A DNA stretch of 64,000 nt from an uncultured Pseudomonadota bacterium. Its GTDB lineage: Bacteria > Myxococcota_A > UBA796 > GCA-2862545. Each line of letters begins with the position of its first letter. Within the stretch, counting starts at the first letter, position 1. This document shows, one piece after another, positions 1 to 64,000 of the stretch. Position numbers and translations under genes: made by a program. The notes under the pieces were generated by a model. It searched no databases. It saw nothing but the letters and a program-made list of their open reading frames with translations, and was not told the DNA's origin. Where the stretch lies: the NCBI GenBank assembly GCA_913061235.1, contig CAJXTB010000001.1, forward strand, positions 1-64,000, given 5' to 3'.

Positions 1-325
1 GCTTCAGCTCTATATTTCCATTGGAATCATCACTTGATTCGACCATTCATATTCTACTCGAATTTCAAAGACCGACCTAGCACCGAGGTGCTTCGGGTTG
101 TCTCGCTCAAGGAATCAATCAGGCCCGGTTGACTGTCGCCATCCGACCCCGTTGGGTTATCCCTTGAAGCGCCGCCTATTTAACAGGCCCTCGAAGACCG
201 TCCACAAAATCGGCCACGTTTTTCGCGTTCCTTGAGTCTCCAGCAGCGCCAACCACGCTGTTCTGTCGGAGGAACGGGATCAGTACCGTGGTCCCCTGTA
301 GCAAATGAATTTGAGACCGGGACAG
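1..325. other. Gene-free left edge
   Basis: I see no convincing coding sequence here. The first 70 bases are clearly more AT-rich than the rest of the window and hold a small perfect palindrome (TTCCATTGGAA). A weak hairpin, AGCACC-GA-GGTGCT, lies near 82-95. Neither is followed by a T-run that would make it a good terminator. It may be the 3' side of the minus-strand barrel gene or the promoter zone of a gene left of the window. Confidence 0.4.
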
Positions 326-1327
326 CTACCAACGGAACGTCGCGCAGAGGTGTTGCCCCGGGCCGTGAGTGGGTGACAGGTCAGGTGCTCCGGAAAAGCG
401 GGTCGGCCGTCCAAGGAAGGTCTGCTGCCATTCCAACGCGATGTCGACACTCCTGTTCACCGAGACGATGGCACCGCCCCTCATAGAGACGTGCCATCCG
501 GCTGACGGTACCCGCACGCCATCCAGGCGGTCATCTCCCCTACGCATGGCCGACACTCGTGTAGAAATGGCAACGGGCCCCACCTGAAGCAAGGCACCAC
601 CGTCCATTCCGACCCCATCGGCCCAATCTGAACGTCCGTCTGATGCCCTCGGACCGGTAGGCAACGACACATCGGCGAATAGGCCCGTCTGGAGACGGAG
701 GGCTCCAAACTGTCTTCGGAACCGGACGGCCGGAAGGAACTCCGACGCACCTGTTCCCACGGCAAGGTCGGAACCTACGGGAGCACCGCTCTGCGTGGCC
801 GATGGCATACGAGTCCCAATCGGCAGCTGATAGGCCATCTCGGCTGTCAGACTGGACATCGGCAACGCAGACGCCCACAGTTCTGTCCGAGCGCCCAGTG
901 TTGCAGCCCCAATCCCTAGTAGGGATTGGTCATCTGCGGTGAGACGCACGGTCTTTAGAGACGCGAACACTTCTACACGAGAAACCAAGCCCACACGCAG
1001 GGAGGTGGTGAGGGCATCCATGAGCATCGGACGGGTCCACTCGTCTCGGCGGCCACTCGCATCAAACCCACCGTCAGCTCGGTGGTGGTTCCACCCAACA
1101 GCAGCCTCGGACCAACCTCGAGGCAAGACCATGGGACGCTCTACGGGTCGAGCGCCAAGCCATTCGCGCCGCGGATTCGCGTGGGCCTCCGGTGACAGGA
1201 CGGCCGACGACACTAGAACAACGGCCAACAACGTACTGCTAACGTGTGCATGACGGGCCTTGAGCTTCGCTATACGTCGCGACAACTCAACAATCGTTTC
1301 TGCAACGCTGACCCGGGTACCCATCAT
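326..1327 (-). CDS. Outer-membrane beta-barrel protein (porin/transporter-like), hypothetical
   Basis: The 333-residue product has a hydrophobic N-terminal segment (about residues 30-47) ending in an Ala-x-Ala type site (SPEAHA), so export through the inner membrane is likely. The rest alternates short amphipathic strands with Gly and aromatic residues and ends in an aromatic residue (ATFRW), a pattern typical of outer-membrane barrels. I cannot name a substrate. The ATG at 1327 has a purine-rich AGGA upstream. It leaves a long n-region and overlaps the start codon of the divergent HAD gene. A TTG at 1285 would give a more normal 36-residue signal peptide. Confidence 0.6.
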   Translation of the reverse strand: MMGTRVSVAETIVELSRRIAKLKARHAHVSSTLLAVVLVSSAVLSPEAHANPRREWLGARPVERPMVLPRGWSEAAVGWNHHRADGGFDASGRRDEWTRPMLMDALTTSLRVGLVSRVEVFASLKTVRLTADDQSLLGIGAATLGARTELWASALPMSSLTAEMAYQLPIGTRMPSATQSGAPVGSDLAVGTGASEFLPAVRFRRQFGALRLQTGLFADVSLPTGPRASDGRSDWADGVGMDGGALLQVGPVAISTRVSAMRRGDDRLDGVRVPSAGWHVSMRGGAIVSVNRSVDIALEWQQTFLGRPTRFSGAPDLSPTHGPGQHLCATFRW

Positions 1328-2120
1328 GCGTCCTATCCTCGACCTCGACACTCCGACTTGCAAGCGTCTCCAAGGAGTCTTTTGCGACATCGACGATACG
1401 CTGACCCACGAAGGACGTCTCGTACCCGCGGCGTTCCTCGCCCTTCAGCACCTGCAAGATGCCGGTCTTAAGGTGGTCCCCATCACCGGACGGCCAGGAG
1501 GATGGGTGGACCAGATCGCTCGCATCTGGCCTGTAGATGGCGTTGTGGGCGAGAACGGAGGCCTTTGGTTTTACCACCACAAGGGTTCGCTCCATCGGTC
1601 ATACCTTCAGACTGAAACCGTGCGTGCAGACAACAAGCATCGATTGACGGAACTCGCAGGCCACATCCTTCGGATGGTGCCCGGGTGTGCCCTCGCCAGT
1701 GACCAGTCGTATAGGGACTTGGACCTCGCCATCGACTTTTGCGAGGACGTTCCTGCTCTAGATGACGCAGCCATCAACCGCATCGTGGCTTTGTTTGAGG
1801 AAGCAGGATGCACAGCCAAAGTCAGCAGCATTCACGTGAACGGCTGGTTCGGCGAGTTCGACAAGCTCACTGGCTGCGAGCGCTTCCTAAAGGAGCGGTA
1901 CGGCACCTCTCTCGATACCGCCACAGAGGACTGGGCCTACTTCGGTGACTCTGCAAACGATGAGCCCATGTTCAAGGCATTTCCTATCAGCGTCGGGGTC
2001 GCCAATGTGCGTGAGTTCCTCCCACGCATGACGTCGCACCCCTCATTTGTGACGCAAGGCGAAGGGGGCCACGGGTTTGCCGAGGCCATCGCCCACATCC
2101 TAGCCAATCGCGCCCGGTAG
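1326..2120 (+). CDS. HAD-IIB family phosphatase (Cof/sugar-phosphatase-like)
   Basis: This 264-residue protein is a HAD-superfamily phosphohydrolase of the IIB (Cof-type cap) class. Motif I is DIDDT at residues 21-25, with the nucleophile Asp21 and general acid Asp23. A Thr-Gly-Arg (ITGRPGG) follows as motif II, then the class-typical GENGG, and late in the protein GDSANDEPMF as the Mg-binding motif IV. The family removes phosphate from sugar phosphates or similar small metabolites in the cytoplasm; mannosyl-3-phosphoglycerate and trehalose-6-phosphate phosphatases are relatives, but the substrate cannot be read here. The ATG at 1326 precedes the conserved core by 20 residues and has no clear ribosome site. 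Its 3' end overlaps the convergent dehydrogenase by 21 bp. Confidence 0.8.
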   Translation: MRPILDLDTPTCKRLQGVFCDIDDTLTHEGRLVPAAFLALQHLQDAGLKVVPITGRPGGWVDQIARIWPVDGVVGENGGLWFYHHKGSLHRSYLQTETVRADNKHRLTELAGHILRMVPGCALASDQSYRDLDLAIDFCEDVPALDDAAINRIVALFEEAGCTAKVSSIHVNGWFGEFDKLTGCERFLKERYGTSLDTATEDWAYFGDSANDEPMFKAFPISVGVANVREFLPRMTSHPSFVTQGEGGHGFAEAIAHILANRAR

Positions 2121-3044
2121 GCGTTCGCCTACCTGCCAGGCCGTGAGGTTGGCCGCAACCTCACGGGCAACACGCATTCCAAGATCGTGCGTGTACCCAG
2201 CGGAATGCGGCGTCAGAATCACGCCCGAGTGCCGGCTGTTCAGTGCCAAGTCAGGATGAGGCTCAGCGGGAAAGACATCACTCGCTAGCCCTCTAAGGCG
2301 TCCCGATTCAACCATCTGGACAGCCGCCGCAAGGTCCAGCAAAGGACCGCGAGCGGTGTTCACCACAACCGCATGCGACGGCAGCTGCTCCAGTCGCTGC
2401 CTGTCCAGAATCCCCACACTAGAGCCGGTCAAGGAGCAGTGCAGGGTGACGAAATCAGCGTGTGGGAGCGAATCATCTAAGTCGGCTTTTGTGATGCCCG
2501 CTGGAGACTGATTGGGGTCGACACCGAGAACAGACGCGCCAAGCACCGTCAGAATCTGAGCGACGCGTTGGCCTATGACTCCCAACCCGACCACAACAAC
2601 CGTTGCTCCAGACAGTCCACGGGGAGCCAGCGCTTCCAGCTCACCCCGCGCCCAACGCCCTTGCTGAGCAGCCACTCCCAGGGCGGGTACCTGTCTCATT
2701 AGAGACGTCCCCAACGCCAAGGCCTGTTCGACAACGGCATCCCGCCGCGCTTCGGGGCAACGTGCGACGACGACTCCCCTACTGCGGCAAGCCTGCACAT
2801 CAATGTGGTCGTACCCACTCGTCGTGGTCAACACGAGCTCACCGGAAAACCGGTCGAGGACAGCCCCATCGACGCAGACCTTGCTCGGTACCACCAGAGC
2901 CCGAATGCCGGCCATATCTCCTGGAGAAGACCGTTCCTCTCGAAGAGACCAAGTCAGCCCCAGTCGATGAGAGGCGTCCCGCTCAAGCTTGAGAGCCGCA
3001 TCCGTTTCATAAGCGGTTCTCCCCCACCGTAGTACATCGGTCAT
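2100..3044 (-). CDS. D-2-hydroxyacid dehydrogenase, NAD-dependent
   Basis: The 314-residue product belongs to the D-isomer-specific 2-hydroxyacid dehydrogenases, which interconvert 2-keto acids and D-2-hydroxy acids using NAD(P)H. The central Rossmann segment carries GLGVIG. Downstream are the catalytic Arg in NTARGPL, a Glu in the DVFPAEPHP segment, and the catalytic His in TPHSAGYT. The length is normal for the family. Phosphoglycerate dehydrogenase (serine synthesis) and glyoxylate/hydroxypyruvate reductase share this layout, and no C-terminal ACT domain is present, so the substrate stays open. It is divergent from radA, with 96 bp between the start codons. Confidence 0.85.
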   Translation of the reverse strand: MTDVLRWGRTAYETDAALKLERDASHRLGLTWSLREERSSPGDMAGIRALVVPSKVCVDGAVLDRFSGELVLTTTSGYDHIDVQACRSRGVVVARCPEARRDAVVEQALALGTSLMRQVPALGVAAQQGRWARGELEALAPRGLSGATVVVVGLGVIGQRVAQILTVLGASVLGVDPNQSPAGITKADLDDSLPHADFVTLHCSLTGSSVGILDRQRLEQLPSHAVVVNTARGPLLDLAAAVQMVESGRLRGLASDVFPAEPHPDLALNSRHSGVILTPHSAGYTHDLGMRVAREVAANLTAWQVGERLPGAIG

Positions 3045-3140
3045 TCGTCCCCCAACTGGAAATCAAACGGGCGCAGTCCCCGAAGCGGACAGCTTTTGGC
3101 ACATCGTGCGGATAGCCCGGACAGCCGAACGAGGACGACG

Positions 3141-4487
3141 ATGGCCAAGACGCGTACCCAATTCATCTGTGACCAGTGCAGCTACACCTCACCCAAGTGG
3201 CATGGAAAGTGCCCCGAATGCGGCTCATGGAGCTCCATGACCGAATCCGTCGCGCTGAAGTCTGTCGCCTCCAAGCTTGGTGGGACCGTCAAGCCAGTAC
3301 GACTTGCAGATGTCGATACGTCTGCCGGTGAACTGCGGGTTAAAACAGGGCTCAATGAGCTCGACAACGTCTTGGGCGGAGGACTTGTCGCCGGCTCTTT
3401 GGTGCTCATCGGCGGTGACCCTGGTGTGGGCAAATCCACGCTGTTGCTGATGGCTCTCGACCGCTTCGCTAGCAAAGGGGTGGACGCGCTGTATGTGAGT
3501 GGAGAGGAAAGCGTTCGGCAAGTACACCTGCGTGCTGGCCGTCTAGGAGTGACGTCGCAAAACCTTCTTCTGCTGTCAGAGACTCGCTGGGACGTCATCG
3601 AGCAAGCGTGCCGCTTCTCAAAGCCACGAGTCGTCGTCATCGACTCCGTTCAGACAATGAGCGCGCCTGATGTGTCGTCAGTACCCGGGTCTGTCTCTCA
3701 GGTCCGCGAGGTTGCCCACCGGGCAATGATCTTCGCGAAGGAGACCGGAACAGCAGTCTTCTTGGTCGGTCATGTGACAAAGAGCGGAGAGATTGCCGGT
3801 CCCAAAGTCCTGGAACACTTCGTGGACACCGTGCTGTACTTCGAAGGCGACGGCCGCTCCTCACTGCGAGTACTGCGCAGCGTGAAGAACCGATTCGGTC
3901 CAGCAGGCGAGCTGGGAATGTTCGAGATGGCAGAGCAGGGTCTGGTTGAAGTGCCTGATGCATCAGCCCGTCTCTTAGAGGAGCGGGTCAGGAACGCACC
4001 AGGCACGGCTGTTGTTGCTACGCTCGAGGGAAGCCGTCCTCTCCTTGCAGAGGTTCAAGCACTTGTCGGTCGGTCCACCCCCGCGACCCCCGCCAGAACC
4101 TGTGTCGGTGTGGACAGAGGCCGCGTGCTGATGCTCGCCGCCGTTGCAGAGAAGGCCGGTCTGTCACTGCACGACCGGGACATCTTCGTGAACGCCGCCG
4201 GAGGTGTGCGACTGCATGAACCCGCAGCGGACCTTGCGATCGTCATGGCTATCGCTAGCTCGTTGGTCGAGGTCGCCTTGGACCCGGACACGCTCTTTCT
4301 TGGAGAGCTGGGGCTCGTTGGCGAAGTCCGCAGCATCCCTCATCCCATTCAACGGCTCAAGGAAGCCGCCAGACACGGCTTCCGGCGCGCTCTTGTTCCT
4401 CCGTCTGCTGCCCGAGACGCTCCACCTGGTATTGAGTGCATTCCCGTCAAGACGTTGCGAGACGCCCTAGGTCACCTAGGAGCGTAG
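3141..4487 (+). CDS. radA: DNA repair protein RadA (Sms)
   Basis: The 448-residue protein has the full RadA layout. An N-terminal zinc finger has Cys10, Cys13, Cys24 and Cys27. A RecA-like ATPase follows with Walker A GGDPGVGKST at residues 91-100 and the RadA-specific KNRFG motif, then a Lon-protease-like C-terminal domain. RadA is a hexameric, RecA-like helicase that drives branch migration during homologous recombination and repair. I chose the ATG at 3141, which directly precedes the zinc finger and has GAGGA upstream. An in-frame ATG at 3096 would add 15 residues with no family match. It stands apart from its neighbours. Confidence 0.96.
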   Translation: MAKTRTQFICDQCSYTSPKWHGKCPECGSWSSMTESVALKSVASKLGGTVKPVRLADVDTSAGELRVKTGLNELDNVLGGGLVAGSLVLIGGDPGVGKSTLLLMALDRFASKGVDALYVSGEESVRQVHLRAGRLGVTSQNLLLLSETRWDVIEQACRFSKPRVVVIDSVQTMSAPDVSSVPGSVSQVREVAHRAMIFAKETGTAVFLVGHVTKSGEIAGPKVLEHFVDTVLYFEGDGRSSLRVLRSVKNRFGPAGELGMFEMAEQGLVEVPDASARLLEERVRNAPGTAVVATLEGSRPLLAEVQALVGRSTPATPARTCVGVDRGRVLMLAAVAEKAGLSLHDRDIFVNAAGGVRLHEPAADLAIVMAIASSLVEVALDPDTLFLGELGLVGEVRSIPHPIQRLKEAARHGFRRALVPPSAARDAPPGIECIPVKTLRDALGHLGA

Positions 4488-4571
4488 GTCGCAACCGAAC
4501 CGAACGCGGACAGGCTATGGCACATCGGCCGCTTGTCACGTGTTCTCCGCGGCAACCGCCGGAGCCTGTTC

Positions 4572-5411
4572 ATGCCCCACAAAGCACTCATCGCTGTTCT
4601 CGCTTCACTGACCGTGTCCTCGGCTTGGGCCGCACCGGCGTTGGTGACCACAACGCGGGGAAGTGTTGTACTCGTCCGACAAGGTGAGTCCACCCCTGCA
4701 CCAGCCCCCCCCTTCATTCTAGAAGACGGCGCCTCGCTGACTCTTGGTGATGAAGCTCTGGTCGTTGTGCTCTTCGAGGGCTCCGCAACGCAGCTGCACG
4801 GTCCCCGCGAAGTCGGACAAGATGACTTGAAGACCCGCGAAGCGGCCCCAGCGACACGGACCTCCACTCTAGAGACCCTTCTGACGGCACGCACTCAGAC
4901 GTCCCGTGCTGGCGCATCCCGTGCCGGCGGTACACAGATGCACCTCACACGCCCAGTTCCTGGCGCTCAAGTTGTAGCGATTCCGTACATCGCGTGGCGC
5001 TGTGACACCTGTCCGACCACGCAAGTCTCCTTGTATGACCTTCGCAATGACGTAGATGTCTGGACCGGAGAAGGCACATCTCTAATAGCGTACGACGGTC
5101 CTACTCTGGCCCCTGGAGCCTACTTGCTTGCCCTTGGAGACCGTGACCACGCGTTCACCGTTGTTGGGGCAGAGGACAGCCAACGCCTAGCAAGTCTTGT
5201 TGAAGCCGCTTCCGACGCCTCGGACGAGCTTGTTGGAGTCGGCGCAGACATTGCAGCACGAACCAGTATTGTTGCAGCGGTCTACCTACAGTCTGGATTC
5301 CCAAGTGAAGCGCTGTACACCATCGATCAAGCCCTCATCCAACACCCGGATGACCCGGCACTCCAGGCTCTGCGCGCGTCGTTCGAGCTTCGGGCTGGCC
5401 TGCAACCGTGA
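4572..5411 (+). CDS. Secreted FecR-like protein with C-terminal TPR-like tail
   Basis: The 279-residue product begins with a clean signal peptide (MPHKALIAVLASLTVSSAWA), so it should act in the periplasm. The next part (ALVTTTRGSVVLVRQGE, then a GASLTLGDEALVVVLF segment) resembles the beta-rich FecR domain, which in other bacteria binds or senses envelope signals. The last 60 residues are helical and TPR-like (SGFPSEALYTIDQALIQHPDDPALQALRA is the region, about residues 235-263). The ATG at 4572 has GGAG upstream. Its TGA overlaps the GTG start of the CHASE2 gene by 4 bp, so the two are very likely translated together. The FecR assignment is by pattern only. A C8 run lies inside the gene near 4705. 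Confidence 0.6.
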   Translation: MPHKALIAVLASLTVSSAWAAPALVTTTRGSVVLVRQGESTPAPAPPFILEDGASLTLGDEALVVVLFEGSATQLHGPREVGQDDLKTREAAPATRTSTLETLLTARTQTSRAGASRAGGTQMHLTRPVPGAQVVAIPYIAWRCDTCPTTQVSLYDLRNDVDVWTGEGTSLIAYDGPTLAPGAYLLALGDRDHAFTVVGAEDSQRLASLVEAASDASDELVGVGADIAARTSIVAAVYLQSGFPSEALYTIDQALIQHPDDPALQALRASFELRAGLQP

Positions 5412-6937
5412 GCACAGGGTCCGAGACCGGTCTGCCAGAGGACGAGCCCACCCAAGAGGTTGAACCCCCCGTCGAACCCACCTCCACCGACTCGACACAA
5501 GCCACCCCGATTCCGCATGCCGCTGCAGCTGAGGTAGGCAATCGTCAGAGCGACCCCTGGGGATTCCTCGTTCGAGCGCTGGCGTACGAGACTCTCGTCG
5601 TGGTTGTCACAGCTGCCAGCGTAGCCGCATTGCTATTTCTGGCCTCGCTACTTCTGTTTCGTGGCCAACTTCAAGATGTCTACCTACGCCTTCGAGGTCC
5701 GGCCCCCATCAGCGCCGAAGTCTCGCTTGTGACCGTGGGACCAGAGGCACTGTACCTCTTCAATCCGGCAGACCCACATCCGAACGAGACACCACGGGAA
5801 CTGCTGGCCGAGCTCGTGACCTTCTTGGATGCCGCCGGTGCGAGTGTCGTCGTTCTCGACTTCTTGATGGACCAACCCGCCACCGGCGACGACCTGCTCG
5901 CCGCAGCCTCTCTCACGCACGGGTCCGTCATTGCCGCAGAACGATTCGAGATCACGGAACCTGCAAGCGGACGGGTGTTCACACCAGGCATCCCACCTGT
6001 GCTCGAGTCGGCCATGGGGTCCGGCTTTGCGAACTTTCAAGAGGAACCCAGCACCTGGCTTGGCAGTGAGTTGTTGGTCCGACGTCTCCCCCTGTTGCGG
6101 ACAACGGACCGTGCCCATCTCTCGGGGCCCTGGCCGCTGAACCAGGTTGGTGCCAAACAGGACATCGACGAAATCGTACCAGCCCTGTCGCTAGCCGCGG
6201 CATGGCGACATCGAGCACTTCAACGCGACCCTAGCGCCAAACAAGAATCGCTCACCCGACTCTTGCAGGACCAATGCACACCAGCTCCGCTTCAGTGCGA
6301 GGTACGCATGGCGGACCTGGGCCTGCCCGAGGTACCCCTGGACTTGTCCGAGCCTCACGACATCAACTTCAGAGGTCCAGAGGGTGGAGACGGCCTTGTG
6401 ACAGTGGATGCCGCTCGAATCCTTCGGGTTCTCGCTGGCACGGCATTGCTCAAGCAGCTTGGGCAGAACGGTCCTGTTGACGTGCCCGAAGACCTACGCG
6501 CGCAGCTCGAGGGTCGTGTGGTGGTGGTAGGTCGCGTAGACGTTCACTCGGACGGCACAAGTGACCGCTTCGCCACGCCATACTCACTTCCCCTTCAGGC
6601 AAACGCCGACATGAGCGGTCCCCGCATCCACGCCCATGCCATCGACACTCTGTTGAGTGGCCGCCACATCCGGCACAGCGGTGGGTGGCTCGCGTGGCTA
6701 CTGGCACTGGGAGTCAGCGGCGGCGTGCTCGTCTCCTACACTCGGCTGACGGACACCAAACATGGCGCTGTCTGGCTTGCAATCACAGCCGGAGTGTTGA
6801 CCCTCGGTTTCGTGATCTTCCGAATCTCAGATGGGTTCGTCGTGGACCTCGGTCCAGTCGTCGCAGCCTGTCTGGTTCCTACCGTCATCCTGCACCTTCG
6901 CGGATGGGTTCGCGATCAGGCCGGACTGCCGCGATAG
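5408..6937 (+). CDS. CHASE2-domain membrane protein
   Basis: This 509-residue protein has an acidic, Pro/Thr-rich cytoplasmic N terminus of about 50 residues and one transmembrane helix at about 60-85. A large extracytoplasmic CHASE2-type domain follows, with the hallmark stretch of helix plus AGASVVVLDFLMDQP. Three closely spaced transmembrane helices at the C terminus start near residue 430 (WLAWLLALGVSGGVLVSY is the first). CHASE2 is a sensory domain usually attached to kinases, cyclases or phosphodiesterases. Here no output domain follows, so the signal must pass to a partner. It starts with GTG inside the stop of the FecR-like gene and is 36 bp upstream of the CsgG-like gene. Confidence 0.75.
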   Translation: MSTGSETGLPEDEPTQEVEPPVEPTSTDSTQATPIPHAAAAEVGNRQSDPWGFLVRALAYETLVVVVTAASVAALLFLASLLLFRGQLQDVYLRLRGPAPISAEVSLVTVGPEALYLFNPADPHPNETPRELLAELVTFLDAAGASVVVLDFLMDQPATGDDLLAAASLTHGSVIAAERFEITEPASGRVFTPGIPPVLESAMGSGFANFQEEPSTWLGSELLVRRLPLLRTTDRAHLSGPWPLNQVGAKQDIDEIVPALSLAAAWRHRALQRDPSAKQESLTRLLQDQCTPAPLQCEVRMADLGLPEVPLDLSEPHDINFRGPEGGDGLVTVDAARILRVLAGTALLKQLGQNGPVDVPEDLRAQLEGRVVVVGRVDVHSDGTSDRFATPYSLPLQANADMSGPRIHAHAIDTLLSGRHIRHSGGWLAWLLALGVSGGVLVSYTRLTDTKHGAVWLAITAGVLTLGFVIFRISDGFVVDLGPVVAACLVPTVILHLRGWVRDQAGLPR

Positions 6938-6973
6938 TCTAGGGTGTTGTCCGCTGACCGACTGGGAGACTTT

Positions 6974-7681
6974 GTGTTTCGAGCCTTACTGTTCTGCTTG
7001 CTAGCCATCGCTCCCCGACTGTCCCAGGCGGCTGACGGAGCCGTCGCGGTACTGTACTTCGACAATCAGGGGAACGCCGACCTCGAGCCGCTCAAGGTTG
7101 GCCTTGCCCAAATGCTCATCACGGACCTCCAACAAGCTGGCGACATTCCGGTTGTAGAACGCGCCCGAATTCAGGCGGTGTTGGACGAGCTTGAGCTCGG
7201 TCACAACGGGATGGCTGACCCCACGACTGCCGCTCGCATTGGCAAGCTGCTCGGAGCCGAGTGGCTGGTGTTGGGCTCCTACTTCGACCTCATGGGAACA
7301 CTCCGCGTCGACACTCGCGTGGTTCGGGTCGAGACGGGAGAAATCGTACACACCGCCGGACAAGCCAAGCCGCGAGAGCGCTTTCAAGCGATTGAAGATG
7401 CCTTGGCGACCGAACTCATTGCAGGTCTACGCGCACTCCACGAACAGCCCAACTCGGTGCAGCCTGAGCAGACACGCTCTGGAGACGGCGCCTCGACCGC
7501 CCCCACAGACGTCGTCACACCCGATGCGGACGCCATGGCAGCCGCAGTGCATTTTTCAGAGGGTCTCATTGCACTAGACCAGCACGACTCTGCCCGTGCA
7601 CGAGATGCCTTCACCGCATCGGTCGCAGCAGACCCAACCCTGACGGATGCCCAAACCCAGCTCGCCGCACTTGAGCTGTAG
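6974..7681 (+). CDS. CsgG/FlgO-like secreted protein with TPR tail
   Basis: The 235-residue product has a signal peptide ending near LSQAADG. It is followed by VAVLYFDNQGN, a conserved helix (MLITDLQQAGDIPVVERARI) and GAEWLVLGSYF, the pattern shared by CsgG (curli secretion pore), FlgO and TolB-like N-terminal domains. No lipobox Cys is present. The last 45 residues look like one TPR (SEGLIALDQHDSARARDAF). I chose the GTG at 6974, which has GGGAG about 6 bp upstream and gives a normal signal peptide; an in-frame GTG lies at 6944. It sits 3 bp before the CHAT gene, so the two are probably cotranslated. A link to outer-membrane assembly or sensing is inference. Confidence 0.65.
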   Translation: MFRALLFCLLAIAPRLSQAADGAVAVLYFDNQGNADLEPLKVGLAQMLITDLQQAGDIPVVERARIQAVLDELELGHNGMADPTTAARIGKLLGAEWLVLGSYFDLMGTLRVDTRVVRVETGEIVHTAGQAKPRERFQAIEDALATELIAGLRALHEQPNSVQPEQTRSGDGASTAPTDVVTPDADAMAAAVHFSEGLIALDQHDSARARDAFTASVAADPTLTDAQTQLAALEL

Positions 7682-7684
7682 GTC

Positions 7685-10189
7685 GTGCGCCGCGTAGCCA
7701 TGGCGCTTGTGTTGCTACTGACCGCTGCCACTCCGGCCGAGGACATGGCGAGCGGTGATGCGGCTTGGGACAGCCATGATGTCGCAGCGGCCATGACGCA
7801 GTGGTCGCTCGCCTTGCAGTCAGCTCGCGATGCCGAAGATTCAGAGCTCACCTTTGAGCTTCGTCTGCGCCTAGCCGCTGCACATCGGGAAGCGAACAAC
7901 TTGGACACCGCTAGTGCCCTACTCGACGCGGCAACGCTGACAGCGGACACAGACATTAAGCGAGCTCGGGTGTTCCTCGCCCGCGGCCTCGCTCAACGCC
8001 AGAGTGGCGACCTTGTACAAGCTATCCGCAGCATGACGACCGCGTTCGGTCTTGCCAAAGCAGGCGAGAACGCTCCGTTGGTCTCCATCATTGCCCACAA
8101 TGTCGGCGCGGCGCGGTTCGAGTCTGGCGACGTTGACGGCGCCCTACGGGCCTTTCAAACTTCACTCAAAATCAGTGACCCGGCTGGCGACGGCAACGGC
8201 GGGTACAGCACCTATGTCGAGCTGGCCAGAGTGCTCCTGCGACGCGGAACACTGGCTCAATCCCACACCGCTGCGACTCACGCGCTCGGAGGAGACGACG
8301 CCACTATCGCTGAAGCACGCGCGGTACTCGGGCGTATTGCCTTGGCCAACGGAGACCGTGCCAGCGCCACAGATCACTTATTGGCGGCCCTCACCACGGC
8401 ACGCGCACGCGCAGATGTTCCGCTACAGGCCTCCGTGCTGTCCTCCCTTGCCGGCATCGCGCTGGCAGATGGGAATCGGGCCACTGCACGTCAACAGTGG
8501 CAAGCAGCCGAGACGGCACTTCAAGAGACACGACAACCTCAAGCCGCTCGCAGCGTTGCCTTGGACCGTGCCAGCGCAATGGCTGACATCCCAGCCCTAC
8601 GTGACCTGTTGTCGAAGGCCATTGCTGACCACGACATGACCGCAGAAGCACGCGCGAGCCTGTACATCGCCGAGCACGACCGTTCCATGCCCCTCACGCT
8701 TCGCGCCGCCGAGCTTGCAGACCGCCTGTCCCTGATGGACGTCGGATGGAGAGCGGCGCACCTACGTGGCGAACTGCTCGTAGCGACGGGCTCACCAACA
8801 CAGGCCATCCCTTTCTTCGACGACGCCCTGTCTCGCGTGCAACGCCTGCGCTCCGCCGGGGCGGCAACGGATGCCGACCAGGACACCGGCCGGACCTCTC
8901 TCGCATCTGCACTCGTCGCCGCCGACAACCCGACGGCGGCGCTTGGTGTCGTTCTTCACACTCCGGATGAAGACCCCGCGGCTCACCTTGTGACCCAGAG
9001 CGCTGTGCTGTCCCAGCGACTCGCCACGGAGACCGACGCCGCACAACGAACACGCCTGGCCGGCATGCGGGTCGCCTTCGCCGAGGAGCTAGACCGGCTG
9101 CGCGCAAGCACCCCTGACCTGGACACCCGCACCCGAATCGCACCCGAGGAGCTGGAAGCGCTGCAGGCGGACTTGCCGACCGGCACGCTGGTGGTCGCAC
9201 CCATTCTCCTAGACGACGACGTGGTCATACTGACCCTGGCTCGTTCGGGTGTGACCGTGACACGTGTTCCCAGTGCAGGCGTGTCCCGGCGTATTGGGCG
9301 ACTCATGCGCGCTCTCAGAGCTGGCCTCATTGATGACGACGGGTGGGCGCAACAGCAAGGCGACACGCTCGGTGAGCTGCTTCTGACCCCCATCGCCAAC
9401 GAGCTCACGGGCATGGACACCCTCGTATTCGCCGTCAACGGTCCCTTCAGACAGCTTCCATTGTCCATTCTACGCTTTAATGGAGCTCCGATCAGCGAAA
9501 CCGCGAGTGTAGTAGCTGTCACCCACAGTGCCTCACTGATTACACGTGGACGCCGCAGCCAGGTCGCCGGCTCGGACCTGCTTCTCGTCGGCAACCCAGA
9601 CGGTACCCTGCCCGGTGCTTCTCGAGAGGTCGCACAGATTCACTCTCGCTTTCCCGAGTCCCGCGTCCTCATTGAGTCCGATGCCACTTTGCCTGCCGTG
9701 CGCGAAGCATCGCAGGGCCATCGCATTCTTCACCTCGCCACGCACGGCCGCATTGATCCCGAGGTTCCCGAGCGCTCCCACCTCGTCATGGCCGGCAACA
9801 CTCCCCTCACCTACAGAGAAATCCCAGGACTGGCTCCCTGGCTCACCCAGACCGACATCGTGGTTCTCTCGGCCTGTGAGTCGGGTGTGCCCGTCACCGC
9901 AACAGGCACAGGTGACGATGGTCGACTGGTCATCTCGATCGATGGTCTAGCGTCCCAGTTCAGGCGTGCCGGCGTAGATACGCTCGTGGCCAGCCTATGG
10001 AAAGTGGACGACGAAGCCACAACCGCCTTGATGGTTGCCCTGTACGCTGAGTTGGCCGAAGGAGCCGATATTCACAAGGCTCTCGCTTCTGCGCAGGCGA
10101 CGGTGCGCAACCAGCCACAATGGGAACATCCCTACTATTGGGCCGCATTCACCGTGGTCGGGGATTGGCGGACGGGCACTCTTCCGTGA
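7685..10189 (+). CDS. Secreted TPR-CHAT caspase-like protease
   Basis: The 834-residue protein opens with a signal-peptide-like segment (MRRVAMALVLLLTAATPAED). About 450 residues of TPR-type helical repeats follow, and a CHAT domain fills roughly the last 330. CHAT is a caspase-fold peptidase domain. The expected catalytic pair is visible as His687 in HLATHG and Cys731 in LSACESG, and the usual LWKVDDEAT segment and PYYWAAFTVVGDW end follow. Known CHAT proteases are activated by partner binding through their TPR part and cut specific targets. Export would put this one in the periplasm, which is unusual. It starts with GTG 3 bp after the CsgG-like gene. Both catalytic residues are present, so activity is plausible; the substrate is unknown. 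Confidence 0.85.
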   Translation: MRRVAMALVLLLTAATPAEDMASGDAAWDSHDVAAAMTQWSLALQSARDAEDSELTFELRLRLAAAHREANNLDTASALLDAATLTADTDIKRARVFLARGLAQRQSGDLVQAIRSMTTAFGLAKAGENAPLVSIIAHNVGAARFESGDVDGALRAFQTSLKISDPAGDGNGGYSTYVELARVLLRRGTLAQSHTAATHALGGDDATIAEARAVLGRIALANGDRASATDHLLAALTTARARADVPLQASVLSSLAGIALADGNRATARQQWQAAETALQETRQPQAARSVALDRASAMADIPALRDLLSKAIADHDMTAEARASLYIAEHDRSMPLTLRAAELADRLSLMDVGWRAAHLRGELLVATGSPTQAIPFFDDALSRVQRLRSAGAATDADQDTGRTSLASALVAADNPTAALGVVLHTPDEDPAAHLVTQSAVLSQRLATETDAAQRTRLAGMRVAFAEELDRLRASTPDLDTRTRIAPEELEALQADLPTGTLVVAPILLDDDVVILTLARSGVTVTRVPSAGVSRRIGRLMRALRAGLIDDDGWAQQQGDTLGELLLTPIANELTGMDTLVFAVNGPFRQLPLSILRFNGAPISETASVVAVTHSASLITRGRRSQVAGSDLLLVGNPDGTLPGASREVAQIHSRFPESRVLIESDATLPAVREASQGHRILHLATHGRIDPEVPERSHLVMAGNTPLTYREIPGLAPWLTQTDIVVLSACESGVPVTATGTGDDGRLVISIDGLASQFRRAGVDTLVASLWKVDDEATTALMVALYAELAEGADIHKALASAQATVRNQPQWEHPYYWAAFTVVGDWRTGTLP

Positions 10190-10220
10190 AATTGTTCGGA
10201 GAGGATCCGACACCGAGGGC

Positions 10221-10802
10221 ATGACACCAACGACCCGGCGCCCACTGCTACTCATCGACGAACACCAAGCGACCACTCGCTGCATCGAGCGGGCTATCGA
10301 TGGAATGGCTGAGGTCGTGCGCTGCCGCTTGTCCATGGCCCGCGCCTACCTGGCCCACGACAGCTATGCGGCCATCCTGCTCGCCATACCCGACGAGGGC
10401 TGGCTCTCTGTGGCACCGCTAGTCAGTGACCTGGCCAATGAGGGCTCCACGGTGGTCTTCTGTGCAGACGAGAGTGTCAGCGTTGCGCTCAATGTCGTCC
10501 GGTGGGGAGGCCAAGATGCGCTGGCTGGACGTGAACTGGTGGGAGCGCGCATACGACGAGTGGTCAGCTGTGCGATTGTCCGCGGCGATGAGCGCCACCT
10601 ACTGCGTGTCCGAGCCCGCACCGAGAAGCGGGCCGCCGTGCGAATCGTCGCCGCCGTGATTCGAGACGCCCTACAACCTGCAATGACCACATTGTCCCGA
10701 GCGCTGGAGCACCCGGACCGGCAAGACCGAGCAAACCGAGAAGCGCTGGGTGCACTTCGGGAAGTGATGCTCGACCTCGACGAAGCGGGCCTCGCTATCT
10801 AG
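10221..10802 (+). CDS. Degenerate receiver-like protein, hypothetical
   Basis: The 193-residue product starts like a response-regulator receiver (RRPLLLIDEHQ at residues 6-16) and shows the alternating strand/helix pattern. The segment where the phospho-acceptor Asp should sit reads ILLAIPDEG, and no Asp occupies the end of that strand. The C-terminal 60 residues are helical (AAVRIVAAVIRDALQPAMT and following), possibly a dimerisation stretch. It looks like a pseudo-receiver or a signalling adaptor in the cytoplasm. It follows the CHAT gene by 31 bp and probably ends that operon. Its stop codon overlaps the stop of the convergent LOG gene in the palindrome CTAG. Confidence 0.5.
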   Translation: MTPTTRRPLLLIDEHQATTRCIERAIDGMAEVVRCRLSMARAYLAHDSYAAILLAIPDEGWLSVAPLVSDLANEGSTVVFCADESVSVALNVVRWGGQDALAGRELVGARIRRVVSCAIVRGDERHLLRVRARTEKRAAVRIVAAVIRDALQPAMTTLSRALEHPDRQDRANREALGALREVMLDLDEAGLAI

Positions 10803-11407
10803 GCTTGAGGAAGGGCCTGGGTCTGCAATGTGTGGTCGATCCACTCAGCCAGCAACGGAATGTGGGCGGTGGCCAACGCGTCGAGCAGCTCCGAAGCGGA
10901 CGTAGACGACGTGATCAGGTCGCGGTGAACCGGACGAATGAACCCCTGGTCCGCGGCATGCGAGATCATGGTGAGCAATGGGTCGTAGAACCCGTCCACA
11001 TTCAGCACACCAACCGGCTTTAGGTGGTCGTTGAGCTGCGTCCAAGTGGTCACCTCAAACAGTTCCTCCAACGTTCCAAAACCGCCGGGCATCGCGACAA
11101 AGGCGTCAGAGAGATCCGCCATCATCGTCTTGCGCGCGTGCATGTCTGAGACCACACGAAGCTCGGTACAACCGGTGTGACCCAGCTCTAGATCCATGAG
11201 TTTCTCTGGAATCACGCCAATGACCTCACCACCAGCCTTCAGAGCTGCGTCCGCGACTTCGCCCATGAGTCCAACCCGGCCCCCGCCGTACACCAGGCCC
11301 ACTCCACGTTCCGCTAGGGTCCGCCCCATCTCCCGCGCTGCGGCAACAAAGACATCGTTTCCGCGGTTCGACCCGCAATACACACACACCCGTGAGAACG
11401 TCCTCAT
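10799..11407 (-). CDS. LOG family protein (cytokinin riboside 5'-monophosphate phosphoribohydrolase-like)
   Basis: The 202-residue protein is a TIGR00730/LOG member. It has VCVYCGSNRGN near the N terminus, YGGGRVGLMG, and the signature PGGFGTLEELFEV that forms the nucleotide site with its Glu. LOG enzymes split nucleoside monophosphates such as AMP or cytokinin ribotides into the free base and ribose 5-phosphate. In bacteria they are often mis-annotated as lysine decarboxylases. The ATG at 11407 gives the usual family start; the frame stays open upstream but without family-like sequence. It is divergent from the TetR gene, 70 bp away. Confidence 0.85.
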   Translation of the reverse strand: MRTFSRVCVYCGSNRGNDVFVAAAREMGRTLAERGVGLVYGGGRVGLMGEVADAALKAGGEVIGVIPEKLMDLELGHTGCTELRVVSDMHARKTMMADLSDAFVAMPGGFGTLEELFEVTTWTQLNDHLKPVGVLNVDGFYDPLLTMISHAADQGFIRPVHRDLITSSTSASELLDALATAHIPLLAEWIDHTLQTQALPQA

Positions 11408-11477
11408 CGAGGCCTCCAGAGACTTGCGCCCTCCTACTCCACTGGAGACACCTTGTGTCGTGCGATACGCCAACCGT

Positions 11478-12089
11478 ATGACACGCGGACCCGCCATGGC
11501 GCCAGATGAGCGCCGCATACAACTCCTAGCTGCCAGCCGAGAGGTATTCGGCCAGCGCGGGTACCACGGCACAAGCATCAGCCACATTGTGACCGCTGCG
11601 GGCGTGGCACGGGGCACGTTCTACAACTACTTCCCGAGTAAGCGGGCCGTCTTTCAAGCCGTGCTCGACGACATCATGGAGCAGGTCGAAGGCGCGGTTC
11701 ACCCCATGGACCCCACTCGTGACATCGCTGCGCAGGTCCGGGAGAACTTGGAGCGGCTCATCTTGACGCTGTCAGCACGCGAAGACCTTCCAAGGTTGCT
11801 GTTTGGCGAAGCCCTCGGCATCGACGAGGAGGGAGATGACGCGCTGCGGGGCTTCTACGCCACTGCGCTACACCGCATCGAGCACGCACTGATCTTGGGG
11901 CAACAATTTGGTGTGGTCCACAGCGGTGACCCCGTTCTGTGGTCGCGGTGTCTGCTCGGCCTCCTGAAAGAGCCGGCATTTCAGGCATCTCTACACAACG
12001 AGACCCTCGACGCTCATGCACTCGTAGAGGCCATCTTCGCCTTCTTGGCGCGAGGCGTTTTGGCAGGACCAGCTCCCAGCAACGTCTGA
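11478..12089 (+). CDS. TetR family transcriptional regulator
   Basis: The 203-residue product has a classical TetR N-terminal helix-turn-helix: AASREVFGQRGYHGTSISHI, then AAGVARGTFYNYFPSKRAVF. The C-terminal helical domain should bind an inducer and form the dimer. It lies directly upstream of a long acyl-CoA dehydrogenase gene, and the 80 bp between them hold a 17-bp perfect palindrome resembling operators of TetR-type fatty-acid regulators. I therefore infer that it represses that gene and responds to acyl-CoA. ATG codons at 11478 and 11496 are both possible starts; neither has a strong ribosome site. Confidence 0.85.
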   Translation: MTRGPAMAPDERRIQLLAASREVFGQRGYHGTSISHIVTAAGVARGTFYNYFPSKRAVFQAVLDDIMEQVEGAVHPMDPTRDIAAQVRENLERLILTLSAREDLPRLLFGEALGIDEEGDDALRGFYATALHRIEHALILGQQFGVVHSGDPVLWSRCLLGLLKEPAFQASLHNETLDAHALVEAIFAFLARGVLAGPAPSNV

Positions 12090-12120
12090 TGGCTTGCCCA
12101 TCCCAGAGGGTGCGGTATGC

Positions 12121-12151
12121 ATGAACCACCATTCAGTGAATGGTCATTCAT
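12121..12151. promoter_or_regulatory. Probable TetR operator upstream of the acyl-CoA dehydrogenase
   Basis: Positions 12128-12144 form a perfect palindrome, ACCATTCA-G-TGAATGGT. The symmetry extends outward to 12121-12151 with 13 of 15 bases matching in each arm. The right half also contains TGAATGGTCATTCA, close in shape to the TGAATGA...TCATTCA box of Bacillus FadR, a TetR-type regulator of fatty-acid degradation. It lies 39 bp after the TetR stop and 18 bp before the GTG start of the dehydrogenase, where a bound repressor would block transcription. Confidence 0.7.
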
Positions 12152-12169
12152 CTAGTTCTGGAGTGCCCC

Positions 12170-13984
12170 GTGAGTTCCACCTCATTCACCGCCGACCTCG
12201 AAGACATGTTCTTCGTCCTGTTCGACCAGCTCAACATCGACGAAGAGCTGACGAAGATCGAGCAGTATTCCGACTTTGACGAGGACACCTACCGCACGAT
12301 GGTCGAAGAAGCCTATCGGGTAGCGACCGACGTCTTAGATCCGATCAACGGCCCCGGCGACATCGAAGGCTGCCACTTCGACAACGAGACTGGCGTCACG
12401 ACCCCGAAGGGATTCAAGGCAGCATGGGATGCCTGCGTCGAAGGCGGTTGGGTTTCCGTCACCGCTCCACCCGACGCCGGTGGTATCGGCCTTCCCGCCG
12501 TCATGGCGTCCTGTGTCAGCGAGCTCTTCAGCGGTTCTGCCATGGCATTCACCATGTACATGGGACTGACCGCCGCTGCAGCGCGAATCGTCCATCAGTT
12601 CATGGGCAACTGGGACTTTGGCCCCATGGTCGCTGAGAAAATGTTCACCGGTGAATGGGGCGGCACCATGTGTCTCACCGAGGGCGGCGCCGGTTCGGAT
12701 GTTGGCGCCAACCGCTGCAAGGCAGCCCCGACCGACGAAGAAGGCATCTACCTTCTCGAAGGTGAGAAGATCTACATCTCCGGCGGCGACCAAGACCTCA
12801 CGGACAACATCATCCACCTCGTCCTCGCTCGCGTGCCGGGTGCACCCGCTGGAACCAAGGGCCTCGGGCTCTTCATGGTGCCCAAGTTCTTGTTCGATGG
12901 TGACGGCAACCAGGGCGAGCGCAACGACATTCGCGTTGCCGGCATTGAAGAGAAGATGGGCATCCACGGCTCCTCTACCTGCACCCTGGCCCTAGGCGCC
13001 GTGGGTCCGTGTAAGGGCTGGCTCATTGGCAGCGAGAGCGACGGCATTCGCATCATGTTCCAGATGATGAACGAAGCCCGTATCGGCGTCGGCACCCAGG
13101 GCCTCGCAGTCGGCAGTGCAGCTTTCCAATACGCACGTCACTACGTTCACGAGCGGGTTCAAGGCGCGGACCTCGACAAGTTCCGCGACGCAGACGCACC
13201 TCGCGTGCCCATCGTCGTCCACCCGGACGTTCGCCGCATGCTCATGAACATGAAGGTTCAGGTCGAAGCCATGCGCTCACTGTGCATGCGCATCGCTCAC
13301 CTGTTCGACCTCGCCGAACACCACCCAGACGAGTCTCTACGTGAAGGCTACATGAACCAGGTCGAGCTGCTCGTTCCGATTCTCAAGTCCCACTGTACCG
13401 ATGTTGGCTTCGAGGTCGCGGTGACCGGTGTTCAAGTCTACGGTGGCTACGGCTACACCGGCGAGTACCCCGTCGAGCAGCTGGTTCGCGACGGCAAGAT
13501 CATGTCCATCTACGAAGGAACCAACGGCATCCAAGCCATGGACCTCGTAGGCCGCAAGCTCCGCCAAAAGAATGGTGCACTCTTCATGGAGTGGATGGAG
13601 AAGGCGAACGCCCTGATGGCCGCCGCTGGAGAAATTGGCCTCGGAGACGAAGCCGCTCCAATCGCCAAGGCCATTCAGCATCTCGGTGCCACGGCCATGC
13701 ACTTGGGCGGACTCGGCATGCAAGGCAAGCTCGAAGACGCCATGCTTCAAGCCACACCCTTCCAGACCATGTTCGGTATCATCCAGCTCGGTATCGAGAC
13801 TGTCGACCAGGCCATCGTCGCAAAGAAGAAGATGGACGCCGAAGGTGAGACCGCATTCCTCAAGGGCAAGCTGCTGAACATGAAGTACTACGGGTCGCAG
13901 TTCATCCCGCTCGCCATTGCCCACGGCAAGGCCATCCAGTCCGGCGACAACACGCCAATGGACGAGTCCTTGTTCCAAGCGTAG
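12170..13984 (+). CDS. Acyl-CoA dehydrogenase, long (DmdC-like) type
   Basis: The 604-residue flavoprotein is of the long acyl-CoA dehydrogenase class, which includes methylmercaptopropionyl-CoA dehydrogenase (DmdC) and FadE-related enzymes. Visible marks are the FAD/substrate segment CLTEGGAGSDVGA, a helical C-terminal half with TGVQVYGGYGYTGEYPVEQL, and the catalytic base Glu in YEGTNGIQAMDLVGRKL. It oxidises an acyl-CoA to the 2,3-enoyl-CoA and passes electrons to ETF. I chose the GTG at 12170, with GGAG about 7 bp upstream, because an in-frame ATG at 12140 lies inside the operator. A strong terminator follows. The exact acyl substrate is unknown. Confidence 0.92.
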   Translation: MSSTSFTADLEDMFFVLFDQLNIDEELTKIEQYSDFDEDTYRTMVEEAYRVATDVLDPINGPGDIEGCHFDNETGVTTPKGFKAAWDACVEGGWVSVTAPPDAGGIGLPAVMASCVSELFSGSAMAFTMYMGLTAAAARIVHQFMGNWDFGPMVAEKMFTGEWGGTMCLTEGGAGSDVGANRCKAAPTDEEGIYLLEGEKIYISGGDQDLTDNIIHLVLARVPGAPAGTKGLGLFMVPKFLFDGDGNQGERNDIRVAGIEEKMGIHGSSTCTLALGAVGPCKGWLIGSESDGIRIMFQMMNEARIGVGTQGLAVGSAAFQYARHYVHERVQGADLDKFRDADAPRVPIVVHPDVRRMLMNMKVQVEAMRSLCMRIAHLFDLAEHHPDESLREGYMNQVELLVPILKSHCTDVGFEVAVTGVQVYGGYGYTGEYPVEQLVRDGKIMSIYEGTNGIQAMDLVGRKLRQKNGALFMEWMEKANALMAAAGEIGLGDEAAPIAKAIQHLGATAMHLGGLGMQGKLEDAMLQATPFQTMFGIIQLGIETVDQAIVAKKKMDAEGETAFLKGKLLNMKYYGSQFIPLAIAHGKAIQSGDNTPMDESLFQA

Positions 13985-14000
13985 CACTCGCTGGACACAC

Positions 14001-14040
14001 AACGGGGCGCTCTTCTTTGCGAAGGGCGCCCCGTTTTCTT
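14001..14040 (+). terminator. Rho-independent terminator
   Basis: A 15-bp stem with one G-T wobble (AACGGGGCGCTCTTC pairing with GAAGGGCGCCCCGTT) closes a 5-nt loop and runs into TTTTCTTT. It begins 16 bp after the acyl-CoA dehydrogenase stop. The A-poor opposite side makes it mainly a plus-strand terminator, though the stem may also slow the convergent NamZ-like gene. Confidence 0.93.
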
Positions 14041-14053
14041 TGGCCCCAAGGGC

Positions 14054-15235
14054 CTACATGTACAGCAGACAGCCCTGACGTTTCTCAAGGAATGCCTGAC
14101 GCGCAGGCTCCCAGCGATTCAGCAGCTCACGCAGGTCCGTCCGACCTTCGATGACCTCGCGAATGTCGGGTGAGCCAGACAGCAGGTCGATTGCAATGGG
14201 GGTGTCGACGAACTCGTAGGTCTCTGTGCGCCAGCCGAACGAAGCTGGGTCGCACGCGTAGGCGGCCTCCAGCGTCACGAGCCCAAGCAGCGTGCTGTTG
14301 AGCCGGTCACGGTCGGTGATGTGCAGTTCAACACCGCCACAGTTCTTGCCGGCGTGCTTTTGGAAGCCCGGCAGGAACGCAGCTGGCCGAAAGCGAACAC
14401 CCTCGAGGCCCGCTCTCGCAGCACTCGCCTCACACAAGCCCGCCATGCGCTGCGGGTCAATCCAAGGAGCGCCCACCAGGTGGAAGGGGCGTGTCGTGCC
14501 GCGGCCTTCCGACAAGTTGGTGCCTTCAATAAGACACATGCCTGGGTAGACCGTTGCGGTGTCCACCGTTGGCATGTTCGGGCTCGGGTACACCCAAGGC
14601 GCAGTCGTCTGGTCGAGCCACTGCTTTCGCTGCCAACCCGAGCACAACACGACCTCGACATTGCATTCGACGCCGCAGTGATTTTGGAAGTACCGGGCCA
14701 GTTCGGCCATGGTCATGCCATGTCGAATAGCCAGTGGAAAGGCCCCTACAAAGCTCTCAAAACCGGGAAGAACTGTGTTCCCCTCTACGTGCACGCCTGT
14801 AATCGGGTTTGGACGGTCCAACACGATGACCCGCGTGCCAACGCGCCCCGCCACCTGCATGATGAAGCCCAGCGTGGCTTGGTACGTGTAGAAGCGGGTC
14901 CCGATGTCTTGAATGTCGAACAGAATGACATCAAGATCCGAGATGACGGCGTCATCCGGATGGAGCGACTCGGCATTGTCCACATACAACGACACTACCG
15001 GCAAACCAGTCACCGGGTCCGTTGTCTCGTCGAGGCCGACCATGTCCTGAACCGTTGCCCGCACACCGTGTTCAGGCGCAAAGAGCCGAACAAGCTCTAC
15101 ACCCGCTTCGCGCAGCCGGTCGACCGCGTGACGGTACTCGGTGTCCACTGCGGTAGGGTTGCAGCAAAAGCCCACGCGCAATCCCTTGAGCATGCCTACA
15201 CGTTCAGCCAACAGTTCTTCAAGCCCAGTTTTCAT
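14054..15235 (-). CDS. DUF1343 protein, exo-beta-N-acetylmuramidase NamZ-like
   Basis: The 393-residue product matches the DUF1343/NamZ family: LRVGFCCNPTAVD near the start, LFAPEHGVR, DIQDIGTRFYTY, and DRPNPITG. Characterised NamZ proteins remove N-acetylmuramic acid from the non-reducing end of peptidoglycan fragments. Most relatives are exported, yet no signal peptide is visible at the chosen ATG (15235); the conserved part starts about 18 residues in, so this protein may act in the cytoplasm on recycled fragments. It converges on the acyl-CoA dehydrogenase gene and is divergent from a lipoprotein gene 59 bp away. Confidence 0.85.
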   Translation of the reverse strand: MKTGLEELLAERVGMLKGLRVGFCCNPTAVDTEYRHAVDRLREAGVELVRLFAPEHGVRATVQDMVGLDETTDPVTGLPVVSLYVDNAESLHPDDAVISDLDVILFDIQDIGTRFYTYQATLGFIMQVAGRVGTRVIVLDRPNPITGVHVEGNTVLPGFESFVGAFPLAIRHGMTMAELARYFQNHCGVECNVEVVLCSGWQRKQWLDQTTAPWVYPSPNMPTVDTATVYPGMCLIEGTNLSEGRGTTRPFHLVGAPWIDPQRMAGLCEASAARAGLEGVRFRPAAFLPGFQKHAGKNCGGVELHITDRDRLNSTLLGLVTLEAAYACDPASFGWRTETYEFVDTPIAIDLLSGSPDIREVIEGRTDLRELLNRWEPARQAFLEKRQGCLLYM

Positions 15236-15294
15236 CGCGCCTCCACAGCCGGTGTAGTCTCCCCACCACCACGCGCCACCCAGAAGCCATACCC

Positions 15295-16140
15295 ATGCTC
15301 CAGCAACTCCCCAAACTCTCGACTTGGCTCATCGCCGGACTGCTTTGGGCAGGGTGCTCGCCCTCCTCACCCCAGACCCAGAACATCATCATTGCCCCCC
15401 CCCCAGGGGCCGGGGCCCCACTCGGCACCGATACACCCGAGCTCGTTCCAACAACGATGTTTGTGTCCCGAGGCGCCATTCACATCACGGTCGTTGCGGA
15501 CGATGTGACGCACAGCCTACGCGGACCCCTTCTTCAAGGGGCGTTTCGAACAACAGACACAACCGGCTTCGGCGATGCCGTTGGCGAGTTCGACGTGATC
15601 TCCGAAGGGTGGCGCTGTGACGACTGTGAGGGCCTCATCCCGGTTGCGCAGGAGACCCTCTTTCCATCCGGAAGAGACCCCTATGCCCACGTGACGGTAG
15701 GGGCGGACGGCACCGGTATGTTGACCGTTGAGTGGACCAAGGACGACGCAACCATTCAGGGACGTTTCGCTTCGACCGTGACTGGCACTCCCCGGGACCT
15801 GACTCTCGAGCTCTCACAGGTCGCCGATGCCGACCTGTTCACTGTCGCGGACCAACGCGCGCTCGTCCGCTCCCTGGGAGTCCGCCGACTCCAAGAGGTA
15901 TCCATGTCAGTGGAGTTGCACCTGACCAACGACCCCGTGCGTGCCGGTGCTTCCGCGAGCATTCGCATCACAAGCCCGGTCAATGATGGAGATTCCAGGC
16001 CAATTTGGGAAGAATTCCCGACGACCAGTCGGAGTGCGGGCCGCGGAGATATTCGCATGCGAGGCGTCAACTCTGAGACCCGGGCCATCCTTGAGGGCGG
16101 AGAGTCCACGCCTGAGTTCGTCAACGAAACGGGGCGCTAG
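15295..16140 (+). CDS. Lipoprotein of unknown function
   Basis: The 281-residue product has a lipoprotein signal (LIAGLLWAGC, lipid-bearing Cys near residue 21), followed by a short Ser/Pro/Gln-rich linker. The body is beta-rich with no motif I recognise. A CDDC pair sits near residues 107-110, in a context similar to the CDTC of the FecR-like protein. Codons 34-37 contain a run of ten C residues, where slippage by one base would truncate the protein right after the anchor. Start is the ATG at 15295. It could belong with the NamZ-like gene in wall maintenance, but nothing proves that. Confidence 0.6.
   Translation: MLQQLPKLSTWLIAGLLWAGCSPSSPQTQNIIIAPPPGAGAPLGTDTPELVPTTMFVSRGAIHITVVADDVTHSLRGPLLQGAFRTTDTTGFGDAVGEFDVISEGWRCDDCEGLIPVAQETLFPSGRDPYAHVTVGADGTGMLTVEWTKDDATIQGRFASTVTGTPRDLTLELSQVADADLFTVADQRALVRSLGVRRLQEVSMSVELHLTNDPVRAGASASIRITSPVNDGDSRPIWEEFPTTSRSAGRGDIRMRGVNSETRAILEGGESTPEFVNETGR
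15395..15404. repeat. C10 homopolymer inside the lipoprotein gene
   Basis: Ten consecutive C residues encode the Ala-Pro-Pro-Pro stretch just after the lipobox region. Tracts of this length are prone to slipped-strand mispairing in many bacteria. Confidence 0.6.
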
Positions 16141-16232
16141 GCTGACTCAGCCGTCAGACCGATGACACGTTTCTCCGTAGCGGAAGAGGGGTGCGATGCC
16201 ATACACTTGACTTAGGCACTAGGGGTTGAGTC

Positions 16233-17495
16233 ATGTCCACACTGTATCGAAGCCGCCGCGGCAACTACGCGACCATCGTGGCACTGCTGATGGCAGTCCT
16301 TCTCGGGTTCGCTTCGTTCTCGCTCGATTGGTTCCGAATCCGTGCTGCTGACCAGCAGATTCAGTACGCCGCGGATGCTGCAGCCCTCGCCGCCGTCATC
16401 GAGATGACCTACGGAGGCACACGAGGGGATGCCATCCAAATGGCGGACGCCATTCTGGAAGAGAACATTGTTGGTGAGGAGCGGGGCGGCATATCGGGGG
16501 CCTACACCTTCGGTCAGTACGACTGGGGAAATCCAGATCATGAAGCGGCCTGGAATGCCAATGCCGTGCCACCCAACGCCATCCGCGTCATCGCAGCGCG
16601 GAACAATTCGTCCGGTCGCGGCGAAGTTCCACTGTACCTAGCTCCAACATTCGGAGGACCAGACAGTGCCGCCGTTGTTGGTGATGCGGTCGCGGCAATC
16701 CGGGCCCGCGAGATCTGCCTTGTTTTAGACCTCACGGGGTCCTTCCTCGATGAGATGGATGACGCCCGTGCCGCCGTTTTGACCTTCCTGGATATTGTTG
16801 CCACTCAGGGCTCTCCTGGAGACCGAATCTGTATGGTTACCTTCACCGGTGGCGCTGAGCTGTACACGCCACTGACCTTGGTTGAAGGCAACTCTGACGA
16901 CATTGCGGATACCTGGGACAACCTAGACATCTGCAACTTCGGACCCGAGCACTGGCTGAAGGGATACTCGGGCTCGGGCTGGGCAAGTACATACGCTGCG
17001 TTCAACGCCGCCGTCCCGTGGGCGCGCGACCATCCAGATATGCTTGGCTGCAATGCTGGCAATGAGCTCATTCCAGGTTGGCCCGCAGACGGCGAGACCA
17101 ACGGAGCGGGCAATCAGCCATTTTGGTGGAGTAGCGGTACCAACCAATCCGCCGGTCTCACGACCGCCCGTCAGACTCTCGCGAACAGCGGCAATGACAC
17201 AGCTCGTAAGGTCATCGTCATCATCTCAGATGGTGAGCCGACCTGCGTAGGTGCCCCTCCATGCCAAGCCGACCGAACCGACAACGGCGTCTTCCAGAGC
17301 CAGCTCGCTCAAGACGCCAAAATGGTGGTGTTCTCGGTCTCGTTCAATTTCCCATTCAACGCCACCCAGTCGGCGTACATGGAGAGCTTGGCCACACCCG
17401 GGTCCAGCTACTTCTACGAGACACCGGCGAGCGAAGAGCTTCCAACCATTCTTGAAGCCATCGCACGGACCATCCCTACAGCGCTGGTGCAATGA
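16233..17495 (+). CDS. TadG-like pilus/surface protein with von Willebrand A domain
   Basis: The 420-residue protein starts with the TadG-type N-terminal segment (RRGNYATIVALLMAVLLGFA), a single membrane helix with AADAAALAAV just after it. From about residue 163 a von Willebrand factor A domain follows, with a MIDAS-like DLTGS and a later ISDGEP. TadG-type proteins sit at the inner membrane with the bulk outside and work with Tad pili or type II-like secretion. It is first in a three-gene set with TadE-like proteins; its stop overlaps the next start by 4 bp. No Tad ATPase or secretin lies in the window. The MIDAS is slightly non-standard (Thr instead of Ser). Confidence 0.8.
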   Translation: MSTLYRSRRGNYATIVALLMAVLLGFASFSLDWFRIRAADQQIQYAADAAALAAVIEMTYGGTRGDAIQMADAILEENIVGEERGGISGAYTFGQYDWGNPDHEAAWNANAVPPNAIRVIAARNNSSGRGEVPLYLAPTFGGPDSAAVVGDAVAAIRAREICLVLDLTGSFLDEMDDARAAVLTFLDIVATQGSPGDRICMVTFTGGAELYTPLTLVEGNSDDIADTWDNLDICNFGPEHWLKGYSGSGWASTYAAFNAAVPWARDHPDMLGCNAGNELIPGWPADGETNGAGNQPFWWSSGTNQSAGLTTARQTLANSGNDTARKVIVIISDGEPTCVGAPPCQADRTDNGVFQSQLAQDAKMVVFSVSFNFPFNATQSAYMESLATPGSSYFYETPASEELPTILEAIARTIPTALVQ

Positions 17496-17923
17496 TGAAG
17501 ATGGCCTCTCCCCGCAAGTCTCGTCGAGGCACAAACGCCATCGAGTTCGCGCTAACTGTCCCGCTATTTATCACGCTGATCATCGGCATCTTCGAGTTCG
17601 GATGGTTCTTCTGGCAGAAGTCAACTACGATTGATGCGGTTCGTCACGGGTGTCGTGAGGGCTCGCTGTATGCACAGGCTCCAACTGACGGTTCATTTGC
17701 CGCGACCGACGTTGCCTTCGATGAGATGACCAGCCGTCTAGCCACAACCAATCTGTGCAGCGGGTCTTGTGTACTGTCGGCGTACACCAGCGAAGTCGGT
17801 GCGACGGACTTCCTCTTCTGCAATGCAGAGGTGGAGTACCGTTCCCTCACCGGGTTCCTTCCATCCGCCCTCCTGCCTAGTCACAGCCGGGCCGAGTCAT
17901 TCGTTCGTTTGGAGGTCCAGTGA
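17492..17923 (+). CDS. TadE-like pseudopilin 1
   Basis: The 143-residue product has the TadE signature: a basic start, then RRGTNAIEFALTVPLFITLI with the conserved Glu inside a hydrophobic helix. A periplasmic part with Cys residues follows. TadE proteins are minor pilin-like proteins that may be cleaved by a prepilin peptidase before the Glu-containing helix. It overlaps the TadG-like gene by 4 bp (ATGA) and touches the next TadE-like gene, so the three form one translation-coupled operon. Confidence 0.8.
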   Translation: MMKMASPRKSRRGTNAIEFALTVPLFITLIIGIFEFGWFFWQKSTTIDAVRHGCREGSLYAQAPTDGSFAATDVAFDEMTSRLATTNLCSGSCVLSAYTSEVGATDFLFCNAEVEYRSLTGFLPSALLPSHSRAESFVRLEVQ

Positions 17924-18333
17924 TGTTCGGCTCACGCAGAGGCGCTAGCGCCGTCGAGTTCGCCTTGACCCTACCGATTGTGATCGTACTCGTTGCCATC
18001 ACCGTTGAGTGGGGATGGGTACTGTCGCAACAGGCGTGGATTCACGCCGCGGCTCGCGACTCCACACGGTTCGCGGTCGAGCTGGACCCGAACGACTTCG
18101 ACATTGAAGCGCAAGCCATCATCTCCGCCGGCGAGTGGCTAGACAGCTACCAGTTCGACTGTACGACCGTGCTGTGCGATGTCCGGTCGAGAGTAGGCGA
18201 CATCCGAGGACGGAACGCACTGACTGTCGCCATGGACATTGAGTACCAGCCCATCTTTGGACTCATTCCGGTGCCCGCCACCCTACACGGCGAGTCCACC
18301 TATCTCCTGAAGTATCAGGAAATCAACTTCTGA
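17923..18333 (+). CDS. TadE-like pseudopilin 2
   Basis: This 136-residue protein repeats the TadE pattern (RRGASAVEFALTLPIVIVLV, conserved Glu in the hydrophobic helix), with a short extracytoplasmic part that includes two Cys residues. I chose the ATG at 17923 because GGAGGT lies 6 bp before it; a GTG at 17920 is directly upstream. Start and preceding stop share the sequence TGATG. Its 3' end overlaps the convergent aminotransferase by 19 bp. Confidence 0.8.
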   Translation: MFGSRRGASAVEFALTLPIVIVLVAITVEWGWVLSQQAWIHAAARDSTRFAVELDPNDFDIEAQAIISAGEWLDSYQFDCTTVLCDVRSRVGDIRGRNALTVAMDIEYQPIFGLIPVPATLHGESTYLLKYQEINF

Positions 18334-19055
18334 CCGACGGGATCAAAGCCCGGCAGAGCGACTCCGTCCAGCTCGACAACCGGTGCCAGGTTTCGGGTTG
18401 CGGATGCAATGTACAGAGCATCCCAAGGTCCAGCCGAGGCAATCCGTTCCCGGACGACTGGAATTCCCAGCTCCACAGCATGCGCCACCAGGCCGGTCAC
18501 AGTCGTCGATGCCAAGATGCTTCCGTCTTCCGGAGCCGTGTACAAGACGCCACCAATGACAGCCAGGATACCGCTCGTTGTGCCCTCCCGGAAGAAGCCG
18601 TCGTCGTCGACGAGCAAGACTTCATCCACACCGGACTCACGCAGAGCAATGACCCAAGGCAAACGGCTGCCATGCTTGACCGCGCCGCCCAAGAAAGGCT
18701 CATGGCAGTACGGCCCACGGACCGCGCGGACAGGACGATGACGACGGGAGAGATCGAGGGCCTCGCCCCGGACCAGTCGGTGCCCTCCCCCAGTGAGGGT
18801 GATGCGGATGCGCGCTCCGTGTGCAAAGCGCTCCCCGACCCGCCTGATTTCACCTCGAAGGGTCTCAAAGGACGGCGGCTGGATGTGCGTGGCTGTGCAT
18901 CCGTGCGCCAAACGAGCCAGATGTAAGTCGAGGTCCGCACCAGGATATCCAAGCGTCTCAAAGACGGACCAGCCCAAGGTAACTGCGGGGTCGTCTGCCG
19001 GAATCCGTGCTTGTTCGCTCGGCATGCCAACACCATCAAGAATCGTCCAGGTCAT
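18315..19055 (-). CDS. Class IV aminotransferase (branched-chain/D-amino acid/ADC-lyase family)
   Basis: The 246-residue product is a fold-type IV PLP enzyme. It has DPAVTLGWSVFETL near the N terminus, a Lys in the GGAVKHGSRL segment as the likely Schiff-base residue, and VLLVDDDGFFREGTTSGI, the classic cofactor-phosphate segment. The family covers branched-chain aminotransferase, D-amino acid aminotransferase and 4-amino-4-deoxychorismate lyase (pabC). Shortness and a lone setting fit the lyase or D-amino acid type slightly better, but I cannot decide. Start is the ATG at 19055. It is divergent from the glutaryl-CoA-dehydrogenase-like gene, 109 bp away. Confidence 0.8.
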   Translation of the reverse strand: MTWTILDGVGMPSEQARIPADDPAVTLGWSVFETLGYPGADLDLHLARLAHGCTATHIQPPSFETLRGEIRRVGERFAHGARIRITLTGGGHRLVRGEALDLSRRHRPVRAVRGPYCHEPFLGGAVKHGSRLPWVIALRESGVDEVLLVDDDGFFREGTTSGILAVIGGVLYTAPEDGSILASTTVTGLVAHAVELGIPVVRERIASAGPWDALYIASATRNLAPVVELDGVALPGFDPVGQKLIS

Positions 19056-19164
19056 TCCACGCTCCCACGTCTTGCCCCTGTCTAACGACAAGCAGCCCTG
19101 CGATGCACAAGCAGGACGTTGCAACCCAACCGCGGTATACGGCCCGCCAGCGTGTGGAGAACCG

Positions 19165-20328
19165 ATGAAATTCGAAGGCCTAGACTTTTACGATATCGAT
19201 GGATTGCTCTCCGAGGACGAGCGCGGAGTACGCGACACCGTTCGCGAATGGAGCAATGAGCGGGTTCAGCCCATCATTGAGAAGCACTACGAAGCCGGGA
19301 CATTCCCGAGCGAGCTGGCCCCCGAGATGGGCGAGCTGGGATTCCTTGGCGCAAACCTCGAGGGCTACGGCTGCCCGGGGCTCAACAACGTCATGTACGG
19401 CCTGATCTGCCAAGAGCTGGAAGCCGGCGACAGCGCCATGCGCTCATTCGCATCCGTGCAGGGCTCCTTGGTCATGTTCCCCATCCATGCCTACGGGTCG
19501 GAAGCCCAGAAGGAAAAGTGGTTGCCCCGTCTGGCCTCGGGCCAAGCGATTGGTTGCTTCGGTCTCACCGAGCCCGACCACGGCAGCAACCCCGGCGGCA
19601 TGACGACCAAGGCTGTCGACAAGGGCAGCCACTACCTGCTCAATGGCGCCAAGATGTGGATCACAAACGGCACCGTCGCTGACGTCGCTGTTGTGTGGGC
19701 CAAGCTCGACGGCGTGGTTCGCGGGTTCATCGTAGAGAAGGGCATGGAGGGCTTCAGCGCTCCAGAGATGACCGGCAAGCTGTCGCTGCGAGCCAGCGTC
19801 ACCTCCGAGCTCGTCTTCCAAGACGTCGAGATTCCGAAGGAGAACATTCTTCCGGGCGTCACCGGCCTCAAGGGACCGCTTTCCTGCCTAAACAACGCTC
19901 GCTACGGCATCGCATGGGGCGCCTTGGGTGCCGCACAGGCCTGCTTCCAGAGCGCACGCGACTACTCGCTCAACCGCATCCAGTTCGACAAGCCCATTGC
20001 CAGCTTCCAGCTGATTCAGAACAAGCTTGCCTGGATGCTTCGCGAGATCACCAAGGGTCAGCTCTTGGCCTGGCGTCTGGCACACCTCAAGGATGCTGGC
20101 ACTCTGCACCATGAGCAAGTCAGCCTAGCCAAGATGAACAACGTCGACATCGCGCTGCAGATTGCACGCGTTGCTCGCGACATTCATGGCGCCAACGGTA
20201 TTTTGGGCGAATACCCGATCATGCGACACATGGCGAACTTGGAGTCGGTGTACACCTACGAAGGCACACACGACATCCACAACTTGGTCATTGGCCGCTG
20301 GATTACCGGAATCGCCGCCTTCGAGTAG
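19165..20328 (+). CDS. Acyl-CoA dehydrogenase, glutaryl-CoA dehydrogenase type
   Basis: The 387-residue protein closely follows glutaryl-CoA dehydrogenase: AMRSFASVQGSLVMFPI, FGLTEPDHGSNPGGM (FAD and substrate contact), KMWITNG, and the catalytic Glu in YEGTHDIHNLVIGR. The enzyme oxidises and decarboxylates glutaryl-CoA to crotonyl-CoA in lysine and tryptophan breakdown, feeding electrons to ETF. Close relatives act on other short acyl-CoAs, so the substrate is probable rather than certain. The ATG at 19165 has GGAGA 4 bp upstream. It stands alone, with its end 3 bp from a convergent gene. Confidence 0.88.
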   Translation: MKFEGLDFYDIDGLLSEDERGVRDTVREWSNERVQPIIEKHYEAGTFPSELAPEMGELGFLGANLEGYGCPGLNNVMYGLICQELEAGDSAMRSFASVQGSLVMFPIHAYGSEAQKEKWLPRLASGQAIGCFGLTEPDHGSNPGGMTTKAVDKGSHYLLNGAKMWITNGTVADVAVVWAKLDGVVRGFIVEKGMEGFSAPEMTGKLSLRASVTSELVFQDVEIPKENILPGVTGLKGPLSCLNNARYGIAWGALGAAQACFQSARDYSLNRIQFDKPIASFQLIQNKLAWMLREITKGQLLAWRLAHLKDAGTLHHEQVSLAKMNNVDIALQIARVARDIHGANGILGEYPIMRHMANLESVYTYEGTHDIHNLVIGRWITGIAAFE

Positions 20329-20331
20329 AGC

Positions 20332-20853
20332 CTACGGGTTCACCACAGGCGAGTCTGCATGGCAGCTCTGACAGGTCTCTAAGACCTGTTGGGCTGCCAT
20401 TTTCGCTGAGTCCGCCTGAGCAGCAGCAACGACCTGTGCCAGTGGATGGGACGACTCCCCTATCGGTGTGCCCCAGACCAATGCGTAGAGCGCCCAAGCG
20501 GCTCCGTCAGCGTGCGCGGCACTGTCAGGACGTTGCGCGGGGCGTACGTCTCGGGCGACATGACACTCCCCACAGCCTTCAGACACGGCAACCAGTCCCA
20601 TCGCGCGTTCGTCTGCCGTCATGGCCACGCGCAGAAAGCCCAGTCCCGCGCCAGTAGTCTCACTCGCCCCGCCGTCCCCGTCGTCATCTGGACCGAGCAG
20701 GTTGTCACTCCACTGCGCCACAGCCGGTACGTCATTGCGAACGACCGCATCGATCAGCGGTCGGTATCCAGCCACATGCGACACAACTGCAGGCGGTTCA
20801 GGCGCACAGGTACAGCCCGCCAGTCCGATCAGTAGCCCGACAACAATGCGCAA
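20332..20853 (-). CDS. Cytochrome c-like lipoprotein
   Basis: The 173-residue product has a very short lipoprotein signal (MRIVVGLLIGLAGC). Two heme c sites follow, CGECH in the middle and CQSCH near the C terminus, so it should be a membrane-anchored periplasmic electron carrier, perhaps a di-heme of the cytochrome c552/c-prime kind. I chose a TTG start at 20853 because GAGGAGG lies 5 bp upstream and the lipobox follows at the right distance; an in-frame ATG at 20898 would give an odd 29-residue n-region. It is divergent from the sensor kinase gene 30 bp away. Confidence 0.75.
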   Translation of the reverse strand: MRIVVGLLIGLAGCTCAPEPPAVVSHVAGYRPLIDAVVRNDVPAVAQWSDNLLGPDDDGDGGASETTGAGLGFLRVAMTADERAMGLVAVSEGCGECHVARDVRPAQRPDSAAHADGAAWALYALVWGTPIGESSHPLAQVVAAAQADSAKMAAQQVLETCQSCHADSPVVNP

Positions 20854-20883
20854 ATCGCCTCCTCGGGTGATGATGCCCCACCA

Positions 20884-22959
20884 ATGGCTTCTGGACACGA
20901 CTCACTCCCTATCCGCCTACTCGCACGGCTCCTTGCCCGCGGTGGTAGCGAGGTGCGTGCACGACAGCAGCTTCGCGAATTGTCGGGTGTGTTGCAGATC
21001 AATGCCTTGCTTGCAGCCACGGTGCTTCTACCCGCCGCTCTGATGGCCTGGTTTGCGCTGACCACCATTCAGTCCGAAGTCGCGTTGGTCGACGCCGACC
21101 TCAAGCAGCGCGCGGACGCCGTGATCACGCACACATCGGAGACGATGGAGAGCATGCTTGGGACGTTTGAGGATCGAGCGCTAGAGCGACTCGCCGTTGG
21201 CCAAGCCACCGACACCAACTTGGCCCAGCTATCGCCGTACCTGTTGGGCTCCTTTCGCTACGACTCGACCGGACAGCTCGCTTCCCCGTTCGAACTGCCC
21301 GTGTCCGAGCCTCCTGTAGAGGCCACCCCCGCTTTCCGCAGCGCATGGAAACGAGCCGTACAGCTCGACCGGTCGGAAGAGTACTCAGACGCGGCCTGGG
21401 CGTTCAGAATCGCTGGCGAGGTCGCACAGTCGCCGAGTCTGATTGCAGAAGCGACCCTTGGACGCGCGCGTAGCCAGTTCCGCATGGGCGACCCCGACGC
21501 CGCAACACGCACTCTGGCCGAGGTCTCCGCCACAGCAAGCGGACTGCGCGACCGGACCGGCTACCGCATCTCCGACCTCATCGACCTTCAGCGGGCAGAC
21601 CTGGCTCGACTGGAGTCACAAGGCGCAGAGAGCACCGCCTACGTAGACTTGGTGAACGACCTACTCGCAGCCCGATGGGTCATTGGACGCCCCAACGAAG
21701 CCTCCGTCGCAAGACGCGCGCTCACCAGAGTCGAACAGGTCGCCGACTCCGACTGGGTGGGACGCCAGCGCACGCGACTCAACGAACGCACTCGGCAGCT
21801 GTACTGGGCCGAAATCCTCATTCAGGAATTGGAGCTGTTCCGCGGGACCGCTCGCCGGGCAGACAACGAAGAGTTTCGCTACGTACTTGGAAACGAGACC
21901 GGTGCATTGTGGGCGACCATCGACCGCGGGGACAACCGCTACGCATTCGCCTTCGACTTGCCCGAGATCATCATGGAACTGAGCGGCGAAGTAGCAAACG
22001 TCACCGCTCTCGACCCTGACATCAACGCGAGCTTGGTCCTTCCCGGTGAGCTACGCCCGAACAACGCTATCGACGGTCGCAGCTTGGCACCACGCATGCC
22101 GCAGGTGAGCGTGGTCATCACCCCGAGCGACCCCGAGCTGGTGACTACCCGCAAGCGTAAGCGGCGCCAGAGTCGCCTGCTGATCTTGTTCGCGGCCGTC
22201 TGTACCAGCCTGTTGGGGTTGACCGTGTCCATTCGCCTTGTGCGGACCGTCACCGCCTCGGCACGCATGAAGACCGACTTCGCCGCCAACGTCTCCCACG
22301 AGCTCCGCTCGCCAATCACCCAGATCCGACTCAAGGCAGAAGCACTACAGCTCGACTTACTCGTAGGCCCCGAGAAAGACCGCGCCTACGAAGTCATCGT
22401 ACGAGAGAGCGAGCGCCTGTCCCGGCTCGTCGACAACGTGCTCGACTTCGCCGCCATTGAAGCGGGGGCCAAGAGCTACACCTTCCGCGTCGAAGACATT
22501 GGTGACATTCTAGCCAAGTCCGTGCGCAGTGAATCGCAGCAGCTCGAGGCGGCAGGTCTAGATATCGAGCTGGATATTGCCAGCAATCTCCCAATGGTCC
22601 GAGTCGATCGGGACGCGATTGGTCAGGTGGTCACCAACCTGCTGTCCAATGCTGCCAAATACGGTGCAGCGGGTGGCTGGGTCGGCATTACTGCCCGTCG
22701 CACCCCGAAAGCCGTCCAGTTCATTGTGGCGGACAAGGGCATGGGAATCTCTCCCGAGGACCTCGACCAACTCTTTGTTCACTTCTTCCGGAGTGAAGAT
22801 GCCGATGTACGCAAACAAAAAGGCACAGGAATTGGCCTTTCTATCGTGCGCTACATCGTCGAAGCTCACGGTGGCGAGATACGGGCGGACAGCACCCGGG
22901 GAATCGGGACACGGTTCATCGTTACTCTGCCGCTCACAGCGGCCTTGTCTGGAGTCTAA
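20884..22959 (+). CDS. Sensor histidine kinase with TPR-like extracytoplasmic region
   Basis: The 691-residue protein has a transmembrane helix near residues 38-60. A large outside region of about 370 residues follows, part of it TPR-like helices (around 155-200), then a second helix near 430. The kinase core comes next: H-box FAANVSHELRSP with His472, N-box QVVTNLLSNAAKYG, G1 DKGMGIS, and G2 GTGIGLSIVRYIVEAHGG. It autophosphorylates and passes phosphate to the regulator encoded 3 bp downstream. There is no clear HAMP domain. The presence of TPR-like repeats in the sensor suggests it reads a protein partner, possibly the secreted protein two genes down. Confidence 0.92.
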   Translation: MASGHDSLPIRLLARLLARGGSEVRARQQLRELSGVLQINALLAATVLLPAALMAWFALTTIQSEVALVDADLKQRADAVITHTSETMESMLGTFEDRALERLAVGQATDTNLAQLSPYLLGSFRYDSTGQLASPFELPVSEPPVEATPAFRSAWKRAVQLDRSEEYSDAAWAFRIAGEVAQSPSLIAEATLGRARSQFRMGDPDAATRTLAEVSATASGLRDRTGYRISDLIDLQRADLARLESQGAESTAYVDLVNDLLAARWVIGRPNEASVARRALTRVEQVADSDWVGRQRTRLNERTRQLYWAEILIQELELFRGTARRADNEEFRYVLGNETGALWATIDRGDNRYAFAFDLPEIIMELSGEVANVTALDPDINASLVLPGELRPNNAIDGRSLAPRMPQVSVVITPSDPELVTTRKRKRRQSRLLILFAAVCTSLLGLTVSIRLVRTVTASARMKTDFAANVSHELRSPITQIRLKAEALQLDLLVGPEKDRAYEVIVRESERLSRLVDNVLDFAAIEAGAKSYTFRVEDIGDILAKSVRSESQQLEAAGLDIELDIASNLPMVRVDRDAIGQVVTNLLSNAAKYGAAGGWVGITARRTPKAVQFIVADKGMGISPEDLDQLFVHFFRSEDADVRKQKGTGIGLSIVRYIVEAHGGEIRADSTRGIGTRFIVTLPLTAALSGV

Positions 22960-22962
22960 AGC

Positions 22963-23661
22963 ATGGCACGCATTTTGTTCGTCGAAGATGAGACCGAGGT
23001 CTCCGAGACCCTCGACCGCTTTTTCAAGCGCGAAGGGTACGACGTGTACACGGCGGATTGCCACAGCAAGGCGAAGGACCTAGCCACTCGCTTCCCGCCA
23101 GACGTGCTCGTGCTCGACGTCATGCTCAATCATGGCCCCGAGCCCGAGTTTGACGGCTTTGATGTCTGCAAGACCCTGCGCGACGGCGGCTACACCGGAC
23201 CGGTCATCTTCGTGACCGCACGGACCATGGAAGAAGACAAGCTTCGCGGCTTCGAGCTGGGTGCTGACGACTACGTCACCAAGCCCTTCTCCATGTTGGA
23301 GCTCAAAGCCCGCGTGGGTGCAATCCTCAATCGGGTCGGTGGCGTCCGCTCCATCTACCGGTTCGGAACCACCGAAGTTGACCTAGACAACTACGTCATT
23401 CGTCACGATGACGGCGCGGAAGAACGCCTGTCGAACCGTGAACAGGAGCTGTTGCGCTACCTGATCGAACATCGGGACAAGGTGCTGCCGCGCGAAGAGC
23501 TGCTCACGGGCATCTGGAAGTACTCGCCCAACGTCACCACGCGCACCGTGGACACCCACATTCTCAACGTGCGTAAGAAGCTCCGTGACGACGCCACACA
23601 CCCACGGTTCATCGAGACCATGCACGGCGTGGGCTACAAGTTTGTAGGTCGCGAGGGATGA
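22963..23661 (+). CDS. OmpR-type response regulator
   Basis: The 232-residue protein has a receiver domain (acidic pair near residue 8-11, phospho-acceptor Asp52 in LVLDVML, Thr85, Lys107) and a C-terminal winged helix (SNREQELLRYLIEH, then TRTVDTHILNVRKKL). It should bind DNA as a dimer when phosphorylated by the adjacent kinase. The loop after Asp52 is longer than usual: NHGPEPEFDGFDV replaces the common PGMDGFEV, an extra 5-6 residues next to the active site. Its stop overlaps the next start by 4 bp. Confidence 0.95.
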   Translation: MARILFVEDETEVSETLDRFFKREGYDVYTADCHSKAKDLATRFPPDVLVLDVMLNHGPEPEFDGFDVCKTLRDGGYTGPVIFVTARTMEEDKLRGFELGADDYVTKPFSMLELKARVGAILNRVGGVRSIYRFGTTEVDLDNYVIRHDDGAEERLSNREQELLRYLIEHRDKVLPREELLTGIWKYSPNVTTRTVDTHILNVRKKLRDDATHPRFIETMHGVGYKFVGREG

Positions 23662-24473
23662 TTGCGCTCCTCCTGGCACTGCTCTCGCCAGCACACGCTG
23701 ACGAGATCGACGCCTGGATCGAGCTGTACGACGGAATCCTGGCAGAAGCAGCCGACAACGACGTCGACGAAGCGGTTCGCACCTACCAGGGCCTCACCCG
23801 AACACTCGCAGCAGACGAGCCCGTGCGCGGGGTCGCACTGTACTGGCTCGGACGTGCCCTAGAGAGCGACGACGACACAGATGGCGCCCGTTACGCACTA
23901 CGCGAGTGTGTTCGCGCCGGAAACGCCCGTACCCGTTGTTTGGACCTCCTCGGCCGCATTGAGCTGGAGAGCGCTGCGGTTCGTCGCGTACCAACGGTCT
24001 GGGACCTCGAAGACGGTCAGCATGGGTTTATCCATCCATGGGTCTACGCCGACAAAGGCAGCATCCGTCTAGGCAGTGGGGACACCACCCACAAAGATGT
24101 GTTGGTCTGGGCCACTCGGGTCAGCCCAGACCTCGATGACCAGCTTCTTCTCGGGTTCACAACCCCCGCTCCAGGGCCCAATGGTGTGCGCATGACCATG
24201 CGGCCAATGCGGCAGGACTGGGCACTGCGCGTAGTGGCGTTTGACGTGCACAACAACCAGTACGTCGCCACGCTCAATGGCGGCATCATCACCGCACAAC
24301 CCGGACGGTGGACACCGGTGAACATCGACTTGTCCGCTTTTCAGGCACTTGAAGGAACCGGCCGACTGCGCTCGTCGGAGCTTGACCACATCGTCCTACA
24401 AGACGTCAGCGCGTTTCAGGGAACCCCGAGTGGCCCAAACGAGCTGTGGCTCGCAGATATTCGCGTCTACTGA
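23658..24473 (+). CDS. Secreted protein coupled to the two-component system
   Basis: The 271-residue product has a short signal peptide ([14 protein letters not shown]). A helical first half with TPR-like character covers about residues 18-105. A beta-rich second half from about 120 ([19 protein letters not shown] and on) looks like a jelly-roll carbohydrate-binding module. Its ATG overlaps the stop of the response regulator (ATGA), so it is made together with the kinase and regulator and may be their ligand-binding partner; that role is inference. The 3' end overlaps lysC by 7 bp in convergent orientation. Confidence 0.6.
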
Positions 24474-25576
24474 CACAGCGCGTGCGCTGCGCGAACGGCG
24501 CCATCGAGCTGGTCCGGACGAACCTCCCACCACGCTGCATCGCCCGCAGCACCACAGGCTGTCGGCTCAAACGGCGCCAGCAGGTCTTCTAGATCGGCAA
24601 TCACCGAGAGCCGCGCCCCGAGTCCAGACCCAACAACGGTGACCACCCCAACCTCAAGGGTCTCTCCGAGTGCCGGCAACGCTCCGTGGGCATTTCGCAG
24701 GTCGAGCCACAGCGTGCTTCCCTGGCGACGACGAACCCGAGTACCCGCTTGTTCGAGAGCCTGACTCGATTGACGAAGAGGCCCTGAACAACGCAGTCTT
24801 AGAAGGGTGTCTCCCGTGACAGCGACAGGTCCCGTACGGGGTTGTGGATGGGTCGTGAGACGGGTTCCTGCACCCGGGCCGAACGTGGATACCGCCTGGA
24901 GCACCACACCCTTGTCTCGGGCGAACTGAAGCGCGTCTTCAAACAAGACCTTTGCCCCACCACGTGCCAAGGCAACGCCTTCGTCCAGAGACATGGCGTC
25001 GACCCTGGCGGCTGCCTGAACAATGCGAGGGTCCGCAGACCACACACCGTCCACATCAGAGCAGATCTCACAGTGTTCTGCACCCAGCGCGGCGGCGAGA
25101 ACAACCGCCGTTGTATCCGAGCCACCGCGGCCGAGTGTGGTGACCTCACGCTCCCGAGACACCCCTTGGAAGCCAGCCACAATCGCGACTTCGCCTTGAT
25201 CAAGCACCTGCTGCAGTCGGGACGGCCGCACTTCAACGACCTTGGCATCCGCGTGTGCTTCGTTGGTCACGATGCCGGACTGCGACCCCGTAAGCGATCG
25301 AGCCGGAACTCCACGCTCAATCAAGGCCATTGCCAATACCGACATTGTGATGCGCTCACCCACGCTCACCAACATGTCCAGCTCGCGCCGACTCGGGCTT
25401 GCGCTGACGGACCGGGCAAGGGCCAACAGCTCGTTTGTGGTGTTTCCCATTGCCGAACAGACGACCACAACCTGGTGTCCATCCGCCACTGTTGCCGCGA
25501 TTCGCTCAGCGACGCGGTGGATGCGGTCCAGGTCAGCCACTGACGACCCACCGTACTTTTGAACCCGTATGGCCAC
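24467..25576 (-). CDS. lysC: Aspartate kinase
   Basis: The 369-residue enzyme phosphorylates aspartate, the first step towards lysine, threonine, methionine and diaminopimelate. KYGGSS sits at residues 7-12, [15 protein letters not shown] follows, then SVGERITMS, and [12 protein letters not shown], all diagnostic for the family. The C-terminal regulatory region (from about 250) is short and its ACT repeats are poorly conserved, so feedback control may differ from the standard type. It starts with GTG at 25576 next to the KYGGSS motif and has GGGGCAG upstream. The same frame stays open far upstream, antisense to pssA, which I consider non-coding. Confidence 0.92.
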
Positions 25577-25624
25577 AATCTGCCCCAATGAATCGTTTGC
25601 AACGAAAGTACCTGACGACTTATC

Positions 25625-26428
25625 GTGTCGAAGCCCTTGGGAGCCCCTGTGATTCGACACTTCCTCAACCCGCCCAACTGGTTCACCTCCGCCAGCATCT
25701 TCTGTGCCGTGTGGGCCATGACCACTCTGCTCGGTGCCGGCGTCGATCCCGAGCCAGGTGTGTTGATCAAGGCATGTGTTCTGGTCGTGTTTGGCGGCAT
25801 CTTCGACTTGCTCGACGGTCGCGTTGCTCGACTCACAAAGCGCTTCACCGAGTTCGGTGTTCAGCTCGACTCCATTGCCGACATCATCAGCTTTGGTGTG
25901 GTTCCAGCCCTGCTCGTGTGGTCTTGGAAGCTCCATGCCCTCGGCCCCTTCGGCAACGTCCTGGCTTTCGGATGGGTACTTTGCGCCGCATTCCGCCTGG
26001 CTCGCTTCAACGCTGATCTCGAAGAAGGCGACGAAAGCTGGCCGTACAACGGCTACGCCCGCGGTCTGACGTCCACCATGGCAGGCGGCGCCTTGGTCAC
26101 CTTCGTCTGGATCAGCAACGGCTACTTGGTCGACCGTATCGAGGTCCCAGCAATCGCCGTCGGCGGTGTCGTCGCAGCCATGGCCTTCCTGATGATCTCG
26201 TCGCTCCCCCTTCCCGACTTCCGCGACCTGCGTCGCAATCGCTTCGCTCGTCACATCACGGCTGGATTCCTGGCCATCTGCCTGACGGGCCTGCTCTTCG
26301 ACCCAGCACTGTTCTTCGGCGTTGGCGCTGCGGTCTACTTGACCTACGGCGTGGCCGAGGGCTTGTTTGTGGTGGTGAAGCACAAGCGTGGTCATGTGGG
26401 AGACGACGAGTACGTCACCGAAGACTAA
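25625..26428 (+). CDS. pssA: CDP-diacylglycerol-serine O-phosphatidyltransferase
   Basis: The 267-residue membrane protein has the CDP-alcohol phosphotransferase signature with Asp61, Asp64-Gly65, Ala68-Arg69, Gly78, Asp82 and Asp86. Several hydrophobic helices surround it. NPPNWFT near the N terminus and the SFGVVPALL segment fit phosphatidylserine synthase (PssA type II), the first step to phosphatidylethanolamine. Start is GTG at 25625, 48 bp from the divergent lysC start. An asp-kinase/pssA head-to-head arrangement has no obvious metabolic meaning. Confidence 0.88.
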
Positions 26429-26476
26429 GCCTCCTCGGTGGTGGGGCCAAGTCTCATCATGGCCTGCAGCAGGCCA

Positions 26477-29074
26477 TCAGTCCTCCAAGAACGCTTCGCC
26501 CCACTCCAGCGCCATCTTCCGCCACTCCTTCTGGTTCGGGTCGTCGTCTGGAAGCGCCTGAATAGCCGCGACAAGCGAGCGAAGTGCACGCACCGGGTCG
26601 TCGCGCTCTCGGTACAGCCAGGCCAGCTCTTCGAGGTCGTAGGGGTTGGTGAAGCTAGTCGGCACTTGCAGGTTCTCGACCAGCACCGCCGAGTTTCTGT
26701 CCGACGTCGCCTTGTGAAGATTCCACGGTCCCGAGTACTCGATACGCATATTGTCGTCGGTGTTGCGCTCGGTATCGCCGGCGATGTCGAGCGCACCTTG
26801 CCGGTCGAACAAGAACAAACAGACCATCTCTAGCGGCTGGTCAATGTCCACGCGCTCCAGCTCCTTCTGCGTAGCTGGAGTCGAGTACCACAAGTCCTCT
26901 GCCATCTCACGCGTAGGAATCAGCGGCTCTTCGCTGCCTACAAGCACAAGGTCAGCCCCTTCAATCGTGCCGTAGACCGCAACGTACGGGTAGGTATCGG
27001 CGAAGCTGCCCAGCAAGGAGCGCAGGTCCGGCGTGTCCATGCCGTACAGGTGCACCCACTGTGCCCACACACCGCCCGGGGCCAAGCGTGTACGGCCGAG
27101 CTCAAAGAACTCCTGGGTGAACAGATTGGAGACGCCGGTAATCCACGGATTCGGCGGCTCTGAGATGACAAGGTCGTAGCTACCCGGCTCGCTCAACAAC
27201 ACCTGATTGCGACCGTCGTTGGCAATCACGTTGACGCGAGGGTCTTCAAGCACGCGGTGGTTCACGTCATCAAACAGAGCTGCGGCGCGCACAATGGCGG
27301 GCTCCAGCTCCACAACGTCGATCTGCTCCAGGCTTAGCGAGCGATTCACCGAGCCCACCGTCACGCCCGACGCCAAGCCAATCACCAAGGCCTTCTTCGG
27401 GGATTCGACAAACTGAAGTGGAATCATCGCCAACAGCACTTGGGTCGGCATGTCTCCACTACTCGACGCATCGACCTTGCCGTTGTTGGCCAAGTAGCGG
27501 TTGCCTGACTTGAGGTTGCGGGCGACGGTCACCACGCTCGACAGGCCTTCTTCGTAAAACAGCAGCTCGGTCCGACCGGTCGCAAAGGCCATGACGCCTT
27601 CACGAGTGTGGTCGTGGAACAGGTCTGCGTACTTGTACATGCCCGACGTCATCACCAACGGGTTCCAAGGCGGACGGGCCACGGTGAACACCAACACAAC
27701 GGTCAGCGCCCAAGCACCCACACCCGCGAAGCGACGATTTTTTTGAGAGACACGCCACCACACAAGCAGTGCGCCAAGGCCGTTGACGGAGACGCCGACG
27801 AGCACCGAGTTCTGGACGCCAATCCACGGCAACAGCACAAACCCAGCCGCAAACGCACCGAGCATAGAGCCCACTGTGTTCCAGCCGTAGATACGTCCAA
27901 CAGGACCGCCCAGCTGCTTGGGGTCCCCCACTGCCGCTCGGACGGCGACGGGAAAGGTAGCGCCCATCAATAGCGCCGGCGGCGTCATCAGGGCACCGGC
28001 CATCACCAAGCCGAGCACGACAAACGCGCCCGGATTCTCAGAGACGTTCAGGGCGTCGTACACCGCAACATACCAGAAGGGCAGCTCCGAGAAGGCCCAA
28101 AGCAACAGCCAACCAAGCACACCAACGCCGACCTGAAGAGTGGCCAACAACATCAACAGCCGCCGTCGCCCTTCTAGGCGCAGGGTGCGGTCTGCATGAC
28201 GTCCACCCACGGCACCGCCAATGGCAATGCCAACAAGAAAGGCGATGAGCATGACCGAGAAGGCGTAGACCGACGCTCCAAGAATCAGCGCTAGAACGCG
28301 GGTCCACGCCACTTCGTAGATCAGAGCCGCAAAGCCAGCGAGAAAAGCGACGGCGGCCACAAGCGGGAGGTCAGCCGGAAGCGGCGGCTCTTCAACATCT
28401 TCCTCTACGGTACTCTGAAGGGCTCCGGCGCTCATGTTCGCAAGGCCAAGGGCGGCAAGGCCAAGCACGAGGTTGGCGATTCCCGCAATCCAAGTAGTCG
28501 CAGACAGCCCGAACCACGGCAGCAGGAAGAAACCCGCAAGGATGGTCCCGCAGACCGCACCCGCTGTATTGACCGAGTACAGCAAGCCCACTTGGTTGCC
28601 TGCAGCTCCCAGTCGTTGTGTGGCGAACCGAGCCAGCAGCGGAAGCGTGGCGCCCATGCCCGCAGTGGGCAGGACCAGAGCGGTTCCGACCATCGCAAAC
28701 TGAATCAGGCCATAGACCAGCGGGCTTGGGGCGAAGGTTCGGCCGACCCACAGATAGGTCGGCTCAATGACCCACAGCAGCATGGGAAAGGCGAGCGCAT
28801 ACAGACCAATGAAAATCTCGAGCATGCCGTAGGCCAGCAGCGGGCGCGGAAGGCTGTCCACACGCCGTGCCATCCAGAATCCACCAACCGCCAGACCCGC
28901 CATAAACGAGGCCAGCACCGTGCTGATCGCAAAGGTGGAGGTGCCGAACACCAGGTGCAGTTGACGCGCCCACAGGGTCTGGTAGACCAATGCCGTAGCA
29001 CCAGACACAAAGAACAGTGGCAGCAAGAACTGCACGGCACGCTCGCGGCGCATTTTGGCGACTATTTCGTCCAA
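26477..29074 (-). CDS. Fused MFS transporter / spermidine-synthase-like protein
   Basis: The 865-residue protein joins about 12-14 membrane helices (residues 15-450) to a spermidine-synthase-like Rossmann domain with ALVIGLASGVTVGSV and VELEPAIVRAA for S-adenosyl binding, and LVISEPPNPWITGV. In true spermidine synthases the residue before the PP is a catalytic Asp; here it is Glu, as in other fusions of this class, so polyamine synthesis is uncertain. The last 60 residues are TPR-like. Family members are inner-membrane proteins of mostly unknown role. The TTG at 29074 has AGAGAGG upstream; an ATG at 29053 is the alternative. Confidence 0.8.
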   Translation of the reverse strand: MDEIVAKMRRERAVQFLLPLFFVSGATALVYQTLWARQLHLVFGTSTFAISTVLASFMAGLAVGGFWMARRVDSLPRPLLAYGMLEIFIGLYALAFPMLLWVIEPTYLWVGRTFAPSPLVYGLIQFAMVGTALVLPTAGMGATLPLLARFATQRLGAAGNQVGLLYSVNTAGAVCGTILAGFFLLPWFGLSATTWIAGIANLVLGLAALGLANMSAGALQSTVEEDVEEPPLPADLPLVAAVAFLAGFAALIYEVAWTRVLALILGASVYAFSVMLIAFLVGIAIGGAVGGRHADRTLRLEGRRRLLMLLATLQVGVGVLGWLLLWAFSELPFWYVAVYDALNVSENPGAFVVLGLVMAGALMTPPALLMGATFPVAVRAAVGDPKQLGGPVGRIYGWNTVGSMLGAFAAGFVLLPWIGVQNSVLVGVSVNGLGALLVWWRVSQKNRRFAGVGAWALTVVLVFTVARPPWNPLVMTSGMYKYADLFHDHTREGVMAFATGRTELLFYEEGLSSVVTVARNLKSGNRYLANNGKVDASSSGDMPTQVLLAMIPLQFVESPKKALVIGLASGVTVGSVNRSLSLEQIDVVELEPAIVRAAALFDDVNHRVLEDPRVNVIANDGRNQVLLSEPGSYDLVISEPPNPWITGVSNLFTQEFFELGRTRLAPGGVWAQWVHLYGMDTPDLRSLLGSFADTYPYVAVYGTIEGADLVLVGSEEPLIPTREMAEDLWYSTPATQKELERVDIDQPLEMVCLFLFDRQGALDIAGDTERNTDDNMRIEYSGPWNLHKATSDRNSAVLVENLQVPTSFTNPYDLEELAWLYRERDDPVRALRSLVAAIQALPDDDPNQKEWRKMALEWGEAFLED

Positions 29075-29138
29075 CTGACGAGCCTCTCTCGTAGGGTCCG
29101 ACTGCTATCCCGCCTAGCCGTTCCAAAGAGAGACGTTT

Positions 29139-29176
29139 GATTCGTCAGGGGCCCAATCTGGCCCCGAACACGAATC
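29139..29176 (-). other. Long two-part stem-loop
   Basis: An outer 7-bp stem (GATTCGT with ACGAATC) and an inner 6-bp stem (GGGGCC with GGCCCC) enclose a 6-nt loop. It lies between the SnoaL-like gene and the MFS fusion on the same strand. No T-run follows on either side, so it may be a processing or attenuation structure more than a terminator. Confidence 0.5.
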
Positions 29177-29200
29177 GCGAAGGGTCAGAGAGGGCGCCTC

Positions 29201-29935
29201 TCAGGCGCTGACATCGTCCGCAATGCGCACGGCAGCGATCTTGTCGCCGTCGACTTCCATGATGCACACACCACCAACAAATTCGACGGGTCCGTATGCG
29301 AAGGCGTACTCGACAGCGATGGTCGACCCCATCACCGTGCAGGTACCCAGCTCAAATCGGGCGCGTGGGGCGTGAACGAGGTGGACGTAGAAGGCGGCGA
29401 GTTCTTTAGGCCCCTGGTGCTTCCAGCGGTCGCCACTAGGCTCACGAACGTAGCCATCGTCGGTGAAACGGTCCAAAACAGGCTGCACGTCTGCCACGCT
29501 GATGCGGTCGATGTACCACTGAAATGTCCCGTTCATCGGCTCACCGGCACGCCCGGCCAGCGGTGGGGGTCGAAACACGTGTCCCTTGGTGTAGGGCCAC
29601 GTCGAATGGTAGGTCCGAATCTCCGTAAACCCATCGTCACTTTGGTCTGCGACCATCACGTACGGCAGGTCGACAACCCCGTCTTCCGACTCAATAGACA
29701 GCGACAGTTCGTACACCAGTCGCCGGTCAGTGGTGAGCACCGACACCTCGGTTGGTTTGGCCTTCAACGTGTCCAACCACGCGGAACTGTCCTGGACCCA
29801 CCGGGTGACCTCGTCTGCACCAACGAGCCTTCCGAGCCGCTGGTCTTGAACCACAGGAGTGGCGGTCATGAACTGGAGTACAGCAGCTGCATCTCCACGA
29901 AACAGGGCTTCAACGGTCGTACGCAGATCACTCAT
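29201..29935 (-). CDS. Double SnoaL/NTF2-like protein
   Basis: The 244-residue product holds two cone-shaped SnoaL-like domains: the first begins LRTTVEALFRGDAAAVLQFM, the second near residue 140 with MNGTFQWYIDRISVADVQPVLDRF (positions 138-161). Such domains bind small hydrophobic molecules or act as isomerases; a catalytic role is not readable. Start is ATG at 29935 with GGAG 7 bp upstream. It is divergent from the LysR gene, 196 bp away, the usual place for a LysR target, so it is probably regulated by that protein. Confidence 0.65.
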   Translation of the reverse strand: MSDLRTTVEALFRGDAAAVLQFMTATPVVQDQRLGRLVGADEVTRWVQDSSAWLDTLKAKPTEVSVLTTDRRLVYELSLSIESEDGVVDLPYVMVADQSDDGFTEIRTYHSTWPYTKGHVFRPPPLAGRAGEPMNGTFQWYIDRISVADVQPVLDRFTDDGYVREPSGDRWKHQGPKELAAFYVHLVHAPRARFELGTCTVMGSTIAVEYAFAYGPVEFVGGVCIMEVDGDKIAAVRIADDVSA

Positions 29936-30054
29936 GTTCAGCTCCGGCGGATTGGGAGAATACAAAGAAGAGGGTGGCGTCGACGAAAGCGTCGCCCGTT
30001 CGGTCGGGGAAGGCAGCCATAATGCCCGCCTGGAATCCCCAGAGGGTGGTGACA

Positions 30055-30068
30055 GTCGAAGTCTCGAC
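30055..30068. promoter_or_regulatory. Possible LysR binding site
   Basis: A small inverted repeat, GTCGA-AGTC-TCGAC, sits between the divergent SnoaL-like and LysR genes. Position fits an operator, but the arms are only 5 bp long. Confidence 0.2.
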
Positions 30069-30131
30069 AACGTCCTCTTGCCCTGCCGCGGCAACTAGAA
30101 CATGCTCGAAAGACGCAACGGAGCGTTTGAT

Positions 30132-31046
30132 ATGATCGATCGATCTCTAAAAGAGGCCTTGGCCCACCTGCCTCGGGTAGTTGTCTTCGTAGAACTCTGC
30201 GAAAATCGGTCTTTTCGCGCGACAGCAAAACGCCTGGGACTCTCCCCGAGCACCGTCACACATCACATCAAGGCACTGGAAGCCGCGTTGGGGGTTCGCC
30301 TCATCGAACGCACGAGCCGGTCCATGACGCTGACAGCCGCCGGACAAACGCTGCTCGAAGAGGCGGGCGGCATTGTCGAGCTGTGGAAACGTGGGTCGAC
30401 GAGCGCAAGGGTTTACGCCGATGCACCTGTCGGCCCTCTCGTTGTGACGGCACCCGATGTGGTCGCCGAGCAGTTCGTCGTGCCGGCCATTCGCCGGTTC
30501 ACCGAGCTGTACGACCGCGTGCAAGTCGCCCTGCGAATCTCGACTGACAAGGAAGACCTACTGGCCAATGGGATTGATATCGCCGTTCGAATCGGTCCCT
30601 TGAAGGACTCCAACCACGGTGTTCACATACTCGACCGAGGCTTTCACGGAATCGTGGCGACCCCTGCCCTCGCCGCACAGTGGCCGGCAAGGCACCCCAG
30701 GGACTTGGAGGGTGCACCGTGGGTACGGTTCGGCCCGCATCCGGACCCACTCCCTATGGTCGGCCCCAAGGGACTCACCCATGCGTTGAAGGGCAAGCAC
30801 CGCACGCAGACGACAGCGGCTGCCGGCTTCATCGGTCTCGTGAGCCATGGGCTGGGGTTCGGTACCATCCCGCGAACCTTGATTCGCGATGAACTACGCG
30901 ACGGAACACTGGTCGTCGTGATGCCCGAGTGGTCACTTGGAGCCGCCAACATCTATGCAGTCACACCATCCCCGCGCACCACCGACATCAAGGTGCGACT
31001 GTTTACGGATATTCTGGCATCAACCTTCCAAGAAGCCTCTGAATAA
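30132..31046 (+). CDS. LysR family transcriptional regulator
   Basis: The 304-residue product has the LysR N-terminal helix-turn-helix (NRSFRATAKRLGLSPSTVTH, then IKALEAALGVRLIERTSRSM), a linker, and a periplasmic-binding-protein-like effector domain from about residue 90. It should bind as a tetramer and respond to a small ligand. I chose the ATG at 30132, with GGAG 9 bp upstream; an in-frame ATG at 30102 adds 10 residues. The divergent SnoaL-like gene is the likely target. Confidence 0.92.
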   Translation: MIDRSLKEALAHLPRVVVFVELCENRSFRATAKRLGLSPSTVTHHIKALEAALGVRLIERTSRSMTLTAAGQTLLEEAGGIVELWKRGSTSARVYADAPVGPLVVTAPDVVAEQFVVPAIRRFTELYDRVQVALRISTDKEDLLANGIDIAVRIGPLKDSNHGVHILDRGFHGIVATPALAAQWPARHPRDLEGAPWVRFGPHPDPLPMVGPKGLTHALKGKHRTQTTAAAGFIGLVSHGLGFGTIPRTLIRDELRDGTLVVVMPEWSLGAANIYAVTPSPRTTDIKVRLFTDILASTFQEASE

Positions 31047-31079
31047 GCCACGCCACCACCGTCGGGGACCACGTGTGCG

Positions 31080-31220
31080 GTGACTAGCAGCGAGGCCGAG
31101 CTTGTAGCCAACACTCACCGAGTTCTGCGTGAGGCAGGCGTCCCGCCCGTCACCAAACCGTACTGGAGTCTGCAAGGTGCGGCGTACCGAAAGTGGGCCT
31201 CAGCGTCCCCCCGTCGCTGA
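31080..31220 (+). CDS. Possible small protein, 46 residues
   Basis: In the 330-bp gap after the LysR gene, a GTG-started frame encodes 46 residues beginning MTSSEAELVANTHRVLREAG and ending in a basic tail (RKWASASPRR). The composition looks like a protein and the codons fit the neighbours, but there is no clear ribosome site. It may be a real small protein or a remnant. I recognise no family. The rest of the gap, up to 31376, holds a C7 run and nothing else that I can support. Confidence 0.3.
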   Translation: MTSSEAELVANTHRVLREAGVPPVTKPYWSLQGAAYRKWASASPRR

Positions 31221-31376
31221 CGCTCAACCCCCCCATACGTGAGCAAGCTATCGCGTAGAAATGACGTAGAATCCCTAAGGACGGCGTCATGGCCCAACGA
31301 AACACGGTCAACTGCGGTCTCTCCCCCCAAACGCCGGTTAGGAGACGTTCCCCGCCTCTCGTTCCCCCGAGTGCCC

Positions 31377-33431
31377 ATGTACCTCCACGACAAGCTTGAC
31401 TGGCACCTCTCACGCGCGGAAGCCCGCGTCGAAGCCCATCCAGACGACGCCGCAGCTCGCGTCCAACTGGCCCAAATCGCCCTATCTAAGGGGTGGTTTC
31501 ACAACGGTGGCGAAGCCTGGTTCAATACGAGCCTGACCCATGCCCGCCGCGTACTTCAGGCGGACCCCGGCTCCCCCGATGCTCTGGTTGTCGCTGGTTC
31601 CGCACTCGTCGGCCTCGATCGCCCCGAACCCGCCCTTCGTTACCTAGACGAAGCGCAGAAGCGGGCAGCAGAACGACCGGACCTGTTGTTGGCCATGGGA
31701 CGCCTGCACTGGAGCCTTGGCGAACGTCACCAGGCCGTGCGCGCTCTCGAACAAGCCTGTCGCCTGTCGCCATCAAGCTGGGAGTGCCACGCGTGGCTCG
31801 GCCAAGTCCTCGCCGAGCGTGCCGAAGACCTCAACCACCCTCCCCGTCTCCACGAGCGCAGCCGCTTCCACGTCACCCGCGCGCTCGAGCTGGGAACATC
31901 CGCTGCCTACAACGGCCCGCTGATTCACCTGCTCGCCGTCAGCTGCCTGCAGTCCGAGCGCTACGAAGACGCGCACAAGCTGTTCACCCGGCTGCAAGGC
32001 ATTGAAGAGTTTCGAAGCCGGGCCGAGTTCTATCTGGGCCTCGTGGCATTCCACCTGCACAAATACAAGAACGCCGTCCTGCACCTTCGCCGGCGCCTGA
32101 ACGACCGTCCGGATGACCCCCGTGTTCACGCACGCTTGGCCATGTGCTTTCTCCAACTCGGTGAGACGGACAAAGCTCGAGAGGCGTGCAACCGCGCCCT
32201 GGCAGCCGACCCGGACCACCCTGGTGCCCAGTGGACCCTGGCCTGCGCCATGCTCGAAGACGGCCAAACCGATGACGCGGTCAAGGGTCTACGTGACATC
32301 CTAGCCGCTGCACCGGACCACATGCCGGCCTTCGCAGAGCTCGTCGGTGTGCGCAAGCGCGCCAAGGACCGTCGCTGGCTCGTCAGTGCATTGACGACGG
32401 AAGTCGGCCAGTTCGACAAGCTCCCACTGTCCGAGATTCGTGGTCGCGCCAAAGGTACGGGCACCATCACCATCTCCCCGCGCTCGGTCACGCGTAGACG
32501 CATTGACGTCATCATCAACGCGCTAGCAGACCTCGGAGACCGCCCGGTTGAAGCGGTCATTGGCTCCATGGACCTTGCGACTGACGAAGGCCTACGCTTC
32601 CACCTGTGGGAACAAGCCATGCTGCTGCTGGCCGAACGCCGCGGGCATCGCGCCAATCGCGCCGCAAGACGCGCCGCAGACCAGTACGGCGCTATCGCCG
32701 GTCGTGAGCTGTTGGCCGTTGCTCGTCACATCCCAGAGTCGTCCATTGTTCACGGCTTGGACCTGTCTGAAGAAGACCTGCGTCGCGCGGCGGTTGAGCG
32801 CCACGGTTCGGCACACGACCTCGCCGCCCATCGCGGGCATGTGGAGCTAGAACGTCAGCAAGCACGTGCTTGGCAGGCGTCACTCCTGTTGGCCCTCGGC
32901 TGTCGAGGAGACAAAGGCGCGCGCAGTCTGTTGGTACGCTGGGCGTCCGAAGCCGACCCCGAGCTCGCACACGTCGCCAACACAGCTCTCACACTCATGA
33001 GCGACGGTACGGCAGCAAGTGCTACCCGTAGCTTTGCGGCGAAGAATGGCGCATTGCCGCAAGCAGAGCGCTTCCTTCGGGCCATCCCGCGCAACCGTCG
33101 CCCTGAGCCCCCCCAAGTAGTGACGGACGATTCGTCAAGCTGCACCACCTGCGGTCGCGTCGTACCCGAAGCCAACTGGTTGTTCGCGACAACAGACGCC
33201 GCCGCTTGCGACCATTGCCTGCAAGAGCTCGCACGGGGCCGCCAAGAGCTGCTGAGCGATGACCTCGGCTGCTCCTGTCGCCTGTGTGGCCGAGACGGAC
33301 TGACGTCGAGCGGTGTCTTCGTGCTTCGCGGAACACCGATCTGCGCCAACTGTCTCGACAACGGACTCGGTTGGGCGGAACGCGACGTCGTCGACCGCTA
33401 CTTGTCGACCGTTCGTGCCGCTCCCGTGTAG
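31377..33431 (+). CDS. TPR protein with two C-terminal ClpX-like zinc fingers
   Basis: The 684-residue cytoplasmic protein has TPR repeats over about residues 10-350. A less clear helical region follows that may contain HEAT-like repeats. At the C terminus are two zinc fingers: Cys589/592/611/614 and Cys634/637/656/659. Both have the spacing CxxC-18-CxxC found in the ClpX zinc-binding domain, which binds adaptors and substrates. No ATPase is fused to them. The role is unknown; a scaffold that gathers partners is a fair guess. Start is the ATG at 31377, where the TPR part begins; the frame is open further upstream but without repeats. Confidence 0.7.
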   Translation: MYLHDKLDWHLSRAEARVEAHPDDAAARVQLAQIALSKGWFHNGGEAWFNTSLTHARRVLQADPGSPDALVVAGSALVGLDRPEPALRYLDEAQKRAAERPDLLLAMGRLHWSLGERHQAVRALEQACRLSPSSWECHAWLGQVLAERAEDLNHPPRLHERSRFHVTRALELGTSAAYNGPLIHLLAVSCLQSERYEDAHKLFTRLQGIEEFRSRAEFYLGLVAFHLHKYKNAVLHLRRRLNDRPDDPRVHARLAMCFLQLGETDKAREACNRALAADPDHPGAQWTLACAMLEDGQTDDAVKGLRDILAAAPDHMPAFAELVGVRKRAKDRRWLVSALTTEVGQFDKLPLSEIRGRAKGTGTITISPRSVTRRRIDVIINALADLGDRPVEAVIGSMDLATDEGLRFHLWEQAMLLLAERRGHRANRAARRAADQYGAIAGRELLAVARHIPESSIVHGLDLSEEDLRRAAVERHGSAHDLAAHRGHVELERQQARAWQASLLLALGCRGDKGARSLLVRWASEADPELAHVANTALTLMSDGTAASATRSFAAKNGALPQAERFLRAIPRNRRPEPPQVVTDDSSSCTTCGRVVPEANWLFATTDAAACDHCLQELARGRQELLSDDLGCSCRLCGRDGLTSSGVFVLRGTPICANCLDNGLGWAERDVVDRYLSTVRAAPV

Positions 33432-33599
33432 CCGGCGTTTCATGCGGAGTGCTGAACTTGTTCACCACCACCTCGTCAAGATGGTGTCTAGTCCTCGTCA
33501 ATGCCGCGTCTGCTCTCAGTCACATTGGTGTAGAGTTGTGTCAGAGCCACGGCGAGGACACGGTGAGTGGGACACACTGGAGGCCTGAACGGAGTCTCC

Positions 33600-36578
33600 A
33601 TGCGTACGTCGCTACTCGCCCTGCTGGCCCTCGCCACACCTGCCGCCGCCTTCCAGCCCACCGATACCGGTCTGGCCACACAACCCGACGGTCGGGTCCA
33701 TCAGGCTACCGCTACCGGTCAAGCCACCGCTCGCGCCCAAGACAGCTGGCAAGCCTTCGCCCTATCTGAGGGTGACGGCTGGCTCGCTCGTTTCGACGAA
33801 GTCACACTGACCCCAATGCGGGCTTGGGGTCCCCCAATTGCCACCGCCCCCATCACAAATGCCGAGACGGCCGAGTCCGCCGCGCGCGTCTTCTTGTCTC
33901 GTCACCCCGGCCTCGCCGGAAGCCAAGACAAGGATCTTGTCCTGGCCAGTGCGAATCTCAACCCCGTCAACGGCGCTTGGTATGTGGACTTGCAGCAGAC
34001 CGCGCACAGCATCCCCGTCGAAGACGCTCTGGTCACCTTCCGCTTTGTGAACGACCGGCTGGTGATGTTCGGCTCAACCGCCGTTCCAGTACCAGCCAAC
34101 GCCCCAATCCCCGCCATCACGCCACAGCTTGCAGTGGACACCGCTATTGACCGGGGTCCAGCCCCCAACGCTGGCCACAATGCTGCTGGCGTGGACCTCG
34201 CCTACGTCTCCGTCCTACTCGACGGTGGCGTGCAGACCCGAGCGACTTGGCGAGTGCAGACCGAGACCCAGACCCCACGTGGGCAGTGGGTCACCTGGGT
34301 AGACGCCGAGACCGGTGTCATCTTGCGTGCCATCGACAACGTCCGGCACATCACAGGCACCGTCAGCGCAGAGCATGACCTTCGCACGGTGAACGGTGAG
34401 ATGGCCGTCTCGGTCCTTCCCAACTTCCGCCTCTTGGGTTCTCCCGCCACCTACGCAGACGCCGACGGCACCTACGAACTCGGCGAAGCCACCTCTATCG
34501 AGGCAGACCTACGTGGCCGCTACTTCCGCGTTCGCAACGAGAACGGCCCCGAAGCGACCTTCACCGTAGACGGTGGCGAGCTCATTTTGGACGACGAAGA
34601 CGCGGACATCGCCGAGCTCGATGGCTACATATTCGCTCACAACGTCCGTGACTGGGGACAGCGCTGGGCCCCAGAGGTCGACCAGGGTGTCATGACCGTC
34701 TATGTCAACAGAGATGGCAGCTGCAACGCCTACTACGACGGCGACATCAATTTCCTTCGCGCTGACAACCAGTGCAACAACACCGCCCGAGTCAGCGACA
34801 TCGTCTACCACGAGTGGGGCCACGGCTTCCATGGTGAGAGTTTGTTGGCGGGTACCTGGGACGGCTCCATGGGCGAGGCCATCGGCGACACCGTAGCCTT
34901 CCTCAACACCGGTGATTCCCGCATTGGACCCAACTTCCTGGCCTCAGGTGGGCCGGTTCGCAACGTCACCCGCGACCAGATCTACCCCCAAGACTACACG
35001 CCAAACCCCGACTTCATCCACAGCAATGGCCTCATCTTCGGCTCGGCCATGTGGGACCTATGGGGCGACCTCATCGGCCTGTATGGCGAAGAGGAAGGCA
35101 CCGAACGCCTCACCAACATCTTCACCGGCTTGGTCAAGGGCGGGCCAACGCTCGAGACCGTGTTCACCGAAGCCATGTTCGCCGACGATGACGACGGCGA
35201 CCTGAGCAACGGCACCCCGAACTTGTGCGAGATTCTCGACCAGTTCAGCGAGCACGGACTCGTAGGAATTACCGGCGACGGGCCTATCTCAGCACAACAC
35301 ATGCCCGTACGTGGCGTCGGCGCCGACGAGCCCGTTCCGGTCATCGTGGACGTAATCAACTCCGCCCCTGGCTGCGTTGGCTTCAGCCCAAGCGAAGGGA
35401 CCGTCACCTACCGAATCAACGGTGGAGGCTGGGAAGAGACGGCACTCAACGTGGGCTCGGAAGACGTCTCCGGCGCTATCCCTGCACAGCCTCTCGGAAC
35501 CTTCATTGAGTACTTCGTCACCGTACTAGACGCCGGTGGTGCAGCCCTGAAGACCCCGTCTGGCGGCAACATCAACCCCTTCAGCATGTACGTCGGTGAC
35601 GTACTTCCCGTCTACGCCAACGACTTTGAAGCAGACGACGGCGGCTTCACGAGCGAGCTGGTGTCGGGCGAAGACGTCGACGGTGCCAACGACTGGCAGC
35701 ACGGTCGCCCCGGCGGCCAAGGCGGCGACCCCGCTTCCGCATTCAGCGGCGCCAACATCTGGGGCAACGACCGCTCCCCGGAAGCCAACTGGGACGGACG
35801 CTACCAAGACAATCGCTACAACCGCCTGAACTCTCCAAGCATCGACACCGCACACTACGAAGGCGTGTTCCTACAGTACGAGCGCTGGCTCACCGTTGAA
35901 GACGGTATCTACGACCAAGCCCGCATTCTCGCAGACGGCGAAGAAGTCTGGACGAACTGGTCCACCGACGACAACAACGGCTCCGAGCACCACATCGACC
36001 GTCAGTGGCAGCTACACGCTGTTGATCTAGGCGACGTCGCATCCGACGGAAACGTCGTGCTCTCCTGGGAAATCGAATCAGACGGAGGCCTCAACTTTGG
36101 CGGCTGGAACCTCGACGACGTGTCGCTGTACGCCCCCAACACGCCAGACAACCGCCTAGGCATTAGCGATCTGGAGTTGTCCGCCACCGAAGACGGCAAG
36201 AGTGTGGAGTTGACTTGGACCAACCCGGTCCATGCCCCACTGACCGACGTCATCATTGTGCGCACGAACAGCGGCTTCCCTGAAGGCCCGGAAGACGGAA
36301 CGGTTGTCGCAACGCTGTCCGATGTGGCGCTTGGAGAGGTCGTGTCCTTCGTAGATGACGACGCATCCCGCCGGCGCACGCACGGCTACGCGGTCTACCC
36401 AACCGACGGAACCGACACCTTGTCGTGGACACGTCCCGGCTTCAATGCCGCGAGTATTCGCCTGAACGACGAAGACGGCGCGGCGGGCGGCTGTGCCTGT
36501 AGTGGAAGCGGAACCAGTCCATTGAGCGCCCTGTGGCTCTTGGGTCTCGGCGGTCTCTTCCTTCGTCGCCGCCGGTGA
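33600..36578 (+). CDS. Secreted zinc metalloprotease with MYXO-CTERM-like tail
   Basis: The 992-residue protein has a signal peptide (MRTSLLALLALATPAAAF). A propeptide of the FTP/PepSY kind follows (to about residue 260), then a metalloprotease domain with HEWGH at 404-408 and a probable third ligand Glu426 (MGEAIGD), as in fungalysin (M36) or related gluzincins. Next are a beta-sandwich region, a MAM-like module (about 680-840), an Fn3-like part, and a tail with GCACSGSG, a hydrophobic helix and RRRR. That tail marks anchoring at the cell surface. Start ATG has GGAG 7 bp upstream. It overlaps the next gene by 4 bp. Confidence 0.88.
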   Translation: MRTSLLALLALATPAAAFQPTDTGLATQPDGRVHQATATGQATARAQDSWQAFALSEGDGWLARFDEVTLTPMRAWGPPIATAPITNAETAESAARVFLSRHPGLAGSQDKDLVLASANLNPVNGAWYVDLQQTAHSIPVEDALVTFRFVNDRLVMFGSTAVPVPANAPIPAITPQLAVDTAIDRGPAPNAGHNAAGVDLAYVSVLLDGGVQTRATWRVQTETQTPRGQWVTWVDAETGVILRAIDNVRHITGTVSAEHDLRTVNGEMAVSVLPNFRLLGSPATYADADGTYELGEATSIEADLRGRYFRVRNENGPEATFTVDGGELILDDEDADIAELDGYIFAHNVRDWGQRWAPEVDQGVMTVYVNRDGSCNAYYDGDINFLRADNQCNNTARVSDIVYHEWGHGFHGESLLAGTWDGSMGEAIGDTVAFLNTGDSRIGPNFLASGGPVRNVTRDQIYPQDYTPNPDFIHSNGLIFGSAMWDLWGDLIGLYGEEEGTERLTNIFTGLVKGGPTLETVFTEAMFADDDDGDLSNGTPNLCEILDQFSEHGLVGITGDGPISAQHMPVRGVGADEPVPVIVDVINSAPGCVGFSPSEGTVTYRINGGGWEETALNVGSEDVSGAIPAQPLGTFIEYFVTVLDAGGAALKTPSGGNINPFSMYVGDVLPVYANDFEADDGGFTSELVSGEDVDGANDWQHGRPGGQGGDPASAFSGANIWGNDRSPEANWDGRYQDNRYNRLNSPSIDTAHYEGVFLQYERWLTVEDGIYDQARILADGEEVWTNWSTDDNNGSEHHIDRQWQLHAVDLGDVASDGNVVLSWEIESDGGLNFGGWNLDDVSLYAPNTPDNRLGISDLELSATEDGKSVELTWTNPVHAPLTDVIIVRTNSGFPEGPEDGTVVATLSDVALGEVVSFVDDDASRRRTHGYAVYPTDGTDTLSWTRPGFNAASIRLNDEDGAAGGCACSGSGTSPLSALWLLGLGGLFLRRRR

Positions 36579-37201
36579 TTCTGGCGCTGCTAGCAGGGAT
36601 GGCGTGGGCTGAACTGCCTCCGCCATCGCTGGAGCAACACCTCGCTGACCACACATGGACGCGCGCACGCGCCGAGCTGGATGCTGGCAATGCTGAACAG
36701 GCGCTGATGACCCTGAGCGCTTTTCAGACCCACGTCACCGATGCTCCCAACCTGCACGCACTGGCAGCCCGCGCTCATGTGGCTCTTGGGGACCGCGACG
36801 CGGCAAAGCAGGAGTGCGCGACCGCTGTGGCCTCCGACCCCAACTACACCTTGGCGTGGTTCTCCCTCGCTGAGCTGTACTCCCAAGACGCACAGTGGTC
36901 CGAAGCCGACACCGCCTGGGAAAACGTCCAGCGCCTGGTTCCGAACGGAGCGGACGCAGACCTCGCCCCACGCAGACGCGCCGAAGCAGCCGCCTATCGA
37001 GGAGAAGCAGAGGCCTTCGAGACCCACCTACGCGAAGCCATTCGACGTGGTTTCAACCTGACGGACGTCCTTGCCTCTCCCGAGTGGCGTGCCTTCTACG
37101 CGGACCCGGCGCTCCAGGACAGCGTGCGGAAGATGATGACGGTGTACGCCGGACCCGAAGCTCTGGAGAGACTCGAACGACCACTTCGGTCCATCCCGTA
37201 A
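36575..37201 (+). CDS. Secreted TPR protein
   Basis: The 208-residue product has a short signal peptide (MILALLAGMAWA, from GTG) and two or three TPR units (ALMTLSAFQTHVTDAPNLHA, then ARAHVALGDRDAAKQECATA). It should be periplasmic. Its GTG start overlaps the TGA of the metalloprotease gene (GTGA), so it may help secrete, fold or inhibit that protease. This is inference from position. Confidence 0.65.
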   Translation: MILALLAGMAWAELPPPSLEQHLADHTWTRARAELDAGNAEQALMTLSAFQTHVTDAPNLHALAARAHVALGDRDAAKQECATAVASDPNYTLAWFSLAELYSQDAQWSEADTAWENVQRLVPNGADADLAPRRRAEAAAYRGEAEAFETHLREAIRRGFNLTDVLASPEWRAFYADPALQDSVRKMMTVYAGPEALERLERPLRSIP

Positions 37202-37244
37202 CCTTTGGCGTGCGTCATTCGTGTAGGTGGCAGGAGGTCATCAC

Positions 37245-38411
37245 ATGGCTCATGTCACAGTCGCGGGCTCGGGAATCACAGGGCTCATTGCGAGCATCGC
37301 TCTCGCCAAGGACGGGCACACCGTCACCGTTCACGAAGGCTCAGCACACATAGGCGGCCGAGCGCGTACCGAGCGGCGGGATGGGTACCACCTCAACCTA
37401 GGCCCACACGCGTTGTACAACGGTGGTCGCCTACACCGGGCCCTGACCGAGTTTGGCGTAGAGGTCTCTGGTAAGGCCCCTACAGCCGGCGGCGTCGCAT
37501 GGAGCGATGGTGTGGCTCATCGGCTGCCGCTGTCCCCCACAGGATTGCTCACCACGGACATGTTGTCCGTCGTCGACAAACTGGATGCCGGACGCCTGAT
37601 GGCCAGTCTTCCAAGGCCCCTGCCCTCCGAGACAGCCCAAGCCTGGTGCCAGCGCGTCACGCGCCGTCCACAAGTCCGCGAGCTGCTCGGCATGCTCATC
37701 CGACTGGTCAGCTACTCCTGCAGACTCGACCAAGTCTCCATGAACATCCTCCACCCGGTCCTGCTCGCCGCCACAACACGCGGTGTGCTCTACATGAATG
37801 GCGGCTGGCAGACACTCATCGACGGTCTAGCGCATGCCGCCAAGAGCCACGGCGTGACCATTCAATGCGGCAGTCGTCTCACATCTCTCGATGCGCTGCC
37901 GGGCCCAGCCGTTCTGTGCATTGCTCCCCAAGCGGTCCAGCGCCTGCTCCCCGAGTGGCAGTGGTCCGGCCAGGCCGTCAAAGCCAGTGTGCTCGATGTC
38001 TGCCTGACGTCCACCCCCAGACCCGACCATCGGTTTGGCCTCGGATGGGACGACGCCCGCTACTTCGGCATGCACAGCGCTACGGCAGACCTGGCTCCCA
38101 ACAGCGGCTCCATGCTTCACGTGCTCGGCTACATGGGTGGCGACGAGCCCATTGCGCGTGCAGACCTAGAAGCCCTCATGGACGACCGCCAACCGGGGTG
38201 GCGAGACGTCGTACATCACGCACGGTACCTTCCCGCTGTGACCGTCTCCCACGCCCATCCCAATGCACAGCGCAGCGCACACCAAGTGCGCGAGGACGTG
38301 TGGATTGCTGGAGATTGGGTCGGTCCTACCGCCATCCTGGCCGACTGTGCGGCTGAGAGTGCCCTACACAGCGCCTCTGCGGTCAGCGCATCGCTTGGGG
38401 TCTGCGCGTGA
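37245..38411 (+). CDS. FAD-dependent oxidoreductase (phytoene desaturase/protoporphyrinogen oxidase fold)
   Basis: The 388-residue product has the dinucleotide-binding fingerprint VAGSGITGLIASIALAKDGH, a Glu at the end of the second strand (VHEG), and GGRARTERR, which mark the amine-oxidase/phytoene-desaturase class. The C-terminal segment VWIAGDWVGP is the second FAD contact. The substrate is not readable. The ATG at 37245 has AGGAGGT 6 bp upstream. Its stop overlaps the GTG start of an ECF41-type sigma factor, and ECF41 factors are typically paired with an oxidoreductase, epimerase or carboxymuconolactone decarboxylase. Confidence 0.8.
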   Translation: MAHVTVAGSGITGLIASIALAKDGHTVTVHEGSAHIGGRARTERRDGYHLNLGPHALYNGGRLHRALTEFGVEVSGKAPTAGGVAWSDGVAHRLPLSPTGLLTTDMLSVVDKLDAGRLMASLPRPLPSETAQAWCQRVTRRPQVRELLGMLIRLVSYSCRLDQVSMNILHPVLLAATTRGVLYMNGGWQTLIDGLAHAAKSHGVTIQCGSRLTSLDALPGPAVLCIAPQAVQRLLPEWQWSGQAVKASVLDVCLTSTPRPDHRFGLGWDDARYFGMHSATADLAPNSGSMLHVLGYMGGDEPIARADLEALMDDRQPGWRDVVHHARYLPAVTVSHAHPNAQRSAHQVREDVWIAGDWVGPTAILADCAAESALHSASAVSASLGVCA

Positions 38412-39295
38412 ATCCAGCCGTGGTGTTCGAGCAAGAACGGGACAGCGTGTGGCGTGCTGCCTACGCCATCACAGGCGTGGCCCAAGACGCAGATGACGTG
38501 GTGCAAGACACCTTCATCCGCCTGCTCAACACCCAGCCCAGCACCGAGCGACCGCTAAGACCGTGGCTAAGGACCGTCGCCGCAAACCTGTCTCGCGATC
38601 GTCTACGTCAACGGAAGCGCCGGGCCTACCGAGGCCCCTGGCTGCCTTCGCCCGTCGGAATCGGCAACGTCCCACCAGGGGGGCGGTCGCTTCCAGCAGA
38701 CCTACCCGAGCTGCCAGATGCCCGTATGCTTCGCGCCGAGTCCGTTCACTTCGCGTGGCTGCTGGTGTTGGAAGCCCTGACCGCCACCCAGCGAACCGTG
38801 CTCGTCCTGCGCGACGTGCTCGGCTGTAGCACCCGTGAGACCGCAGCGGCCCTCAACATCACTGACAACGTCGTCAAGGTCACCCTGCACCGGGCTCGCA
38901 AGACCGTCACAGCGGAGCACTCCCCTCCTCAAGACTGCGACAACACCCCCATCATCGGGGCCCTACTCCAGGCCCTCGCCACCGCAGACGTCGACGGAAT
39001 CGTGGCCCTGCTCCACCCACAAGCCACCTTCGACAGCGACAGCAACGGCCAAGTCACCGCAGCCGGCGTCCCGCTAATGGGTGCCGAGCGCATTGCCCGA
39101 GTGCTCGTTCACATCCAACAGCGCGGCGTGCTCCAGAGCCTGGACCTGACCCCACTCGGCTCGCTCTCCGCCTTGGCCATCGCGACCACCAGCACAATCC
39201 CCAACTGGCCCAAGCGCTCCGTCCTCGTCGTAGACATCCGAGACGGCCTCATCCACCACATGTGGTCCCAGCTGAACCCCGCAAAGCTCACCTAA
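38408..39295 (+). CDS. ECF41-type RNA polymerase sigma factor with SnoaL-like domain
   Basis: The 295-residue protein has sigma region 2 (DADDVVQDTFIRLL) and region 4 (TQRTVLVLRDVLGCSTRETA, then NVVKVTLHRARK). A SnoaL-like C-terminal domain of about 110 residues follows. RGPWLPSP in the linker matches the WLPEP mark of ECF41 factors, and DSNGQ stands where they carry DGGGK. In that group the C-terminal domain controls the factor in place of a separate anti-sigma protein. Start GTG overlaps the oxidoreductase stop. It probably controls its own operon. Confidence 0.88.
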   Translation: MNPAVVFEQERDSVWRAAYAITGVAQDADDVVQDTFIRLLNTQPSTERPLRPWLRTVAANLSRDRLRQRKRRAYRGPWLPSPVGIGNVPPGGRSLPADLPELPDARMLRAESVHFAWLLVLEALTATQRTVLVLRDVLGCSTRETAAALNITDNVVKVTLHRARKTVTAEHSPPQDCDNTPIIGALLQALATADVDGIVALLHPQATFDSDSNGQVTAAGVPLMGAERIARVLVHIQQRGVLQSLDLTPLGSLSALAIATTSTIPNWPKRSVLVVDIRDGLIHHMWSQLNPAKLT

Positions 39296-39308
39296 GCGGC
39301 CAGCCAAA

Positions 39309-39341
39309 CAGAAAAAGCCGCCAACCCAAAGGTCGACGGCT
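39309..39341 (-). terminator. Rho-independent terminator for the groESL transcript
   Basis: Read on the minus strand, an 11-bp stem with two mismatches (AGCCGTCGACC with GGTTGGCGGCT) closes a TTTG loop and ends in TTTTTCTGTTT. It lies 300 bp beyond the groEL stop, on the far side of the 124-bp repeats, so those repeats would be in the groEL 3' untranslated RNA. The stem also lies 14 bp after the sigma-factor stop and may serve both directions. Confidence 0.65.
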
Positions 39342-39373
39342 CTCTCAAAAAGGCAGCATTCTATCGCAATCGT

Positions 39374-39637
39374 CCAGCGACGAGCCCATTTGGAGCCCGG
39401 CGCTGAGGGGATTTGGACTGGAAGGCAAGGAGCAAGCCCCCGAAGCGTACTCCTGTACGCGAGGGGCGCAGCAACGCCGCATTCCGCCGGGAATCCGCCA
39501 GCGACGAGCCCATTTGGAGCCCGGCGCTGAGGGGATTTGGAGTGGAAGGCAAGGAGCAAGCCCCCAAAGCGTACTCCTGTACGCGAGGGGCGCAGCGACG
39601 CAGAATTCCGCTTCAAATCACCCAGCGACGAGGCGAC
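39374..39637. repeat. 124-bp tandem repeat with internal hairpin, 2.1 copies
   Basis: Copies start at 39374, 39498 and 39622 (partial, 16 bp). The first 100 bp of copies 1 and 2 differ at about four positions; the tails differ more. Each full copy has a hairpin GCGTAC-TCCT-GTACGC (39445-39460 in copy 1), flanked by GCCCC and GGGGC that can pair further out. No protein of either frame looks real. It resembles a REP-like or other dispersed intergenic element that was duplicated here. Confidence 0.85.
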
Positions 39638-39640
39638 AAA

Positions 39641-41299
39641 TCACATCATGCCGCCCATTCCACCCATTCCGCCCATGCCGCCCATGCCGCCCATGTCTGG
39701 GGCGCCGCCGCCACCAGCAGACTTCTGGGGAATCTCGGCAACCATGGCTTCCGTGGTCAGCAACAAGCCGCTGACCGAAGCCGCGTTCTGCAATGCTGTA
39801 CGGGTGACCTTGGTCGGGTCAATGACACCAACAGCAATCAGGTCGCAGTACTCGTCAGTGCGGGCGTTGTAGCCGAAGCCGCCCTCACCAGCGAGGACCT
39901 TGTCCACGATGATTGCGGGCTCAAGGCCAGCGTTGCTAACGATGAGACGAAGCGGTGCCTGGATAGCGGTGCGGATGATGTCCACGCCAAACTTCTGTGA
40001 GGCAGGAACGTCCAAGCCGTCGAGAATCTTGCCGGCACGAAGCAGAGCCACACCACCGCCGGGGAGGATTCCCTCTTCGACAGCAGCCTTGGTTGCGTGC
40101 ATGGCGTCTTCGACGCGAGCCTTCTTTTCCTTCATCTCGATCTCAGTCGCAGCGCCGACCTTGATGACCGCAACACCGCCGGCCAGCTTGGCCAAGCGCT
40201 CTTGCAGCTTCTCGCGGTCGTAGTCCGAAGTGGTCTCTTCGATCTGACGCTTGATTTGACCGATGCGGCCCTTAATGTCGTCCGACGTTCCGGCTCCGCC
40301 AACCACCAAGGTGTTGTCCTTGTTGATGACAACACGCTCGGCGGTTCCAAGGTCAGTAAGCTCAAGTGCTTCGAGCTTGACGCCGATTTCTTCGGCAATC
40401 ATGCGGCCGCCGGTCAAGGTGGCGATGTCTTCGAGCATGCGCTTGCGACGGTCACCGAAGCCTGGCGCCTTAACGGCGGCAACGTTGAGCGTGTTGCGGA
40501 GCTTGTTGACCACGAGAGCCGCGAGGGCTTCACCTTCGACGTCTTCGGCAATGATGAGCAGCGGGCGACCGGTCTGCACAATCTTCTCGAGCAGCGGAAG
40601 CATGTCGCGCATGGCGCTAATCTTCTTCTCGTGAACCAGGATGTACGGGTTCTCAAGGACGGTTTCCATGCGGTCGGCGTCAGTGATGAAGTACGGGGAG
40701 AGGTAGCCACGGTCGAACTGCATGCCTTCGACAACGTCCAGAGTGGTCTCAAGACCCTTGTTCTCTTCGACGGTGATGACGCCTTCCTTGCCGACCTTGT
40801 CCATGGCTTCAGCAATCTTGTCGCCAATCTCCACGTCACCGTTGGCCGAGATGGTGCCGACTTGGCTGATCTCGGTGTTGTTCGCAACGGGGCGGCTCAT
40901 GGAGGCGAGCTCGGTCACAATGGCGGCAGTCGCAGCATCAATACCGCGCTTCAGATCCATTGGATTGTGGCCAGCGGCAACCAGCTTAGAGCCGGCGCGG
41001 AAGATGGCCTGTGCGAGCACAGTAGCGGTCGTGGTGCCGTCACCGGCGACGTCACTGGTCTTGGAAGCAACTTCCTTGACCATCTGCGCGCCCATGTTTT
41101 CAAACTTGTCGGAGAGTTCGACTTCCTTGGCGACAGTCACGCCGTCCTTCGTGACGACGGGTGCGCCCCAGGACTTCTCAATGATGACGTTGCGGCCTCG
41201 CGGGCCGAGGGTCACGCGAACGGCGTTAGCCAGCGTGTCCACTCCGTTGAGAATCTTGTTGCGGGCATCGGTATCGAAGACGATTTCTTTGGCGCTCAT
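39641..41299 (-). CDS. groEL: Chaperonin GroEL (60 kDa)
   Basis: The 552-residue protein is a standard Gro[22 protein letters not shown], the ATP site [29 protein letters not shown], and a C-terminal Gly-Gly-Met repeat tail ending MGGMM. It forms the double-ring folding machine with GroES. Start ATG at 41299 has GGAGA 8 bp upstream. It is 143 bp downstream of groES, more than the usual few dozen bases, and a hairpin lies just before the ribosome site. Nothing suggests a pseudogene. Confidence 0.99.
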
Positions 41300-41312
41300 T
41301 GAAATCTCCAGA

Positions 41313-41331
41313 GCGACCGCCAGACGGTCGC
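41313..41331 (-). promoter_or_regulatory. Hairpin in the groEL leader
   Basis: A 7-bp perfect stem, GCGACCG-TCTGG-CGGTCGC on the transcribed strand, sits 3 bp before GGAGA and follows a T6 run. It could stabilise the mRNA after cleavage between groES and groEL, or affect ribosome access. There is no T-run after it, so it is not a terminator in this direction. Confidence 0.5.
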
Positions 41332-41442
41332 AAAAAATAGTTTCACAGCCGGTAATGGCCAAGCTGCGACAGTGTAAGTGTGAACCCGTCCATCAATGGC
41401 AAGTTCAGAAAAGTTGAGGTGAGTCGACCCTTAAGGCATGAC

Positions 41443-41733
41443 TCAGTTTTCGATGACGCCGAAGATCTCGTCTTCGCGGAGCACTAGACGCTCCTCGCCA
41501 TCAATCTTGATCTCGGTTCCGGCGTACTTGCCGAAAGCGACCCGGTCGCCTTCAGCGACTGCCAGGGGACGAATCTCTCCGTCTTCACCCAATCGCCCGG
41601 TACCTACGGCCAAAATAACGCCCTCAGAGGGCTTTTCGGAGGCGGACTCGGGCAAAAACAAACCGCCAGCTGACTTTGCGGCAGCCTCAACGCGCTTCAC
41701 CAAGATGCGGTCGAACAGTGGACGAACCTGCAT
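41443..41733 (-). CDS. groES: Co-chaperonin GroES (10 kDa)
   Basis: The 96-residue product is a complete GroES: RPLFDRILVKRVE, then the mobile loop with SAGGLFLPESASEKPSEG, VLAVGTGR-like ILAVGTGRL, GDRVAFGKYAGTEI, and LREDEIFGVIE. It caps GroEL during folding. Start ATG at 41733 has AAGGAGA 7 bp upstream. It precedes groEL on the same strand, forming the groESL operon. Confidence 0.98.
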   Translation of the reverse strand: MQVRPLFDRILVKRVEAAAKSAGGLFLPESASEKPSEGVILAVGTGRLGEDGEIRPLAVAEGDRVAFGKYAGTEIKIDGEERLVLREDEIFGVIEN

Positions 41734-41750
41734 TGTTTTCTCTCCTTGCG

Positions 41751-41764
41751 GGGTCTTAGGACCC
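41751..41764 (-). promoter_or_regulatory. Small hairpin in the groES leader
   Basis: A 5-bp stem with a 4-nt loop (GGGTC-CTAA-GACCC) lies 3-4 bp upstream of the AAGGAGA ribosome site of groES. No CIRCE element is visible nearby. It may mask the ribosome site at low temperature; that is inference only. Confidence 0.35.
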
Positions 41765-41843
41765 TCTGCTAGCTTTGATTTTAGAATGACGGACAACACA
41801 GCAGCCAATCGGCCCCATGTGGCACCCATCTGCAGAGAGCGCT

Positions 41844-41871
41844 TGAATACGCCTCCCCGCTCCGGTGTCAA
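41844..41871 (-). promoter_or_regulatory. Probable sigma-70 promoter of groESL
   Basis: On the minus strand a perfect -35 TTGACA is followed after 16 bp by TATTCA as a -10. Transcription would start near 41837, giving a leader of about 104 bases. The -10 is weak, and no CIRCE or heat-shock sigma consensus is seen. Confidence 0.4.
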
Positions 41872-41925
41872 CCCCGTACACTCACGATTTCTTAGGTCTC
41901 GGACACACCGTGACGGAGGATGCCC

Positions 41926-42507
41926 ATGACAGTAGCGAATGCGGCGAACTTGTTCGACTATTTCCATGAACACGTCAGACGTGCGGCGCACGATCGGCGC
42001 CTCGATGTCTCGGACGACACAACGCTGTACTTAGTCACCCTTCTGGAAGGCAGAGCACGCGCTGACCGGCCGGAGCCACCTGAAGACACCCTGGCTGAAC
42101 TCCACGGTCGCGCTGCCAACAGCCCTCCAGCGGAGCAAGCCCGAACCTACCGGGAACTGGGCGACCGCACCCTGTACATGCTCGGGTACTTCTCGGATCA
42201 CCTGGACAATCGCGTGGTTGGATCTGCCTACTACGCAACCATGGGAGCCGCCGCCTACGACCGCGTCGATACCTTGTTCAAGCTCGTCTTCGCAGATGCT
42301 TTTGGCCCGGTCTTCCGAGAGCTAGCTCGCAGCTTCGAGAGCTGCGTACGGGTTCTGGGAGACGTCCGAGATGCCCACGCAGACAAACGCCCTAGCGACC
42401 TTCTCGGCGTGTACGAACGCTGGCTGGCCACCGGTGACGAGTCCCTCGCGGCAATCTTGCGAGAGGGCGGACTCGTTCTTCCCAAAACGGTCATCAACGA
42501 CGCGTAG
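41926..42507 (+). CDS. Conserved-looking helical protein, unknown
   Basis: The 193-residue, mostly helical, soluble protein has several motif-like stretches: YRELGDRTLYMLGYFSDHL and SAYYATMGAAAYDRV, then FRELARSFESCVRVL. I do not recognise the family. It has no signal peptide or membrane helix. The ATG at 41926 is chosen because GGAGG lies 6 bp upstream; an ATG at 41920 is too close to it. It is divergent from groES and 67 bp upstream of rpoZ, with which it may be cotranscribed. Confidence 0.7.
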   Translation: MTVANAANLFDYFHEHVRRAAHDRRLDVSDDTTLYLVTLLEGRARADRPEPPEDTLAELHGRAANSPPAEQARTYRELGDRTLYMLGYFSDHLDNRVVGSAYYATMGAAAYDRVDTLFKLVFADAFGPVFRELARSFESCVRVLGDVRDAHADKRPSDLLGVYERWLATGDESLAAILREGGLVLPKTVINDA

Positions 42508-42574
42508 ACAGCTTGTCCATTGACGAGCAGGCCAGACCACCTTACGCCGGGCCGGCTTAGCTCCCGGGAAGGTC

Positions 42575-42850
42575 ATGGCTCGTATTACCGTTGAAGACTG
42601 TCTGAATCAGGTTCCAAACCGATTTTCTCTCGTGCTGGTCGCCGCAGAGCGCACCAAGCAGATCCTGCGGGGCAGTGAGCCCCTCATCGAGATGGACGAA
42701 GAGAACAAGGAAGTGGTCACCGCACTTCGCGAGATTGCAGCCGGCCAATTCGAAGTTGACGAAACTGCTGTTGTCGCCGAAGACCGCTGGAAGCCGGCTC
42801 ATCGCCGCGCCATCCCGGACGACGACGACGAGTTGCCGCCAGAAGCGTAG
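42575..42850 (+). CDS. rpoZ: RNA polymerase omega subunit
   Basis: The 91-residue protein begins [10 protein letters not shown] and continues [18 protein letters not shown], the omega signature, with an acidic tail ([10 protein letters not shown]). Omega binds the beta-prime subunit and helps assemble RNA polymerase; in many bacteria it also forms part of a ppGpp site. Length is normal. GGGAAGG lies a few bases before the ATG. A terminator follows 40 bp after the stop. Confidence 0.96.
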
Positions 42851-42889
42851 CCCCTACTTTCGTCGCGCACCGCGTGACGACTCCCCTTT

Positions 42890-42919
42890 CGCCGTGCGCT
42901 GCACGGCGTTCTGGTTTTC
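42890..42919 (+). terminator. Rho-independent terminator after rpoZ
   Basis: An 8-bp perfect stem, CGCCGTGC-GCT-GCACGGCG, is followed by TTCTGGTTTTC. The T-run is interrupted, so it may be leaky. It separates rpoZ from the 59-residue gene. Confidence 0.75.
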
Positions 42920-42952
42920 ATTCCGTCTGCACTGCTAGACGCGGAGTTTCTC

Positions 42953-43132
42953 ATGAACGAACAGTTCGACATTCGTACCCTTCGCCAGCTTGTCCGTCTC
43001 GGTGACATCACCGAGAAGGAATACCAAGCCCACTTGTCTGCCCTTCCAGATGACGCCGACGAAGGTGTGCAGACCGAAGTTCGGTTCACCGACAACTTCG
43101 CACGCAAGACCACCGAAAATACAGAAGCGTAG
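42953..43132 (+). CDS. Small SHOCT-like protein, 59 residues
   Basis: The frame starts with ATG, has GGAG 8 bp upstream and ends 5 bp before the next gene. It reads MNEQFDIRTLRQLVRLGDIT and continues EKEYQAHLSALPDDADEG. The helix-turn-helix-like LRQLVRLGDITEKEYQAHL closely resembles SHOCT (short C-terminal) domains, which often bind membranes or nucleic acids as an add-on. Here it stands alone. It is probably cotranscribed with the following epimerase. The good ribosome site and codon use make a real gene likely. Confidence 0.75.
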   Translation: MNEQFDIRTLRQLVRLGDITEKEYQAHLSALPDDADEGVQTEVRFTDNFARKTTENTEA

Positions 43133-43137
43133 GCTTC

Positions 43138-44499
43138 ATGCCCATTTTCCACAAGCAATCTCGGTGGGGCGCAACCGCCGAGGAGCTGTGGACGTGGCAC
43201 AACCAGCGCGCTGGCTTCGATCGCTTGAAGCCGCCCTGGGAATCCCTGCGCATTGAGTCGTGGGAAGACGTCGAGACCGGCGCCAACACCCAAATGGCAG
43301 TGCGCCAGTTTGGGATTTGGTGGCGCTGGACCGCGCACATCAGGGAAGCCACAGCAAATGTTGGCTTCACGGACTCTCAAGAGGGAGGCCCGTTCAAGAC
43401 CTGGTTGCATACGCATCGTTTTGTTGACGACGATGGTGGCGGAGTGCTCGACGACCGTATTGAGTACACGCTGCCCCTCGGTGCGTTGGGCCAGCTCGTC
43501 GCAGGCCGAGCCATTGCCAACACCATCGGACGTGGCTTCCGCTTTCGGCACCGTCGCACACGAGAAGACATGACTCGCCACGCTGCTGCCGCTCTCCCCC
43601 CGCTTCGAATCGCTGTCACCGGCGCTTCCGGCCTAGTCGGCAGTGCGCTGTGTGCGTTCCTTGCAGGCGGTGGTCACACCGTCGTTCGCACGACGCGCAA
43701 GTCCCCAGCCCCCGAAGGTTGGGTGACCTTCGATCCTGCCAACAACAACATCGACAGCGACGCGCTGGAGGGCTTGGATGTTGTCATCCACCTGGCAGGC
43801 GAGTCGATTTCACAGAAATGGACCGCACAGGCCAAGGCCCGCATCGTCTCCAGTCGGGTCGATGGCACAACCGCACTAGCGAAGACACTGGCCGGTCTGA
43901 AGACGCCACCCAAGACGTTGATCAGTGGCTCCGCGATTGGGTTTTACGGCTCTCGGGGTCAAGAACGTCTGGACGAATCTAGCGAGTCCGGCGACGGGTT
44001 CTTGGCCGACACCTGCACAGCATGGGAAGCCGCCACGAAGGCCGCAGAAGACGCTGGAATTCGCGTCGTTCACCTGCGGACAGGCATTGTCCTCACCCCT
44101 GAAGGCGGCGCCCTCAAGGAACAGCTCACTCCGTTCAAGATGGGCGTCGGCGGACCGGTGGGTGGCGGCGAACAGTGGATCAGCTGGATCACACGCGACG
44201 ACTTGCTCGGCCTCATCCTGCACGCCATCGCCACCTCGGAGGTGAATGGCCCGCTCAACGGAACTGCGCCGAACCCCGTCCAGCAGAGCATCTTTGCCAA
44301 GACTCTCGGCAAGGTCCTGCGCCGTCCTGCCTTTCTGCCGGTCCCCTCTTTCGCAATTCGCGCGCTCTTCGGCGAGATGGGCAACAACTTGGTGCTTCAG
44401 GGACAGCGAGTGTACCCGGCAATTGCTCTAGACACCGGCTACACGTTTCATCACCCCGACCTGGAAGATGCATTGCGCTTCATCCTGGGGGCTGACTGA
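43138..44499 (+). CDS. SRPBCC-TIGR01777 fusion (NAD-dependent epimerase-like)
   Basis: The 453-residue protein has an N-terminal SRPBCC/START-like domain (about 1-150), with the usual [16 protein letters not shown] start. A TIGR01777 short-chain dehydrogenase domain follows: [36 protein letters not shown], and a C-terminal DUF1731-like end. The family is close to nucleotide-sugar epimerases; eukaryotic and cyanobacterial members relate to cell-division effects (SulA-like claims), but the substrate is unknown. The N-terminal domain binds hydrophobic ligands. It starts with ATG 5 bp after the SHOCT-like gene. Confidence 0.85.
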
Positions 44500-44510
44500 C
44501 GGGAGCTAGC

Positions 44511-46166
44511 ATGAGTCGAGTCGTACGCGCCGCCACCGGAACCACCTTGAGCTGCAAGGGCTGGGTACAAGAAGCCGTCCTCCGCATGCTGTGCAACAAC
44601 CTCGACCCAGAGGTCGCTGAACGTCCAGAAGACCTCGTGGTCTACGGCGGAACCGGTAAGGCAGCCCGCAACTGGGAAGCCTTCGACAACATCGTCGCCT
44701 CACTCAAGCGTCTTGAGAACGACGAGACGCTGATGGTCCAGTCTGGCAAGCCCGTCGCCATCTTCAAGAGCCACCCCGACGCCCCACGTGTACTCATCGC
44801 CAACAGCAACTTGGTCGGCAAGTGGGCCAACTGGGAGCACTTCGGCGAGCTCGAGAAGAAGGGTCTGATGATGTACGGCCAGATGACCGCTGGGTCATGG
44901 ATCTACATCGGCACCCAGGGCATCTTGCAGGGTACCTACGAGACCTTCATCGCCGCCGGTCGCACTCATTTTGGGACGCCAACCCTCAAGAACCGCCTCA
45001 TTCTCACGGGTGGACTCGGCGGTATGGGCGGCGCCCAACCCCTGGCAGCATCGTTGGCTGGGGCCACGTCCCTCAACGTTGAGATTGACCCCGAGCGTGC
45101 CCGCCGCCGCGTCGAGAACCGCTACCTCGACGAGATTGCTGACGACCTGGACGACGCCGTCGAACGCGTCGAACGCTACCGCACAGAAGGTATCGCCAAG
45201 TCCGTTGGTGTCATTGGTAACTGCGCCACCGTGCTCACCGAGCTGCTCAAACGTGGCTTCAAGCCCGACCTGGTAACCGACCAGACCTCCGCTCATGATC
45301 CCCTTAACGGCTACATTCCCGCCGGTCTGACCTGTTCTGAAGCGGATGCTCTTCGCGAGAGCGACCCTGCCGAGTACACACGCCGTTCCTACGAATCCAT
45401 GGCCCAGCACGTCACCGCCATGACAGGTTTTGGCAAGATGGGCGCCCATGTCTTCGACTACGGAAACAACCTGCGCGCTGGGGCTGTCGAAGGCGGCTAC
45501 CCCGACATGTACCCCTTCCCAGGCTTCGTTCCCGCCTACATTCGCCCGCTGTTCTGCGAAGGAAAAGGACCGTTCCGCTGGGTGGCCCTGTCCGGAGACC
45601 CCGAAGACATCTACGCCACAGACAAGGCGCTGATGGAGGCGTTCCCAGAGGACACCGCACTGCACAACTGGCTGGTCATGGCGCGAGAGCGAGTCGAATT
45701 CCAAGGACTGCCCGCCCGTATTTGCTGGCTCGGGTACGGAGACCGCGCGAAGGCCGGCCAGATCTTCAACAACCTCGTCCGCGACGGCGTCGTCAAGGCC
45801 CCTCTTGTTATTGGCCGAGACCACCTCGATGCGGGCTCAGTCGCCTCCCCCAACCGGGAGACTGAGGCCATGCTCGACGGCAGTGATGCCGTAGCAGACT
45901 GGCCGATCCTCAACGCAATGATCAACGCCGTGAATGGGGCCTCCTGGGTCAGCTTCCACCACGGCGGTGGCGTAGGCATGGGCTACTCGCTGCACTCGGG
46001 AATGGTTGTCGTCGCAGACGGTACAGAGGACGCCGCAGCTCGGCTGTCCCGGGTCCTGTCGAGCGACCCTGGTATGGGTGTCGTCCGCCATGCAGATGCT
46101 GGCTACCAACGGGCCATCGACGTCGCACATGAGCGTGGTGTGCGCATTCCAGGCATCACTGAGTAG
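44511..46166 (+). CDS. hutU: Urocanate hydratase (urocanase)
   Basis: The 551-residue protein is a full-length urocanase, the second enzyme of histidine breakdown, turning urocanate into 4-imidazolone-5-propionate with NAD as tightly bound cofactor. Marks are [20 protein letters not shown] near the N terminus, [20 protein letters not shown], the nucleotide segment [14 protein letters not shown], and the C-terminal [14 protein letters not shown] at 44511 has GGAG 6 bp upstream. It lies 11 bp after the epimerase gene. No hutH, hutI or hutG is in the window, so the pathway must be completed elsewhere. Confidence 0.97.
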
Positions 46167-46309
46167 TCGCGGAAGAGTTCAGAATCTCACGTGTTCCTCT
46201 CCTGGTGGGAAGAAGCATCGAAGATTCCCAGGGCTGGTGCGTCAGTGGGTGCATCGACGGGACAACCGGTCCCGCCCGACACTCACACCGCCCACCCACA
46301 GGTGAGACC

Positions 46310-46894
46310 ATGGCTGCATTGCTCCAACTCATCCATCCTCCCGCCCTGACTGATGACGAGGTCATCAAGCAGGTCGCACAGACTGACCGCCAGCGCGCCA
46401 TTGGCATGACGGTGGCCAAGTTCCGTGACCGCCTGTTCAACCACGCGCTGTACATCGTCAAAGACCACCAAGAGGCCTACGACGTCGTTCAAGAGGTCTT
46501 CATCAAGGCAATGCGTGAGACACGGTTCTTCCTGCCGGACTTCAAGATGAAGGCATGGCTGTTCCGGGTGACGAGCAACCTGTGTTTCAACATCCGACGC
46601 GACAAGAAGCGCCGCGGTGCCATCCTCAAGACCATGCAGCGTCCAACGTCGACCGCTCCAGACCAGTACAACCGGGTCTTTGGGGACCAGCGCCAGGGCC
46701 ACATCCTGGCCGCCATGGAAGATCTGTCACGCGACCACCGCGAGATCTTGACCCTGCGGTACTACTCCGACCTGTCCTACGCCGAGATCGCAGACGCACT
46801 GGGCATCAAGCTCGGAACCGTCATGAGCCGCTTGTCACGCGCCAAGGGTCGATTGATGGAAGCGATTGGCGACCCCGGGGTTATTGAGTCCTAA
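46310..46894 (+). CDS. ECF RNA polymerase sigma factor
   Basis: The 194-residue protein has region 2 (NHALYIVKDHQEAYDVVQEV, then MKAWLFRVTSNLCFNIRRDK) and region 4 (LTLRYYSDLSYAEIADALGI, then GTVMSRLSRAKGRL), a complete ECF sigma. It is followed 18 bp later by a zinc-binding anti-sigma factor with a membrane helix, the standard pairing for envelope-stress control. I chose the ATG at 46310 with GGTGAG upstream; the frame is open further up to a GTG at 46205. The 143 bp before it holds a small CGGGAC/GTCCCG inverted repeat and no clear promoter. Confidence 0.92.
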   Translation: MAALLQLIHPPALTDDEVIKQVAQTDRQRAIGMTVAKFRDRLFNHALYIVKDHQEAYDVVQEVFIKAMRETRFFLPDFKMKAWLFRVTSNLCFNIRRDKKRRGAILKTMQRPTSTAPDQYNRVFGDQRQGHILAAMEDLSRDHREILTLRYYSDLSYAEIADALGIKLGTVMSRLSRAKGRLMEAIGDPGVIES

Positions 46895-46912
46895 GCCTAG
46901 CGGAGGTCACCC

Positions 46913-47374
46913 ATGCGGTGTCGTGCAGCGCGGCGGCTTCTCGTCGCCTTCCAAGATGGTGAACTGTCAGCCGGGGACACAACGCGTGTCGCCGAGCACC
47001 TGACCGAGTGCGAGTCCTGTCGCACCCGTGAGGAACACCTCAGTTCAATCACTCCAGAGCCATTGCGAATGGTTCGTCCCAGTGTGGACCCTGACTGGTC
47101 GCAGATGGACGCCCAGCTCCACCATGCGTTCAATGAGCCCGCTCAACGCACCACTCCAGTCTGGATACCCGCCCGACGCGCAATGATGGGGATGTACGGA
47201 CTCGCCGTTGGCGTGCTGCTCATTTGGGGAGCCTCAAATGCGCTCCGCGTTCAGAGCTTGGAGGCCGAACTGGTAGCCGCAACTACCGCTCCGCCCGTTG
47301 AGACCCTGATGCCAGCGACCGCTATGCAGCCCGCAAGCTACAAGCCTCCCGCCTCGGACGGCAAACCCCGATGA
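46913..47374 (+). CDS. Zinc-finger (zf-HC2) anti-sigma factor
   Basis: The 153-residue protein has an N-terminal ZAS domain with Cys3, His29, Cys33 and Cys36 (AEHLTECESC), a transmembrane helix at about 82-100, and an Ala/Thr/Pro-rich outside tail. It should hold the ECF sigma factor encoded just upstream at the inner membrane until a signal releases it. Start ATG at 46913 has CGGAGG 7 bp upstream. The outside tail is short, so signal sensing may need a partner. Confidence 0.88.
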   Translation: MRCRAARRLLVAFQDGELSAGDTTRVAEHLTECESCRTREEHLSSITPEPLRMVRPSVDPDWSQMDAQLHHAFNEPAQRTTPVWIPARRAMMGMYGLAVGVLLIWGASNALRVQSLEAELVAATTAPPVETLMPATAMQPASYKPPASDGKPR

Positions 47375-47449
47375 CCGAGCATGTCCCGACACCCCTGCGT
47401 TTGCGCAGGTGACCACAACGCAGAGAGGTCAAAGAGAGGCGGTGTAAGG

Positions 47450-47495
47450 CCCCCCCCCCTTGACCCTGCAAACCACCACGGCTAGCGTGCGGCCA
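47450..47495 (+). promoter_or_regulatory. Candidate promoter with C10 tract before the DUF4388 gene
   Basis: Ten C residues (47450-47459) run into TTGACC, a good -35 element. After 17 bp comes TAGCGT (47483-47488), a weak -10. Transcription would start almost at the ATG of 47496, giving a leaderless mRNA, in agreement with the absence of a ribosome site. Confidence 0.3.
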
Positions 47496-49238
47496 ATGTG
47501 GAGACCCCCAGTAGTGGACCCAACAGCCCAGGATAGCGGCGCCGCCGCCGACCTTTCGCGGCACCTCCAGAAGGGGTCCACCGGCAGACTGAGCACGACT
47601 ACGCGCAGCGTCGAGGTCGACGTCTACGTAATGAATGGCTCGGTTGTAGCGGCTGAATCGAGCGACGACATCAAGCTTCTTCTGCGTCGTCTATACGCGG
47701 CAAAGGCACTCTCCAGAGCGCGAGCCACCGAGTTCGGTGGATTGGCAGACTTGGGTGAAGGCGTCTTCGGCATGCTGCTTGAGGAGGTCGACGCAACGCT
47801 CATGGAGCGCGCACTCTTCGAGCGGTTCCGCGACAACGTCAGCCGATTCTTGGGCGTACGAGACGCCGCGACGTTCCACCCAATGGGTGCGGTCTTCGTC
47901 GAAAATTTCCAGATGGGCCACAACACCCACGAGCTGTTGCTCGAGTGCGCCAAGCTGTGGAGACAGTCGCGACACGTCCCGCTGAGCATGGTTCTCGCAC
48001 CGAGCCACATCGAAGACGCCACGCCCGACCAACAGCTCGTCGCAGATCGCCTCGACGGACGGCGCACCGTACGGCAGATCCTCCACGACGTCTCGATCGA
48101 GCCTGTCTACGGTCGAGCCGTGTTGGCACAGATGCTCGCGAACGGCATCGCTACGAAGGTGTCGGGGACCGCCATGTCCCAAAGCGAACTGCTTCCACCT
48201 CCGTACGAGGAAGCGCAGACCGCAACAGGCGGCTTGGGCATGCGGTCGTCGACTCACATCGATGACACAGAGGTGGTCGAACGCACCGTACTCATCGACA
48301 ACGCCACAGAGCTCGCAGACCAGCAACCGTACAGTCGAGACTACGCCAACCCAGATGACGAGACCGAGGTCGTAGACAACCACGTCAATGAGATCATGAT
48401 TCCGACCTTCCCATCGGACGAAGTGTGGGACGACTACGTTGGCGTGGGCTTGGAGATGCTCGACGAGCCCAGCTCGTACAGGCGCGGACTTCCAGCCGGC
48501 ACAGACAGCGAAGACCTAGACGAAGACAGTCCAACGGTGATGGCTGACTACGACTACAGCTCATCGCGACTCACGCGAGACGTCTCGCCCCCCACACATG
48601 CCGGAGAACTCGACTACGTAGCTCCGCCCTCCGGTGGCCCCGCTGAGTGGCTACAGGCGGCAGAAGTCGACCTAGATGAAGACATTCTCGAAGCCTTCGC
48701 AGACCACGACCACGTTCGCGGCGGCGGAGACAACGACGGCATGTTCACCCAGGACCTGTTGGAGCGCGTGGAAGTCGCTGACATTCAGGCTCCCGAACCA
48801 GCGGTCGACGAACCCATTCCCGTAGATGACGGCAACGCGAGCGTCTTCCACGTTCGAACCATGCTGGACGATGACGCCGAGGCCAAGGTCACGGCGGCCA
48901 ATGAAAACTTGGTTCTACTCGTCCAAGCCTTCGATGCCGAGAGTGGCAATGGTCGGGGACGAGCTGCCATCCAGTTGCTACTCGAAGGTTGCCCATCCAA
49001 GTTCTCGCCGCTGTTCAACGATGTGAGGGTGCGCTCCGACGGCACACTGCCCAGCGAGAAGGTGCTGCGGAACCTTCACCTGCGCCCAGAGACCGAACAC
49101 CGCCAACTGCTGAATCTTGGCCTTGTCGATCTCATTGAGCGCGGACTTTCCATGGTCATGGACGAAGTACTCGACGATGACGCCGTCGACGCCGTCCTAG
49201 AAGCGACCGCCGGCTATCGTCAGGCAATCGGCCTGTGA
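47496..49238 (+). CDS. DUF4388-domain protein
   Basis: The 580-residue cytoplasmic protein starts with a DUF4388 domain (about 1-220): DLSRHLQKGSTGRLSTTTRS, VYVMNGSVVAAES, DGRRTVRQILHDV. This domain, common in Myxococcota, appears in gliding, signalling and gas-vesicle-related proteins. The middle is acidic and probably disordered (about 230-420), and a helical end follows. I chose ATG 47496; GTG 47487 and TTG 47460 are in frame, and none has a good ribosome site. Its stop overlaps the DUF1460 gene start. Confidence 0.7.
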   Translation: MWRPPVVDPTAQDSGAAADLSRHLQKGSTGRLSTTTRSVEVDVYVMNGSVVAAESSDDIKLLLRRLYAAKALSRARATEFGGLADLGEGVFGMLLEEVDATLMERALFERFRDNVSRFLGVRDAATFHPMGAVFVENFQMGHNTHELLLECAKLWRQSRHVPLSMVLAPSHIEDATPDQQLVADRLDGRRTVRQILHDVSIEPVYGRAVLAQMLANGIATKVSGTAMSQSELLPPPYEEAQTATGGLGMRSSTHIDDTEVVERTVLIDNATELADQQPYSRDYANPDDETEVVDNHVNEIMIPTFPSDEVWDDYVGVGLEMLDEPSSYRRGLPAGTDSEDLDEDSPTVMADYDYSSSRLTRDVSPPTHAGELDYVAPPSGGPAEWLQAAEVDLDEDILEAFADHDHVRGGGDNDGMFTQDLLERVEVADIQAPEPAVDEPIPVDDGNASVFHVRTMLDDDAEAKVTAANENLVLLVQAFDAESGNGRGRAAIQLLLEGCPSKFSPLFNDVRVRSDGTLPSEKVLRNLHLRPETEHRQLLNLGLVDLIERGLSMVMDEVLDDDAVDAVLEATAGYRQAIGL

Positions 49239-50110
49239 TGCGGTTGTTGGGGTTGTGGCTGGTCGCACACAGCCCAGCCTTCGCCCAAGAGGACGCGCCT
49301 TCCGCCGATGTGCCTGACATCGGCCAGATGCCGCAAACCATTCGTGATGTGGCTATTGGCGTGATGAACGAGCCGCTCGTGGTGCGGGTAGATGCGGTCT
49401 CTGCGTCCATGCTGGACCGGCCGTACGTCAACGACCCTCTCGGGGAGGGTGTAGCGCCCGACACCGATCCATTGGTTCGCTACGACGCATTCGACTGTCT
49501 GACCTACGTCGAGGAGGTGTTGGCGCTGTCACTCGCACCGGATCCGGCTCACGCAGCAGAGGTTCGTCTAAGCCTTCGCTACGGCGACAACCCACCGGAG
49601 TACCGCTACCGTCACCACTTCATGGAGCTGCAGTGGATTCCGTCAGCGGTGGAGAAGGGCTGGCTTCGAGAGACCACCCAAGAGTATGGTCCCGTTCAGA
49701 CCTACACCCGCGACGTCACCCCTGCGACCTACTCCGCCTGGCGCTCTCGCTCGTCCTTCGCGCTGACCGATGAGGAACTACCCTACGGGACAATGGTGCT
49801 CAACTACCTGTCCCTGGAAGACGCACTCGCGGCGGTGGACGACATCCGTCCAGGAAGCGTGGTCATGACGGTCCGCGAGGACCGCTCGTACAATCCCCTG
49901 TGGATTTCGCACGTCAGCTTCGTGGTGGCCGGAGACCGCCCGACCATTCGTCATGCCTCACGCATGCGCTCCGTCATGGAAACGCGCGACCAAGGCCTGG
50001 CCTGGTACATCGAGCAACTCATGGCCTACAAGAACTGGAAGGCTGTGGGAATCGCAATCTACGAGCCCCTCGAAAACGGTCCACGTCGCATTATCGTAGA
50101 AGAACCCTAG
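49238..50110 (+). CDS. DUF1460 amidase-like secreted protein
   Basis: The 290-residue product has a signal peptide (MRLLGLWLVAHSPAFAQ). It matches DUF1460, an NlpC/P60-like fold known from N-acetylmuramyl-L-alanine amidase and peptidase activities. The nucleophile Cys is in YDAFDCLTYVEEVLAL and the His in WISHVSFVV. It should trim cell-wall peptides in the periplasm. ATG at 49238 shares its A with the preceding TGA; a GTG lies directly upstream at 49235. Coupling with a DUF4388 protein is unexplained. Confidence 0.82.
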   Translation: MRLLGLWLVAHSPAFAQEDAPSADVPDIGQMPQTIRDVAIGVMNEPLVVRVDAVSASMLDRPYVNDPLGEGVAPDTDPLVRYDAFDCLTYVEEVLALSLAPDPAHAAEVRLSLRYGDNPPEYRYRHHFMELQWIPSAVEKGWLRETTQEYGPVQTYTRDVTPATYSAWRSRSSFALTDEELPYGTMVLNYLSLEDALAAVDDIRPGSVVMTVREDRSYNPLWISHVSFVVAGDRPTIRHASRMRSVMETRDQGLAWYIEQLMAYKNWKAVGIAIYEPLENGPRRIIVEEP

Positions 50111-50160
50111 CGTTTCCCTGTCTTTGTGCGTTATCGTCGCACAGATTGACCGAGGTCTAT

Positions 50161-51060
50161 GTGTTCGTTTTTCGTAGCGCTATTGCGCAAATGGCTCCCA
50201 AGACTGCTCTTTTGGCAGTGTTGGCTCTCACCGCATGTCAGAGCGGCCTGACGCCGATTGGCTCCGTTGAAGGTGGCACAGACACCGGCGTGGACGTCCC
50301 CGATGGTACTGAGATCGAAGACGACTCGGACACTGCGGCAGACACAAACACCTCCCCCGTAGCAGACGCTGGTCTCGACCAGACCGGTCAGAGCGGCGCG
50401 GTCATCGACCTCGACGGAAGCTCGTCCTTTGACCCAGACGGCGATGAGCTGTCCTACGAGTGGGTGTTCAGCAGCCTTCCAAGCGGTTCGGCCGCCACGA
50501 TACTGAACGACTTCCGCGAAGATCCCCAGTTCTACGCAGATGTCGCAGGAACCTACGAAGTCGAGCTGACGGTGGACGACGGCTCTCTGTTCGACAGCGA
50601 CACGCTCACTGTCACCATTGCAGAGGCCAACGGCTCACCAACGGCGAATGCAGGCCCAGACCAGTCCGTCTCCGCGGCCTCTTCGGTACAGCTGAACGGC
50701 GGCAACTCCACGGACCCAGAAGACGACGCGCTGAACTACACATGGCAGTTCTCCTCCCGTCCAAGCGGCAGCACAGCCGTCCTATCGAGCACCTTCTCCC
50801 CCACTCCACGCTTCACGGCCGATTTGGCTGGAAGCTACGTGATTTCCTTGGTGGTAGACGACGGCACGTTGACCTCATCCCCTGACACCGTGACGGTCAC
50901 AGCGACGGGTTCTGGCGGCGGCGGAGGCGACTGTGGAGACTGCGGAACCTACGTTGAGTCCGAGCTCCGCCAGCGCCGTCAGACGGGTCGCGCAGCAAGT
51001 GCATTGGGCCTGTTCACCCTGCCCTTCATCGTGTTGTTCTGGCAACGTCGCCGCAACTAG
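50161..51060 (+). CDS. PKD-repeat lipoprotein with C-terminal sorting-like tail
   Basis: The 299-residue product has a lipoprotein signal (ALLAVLALTAC) and an acidic Thr/Asp-rich linker. Two PKD domains follow (SPVADAGLDQTGQSGAVIDL and SPTANAGPDQSVSAASSVQL), then a Gly/Cys stretch (GGGGGDCGDCG), a hydrophobic helix and WQRRRN. PKD domains mediate surface contacts. Both a lipid anchor and a C-terminal sorting-like tail are present, which is odd. I chose GTG at 50161, with GAGG 5 bp upstream; an ATG at 50191 also gives a workable signal. Confidence 0.75.
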   Translation: MFVFRSAIAQMAPKTALLAVLALTACQSGLTPIGSVEGGTDTGVDVPDGTEIEDDSDTAADTNTSPVADAGLDQTGQSGAVIDLDGSSSFDPDGDELSYEWVFSSLPSGSAATILNDFREDPQFYADVAGTYEVELTVDDGSLFDSDTLTVTIAEANGSPTANAGPDQSVSAASSVQLNGGNSTDPEDDALNYTWQFSSRPSGSTAVLSSTFSPTPRFTADLAGSYVISLVVDDGTLTSSPDTVTVTATGSGGGGGDCGDCGTYVESELRQRRQTGRAASALGLFTLPFIVLFWQRRRN

Positions 51061-51071
51061 ACTGCGGTCGC

Positions 51072-52769
51072 CTACAGCAGCGCCAACAGCGCGTCAGCAA
51101 TAGGCTGGAGAGACTCGGACAGCCCAACAGCGGACTCTCCGGGCTCTCGTCCGCGCTCCACGTACACCTTGACCTTGGCTTCGGTACCGCTGGCACGCAG
51201 CGTCACAACGCCATCCGTCAGCCAGAACCGAAGCACGTCACGCGATGCGGCTTCGGTGTCGGAGGCAGGACCTGGACCGTCCAGCCAATCTTCGACGCGC
51301 ACGACGGGTTGCCCTGCGAGTGTCGACGGAGGCGCGGTCCGCAGGTGGGCCAGTCCAGCGACGAGTCGCGCCTGACCATCGGGTCCAGCCAACGGATGCG
51401 TGACCAACAACGAACGCACCGGTCCGAATGTGCCGTCGAGTTGTGTCAGCTGCTCCTGCAGCGGAGCGGAGCACACCGCACGAGCCATCAGGAGTGCAGC
51501 CCCCACCGCGTCCTTGTCACGCATGCTGCCACTCACCAACACACCATGAGACTCCTCAACGGCAATCGCTAACGGCCCCCCTTCGCGGTCCAGAGCCGCT
51601 CCCAGATACTTGAAGCCAACCCGCTCCTGGTCAACAACACGCAGGCCAGCACGGTGGGCGATTCGCGACACGAGGCTTGTGGTGACCGCGGTTCGCAACA
51701 CCAGCGCATCTGCTGGCGCCGTCTTCACCGCTTCAGCGACACACAGGGCTGCAATCTCGTTGCCGTTGAGCACCCGCCAGCCATCCTGGGTGGGAACAGC
51801 AACACCCAGACGGTCGGCATCAGGGTCGGTCCCCAGCACGAGGTCTGCGTTCACTGACTGGCCGAGCGTGATGGCATCGGCCAGCGCCAGGGCATTCTCT
51901 GGGTTCGGAGAGGCACCAGGGATGGAGGAGAAGGTGCCGTTGGCGACCTGTTGGTGCTCGACAACATGGACCGTAGCGCCTGCGCGCGTGAGGAGCTCCG
52001 GCACCGCCTGCGCTCCCGCACCGTGCAGCGCGGTGTAGGCCACAGTCAGCCCTGCGGCGCTGTGAGGTCCCACAACGTCAAGCAAGTCGCTCATCCACGC
52101 CTCTCGCACCGTCTGGGGAAGCGGCAGCGTGTGTTGGGCTGACAACACCGGCTCGTCGTCAACAACAATCTCCGCTATCGCCGCATCATCCGGGGGAATC
52201 ACCTGACAACCGCTGGCGTCGTACAGCTTGACCCCGTTGTGGTCTGGCGGATTGTGTGACGCGCTGATGTAGACACCGGCCGCCGCTTCTTGAGAGCGAA
52301 TTCCGAACGACAGCGCCCCCACGGTGCCGCCAGCCACGGGAAGGTAGGTCCGAATTCCCAGCCCGCCATAGACGCCGGCAGCAAACGTGGCGAAGTCAAC
52401 GCTACGCTGGCCGAGCACATCGGGAGCGGATTCGTCGTCAAACACACCGCTGACGTCATGAAACTGACGCGTGTCCCACCCGAAAACAATGCCGCGACTC
52501 TGAATGCGGGGAACGGTCAGCAACAGCCAGCGGCCGTGGGCGGACAGGAGGCGTCCGAGTGTGGTGGTATTGAATCGGTTCGGTCCAATGCCCACCTGAC
52601 CGCGACACCCGCCCGTTCCAAAGCCCAGGTCCCGATAGAACATGTCGTACAGCTGGGCGTACTGACCGGAGGTCCACAGGGAATTCGCTGCGGCGGCGTC
52701 GGCAACACTGGCCGAGCTGAACCAGCTGACAAGGCGCTCAGCGGCACTACAAGCAGAAGAGGAGTCCAT
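51072..52769 (-). CDS. Phosphohexomutase (phosphoglucomutase/phosphomannomutase family)
   Basis: The 565-residue enzyme is an alpha-D-phosphohexomutase. It has GTGGCRGQVGIGPNRFN, the phospho-Ser loop SASHNPPDHNGVKLYD, the metal-binding DPDADRLGV, and the substrate loop VEESHGVLV. It moves phosphate between C1 and C6 of glucose or mannose. Length and motif order fit bacterial PGM2/PMM-like enzymes of about 570 residues. ATG at 52769 or TTG at 52775 may start it; GAGGAG at 52785-52790 favours the TTG slightly. It converges on the PKD lipoprotein. Confidence 0.9.
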   Translation of the reverse strand: MDSSSACSAAERLVSWFSSASVADAAAANSLWTSGQYAQLYDMFYRDLGFGTGGCRGQVGIGPNRFNTTTLGRLLSAHGRWLLLTVPRIQSRGIVFGWDTRQFHDVSGVFDDESAPDVLGQRSVDFATFAAGVYGGLGIRTYLPVAGGTVGALSFGIRSQEAAAGVYISASHNPPDHNGVKLYDASGCQVIPPDDAAIAEIVVDDEPVLSAQHTLPLPQTVREAWMSDLLDVVGPHSAAGLTVAYTALHGAGAQAVPELLTRAGATVHVVEHQQVANGTFSSIPGASPNPENALALADAITLGQSVNADLVLGTDPDADRLGVAVPTQDGWRVLNGNEIAALCVAEAVKTAPADALVLRTAVTTSLVSRIAHRAGLRVVDQERVGFKYLGAALDREGGPLAIAVEESHGVLVSGSMRDKDAVGAALLMARAVCSAPLQEQLTQLDGTFGPVRSLLVTHPLAGPDGQARLVAGLAHLRTAPPSTLAGQPVVRVEDWLDGPGPASDTEAASRDVLRFWLTDGVVTLRASGTEAKVKVYVERGREPGESAVGLSESLQPIADALLALL

Positions 52770-52835
52770 GGGCAACGCCGTGAACTCCTCGATAATTACG
52801 TGAATAGATGGCAGCATACCGCCGCTGTATCCAAC

Positions 52836-54032
52836 CTACCGACGCGGGCGAGTCATCGCGCCACTAGAGGTCGACCCGCTTGTGCTCTCCGAGTCGGCAG
52901 TGGTCACTGTACGGCCACTGTCGCGTTGGCTCGGATGCACGCGCTGCTGACGTGCCGGTGGGGCTGCTTCTTCGGGTGCCGGAGCCATCTGACGAGCCAG
53001 TCGTGCTTCGTCCCGTGCCCGCTGCTCCAAGGTGAACACGTAGCGACGCGACTTGCCGTTGTGCAGTGCGACGGCGGCGTCACGAGCGTGTTCAAGGGCA
53101 CCGTCAAAGTCTCCCTTCACTTCGCTACCGAGCGCCATGTTGTACGAAGCGCGGCCGCGGACCTTGGGATCTGGGTTATTGACTTGGTCTTCCCAAATGC
53201 GCATGGCACCGTCCCAGTCACCCGCCTTGACGTAGCGCTTGGCCGAGCGAAGTTCCGGGGAACCGCCGCCGTAGTAGCGACGCTCAACCCACTGCCACGA
53301 GGGTGCGATGCGTGAGGCGTAGTCAGCACCGACACCGCCGCCTGCACGACCCACAGCAGCTCCAGCCATGGGCATGGCCCGACGGACGTCTACCAGAGAG
53401 CCCGACCCCTGCCAGTTCCACGTGCGCTCACGGTCGCGGAGCTCATCAACAACGCGGTCCTGGTCCGCATCGTACATGCGCCATGACGCCATGACGGTGG
53501 TGTCCGAGGTGGCACGGACATCGCTGACATCGAGGTCAGCAATGCGACGCTTCAGAGCTTCTGGGTTGGTCAGCGTGTTCACCGTCACGCCGTTGACCTG
53601 CATGCGGGTGTCGCTGTCGAATGCCTCAAGCGACAACAAGGCGTCACAGCCGGCTTGGCGACAGATCCGGGCCACATCGCTGTGCTCCATCTCACGGTCA
53701 AACAAGCTCGTGCGGCCACGCTGTGCATCGGAGACGCGAACCACCTCAAAGCGGGGTGACTCTTCGAGAATGCGCACGGCAGCTTCCATAGCAGCCTGAC
53801 GGCCCTGGGTATCTGCACCGACGCTCTCGCCGGTCACGATGCCTTCAAGCACACCGAGAACGGTCTCACCAGCGTTGCGGGCGCTGCTGCGGTCCACAAT
53901 ACCGATGATCTGGATGTCTGCTGGCACGTCGACCGAAGCAGGCTCAAGGATGCGCATGCTGGTCTTGGGCATACACGCCGTCGCCATCAAGGCAACGGAC
54001 AGCATCATACTGGCTCGAACGGTCGTAAACAT
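52836..54032 (-). CDS. Lipoprotein (DUF6340-like), TPR-containing
   Basis: The 398-residue product has a lipoprotein signal (MLSVALMATAC). A first domain with SVDVPADIQIIGIVDRSSA and later a CRQAGCDALLSLEAFDSDT segment resembles DUF6340-type stress lipoproteins. A TPR-like part follows (GDWDGAMRIWEDQVNNPDPK, then ASYNMALGSEVKGDFDGALE), and the tail is Ser/Thr-rich. ATG at 54032 has GGAGG 8 bp upstream. The role is unknown; outer-membrane location is likely. Confidence 0.65.
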   Translation of the reverse strand: MFTTVRASMMLSVALMATACMPKTSMRILEPASVDVPADIQIIGIVDRSSARNAGETVLGVLEGIVTGESVGADTQGRQAAMEAAVRILEESPRFEVVRVSDAQRGRTSLFDREMEHSDVARICRQAGCDALLSLEAFDSDTRMQVNGVTVNTLTNPEALKRRIADLDVSDVRATSDTTVMASWRMYDADQDRVVDELRDRERTWNWQGSGSLVDVRRAMPMAGAAVGRAGGGVGADYASRIAPSWQWVERRYYGGGSPELRSAKRYVKAGDWDGAMRIWEDQVNNPDPKVRGRASYNMALGSEVKGDFDGALEHARDAAVALHNGKSRRYVFTLEQRARDEARLARQMAPAPEEAAPPARQQRVHPSQRDSGRTVTTADSESTSGSTSSGAMTRPRR

Positions 54033-54152
54033 GGTGAGAACCTCCACTCTCTCGCCCCCCGGTTCATACCGGTTGGTTGCAAGCAATGACGTGGAGGTGG
54101 GCTCATCATTCGCTCGTGACATGTCATGCCGTGTCACGAGCCAGAAATTCGC

Positions 54153-54785
54153 CTAGCGAGCCTGGGCGAAGGTCGCGTCTGAGAGCCGCCACTGCGCAGC
54201 GTCACTCTCCAGCTTCAAGCCCACAACATTGAAGTTCGACACGGCCCAGTAATCACCGACGATGTCCTCCGAGCCCGGGCCCGATCCCGTCACAACCATG
54301 TGCGCGCAGGTGTCCCAGTCGTCGGTCCACAGCACCGGGCACGGCTCAATGCTCTCGAAAGTCGAGGTGAATCCAGCGCTTGTGACGCTGTCTCCCACCG
54401 TCATCTCGTCGCCAGCAATCAACACTGGTTCGTCGAAGACAAGATCAATGTCCGGGCCATGCAGCTCGGTGATTTTCACACCGTCCGTGCGGCTTGTCGA
54501 CCAGGTGAGGCTGCGAACCCAGGCGTCTTCGCACTCGGTGTCGTTGACGTCAGCACACTCAAGGTCGTACGAAATCTCGTGTAGCGAAGAACCATCTTCG
54601 AGATTGACGGCTTCGGGGTCGAGGGTAGCGATCAGGAGGTGGCGACTCTCAACGTCGTCACTGGTGAACTCCCAGGTCCGTGCACCGTCGAACGGGAAGA
54701 AGTTCTCCATCTGCCAGCCGCTGACGCGCACCGGTTGCGGTTCACAAGCCGACATCAGTACCAAAAGTCCTAGGGCAATCCGCAT
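54153..54785 (-). CDS. Lipoprotein of unknown function
   Basis: The 210-residue product has a lipoprotein signal (GLLVLMSAC, Cys near residue 14) and a beta-rich body with several Cys residues that may form disulphides. I recognise no family. ATG at 54785 has GGAG 7 bp upstream. It lies 120 bp before the DUF6340-like gene on the same strand, and a shared transcript is possible. Confidence 0.6.
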   Translation of the reverse strand: MRIALGLLVLMSACEPQPVRVSGWQMENFFPFDGARTWEFTSDDVESRHLLIATLDPEAVNLEDGSSLHEISYDLECADVNDTECEDAWVRSLTWSTSRTDGVKITELHGPDIDLVFDEPVLIAGDEMTVGDSVTSAGFTSTFESIEPCPVLWTDDWDTCAHMVVTGSGPGSEDIVGDYWAVSNFNVVGLKLESDAAQWRLSDATFAQAR

Positions 54786-54868
54786 CACACACTCCGATAA
54801 GTGCCCCGTTTTACCCGTTAAGCGGCCCACTCGCTACGGCAGCGGGCATCCCTGTTCAGGTCTTTGAC

Positions 54869-55579
54869 CTACAAGCCCCACTCACGGCGCAGTTGTCGGG
54901 CGACCTGTCGGGAGACTTCGACGACGCCGCCGTCGTCACAATGGGCCAGGTAGCCGCCGCTATCCACGGGTTCAAAGCGCTCCACCCGGTCCAGCTGCAC
55001 CAAGCCACGCCGATGAACACGCACAAAACCAGTCGTTGGAAGACGCGCTTCGAGCTCAGCCAATCGCCAGCTCACAAAGAACGCCCCACGGTCGGTGTGC
55101 AGGACCAGCGACTGCCCATCCAACACTGCCCGTACGATTTCAGTGTGCTGGAGCAAGACAACGCCCTTGCGCGTCTCAACCGCCAAACGCTGTTGGGGGG
55201 GCTCCGGGACAGCAGTCGTTCTTGCTGAGAGCACGCGGTCCAGCGCCTTTCGTAGACGTCCAAGCTCTACAGGCTTCAGTAGGTAGTCAATCGCGCCACC
55301 GTCCCAGGCAGCCACAGCGTGCTCGGGATGGGCGGTGGTGAAGACAACGTGTGGGCCGTCATCTCCCATTGCCGCAAGGGCCTCGACACCGGTCAGTCGC
55401 GGCATCTGGATGTCGAGCAAGACCAGGTCGATGGGTTCCTCGGCGACCGCCTCCAAGACCTCCACACCGTCCGTACACTCCCCCACCACGATGACGTCCA
55501 CCAGCGGTTCGAGCAGCCGGCGCAGGCGACGACGGGCCATGGACTCGTCGTCCGCAATCAGAACACGAAGCGGCGTCAT
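54869..55579 (-). CDS. LytTR-type response regulator
   Basis: The 236-residue protein has a receiver domain (Asp10-Asp11, phospho-acceptor Asp56 in LVLLDIQMPRLTG, Lys in YLLKPVE) and a LytTR DNA-binding domain (TGFVRVHRRGLVQLDRVERF, about residues 180-200). LytTR regulators often control surface, virulence or autolysis genes. Its ATG overlaps the stop of the LytS-like kinase by 4 bp, so the pair is coupled. Confidence 0.95.
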   Translation of the reverse strand: MTPLRVLIADDESMARRRLRRLLEPLVDVIVVGECTDGVEVLEAVAEEPIDLVLLDIQMPRLTGVEALAAMGDDGPHVVFTTAHPEHAVAAWDGGAIDYLLKPVELGRLRKALDRVLSARTTAVPEPPQQRLAVETRKGVVLLQHTEIVRAVLDGQSLVLHTDRGAFFVSWRLAELEARLPTTGFVRVHRRGLVQLDRVERFEPVDSGGYLAHCDDGGVVEVSRQVARQLRREWGL

Positions 55580-56607
55580 TGAGAACTCTCCACAGGCAGG
55601 GTGACCGAAGCGATGGTCCGCTCGCCGTCGGCTGCAATGCTGAACACGCCCCCAGGAACCGACAACGCGAGGCGACGCGTGACCAAGTCTAAGCCTTCGC
55701 CACCCGAACGCGGCCCCACAAAAGCGCCGGGATTCGACACGGTGACGCGTACGTCAGCGCCGATCTCAACACGCACAACCACAGGTCCGGTGTGCCCCTT
55801 GGCAACCCCGTGTTTTACGGCGTTCTCTACAAGAGGAAGCAGTAGCAGCGGCGGAATCGAGACGCGCTCAATGCCGTGTGGGACGTGCCACTCGTAGACG
55901 AATCGTTCCGGGTCACGCACACCGTGAAGGTCGAGAACTTGGCGGACAATGGCGAGCTCCCGAGACAGCGGCCAGGCGGACAACCGAACCCCTCCCATCA
56001 CCTCTCGCAAGACTGCTGAGAGGTCGAGAATAGCGCGTTCAGCGACGGCTCCATCTTCTCGGCACCACTCAGCGATGGCATTGAGGGTGTTGAAGAGAAA
56101 GTGAGGGTCTAGGTGAGCGCGCAGGGCCATGAGCTGGGCACTCTCGGCCTCACGCTGCAGGGCTTCGTTACGACGAACGGCTGTGCCCAGTGAGTCACTC
56201 AGCTCAAGGTCACGAGCCAGTCCCCAGCTACCGACCCAGAACAGGCCCGAGGTCACAGCTAGGTGCACGCCGGCGGTGAGGTAGGTGCTGGGAATGCCGA
56301 GAAATTGTGGAATCACCGAGCCAATCATCATGGGCAAGGTCACGACCAACCCGACCCCAGCGAGTCGAAGCGGCGGCCACCACTCGGAGCCCCGAGTGAT
56401 GAAGGCACGCCACGAGAACGGGCCGAGCAAGAGCAGTCCAAGCACCAGCCCCAAGGCGACGTAGATGCCTCTAGAATCCGGCGAATACGAGCGCTCGGCC
56501 ACCAACAGCGGCACGGCAAGGAGGGCCAGCGGAGCGGCACGACGAGGCGCGAGCAAGCCGATCAGGGTTTGACGGTAGAGGGTCCAGAGGGTCATGGTCT
56601 CAGTCAT
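55576..56607 (-). CDS. LytS-like sensor histidine kinase
   Basis: The 343-residue protein has about four to five membrane helices (residues 12-130) and a His_kinase domain with His169 in LDPHFLFNTLNAIAEW, then the HATPase part (LLLLPLVENAVKHGVAKGH). It lacks the large 5TM-LYT region of LytS but shares the kinase class. It pairs with the LytTR regulator. ATG at 56607 follows TGGAAC; an ATG at 56634 is possible. The gap to the Ser/Thr kinase stop is 64 bp. Confidence 0.92.
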   Translation of the reverse strand: MTETMTLWTLYRQTLIGLLAPRRAAPLALLAVPLLVAERSYSPDSRGIYVALGLVLGLLLLGPFSWRAFITRGSEWWPPLRLAGVGLVVTLPMMIGSVIPQFLGIPSTYLTAGVHLAVTSGLFWVGSWGLARDLELSDSLGTAVRRNEALQREAESAQLMALRAHLDPHFLFNTLNAIAEWCREDGAVAERAILDLSAVLREVMGGVRLSAWPLSRELAIVRQVLDLHGVRDPERFVYEWHVPHGIERVSIPPLLLLPLVENAVKHGVAKGHTGPVVVRVEIGADVRVTVSNPGAFVGPRSGGEGLDLVTRRLALSVPGGVFSIAADGERTIASVTLPVESSQ

Positions 56608-56671
56608 GGCGTGTTCCAGGTCGCTGTGCCCCACAATGCGGACTGAACGGTCGCTGCCAAGGCATGGGCGG

Positions 56672-59515
56672 TCACGAGGCGCCTCGTCCGGCGAGCCACT
56701 GGTGGGCGTCCGTGACTCCGAGTCCCTGTGCGGTCGCCGTCTCCACCGCTCGCTTTGCCAACGCGTCCAGGTCGGGGTCGGGTAGGCCCAGCTCGTCGAT
56801 CAGTACCCGAGCCTGCTGTCCGTGGCGCTCTGCAAGGACGGGGTCGGACGTCGTGGCCCACAACACAGCCAGCGCGTACGCTTCGTTCTGTTTCCACCCG
56901 AGCCGACGCAGCCGCGGCAAGACCTGCTCGGCACGACTGCGCGCCACAACATCACGCCCCCGCAGGGCGGCGATCAGCGCCGCGTTCGTCATTGCCTGAA
57001 GGCCGTCCTGGCGTCCCAAGCCGGCCTCGGCGGCCTGCAGACATCCCGCCTCCGCTCCAGCCAGGTCTCCCCGTTGCTGGAGGCATGCCGCGCGAAGCTG
57101 AAGCGCGTACGCCAACGACGGGCTGTTTCCGCCGGCGATGGCACCCTCCATGCACCGCTCGGCAAGGTCGATGTCTCCACGGTACAGCGCCGCTTCTCCA
57201 CGAACCCGCCACAATTCATGGTGGGCATGGTCAGGTACCGATGACGCCATAGTCTCAACGTCGCCGAAACGACCCAAGGAGAACAGAGCAATGCAGTGGT
57301 CGCTGAGCCAGCGTAGGTAGCGCGGATGTTCACTGGGAAGTCGCGTCTGAACGCTGACTTCGAGGGCCTCTTGGGGACTGCCGGAGACCACAGCCGCGGT
57401 GTAGCGGGCGTGGGCAACGCTGAACCGCTGGCCCGGTGTCAGGTCGGATTGCTCCACACTCTCAGCCACAGCAACGGCGTCCTTCAACCGTCCGGAGTCG
57501 GTCAATCGGCCCGCGTACAGAACGCAGACGTCCAGCCGGCGGACATCGTCCTCGGACATCCACTGGAGCAGTCGCTCGCACTGGGCAACGGCCACAGGTG
57601 GAGACAGGTTGCACTCCCGAATGGTGCGCAACAGCAGACTCATCGCCCTGTCGCACAGACCCGCATCCCACAGGACGATGGCACCGCGAATGGCGTCATC
57701 TGGCACGTCGGCCGAGAGTCTGTCGACAACCGCTACGGCATCCGTCTGTGACAAGGCAGCGGTCAGCTTGGTGAGGTAACGACCGCCGCGCACTGCCCAG
57801 CCGTTCGGCACACGGTCGACCCACGGGATCGCAGTAATGCCGGCCGCATCCACGCCACACTCCAAACACAAAGCGTCCCATTCGACGTCCGTGGACCGTC
57901 CGCCAGAGGCCGCAAACAGGGCTGCGAGACGACGCTCACTGGCGCTGAGTGGAGGCCGAACGACCATTGGCACCCCCCGCTCGGACACCCCCAGCCCGAC
58001 GGGGGTTCGAACGAGCCAGTCGTCGTCGGCCCACTGAATCAGCGCGTCCTGCATTGCGGCGAGGTCAGCGCCAAACCGCTCAACCAACAAAGTCTGCAGA
58101 TGAGGTGTGAGCGGCGCAATCTGGGCCAAGGCTTGGTGGATGTGGTGGGACGGCAGCGCGGGCACCTCTACCGTCACCACATCCGGCAGCGGGCAGCGCG
58201 ACACCAACCGCATGTCCACTCCAGCACGACGCATGCCCAAGAGCAGCGAGACAGGCTCGCTGTGGACGTCCACGTCGTCGATAACCACGAGCGGCCGGCC
58301 CACCTGTGCGGTCAGCCAAGCGGCGACCGCACGCACGCGGTCTCCAGCGCACGTTCCTGTGCTCGCGAGGTCCGCAAGGTCGCCCGCGACAGCTACGTCT
58401 GCCCCCAGTCGGTACAGCGCCTGGGACACAAGTTCGCGCTCAGGCCGCCCACCAAGCCACTGCAAGAGAACATCGCGCAGTGAGTCGCTGCGGACGCGCA
58501 AGACGGGAATGCCGACCTCGCTGGCGTGCGTTGCCAGCCAATCGAGCAAGGCCCCCACACCGACTCCGGGTTCGCCCTGCAGCGCCACATCCCCCTCACC
58601 ATCACCCGTCGCGCAGGCCCACAGGCGTTCTTGCAGTGCCGTGCGCCCCACCAATCCGGGAGACGACCGCAAGCGCCACACACCATCGACCATGGGAGGT
58701 GCCGCTGGAGCCTCTCGCCAGCGATTCGGAATCGCGGGTGCCGACCATCCAGCGAGCATGGGTGCAGCGAGGGCTCCGCTAGTGACGGCATCTTGGGTTC
58801 GTTCGGTCGGTGCACTGTGCGTCTCGCGCCGCCACTCGCTCAGCCCGGACTCGGGCAGCTGGTCGAGGGCCGCAGCAGCACAGTGGGGCCGCTGCCCAGG
58901 CTGCGGTGCACACAACCACCGTGCCCACTCGCCCAACGCTGACTCGTCATCCGACAACCCGTCGAGCACAACCTTTCCAAGGGCATACAGGTCTGTCCAC
59001 GGTCCCTCGTCCAACCCTGCATGCCGTTGCTCAGGCGCCATAAACTTTGGCGTTCCAGCACCCGCAAGACGCTGACCACCCGCCACGCTGGCAATGCCGA
59101 AGTCAGCAATGCGCACCACCCCCGAAGCGGAGATCAACAGGTTCTCAGGCTTCAAGTCGCGGTGCAATACGTCGCGGGAGTGGGCATGCGCAAGCCCCAA
59201 CAACACCTCGCGACAGGCAACAACCAAGTGTTGTCCCGTCAAAGCACGCTCACCCCAGCGCCCTGCCGCTCGCTCCATTACAAACCAGGCGGTGGTGCCG
59301 TCCGTGCCCGATTCGTAGACAGGAATGACATGACGGTGCGACATTCGAGCCATGGCCGCGACCTCGAACGCCACCCGAGCACGGTCACGAAAGTCCTCGC
59401 ACAAGACCTGCTTGATGGCCACGGAAAGACCCGTGGGAACGTGAACCGCAGCGACAACCTGTCCCGACGTTCCTGCACCTAAACGCTCACCAAGTCGGTA
59501 GTCGCGCAGCGTCAC
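56672..59515 (-). CDS. Ser/Thr protein kinase fused to a degenerate ATPase and TPR region
   Basis: The 947-residue protein has a Hanks-type kinase (about 1-230): Gly-loop GAGTSG at 13-18, Lys35, HRDLKPEN with Asp120, DFG at 138-140, TPKFMAPEQ. From about 288 an AAA_16-like region begins (LVGRTALQERLW). Its Walker A is broken: GEPGVGVGA at 314-322 lacks the Lys-Ser/Thr. Walker B VVIDDVD is kept. The last 350 residues are TPR-like. Such proteins act like STAND-type signal hubs. GTG at 59515 overlaps the stop of the FHA gene by 4 bp. The broken P-loop suggests the ATPase part now only binds or scaffolds. Confidence 0.9.
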   Translation of the reverse strand: MTLRDYRLGERLGAGTSGQVVAAVHVPTGLSVAIKQVLCEDFRDRARVAFEVAAMARMSHRHVIPVYESGTDGTTAWFVMERAAGRWGERALTGQHLVVACREVLLGLAHAHSRDVLHRDLKPENLLISASGVVRIADFGIASVAGGQRLAGAGTPKFMAPEQRHAGLDEGPWTDLYALGKVVLDGLSDDESALGEWARWLCAPQPGQRPHCAAAALDQLPESGLSEWRRETHSAPTERTQDAVTSGALAAPMLAGWSAPAIPNRWREAPAAPPMVDGVWRLRSSPGLVGRTALQERLWACATGDGEGDVALQGEPGVGVGALLDWLATHASEVGIPVLRVRSDSLRDVLLQWLGGRPERELVSQALYRLGADVAVAGDLADLASTGTCAGDRVRAVAAWLTAQVGRPLVVIDDVDVHSEPVSLLLGMRRAGVDMRLVSRCPLPDVVTVEVPALPSHHIHQALAQIAPLTPHLQTLLVERFGADLAAMQDALIQWADDDWLVRTPVGLGVSERGVPMVVRPPLSASERRLAALFAASGGRSTDVEWDALCLECGVDAAGITAIPWVDRVPNGWAVRGGRYLTKLTAALSQTDAVAVVDRLSADVPDDAIRGAIVLWDAGLCDRAMSLLLRTIRECNLSPPVAVAQCERLLQWMSEDDVRRLDVCVLYAGRLTDSGRLKDAVAVAESVEQSDLTPGQRFSVAHARYTAAVVSGSPQEALEVSVQTRLPSEHPRYLRWLSDHCIALFSLGRFGDVETMASSVPDHAHHELWRVRGEAALYRGDIDLAERCMEGAIAGGNSPSLAYALQLRAACLQQRGDLAGAEAGCLQAAEAGLGRQDGLQAMTNAALIAALRGRDVVARSRAEQVLPRLRRLGWKQNEAYALAVLWATTSDPVLAERHGQQARVLIDELGLPDPDLDALAKRAVETATAQGLGVTDAHQWLAGRGAS

Positions 59516-60411
59516 TCCGCCACCGCCAGCTCCACCTGGATTCGGGTACGTCCGCGACGCTTTTCGATGAACGAGCGCTCGAAGCCTGACTCCATGACGT
59601 CGACCCGGATGCGGTGAACCAGGACATGCAGGTTGTTGGCCCCTTGTTCTCGGTAAGCCCGTCCCCACACCGCGACCGACAGGACATCGTCATCTACCCA
59701 GCCCCGTCCCGACCCAACCCCATCAGCCATCCAGCGTTCGGCCAAGGCGTAGAGCAACGCGACACGGTTCTCCGTCTGAATCACGCACTGAGCGCCTGTC
59801 CCTCGGTGCACCAACTGCACCCGACACTCGGCTAGATTTACATGCAGGGTGTAGGGATGGAGATTGGTGAGGGTGCGCTGAGTCGCACCAATCGCCTGGT
59901 CTGCACGACGCAGGGTATAGCTGACGTTGGCAACGGAGAAGGGCTCGTCGCACACCACCGGATGCTGCTGTTCCCCGGCGACCTCCAACCACAACGTGCC
60001 ATCCGACCACACCAGGGCGCTGTCCGTTTGGTCCGGCAGCTCACGACTCACCGCCCCAACGGGCCAGCTAAGTCCACTGTCATCGCGGACCAGACGCAGA
60101 CCGGCAGAAACGGGAGAACGACCACTACAGGCCGTCTTCACTGTGGCCGTGTTGCCGAAGCGCAGCTCATCCCCCTCGGAGACAACCGCAGCCGACGTGC
60201 AGGCACTGCCGTTGACAAAGGTACCGTTACTGCTGGCGAGGTCTTTTACCCAGACCGCGCCCGCTTCTCGGTAGACCACCGCGTGGTGCCCGGAGACATC
60301 TCCAAGAGCAAAGACCAGATCATTCGACGCACTGCGCCCCACATGAATGGGCTGGTCGGCGAGCACCAGAGTGTGAATCACCTCGCCGTGATGGATGACA
60401 CGAAGTTCCAT
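59512..60411 (-). CDS. FHA-domain winged-helix transcription factor
   Basis: The 299-residue protein has an FHA domain at about 15-95 (HVGRSASNDLVFALGDVSGH, then DLASSNGTFVNG), which binds phospho-Thr. A middle region resembles a second beta-sandwich. A C-terminal OmpR/SARP-like winged helix follows (RVALLYALAERWMADG, then REQGANNLHVLVHRIRVDV). It is coupled by 4 bp to a Ser/Thr kinase, so the kinase probably phosphorylates it or a partner to control DNA binding, similar in idea to EmbR/PknH of mycobacteria but with reversed domain order. Confidence 0.85.
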   Translation of the reverse strand: MELRVIHHGEVIHTLVLADQPIHVGRSASNDLVFALGDVSGHHAVVYREAGAVWVKDLASSNGTFVNGSACTSAAVVSEGDELRFGNTATVKTACSGRSPVSAGLRLVRDDSGLSWPVGAVSRELPDQTDSALVWSDGTLWLEVAGEQQHPVVCDEPFSVANVSYTLRRADQAIGATQRTLTNLHPYTLHVNLAECRVQLVHRGTGAQCVIQTENRVALLYALAERWMADGVGSGRGWVDDDVLSVAVWGRAYREQGANNLHVLVHRIRVDVMESGFERSFIEKRRGRTRIQVELAVAE

Positions 60412-60460
60412 GAGCTAAGGATAGGGCCCCTGCCCTCGCGGCACCAGACCCAGGGCCTCG

Positions 60461-61231
60461 ATGCGCACCACAACCCGACCCGTGACCCGGTTTCCACAGC
60501 GGACAACATCGCCAGATGCCGTCGTGGTCGAAGAGCCGATGGAGATTCGCGTAGAGGGCCGAGCCATGGCTGTCACCATGCGAACTCCCGGTGACGACTT
60601 TGACCTAGTGACTGGCTTCTTGGTGACCGAGGCCGTGATTGATGGTGCGGATGACCTGTCCGCCATGCAGCACGTGACCGACGACCACAACATTGTGGAC
60701 GTGCGACTCGCCGCCGGAGTGCAGGCGCACCAAGACGCCATCGACCGCGCGACACGCGAGCTGTACGCAAACAGTTCTTGTGGGTTGTGCGGCAAAGCGT
60801 CTATCGATCGCGTGGTGCAGCGGACCAAACAACGCGCCGTAGTTCCCTGTGTGAACGAAGACGCTCTGCTCAGAATGGCCGTGGTCATGCGGTCGCACCA
60901 ACCCACCTTCGACGAGACCGGTGGGCTTCATGCCGCAGCGCTGTTCGACAGCCAGGAACAATGCTTGGTCGCCAGAGAGGATGTGGGTCGCCACAACGCT
61001 GTCGACAAGGTGATTGGCGCGGCCATGCGCGAAGGGTTCGACCTTGCACAGACCACGCTCATTGTGACGAGCCGCGCGGGCTTCGAGATTGTCCAGAAAG
61101 CGGCAGTCGCAGGAATCGGTGTGGTGGCGGTAGTCGGCGCCCCAACGAGCCTTGCTATCGATCTGGCCGTGAGCAATCGCATGGCCCTGGTTGGTTTTCT
61201 GCGCGATGCCCGCCTCAATCGCTACGCCTGA
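60461..61231 (+). CDS. fdhD: Formate dehydrogenase accessory sulfurtransferase FdhD
   Basis: The 256-residue protein is FdhD, which moves sulfur from IscS to the molybdenum cofactor of formate dehydrogenases. SSCGLCGKAS holds the conserved Cys107 and Cys110. FDETGGLHAAALFD and EDVGRHNAVDKVIG follow, then TSRAGFEIVQKA. Length is normal. No formate dehydrogenase gene lies in the window; it must be elsewhere. ATG at 60461 has no strong ribosome site. It is divergent from the FHA gene by 49 bp. Confidence 0.95.
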   Translation: MRTTTRPVTRFPQRTTSPDAVVVEEPMEIRVEGRAMAVTMRTPGDDFDLVTGFLVTEAVIDGADDLSAMQHVTDDHNIVDVRLAAGVQAHQDAIDRATRELYANSSCGLCGKASIDRVVQRTKQRAVVPCVNEDALLRMAVVMRSHQPTFDETGGLHAAALFDSQEQCLVAREDVGRHNAVDKVIGAAMREGFDLAQTTLIVTSRAGFEIVQKAAVAGIGVVAVVGAPTSLAIDLAVSNRMALVGFLRDARLNRYA

Positions 61232-61294
61232 GCAGGCACAGGCGGCACACCACGGTATGAGCCGCCCACCTCGGACCGTCTACAGGGAGAGAAC

Positions 61295-62209
61295 ATGCCC
61301 AGCATCTTCATTACAGGCTGCGCCACAGGCTTCGGCGCCGGCCTAGCCCGGCACTACTTGGCCGCTGGTTGGCAGGTCATCGCCACAGACCGGAGCCTTG
61401 ACGCCCTCGCTCATCTTCATGCACTACCGGATGCTCAAGAACGCCTGGTGACCCTACAAGTAGACGTCTGCAATGCCGAAGAAGTGAAAGCAGCAGCCGA
61501 CAAAGCCAGTGCGCTGGGACCGGTCGATGTCCTCATCAACAATGCCGGCCACGCCGTGTTTGGCACCATTGAAGAGTCCGACCTGACCGCTGTGGCGCAC
61601 ATGTTCGACGTCAATGTGATGGGCACCGCTCGCATGACCCAAGCCTTGTTGCCGTCCCTTCGTGACGCATCGGGAACCGTGGTGAACATCTCGTCCGTTG
61701 CCGGGCGAATGGCCTTTCCAGAGTCCGGCTACTACGCCGCTACCAAGCACGCAGTCGAAGCCATTAGTGATGCTCTGTACGCAGAGGTGGCCGGCTTCGG
61801 AATGCGCGTCATCGTGATTGAGCCGGGGTCTTTCGACACCCAGTTCCTCCCCACCGCCGATGCACTGTCCTTGCCTAGAGACGAAAACGGCCCCTACGCG
61901 GAACACCAACCGGGCTGGGACGCTGGAAAACAGGCGGTCCTAGAGCCACCACAAGACCCGAATATGGTGGTCAGCGCCATTGTCAGAGCCGTCGCAAGGC
62001 CGTTTCGTTTTCAACGCGTGGAAGTCGGCCCAGACTGCATTCGCATCCTCTCCGTACTCGAAGCGCTCAAGCCCCCGTCCTTCACGCGACTGATGGCCCA
62101 TCATCACACATCCGCTGCCCCGGCAATCGAGACAGATGGGGACCCCAAAGACACCGCTGCCCATATCGCTGCAATGACCCGTCCAGTGAGGGCGACAAAA
62201 CCGGGGTAG
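61295..62209 (+). CDS. Short-chain dehydrogenase/reductase
   Basis: The 304-residue protein is a classical SDR: TGCATGFGAG at 7-16 binds the cofactor, NNAG near 82-85, and the catalytic Ser134, Tyr147 and Lys151. It reduces or oxidises a small molecule with NAD(P)H. The Asp at the end of the second strand (ATDRS) favours NAD(H) over NADP(H). GGGAGAG precedes the ATG by 6 bp. The product has an extended C-terminal part. It lies 9 bp before the AsmA-like gene and may share its transcript. Confidence 0.9.
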   Translation: MPSIFITGCATGFGAGLARHYLAAGWQVIATDRSLDALAHLHALPDAQERLVTLQVDVCNAEEVKAAADKASALGPVDVLINNAGHAVFGTIEESDLTAVAHMFDVNVMGTARMTQALLPSLRDASGTVVNISSVAGRMAFPESGYYAATKHAVEAISDALYAEVAGFGMRVIVIEPGSFDTQFLPTADALSLPRDENGPYAEHQPGWDAGKQAVLEPPQDPNMVVSAIVRAVARPFRFQRVEVGPDCIRILSVLEALKPPSFTRLMAHHHTSAAPAIETDGDPKDTAAHIAAMTRPVRATKPG

Positions 62210-62218
62210 AGTGCAGCC

Positions 62219-63706
62219 ATGTTCGGCTTCGACAACGACGAGCTTGAGAAGGCCCGCCAAGCCAATGACGGCCCCATTGATAAAGGTATGTTCGGCTACA
62301 GCGCCGGCGCCCTCAATCGTGAGCGACGCAAGGGCCCTTGGTGGCAGCGCGCGTTCATCATTGGGCTGGAGCTTTCCGTGCTTCTGGCAGGGCTGTTCCT
62401 GTGTTTCGCCTTCTGGCTAACGACCACACCCGATGGCATCCGGTTCGCCCTTGCCCGAATCATCGGTGATGCGCCCATGGCCATCGAACTCGACGATGTC
62501 TATCTGTACCCAGGGGTACGATTCGCGGACCCAGACACCTGGTACATCGTGGTCAAGAACCTAGATGTCCAACAGACCGACCACTTGACCGATGGCGTAC
62601 GAGTGAAAGCTCGATGGGCCAAGCTCCCCCTGCCCAATGTGTTCTCGGCGTGGTTCAACCAGTCTCTCACCTTCGAAGATGCATTGGTCATCGGTCTGGA
62701 CATTCACAAAGACGACGACGGCGTTGTCCGCACCCCGAACTGGACCCCCAAGAAGACCGGCCTCGATGCCATCGACATTCGTCACTTGCGAGTGTGGGAC
62801 GGCAGCTTCATGTTGGATGTCGATGGCGACGCGAGCGACTCGGTGGTTCGAAACATCTACGGTGACCTGCATGACATGCGCTACGAGCCCGGTCCTCGCC
62901 TGCTCTCTGGCGACGGAGAGCTGTTCGCGCGGCACTTCCGAAGCGGCGCTATCGAGGCCGACCATGTCGTTGTCCAGACCGTCGCCAACGATGGCAACAT
63001 GGTCTTCGACGCTACCTGCTTGGCCGCCGACGGCAACATCAGCCTGCATGGCATCATTGAACACTTGGAGCGTCGCCCCTCTGTCTCGCTCCAGGTGGTC
63101 GCAAGCAATCTAGCGATTGCCCAGCTCGTCGAGAAATCATCCGGTACGACCAGTCCTGTGTACGGCCGGGTGTCCGGGACCATCGACGTGCGCGCCGGTG
63201 GAGAAATCCCACGTGGCGGTGCATGGATGGAGGCCCAGCTACAGCTTGTTGGCGGCATCATTCCCTTGCAGAACCATGTCGGTGGCTTCGCACGGGACCT
63301 TCTACGACTCGTCCCCTGGACCGAGATCAACGACCGCGAACAGATGGTGCTTGGCCCGACCACTGTCTCCCTACGACTCGAGCGTGGCGCCGCCATTATT
63401 CACGAGCTGCGGTCGCACTCACCGAACGACCGCTGGATCTCCATTCACGGCGTAGTGGACGACCAAATCGACATGGTGGTGCGTTTTGTCCCCAAGAACA
63501 ACCCCGAGACCCGCGCCGGCTTCGGCTTCACAATCGAAGGCATGCCCGGTGAGCTGAAGTTCGGAATCGCTGGACGCCACGAGCTGCTGCCGGAGATCTT
63601 CGCAGATGAGAACGGCGAAAAACTCAGCCGTGAGCGCCGTCGCGACCGACGACGAGCAGCACGTCTAGAACGGCGCGAAGCGCGCGACCGACAGGAAGAG
63701 CCATGA
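62219..63706 (+). CDS. AsmA-like inner-membrane protein
   Basis: The 495-residue protein has a cytoplasmic start, one transmembrane helix at about 43-67, then a long beta-rich periplasmic part of AsmA/TamB-type character (repeated short strands such as FMLDVDGDASDSVVRNIYGD, ADGNISLHGIIE, SLQVVASNLAIAQLVE), and a basic, Arg-rich C terminus. AsmA-like proteins help lipid or outer-membrane protein transport between membranes. The exact branch is not clear. Its stop overlaps the following lipoprotein start by 4 bp. Confidence 0.6.
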   Translation: MFGFDNDELEKARQANDGPIDKGMFGYSAGALNRERRKGPWWQRAFIIGLELSVLLAGLFLCFAFWLTTTPDGIRFALARIIGDAPMAIELDDVYLYPGVRFADPDTWYIVVKNLDVQQTDHLTDGVRVKARWAKLPLPNVFSAWFNQSLTFEDALVIGLDIHKDDDGVVRTPNWTPKKTGLDAIDIRHLRVWDGSFMLDVDGDASDSVVRNIYGDLHDMRYEPGPRLLSGDGELFARHFRSGAIEADHVVVQTVANDGNMVFDATCLAADGNISLHGIIEHLERRPSVSLQVVASNLAIAQLVEKSSGTTSPVYGRVSGTIDVRAGGEIPRGGAWMEAQLQLVGGIIPLQNHVGGFARDLLRLVPWTEINDREQMVLGPTTVSLRLERGAAIIHELRSHSPNDRWISIHGVVDDQIDMVVRFVPKNNPETRAGFGFTIEGMPGELKFGIAGRHELLPEIFADENGEKLSRERRRDRRRAARLERREARDRQEEP

Positions 63707-64000
63707 GAGCAATTGCCTTGCTAGTCCTGCTGGTTGGCTGTCCCACAGCGGACACAGCGCAGACCACGGACACCACAGACACGACGGACACCGGCCCCAC
63801 ACCACTGCCCGACTGCCCAGACTACGACGAGGTCTCGTCCACCGATGTGGTGGGCTCGGCATTGTCTGAAGCCAGCGGCCTGGTGCTCGGAACGGACGAT
63901 GTTCTGTGGTCTCACAACGACTCCGGCGACATCGCACGGCTGCTCCCAATCACAGTGACCGGTGCTGTGCTGGGGGAAGTACGCCTCACCGATATAGACG
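63703..64000 (+). CDS. Lipoprotein, 5' part only (runs off the window)
   Basis: The first 99 codons encode a lipoprotein signal (MRAIALLVLLVGC) and a Thr/Asp-rich linker (TTDTTDTTDTGP). After it comes SEASGLVLGTDDVLWSHNDS, which resembles the start of phytase-like or SdiA-regulated-type beta-propellers where a conserved His-Asn-Asp-Ser-Gly follows a Trp. It is therefore probably a surface-anchored propeller protein. ATG overlaps the stop of the AsmA-like gene (ATGA). The 3' end is missing. Confidence 0.75.
   Translation, partial: MRAIALLVLLVGCPTADTAQTTDTTDTTDTGPTPLPDCPDYDEVSSTDVVGSALSEASGLVLGTDDVLWSHNDSGDIARLLPITVTGAVLGEVRLTDID

Follow-up and report, generated by a model that had tools for sequence, protein, structure and literature searches.

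An output-less CHASE2 protein encoded with a predicted exported TPR-CHAT protease: a putative proteolytic signalling module at the bacterial envelope

Introduction

The caspase relatives of bacteria are familiar mainly as effectors that act in the cytoplasm, in defence, death or development. Among the described systems closest to the locus reported here, Csx29 of type III-E CRISPR (Craspase; PMC9729208) likewise joins TPRs to a CHAT domain with a His/Cys dyad, but it is RNA-gated and partnered with a CRISPR effector; the same authors point out that the genes for CHAT substrates commonly lie in the vicinity. Anabaena HetF (PMC8406250) shares with the present protein a membrane-associated CHAT domain and TPRs, HetF having one transmembrane (TM) segment, but its role is in the divisome and heterocysts and no operon with CHASE2, FecR and CsgG has been reported for it. 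A Trichodesmium metacaspase-CHASE2 fusion (PMC3501461, PMC2853523) also couples a caspase-fold protease to a CHASE2 receptor, but does so in one polypeptide whose protease faces the cytoplasm.

On the receptor side, the Burkholderia BiofilmReg operon (PMC5192318) resembles the present locus in having a gene for an exported protein (a FecR-domain protein there, a FecR-like one here) beside a CHASE2 receptor gene. It consists, however, of a response regulator (a real one), LysM-FecR, a CHASE2-histidine kinase and DUF4136, without CHAT or CsgG, and no BiofilmReg-type histidine kinase or response regulator was found in the block studied here. MtxA of magnetotactic bacteria (PMC4439547; PDB 4Z29) carries a signal peptide plus Ig and TPR domains, and a CHASE2-cyclase gene comes after its own. 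It thus matches the present FecR-like protein in being exported, in its Ig-like part and TPR C-terminus and in the adjacent CHASE2 gene; unlike here, its CHASE2 partner has an adenylate cyclase, and no protease has been reported with the pair.

The locus examined here is a block of five ORFs in the window (the whole stretch of DNA analysed, 64,000 nt). Four of its genes are tentatively read, with somewhat less than an even chance of being right, as one envelope module in which CHASE2 and a FecR/MtxA-like protein would gate a predicted exported CHAT protease. At the sequence level the anatomy of this predicted module (the order of the genes, the export signals, the complete dyad, the absence of an output domain and the recurrence) is well supported.

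Results

Organisation of the locus

All five ORFs lie on the same (+) strand and pass a codon-usage test as coding, the fifth included. The start of the CHASE2 gene overlaps the end of the FecR-like gene by 4 bp (-4), followed by gaps of 36 bp to the CsgG-like gene, 3 bp to the CHAT gene and 31 bp to the fifth ORF; recomputed, these positions and spacings agree with those of the original prediction. The features are:

4572..5411, + strand: FecR-like/MtxA-type predicted exported protein, 279 aa (ORF; orthologues at 33-43%)
5408..6937, + strand: CHASE2 protein without output domain, 509 aa (Pfam PF05226, 2.6e-29; hydropathy)
6974..7681, + strand: CsgG-like predicted exported protein with C-terminal TPR, 235 aa (PF03783, 9.9e-14)
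7685..10189, + strand: TPR-CHAT protein, predicted exported, 834 aa (PF12770, 8.3e-53, plus TPRs; Pfam)
9743..9745, + strand: codon for the catalytic histidine, His687 (HLATHG), unchanged across 8 aligned orthologues
9875..9877, + strand: codon for the catalytic cysteine, Cys731 (LSACES), unchanged across 8 aligned orthologues
10221..10802, + strand: accessory ORF, 193 aa, outside the conserved unit (coding by codon usage; no export signal)

No consensus promoters or terminators were detected above chance. Immediately upstream of the unit (window 2100-4487) are radA and a gene resembling those of 2-hydroxyacid dehydrogenases; both are also its neighbours in L022 and L026, so the operon's location is inherited within the family.

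A single operon had been predicted for all five genes. This stands for the FecR-like, CHASE2, CsgG-like and CHAT genes, whose order is kept in three families, but not for the fifth, which has no believable homologue among 57 relatives and so cannot be counted as part of the block. Candidate homologues in two genomes (G001, G048) were rejected as weak matches in antisense-looking frames. The ‘pseudo-receiver’ identity proposed for this ORF likewise falls: apart from the missing homologues, there is no Pfam match to Response_reg (receiver) at E<=5, and the single-sequence model (pLDDT 48) is uninformative.

The FecR-like and CHASE2 proteins

The first protein has a signal peptide, an N-terminal beta domain (23-82), an Ig-like domain (139-197) and TPR helices (200-274). 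Its AF2 model (pLDDT 76) shows the same three parts, the Ig-like one as a sandwich, and the top Foldseek match in the PDB is MtxA (4z29; E 5e-3, prob 0.99); for the N-domain alone, the alignment is to 5ix9, a domain that serves in anchoring at the cell surface (Z 9.6, 73 residues, 2.5 A). A PDB sequence search with the alignment of this protein gave nothing useful. Its description as a FecR-like exported protein was upheld for export, a signal-like N-terminus being present in every sequence checked (lenient heuristic), but less so for the name: Pfam FecR (PF04773) gave no match at E<=1 for the window protein and 8 orthologues, and a score of 0.007 was reached in a remote Latescibacterota relative (L111). 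The FecR label stands on remote profile similarity and comparison by eye only. A position next to CHASE2 is shared by the orthologues. Judging from the model layout and the 4z29 match, which give an Ig-like part and TPR C-terminus in a protein encoded beside CHASE2, this protein is better called MtxA-type. Two cysteines of the Ig-like part, Cys144 and Cys147 (CxxC; CxxxC in some relatives), are invariant and perhaps form a disulfide or metal site.

The CHASE2 protein comprises a hydrophobic segment (51-88), the CHASE2 domain (73-438), a hydrophobic block (424-501) and a short tail. Following the 1+3 scheme of the CHASE2 literature, segment 51-88 was read as TM1 and block 424-501 as three C-terminal TMs, so that a domain with flanking TM segments, as in CHASE2 receptors, is present (PF05226 plus hydropathy). 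Because the tail after the TM block is short, the protein is taken to lack a kinase, cyclase or GGDEF output, and Pfam detects CHASE2 only. Every orthologue checked likewise stops after the last membrane helices, bearing out the predicted receptor without output. In the window genome this is the sole CHASE2 protein.

The CsgG-like and TPR-CHAT proteins

The PF03783 match of the third protein spans profile positions 10-97 of 210 only, and an LpoB profile scores 8e-4, under its cut-off. Both the membrane-barrel half and the lipobox that mark the CsgG curli channel are missing. The CsgG/FlgO-like label given to it thus survives through the PF03783 match, but only for the soluble half of CsgG (a CsgG/LpoB-like core). 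Orthologues, at 44-57%, align from 6974, making an in-frame GTG at 6944 a less likely start. A signal-like N-terminus was seen in 14/14 CsgG-like proteins (lenient heuristic); that of the window protein has no lipobox cysteine.

The fourth protein consists of a signal peptide (MRRVAMALVLLLTAATPA), a TPR region and CHAT (558-827), and has full-length orthologues at 35-41%. Domain and His/Cys dyad are both present, as in CHAT peptidases (PF12770), confirming the predicted CHAT protein with both catalytic residues. Its proposed export signal is also retained, with signal-like N-termini in 12/13 orthologues; a twin-arginine (Tat) motif of the RRRDF/NRRSF type occurs on four CHATs and one CsgG-like protein. 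Across the CHAT, CsgG-like and FecR-like proteins, an export signal was called in 35/36 sequences by a heuristic so lenient that 59/118 other genes also pass; the export evidence therefore draws its weight from the agreement among orthologues and from the Tat motifs.

Known CRISPR or defence systems do not readily account for the unit: CHAT scores 22.9 bits with the Csx29 profile (NCBIfam NF041237; cut-off 300), and the PADLOC defence profiles give a weak match to BovA only (E 0.0023). A plasmid search returned many CHATs, none spanning 80% of the query; searching with CHASE2 gave three plasmids only.

Conservation within the order and class

A CHAT orthologue was found in 15 of 58 related genomes searched, from three families of one uncultured order. 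FecR-like, CHASE2, CsgG-like and CHAT genes follow in identical order in ten genomes, the window included (the others being G011, G020, G007, G028, G035, G038, G053, G040 and the MAG G301, contig L052); the G007 copy has broken frames and the G040 copy leaves the contig inside CHAT. Three further copies are split or partial: that of G014, truncated by the end of its contig, keeps CHASE2, CsgG and CHAT, and those of G052 and G054 are spread over contigs. A CHASE2 protein is encoded in 15/15 genomes with a CHAT orthologue versus 8/43 without one (Fisher p 1.6e-8, uncorrected for kinship).

CsgG-CHAT loci without adjoining FecR/CHASE2 occur in G005, in G009 and also in two further families of the class; some of them encode an additional CsgG-like protein that is longer. 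CsgG-CHAT is accordingly the most persistent pair, and could work either without a CHASE2/FecR receptor or with one encoded elsewhere, which weighs against the gated module. This persistence, the relationship of the CsgG core to LpoB and the TPRs detected by Pfam in three of the four proteins would also suit a constitutive complex for envelope assembly or quality control, in which CHASE2 holds a CsgG/LpoB-like, TPR and FecR-like scaffold at the inner membrane while clients are trimmed or degraded by CHAT without any sensing. We consider this improbable, since CHASE2 and FecR-type domains serve signal transduction elsewhere and the FecR-CHASE2 pair recurs across many contexts; FecR-like genes adjoin ordinary CHASE2 genes in many of the genomes studied.

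Directly upstream of the operon in G020 (L021:2485-5976) lie genes for a TPR protein like the long CsgG-like proteins and for a Pkinase+Guanylate_cyc protein.

Distant links between CHASE2 and caspase-fold proteases

Among 67 distant CHAT loci picked regardless of context, FecR and CHASE2 lie directly beside CHAT at three (unclassified MAG L061; Nitrospinota L084 and L086), against a chance expectation of ~0.1 by our own estimate, which assumes a few CHASE2 genes per genome. The arrangement is rare in Nitrospinota, at 3/77 genomes. At least three of the genes thus recur together in distant genomes, as FecR+CHASE2+CHAT, which had been proposed as a check on the system. All three CHATs have signal or lipoprotein N-termini, of the lipoprotein type in Nitrospinota, and all three CHASE2 proteins keep an adenylate-cyclase domain.

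These cyclases bring in the main rival to a gated exported protease, namely that CHAT-TPR and the FecR-like protein are inputs, which bind or cut an envelope signal that CHASE2 relays to a separate cytoplasmic enzyme. The G020 kinase-cyclase protein encoded just upstream of the FecR-like gene would be such an enzyme, and a precedent exists in S. meliloti, whose CHASE2 cyclases respond to a protein via the outer-membrane protein NsrA (PMC13001267). However, a kinase-cyclase adjoins the operon in that one genome only and the CHASE2 proteins of this clade stop soon after the last TM, so that the input reading is judged unlikely here.

In Vibrio aquaticus (G390, L289:2810-19761), an output-less CHASE2 protein of 451 aa is encoded between two predicted exported C14 caspases (681 and 1383 aa), one of them with WD40-like repeats, and the cluster continues with a predicted exported ankyrin/TPR-CHAT protein of 2970 aa. 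This arrangement is independent of the unit in the present order. It is possible, though on balance somewhat unlikely, that the two represent one class of proteolytic signalling at the envelope, where CHASE2 receptors that lost their cytoplasmic output act in the periplasm by controlling exported caspase-fold proteases, and that this class arose at least twice (in this order with CHAT, and in Vibrio aquaticus with C14 caspases and a CHAT). Giant ORFs (~2600-2980 aa) with a terminal CHAT are widespread in Desulfobacterota, Vibrio, Nitrospinota (many) and Planctomycetota (e.g. L066, L073, L074, L077, L079, L081 and L118). In G639 (L295:11018-16475), a CHASE2-like ORF of 528 aa lies ~2.5 kb from an exported caspase-like ORF, which is preceded by two ORFs resembling, by eye, a sigma/anti-sigma pair.

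Wallbacteria (G300; L231:4-3185, L291:664-5189) encode CHASE2-CHAT and Pkinase-CHASE2-CHAT fusions, one adjoining a separate CHAT gene and one following a FecR-like gene. None of six cyanobacterial CHASE2 proteins tested was fused to CHAT, their outputs being GGDEF, EAL or cyclase. CHAT is on the cytoplasmic side in the Wallbacteria fusions, as is the protease of the Trichodesmium metacaspase-CHASE2 fusion (PMC3501461), which would fit a CHAT protein that is cytoplasmic in the present unit too, its N-terminus being an artefact or an inverted anchor, and that serves as a detached CHASE2 output with a caspase-like effector role, possibly one in defence or cell death. With signal-like N-termini in nearly all orthologues, twin-arginine motifs in four, lipoprotein-type signals on the Nitrospinota CHATs and nothing beyond the weak BovA match from PADLOC, such a location is very unlikely. 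Since distant CHASE2 proteins keep a cyclase and CHAT is on the cytoplasmic side in the Wallbacteria fusions, the ancestral signal flow may have run into the cytoplasm, which tells against the gated module.

Discussion

Our best guess is that the four conserved genes encode a putative proteolytic signalling system at the envelope. In the gated-protease module favoured here, the CHASE2 protein would be an inner-membrane receptor or anchor which, having no cytoplasmic output, would work through its periplasmic domain, where the FecR/MtxA-like protein may bind it. Exported TPR-CHAT would be the effector, its TPR part docking on the receptor or on the CsgG-like TPR protein, itself an adaptor or a client. 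A change in receptor state would then lead the His/Cys site of CHAT to cut a periplasmic protein. We infer the protease activity, its gating by the CHASE2 and FecR-like proteins, and its substrate. As the known substrates of CHAT proteases often come from adjacent genes (PMC9729208), the neighbouring FecR-like or CsgG-like protein is the first-guess substrate.

If correct, this would extend caspase-type proteolysis to the periplasm and mean that CHASE2 has an output of a new kind. Because it recurs in varied arrangements in Nitrospinota, Vibrio and Wallbacteria, the connection of CHASE2 with caspase-fold proteases can be put to the test.

The original prediction knew of no described system of this composition, and none was found in the open-access literature searched, where nothing joins CHASE2, ‘CHAT domain’ and FecR, or ‘CHAT domain’ and CsgG. 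The kinds of component are known; their combination, with the protease outside and the output missing, is new to that literature. In the LapD-LapG system, the membrane receptor LapD, which has cytoplasmic c-di-GMP domains, either retains or releases a periplasmic cysteine protease. By analogy, LapD-LapG offers the nearest logic for a gated periplasmic CHAT: the protein families are unrelated, but in both LapD-LapG and the proposed module a membrane receptor would preside over a periplasmic protease.
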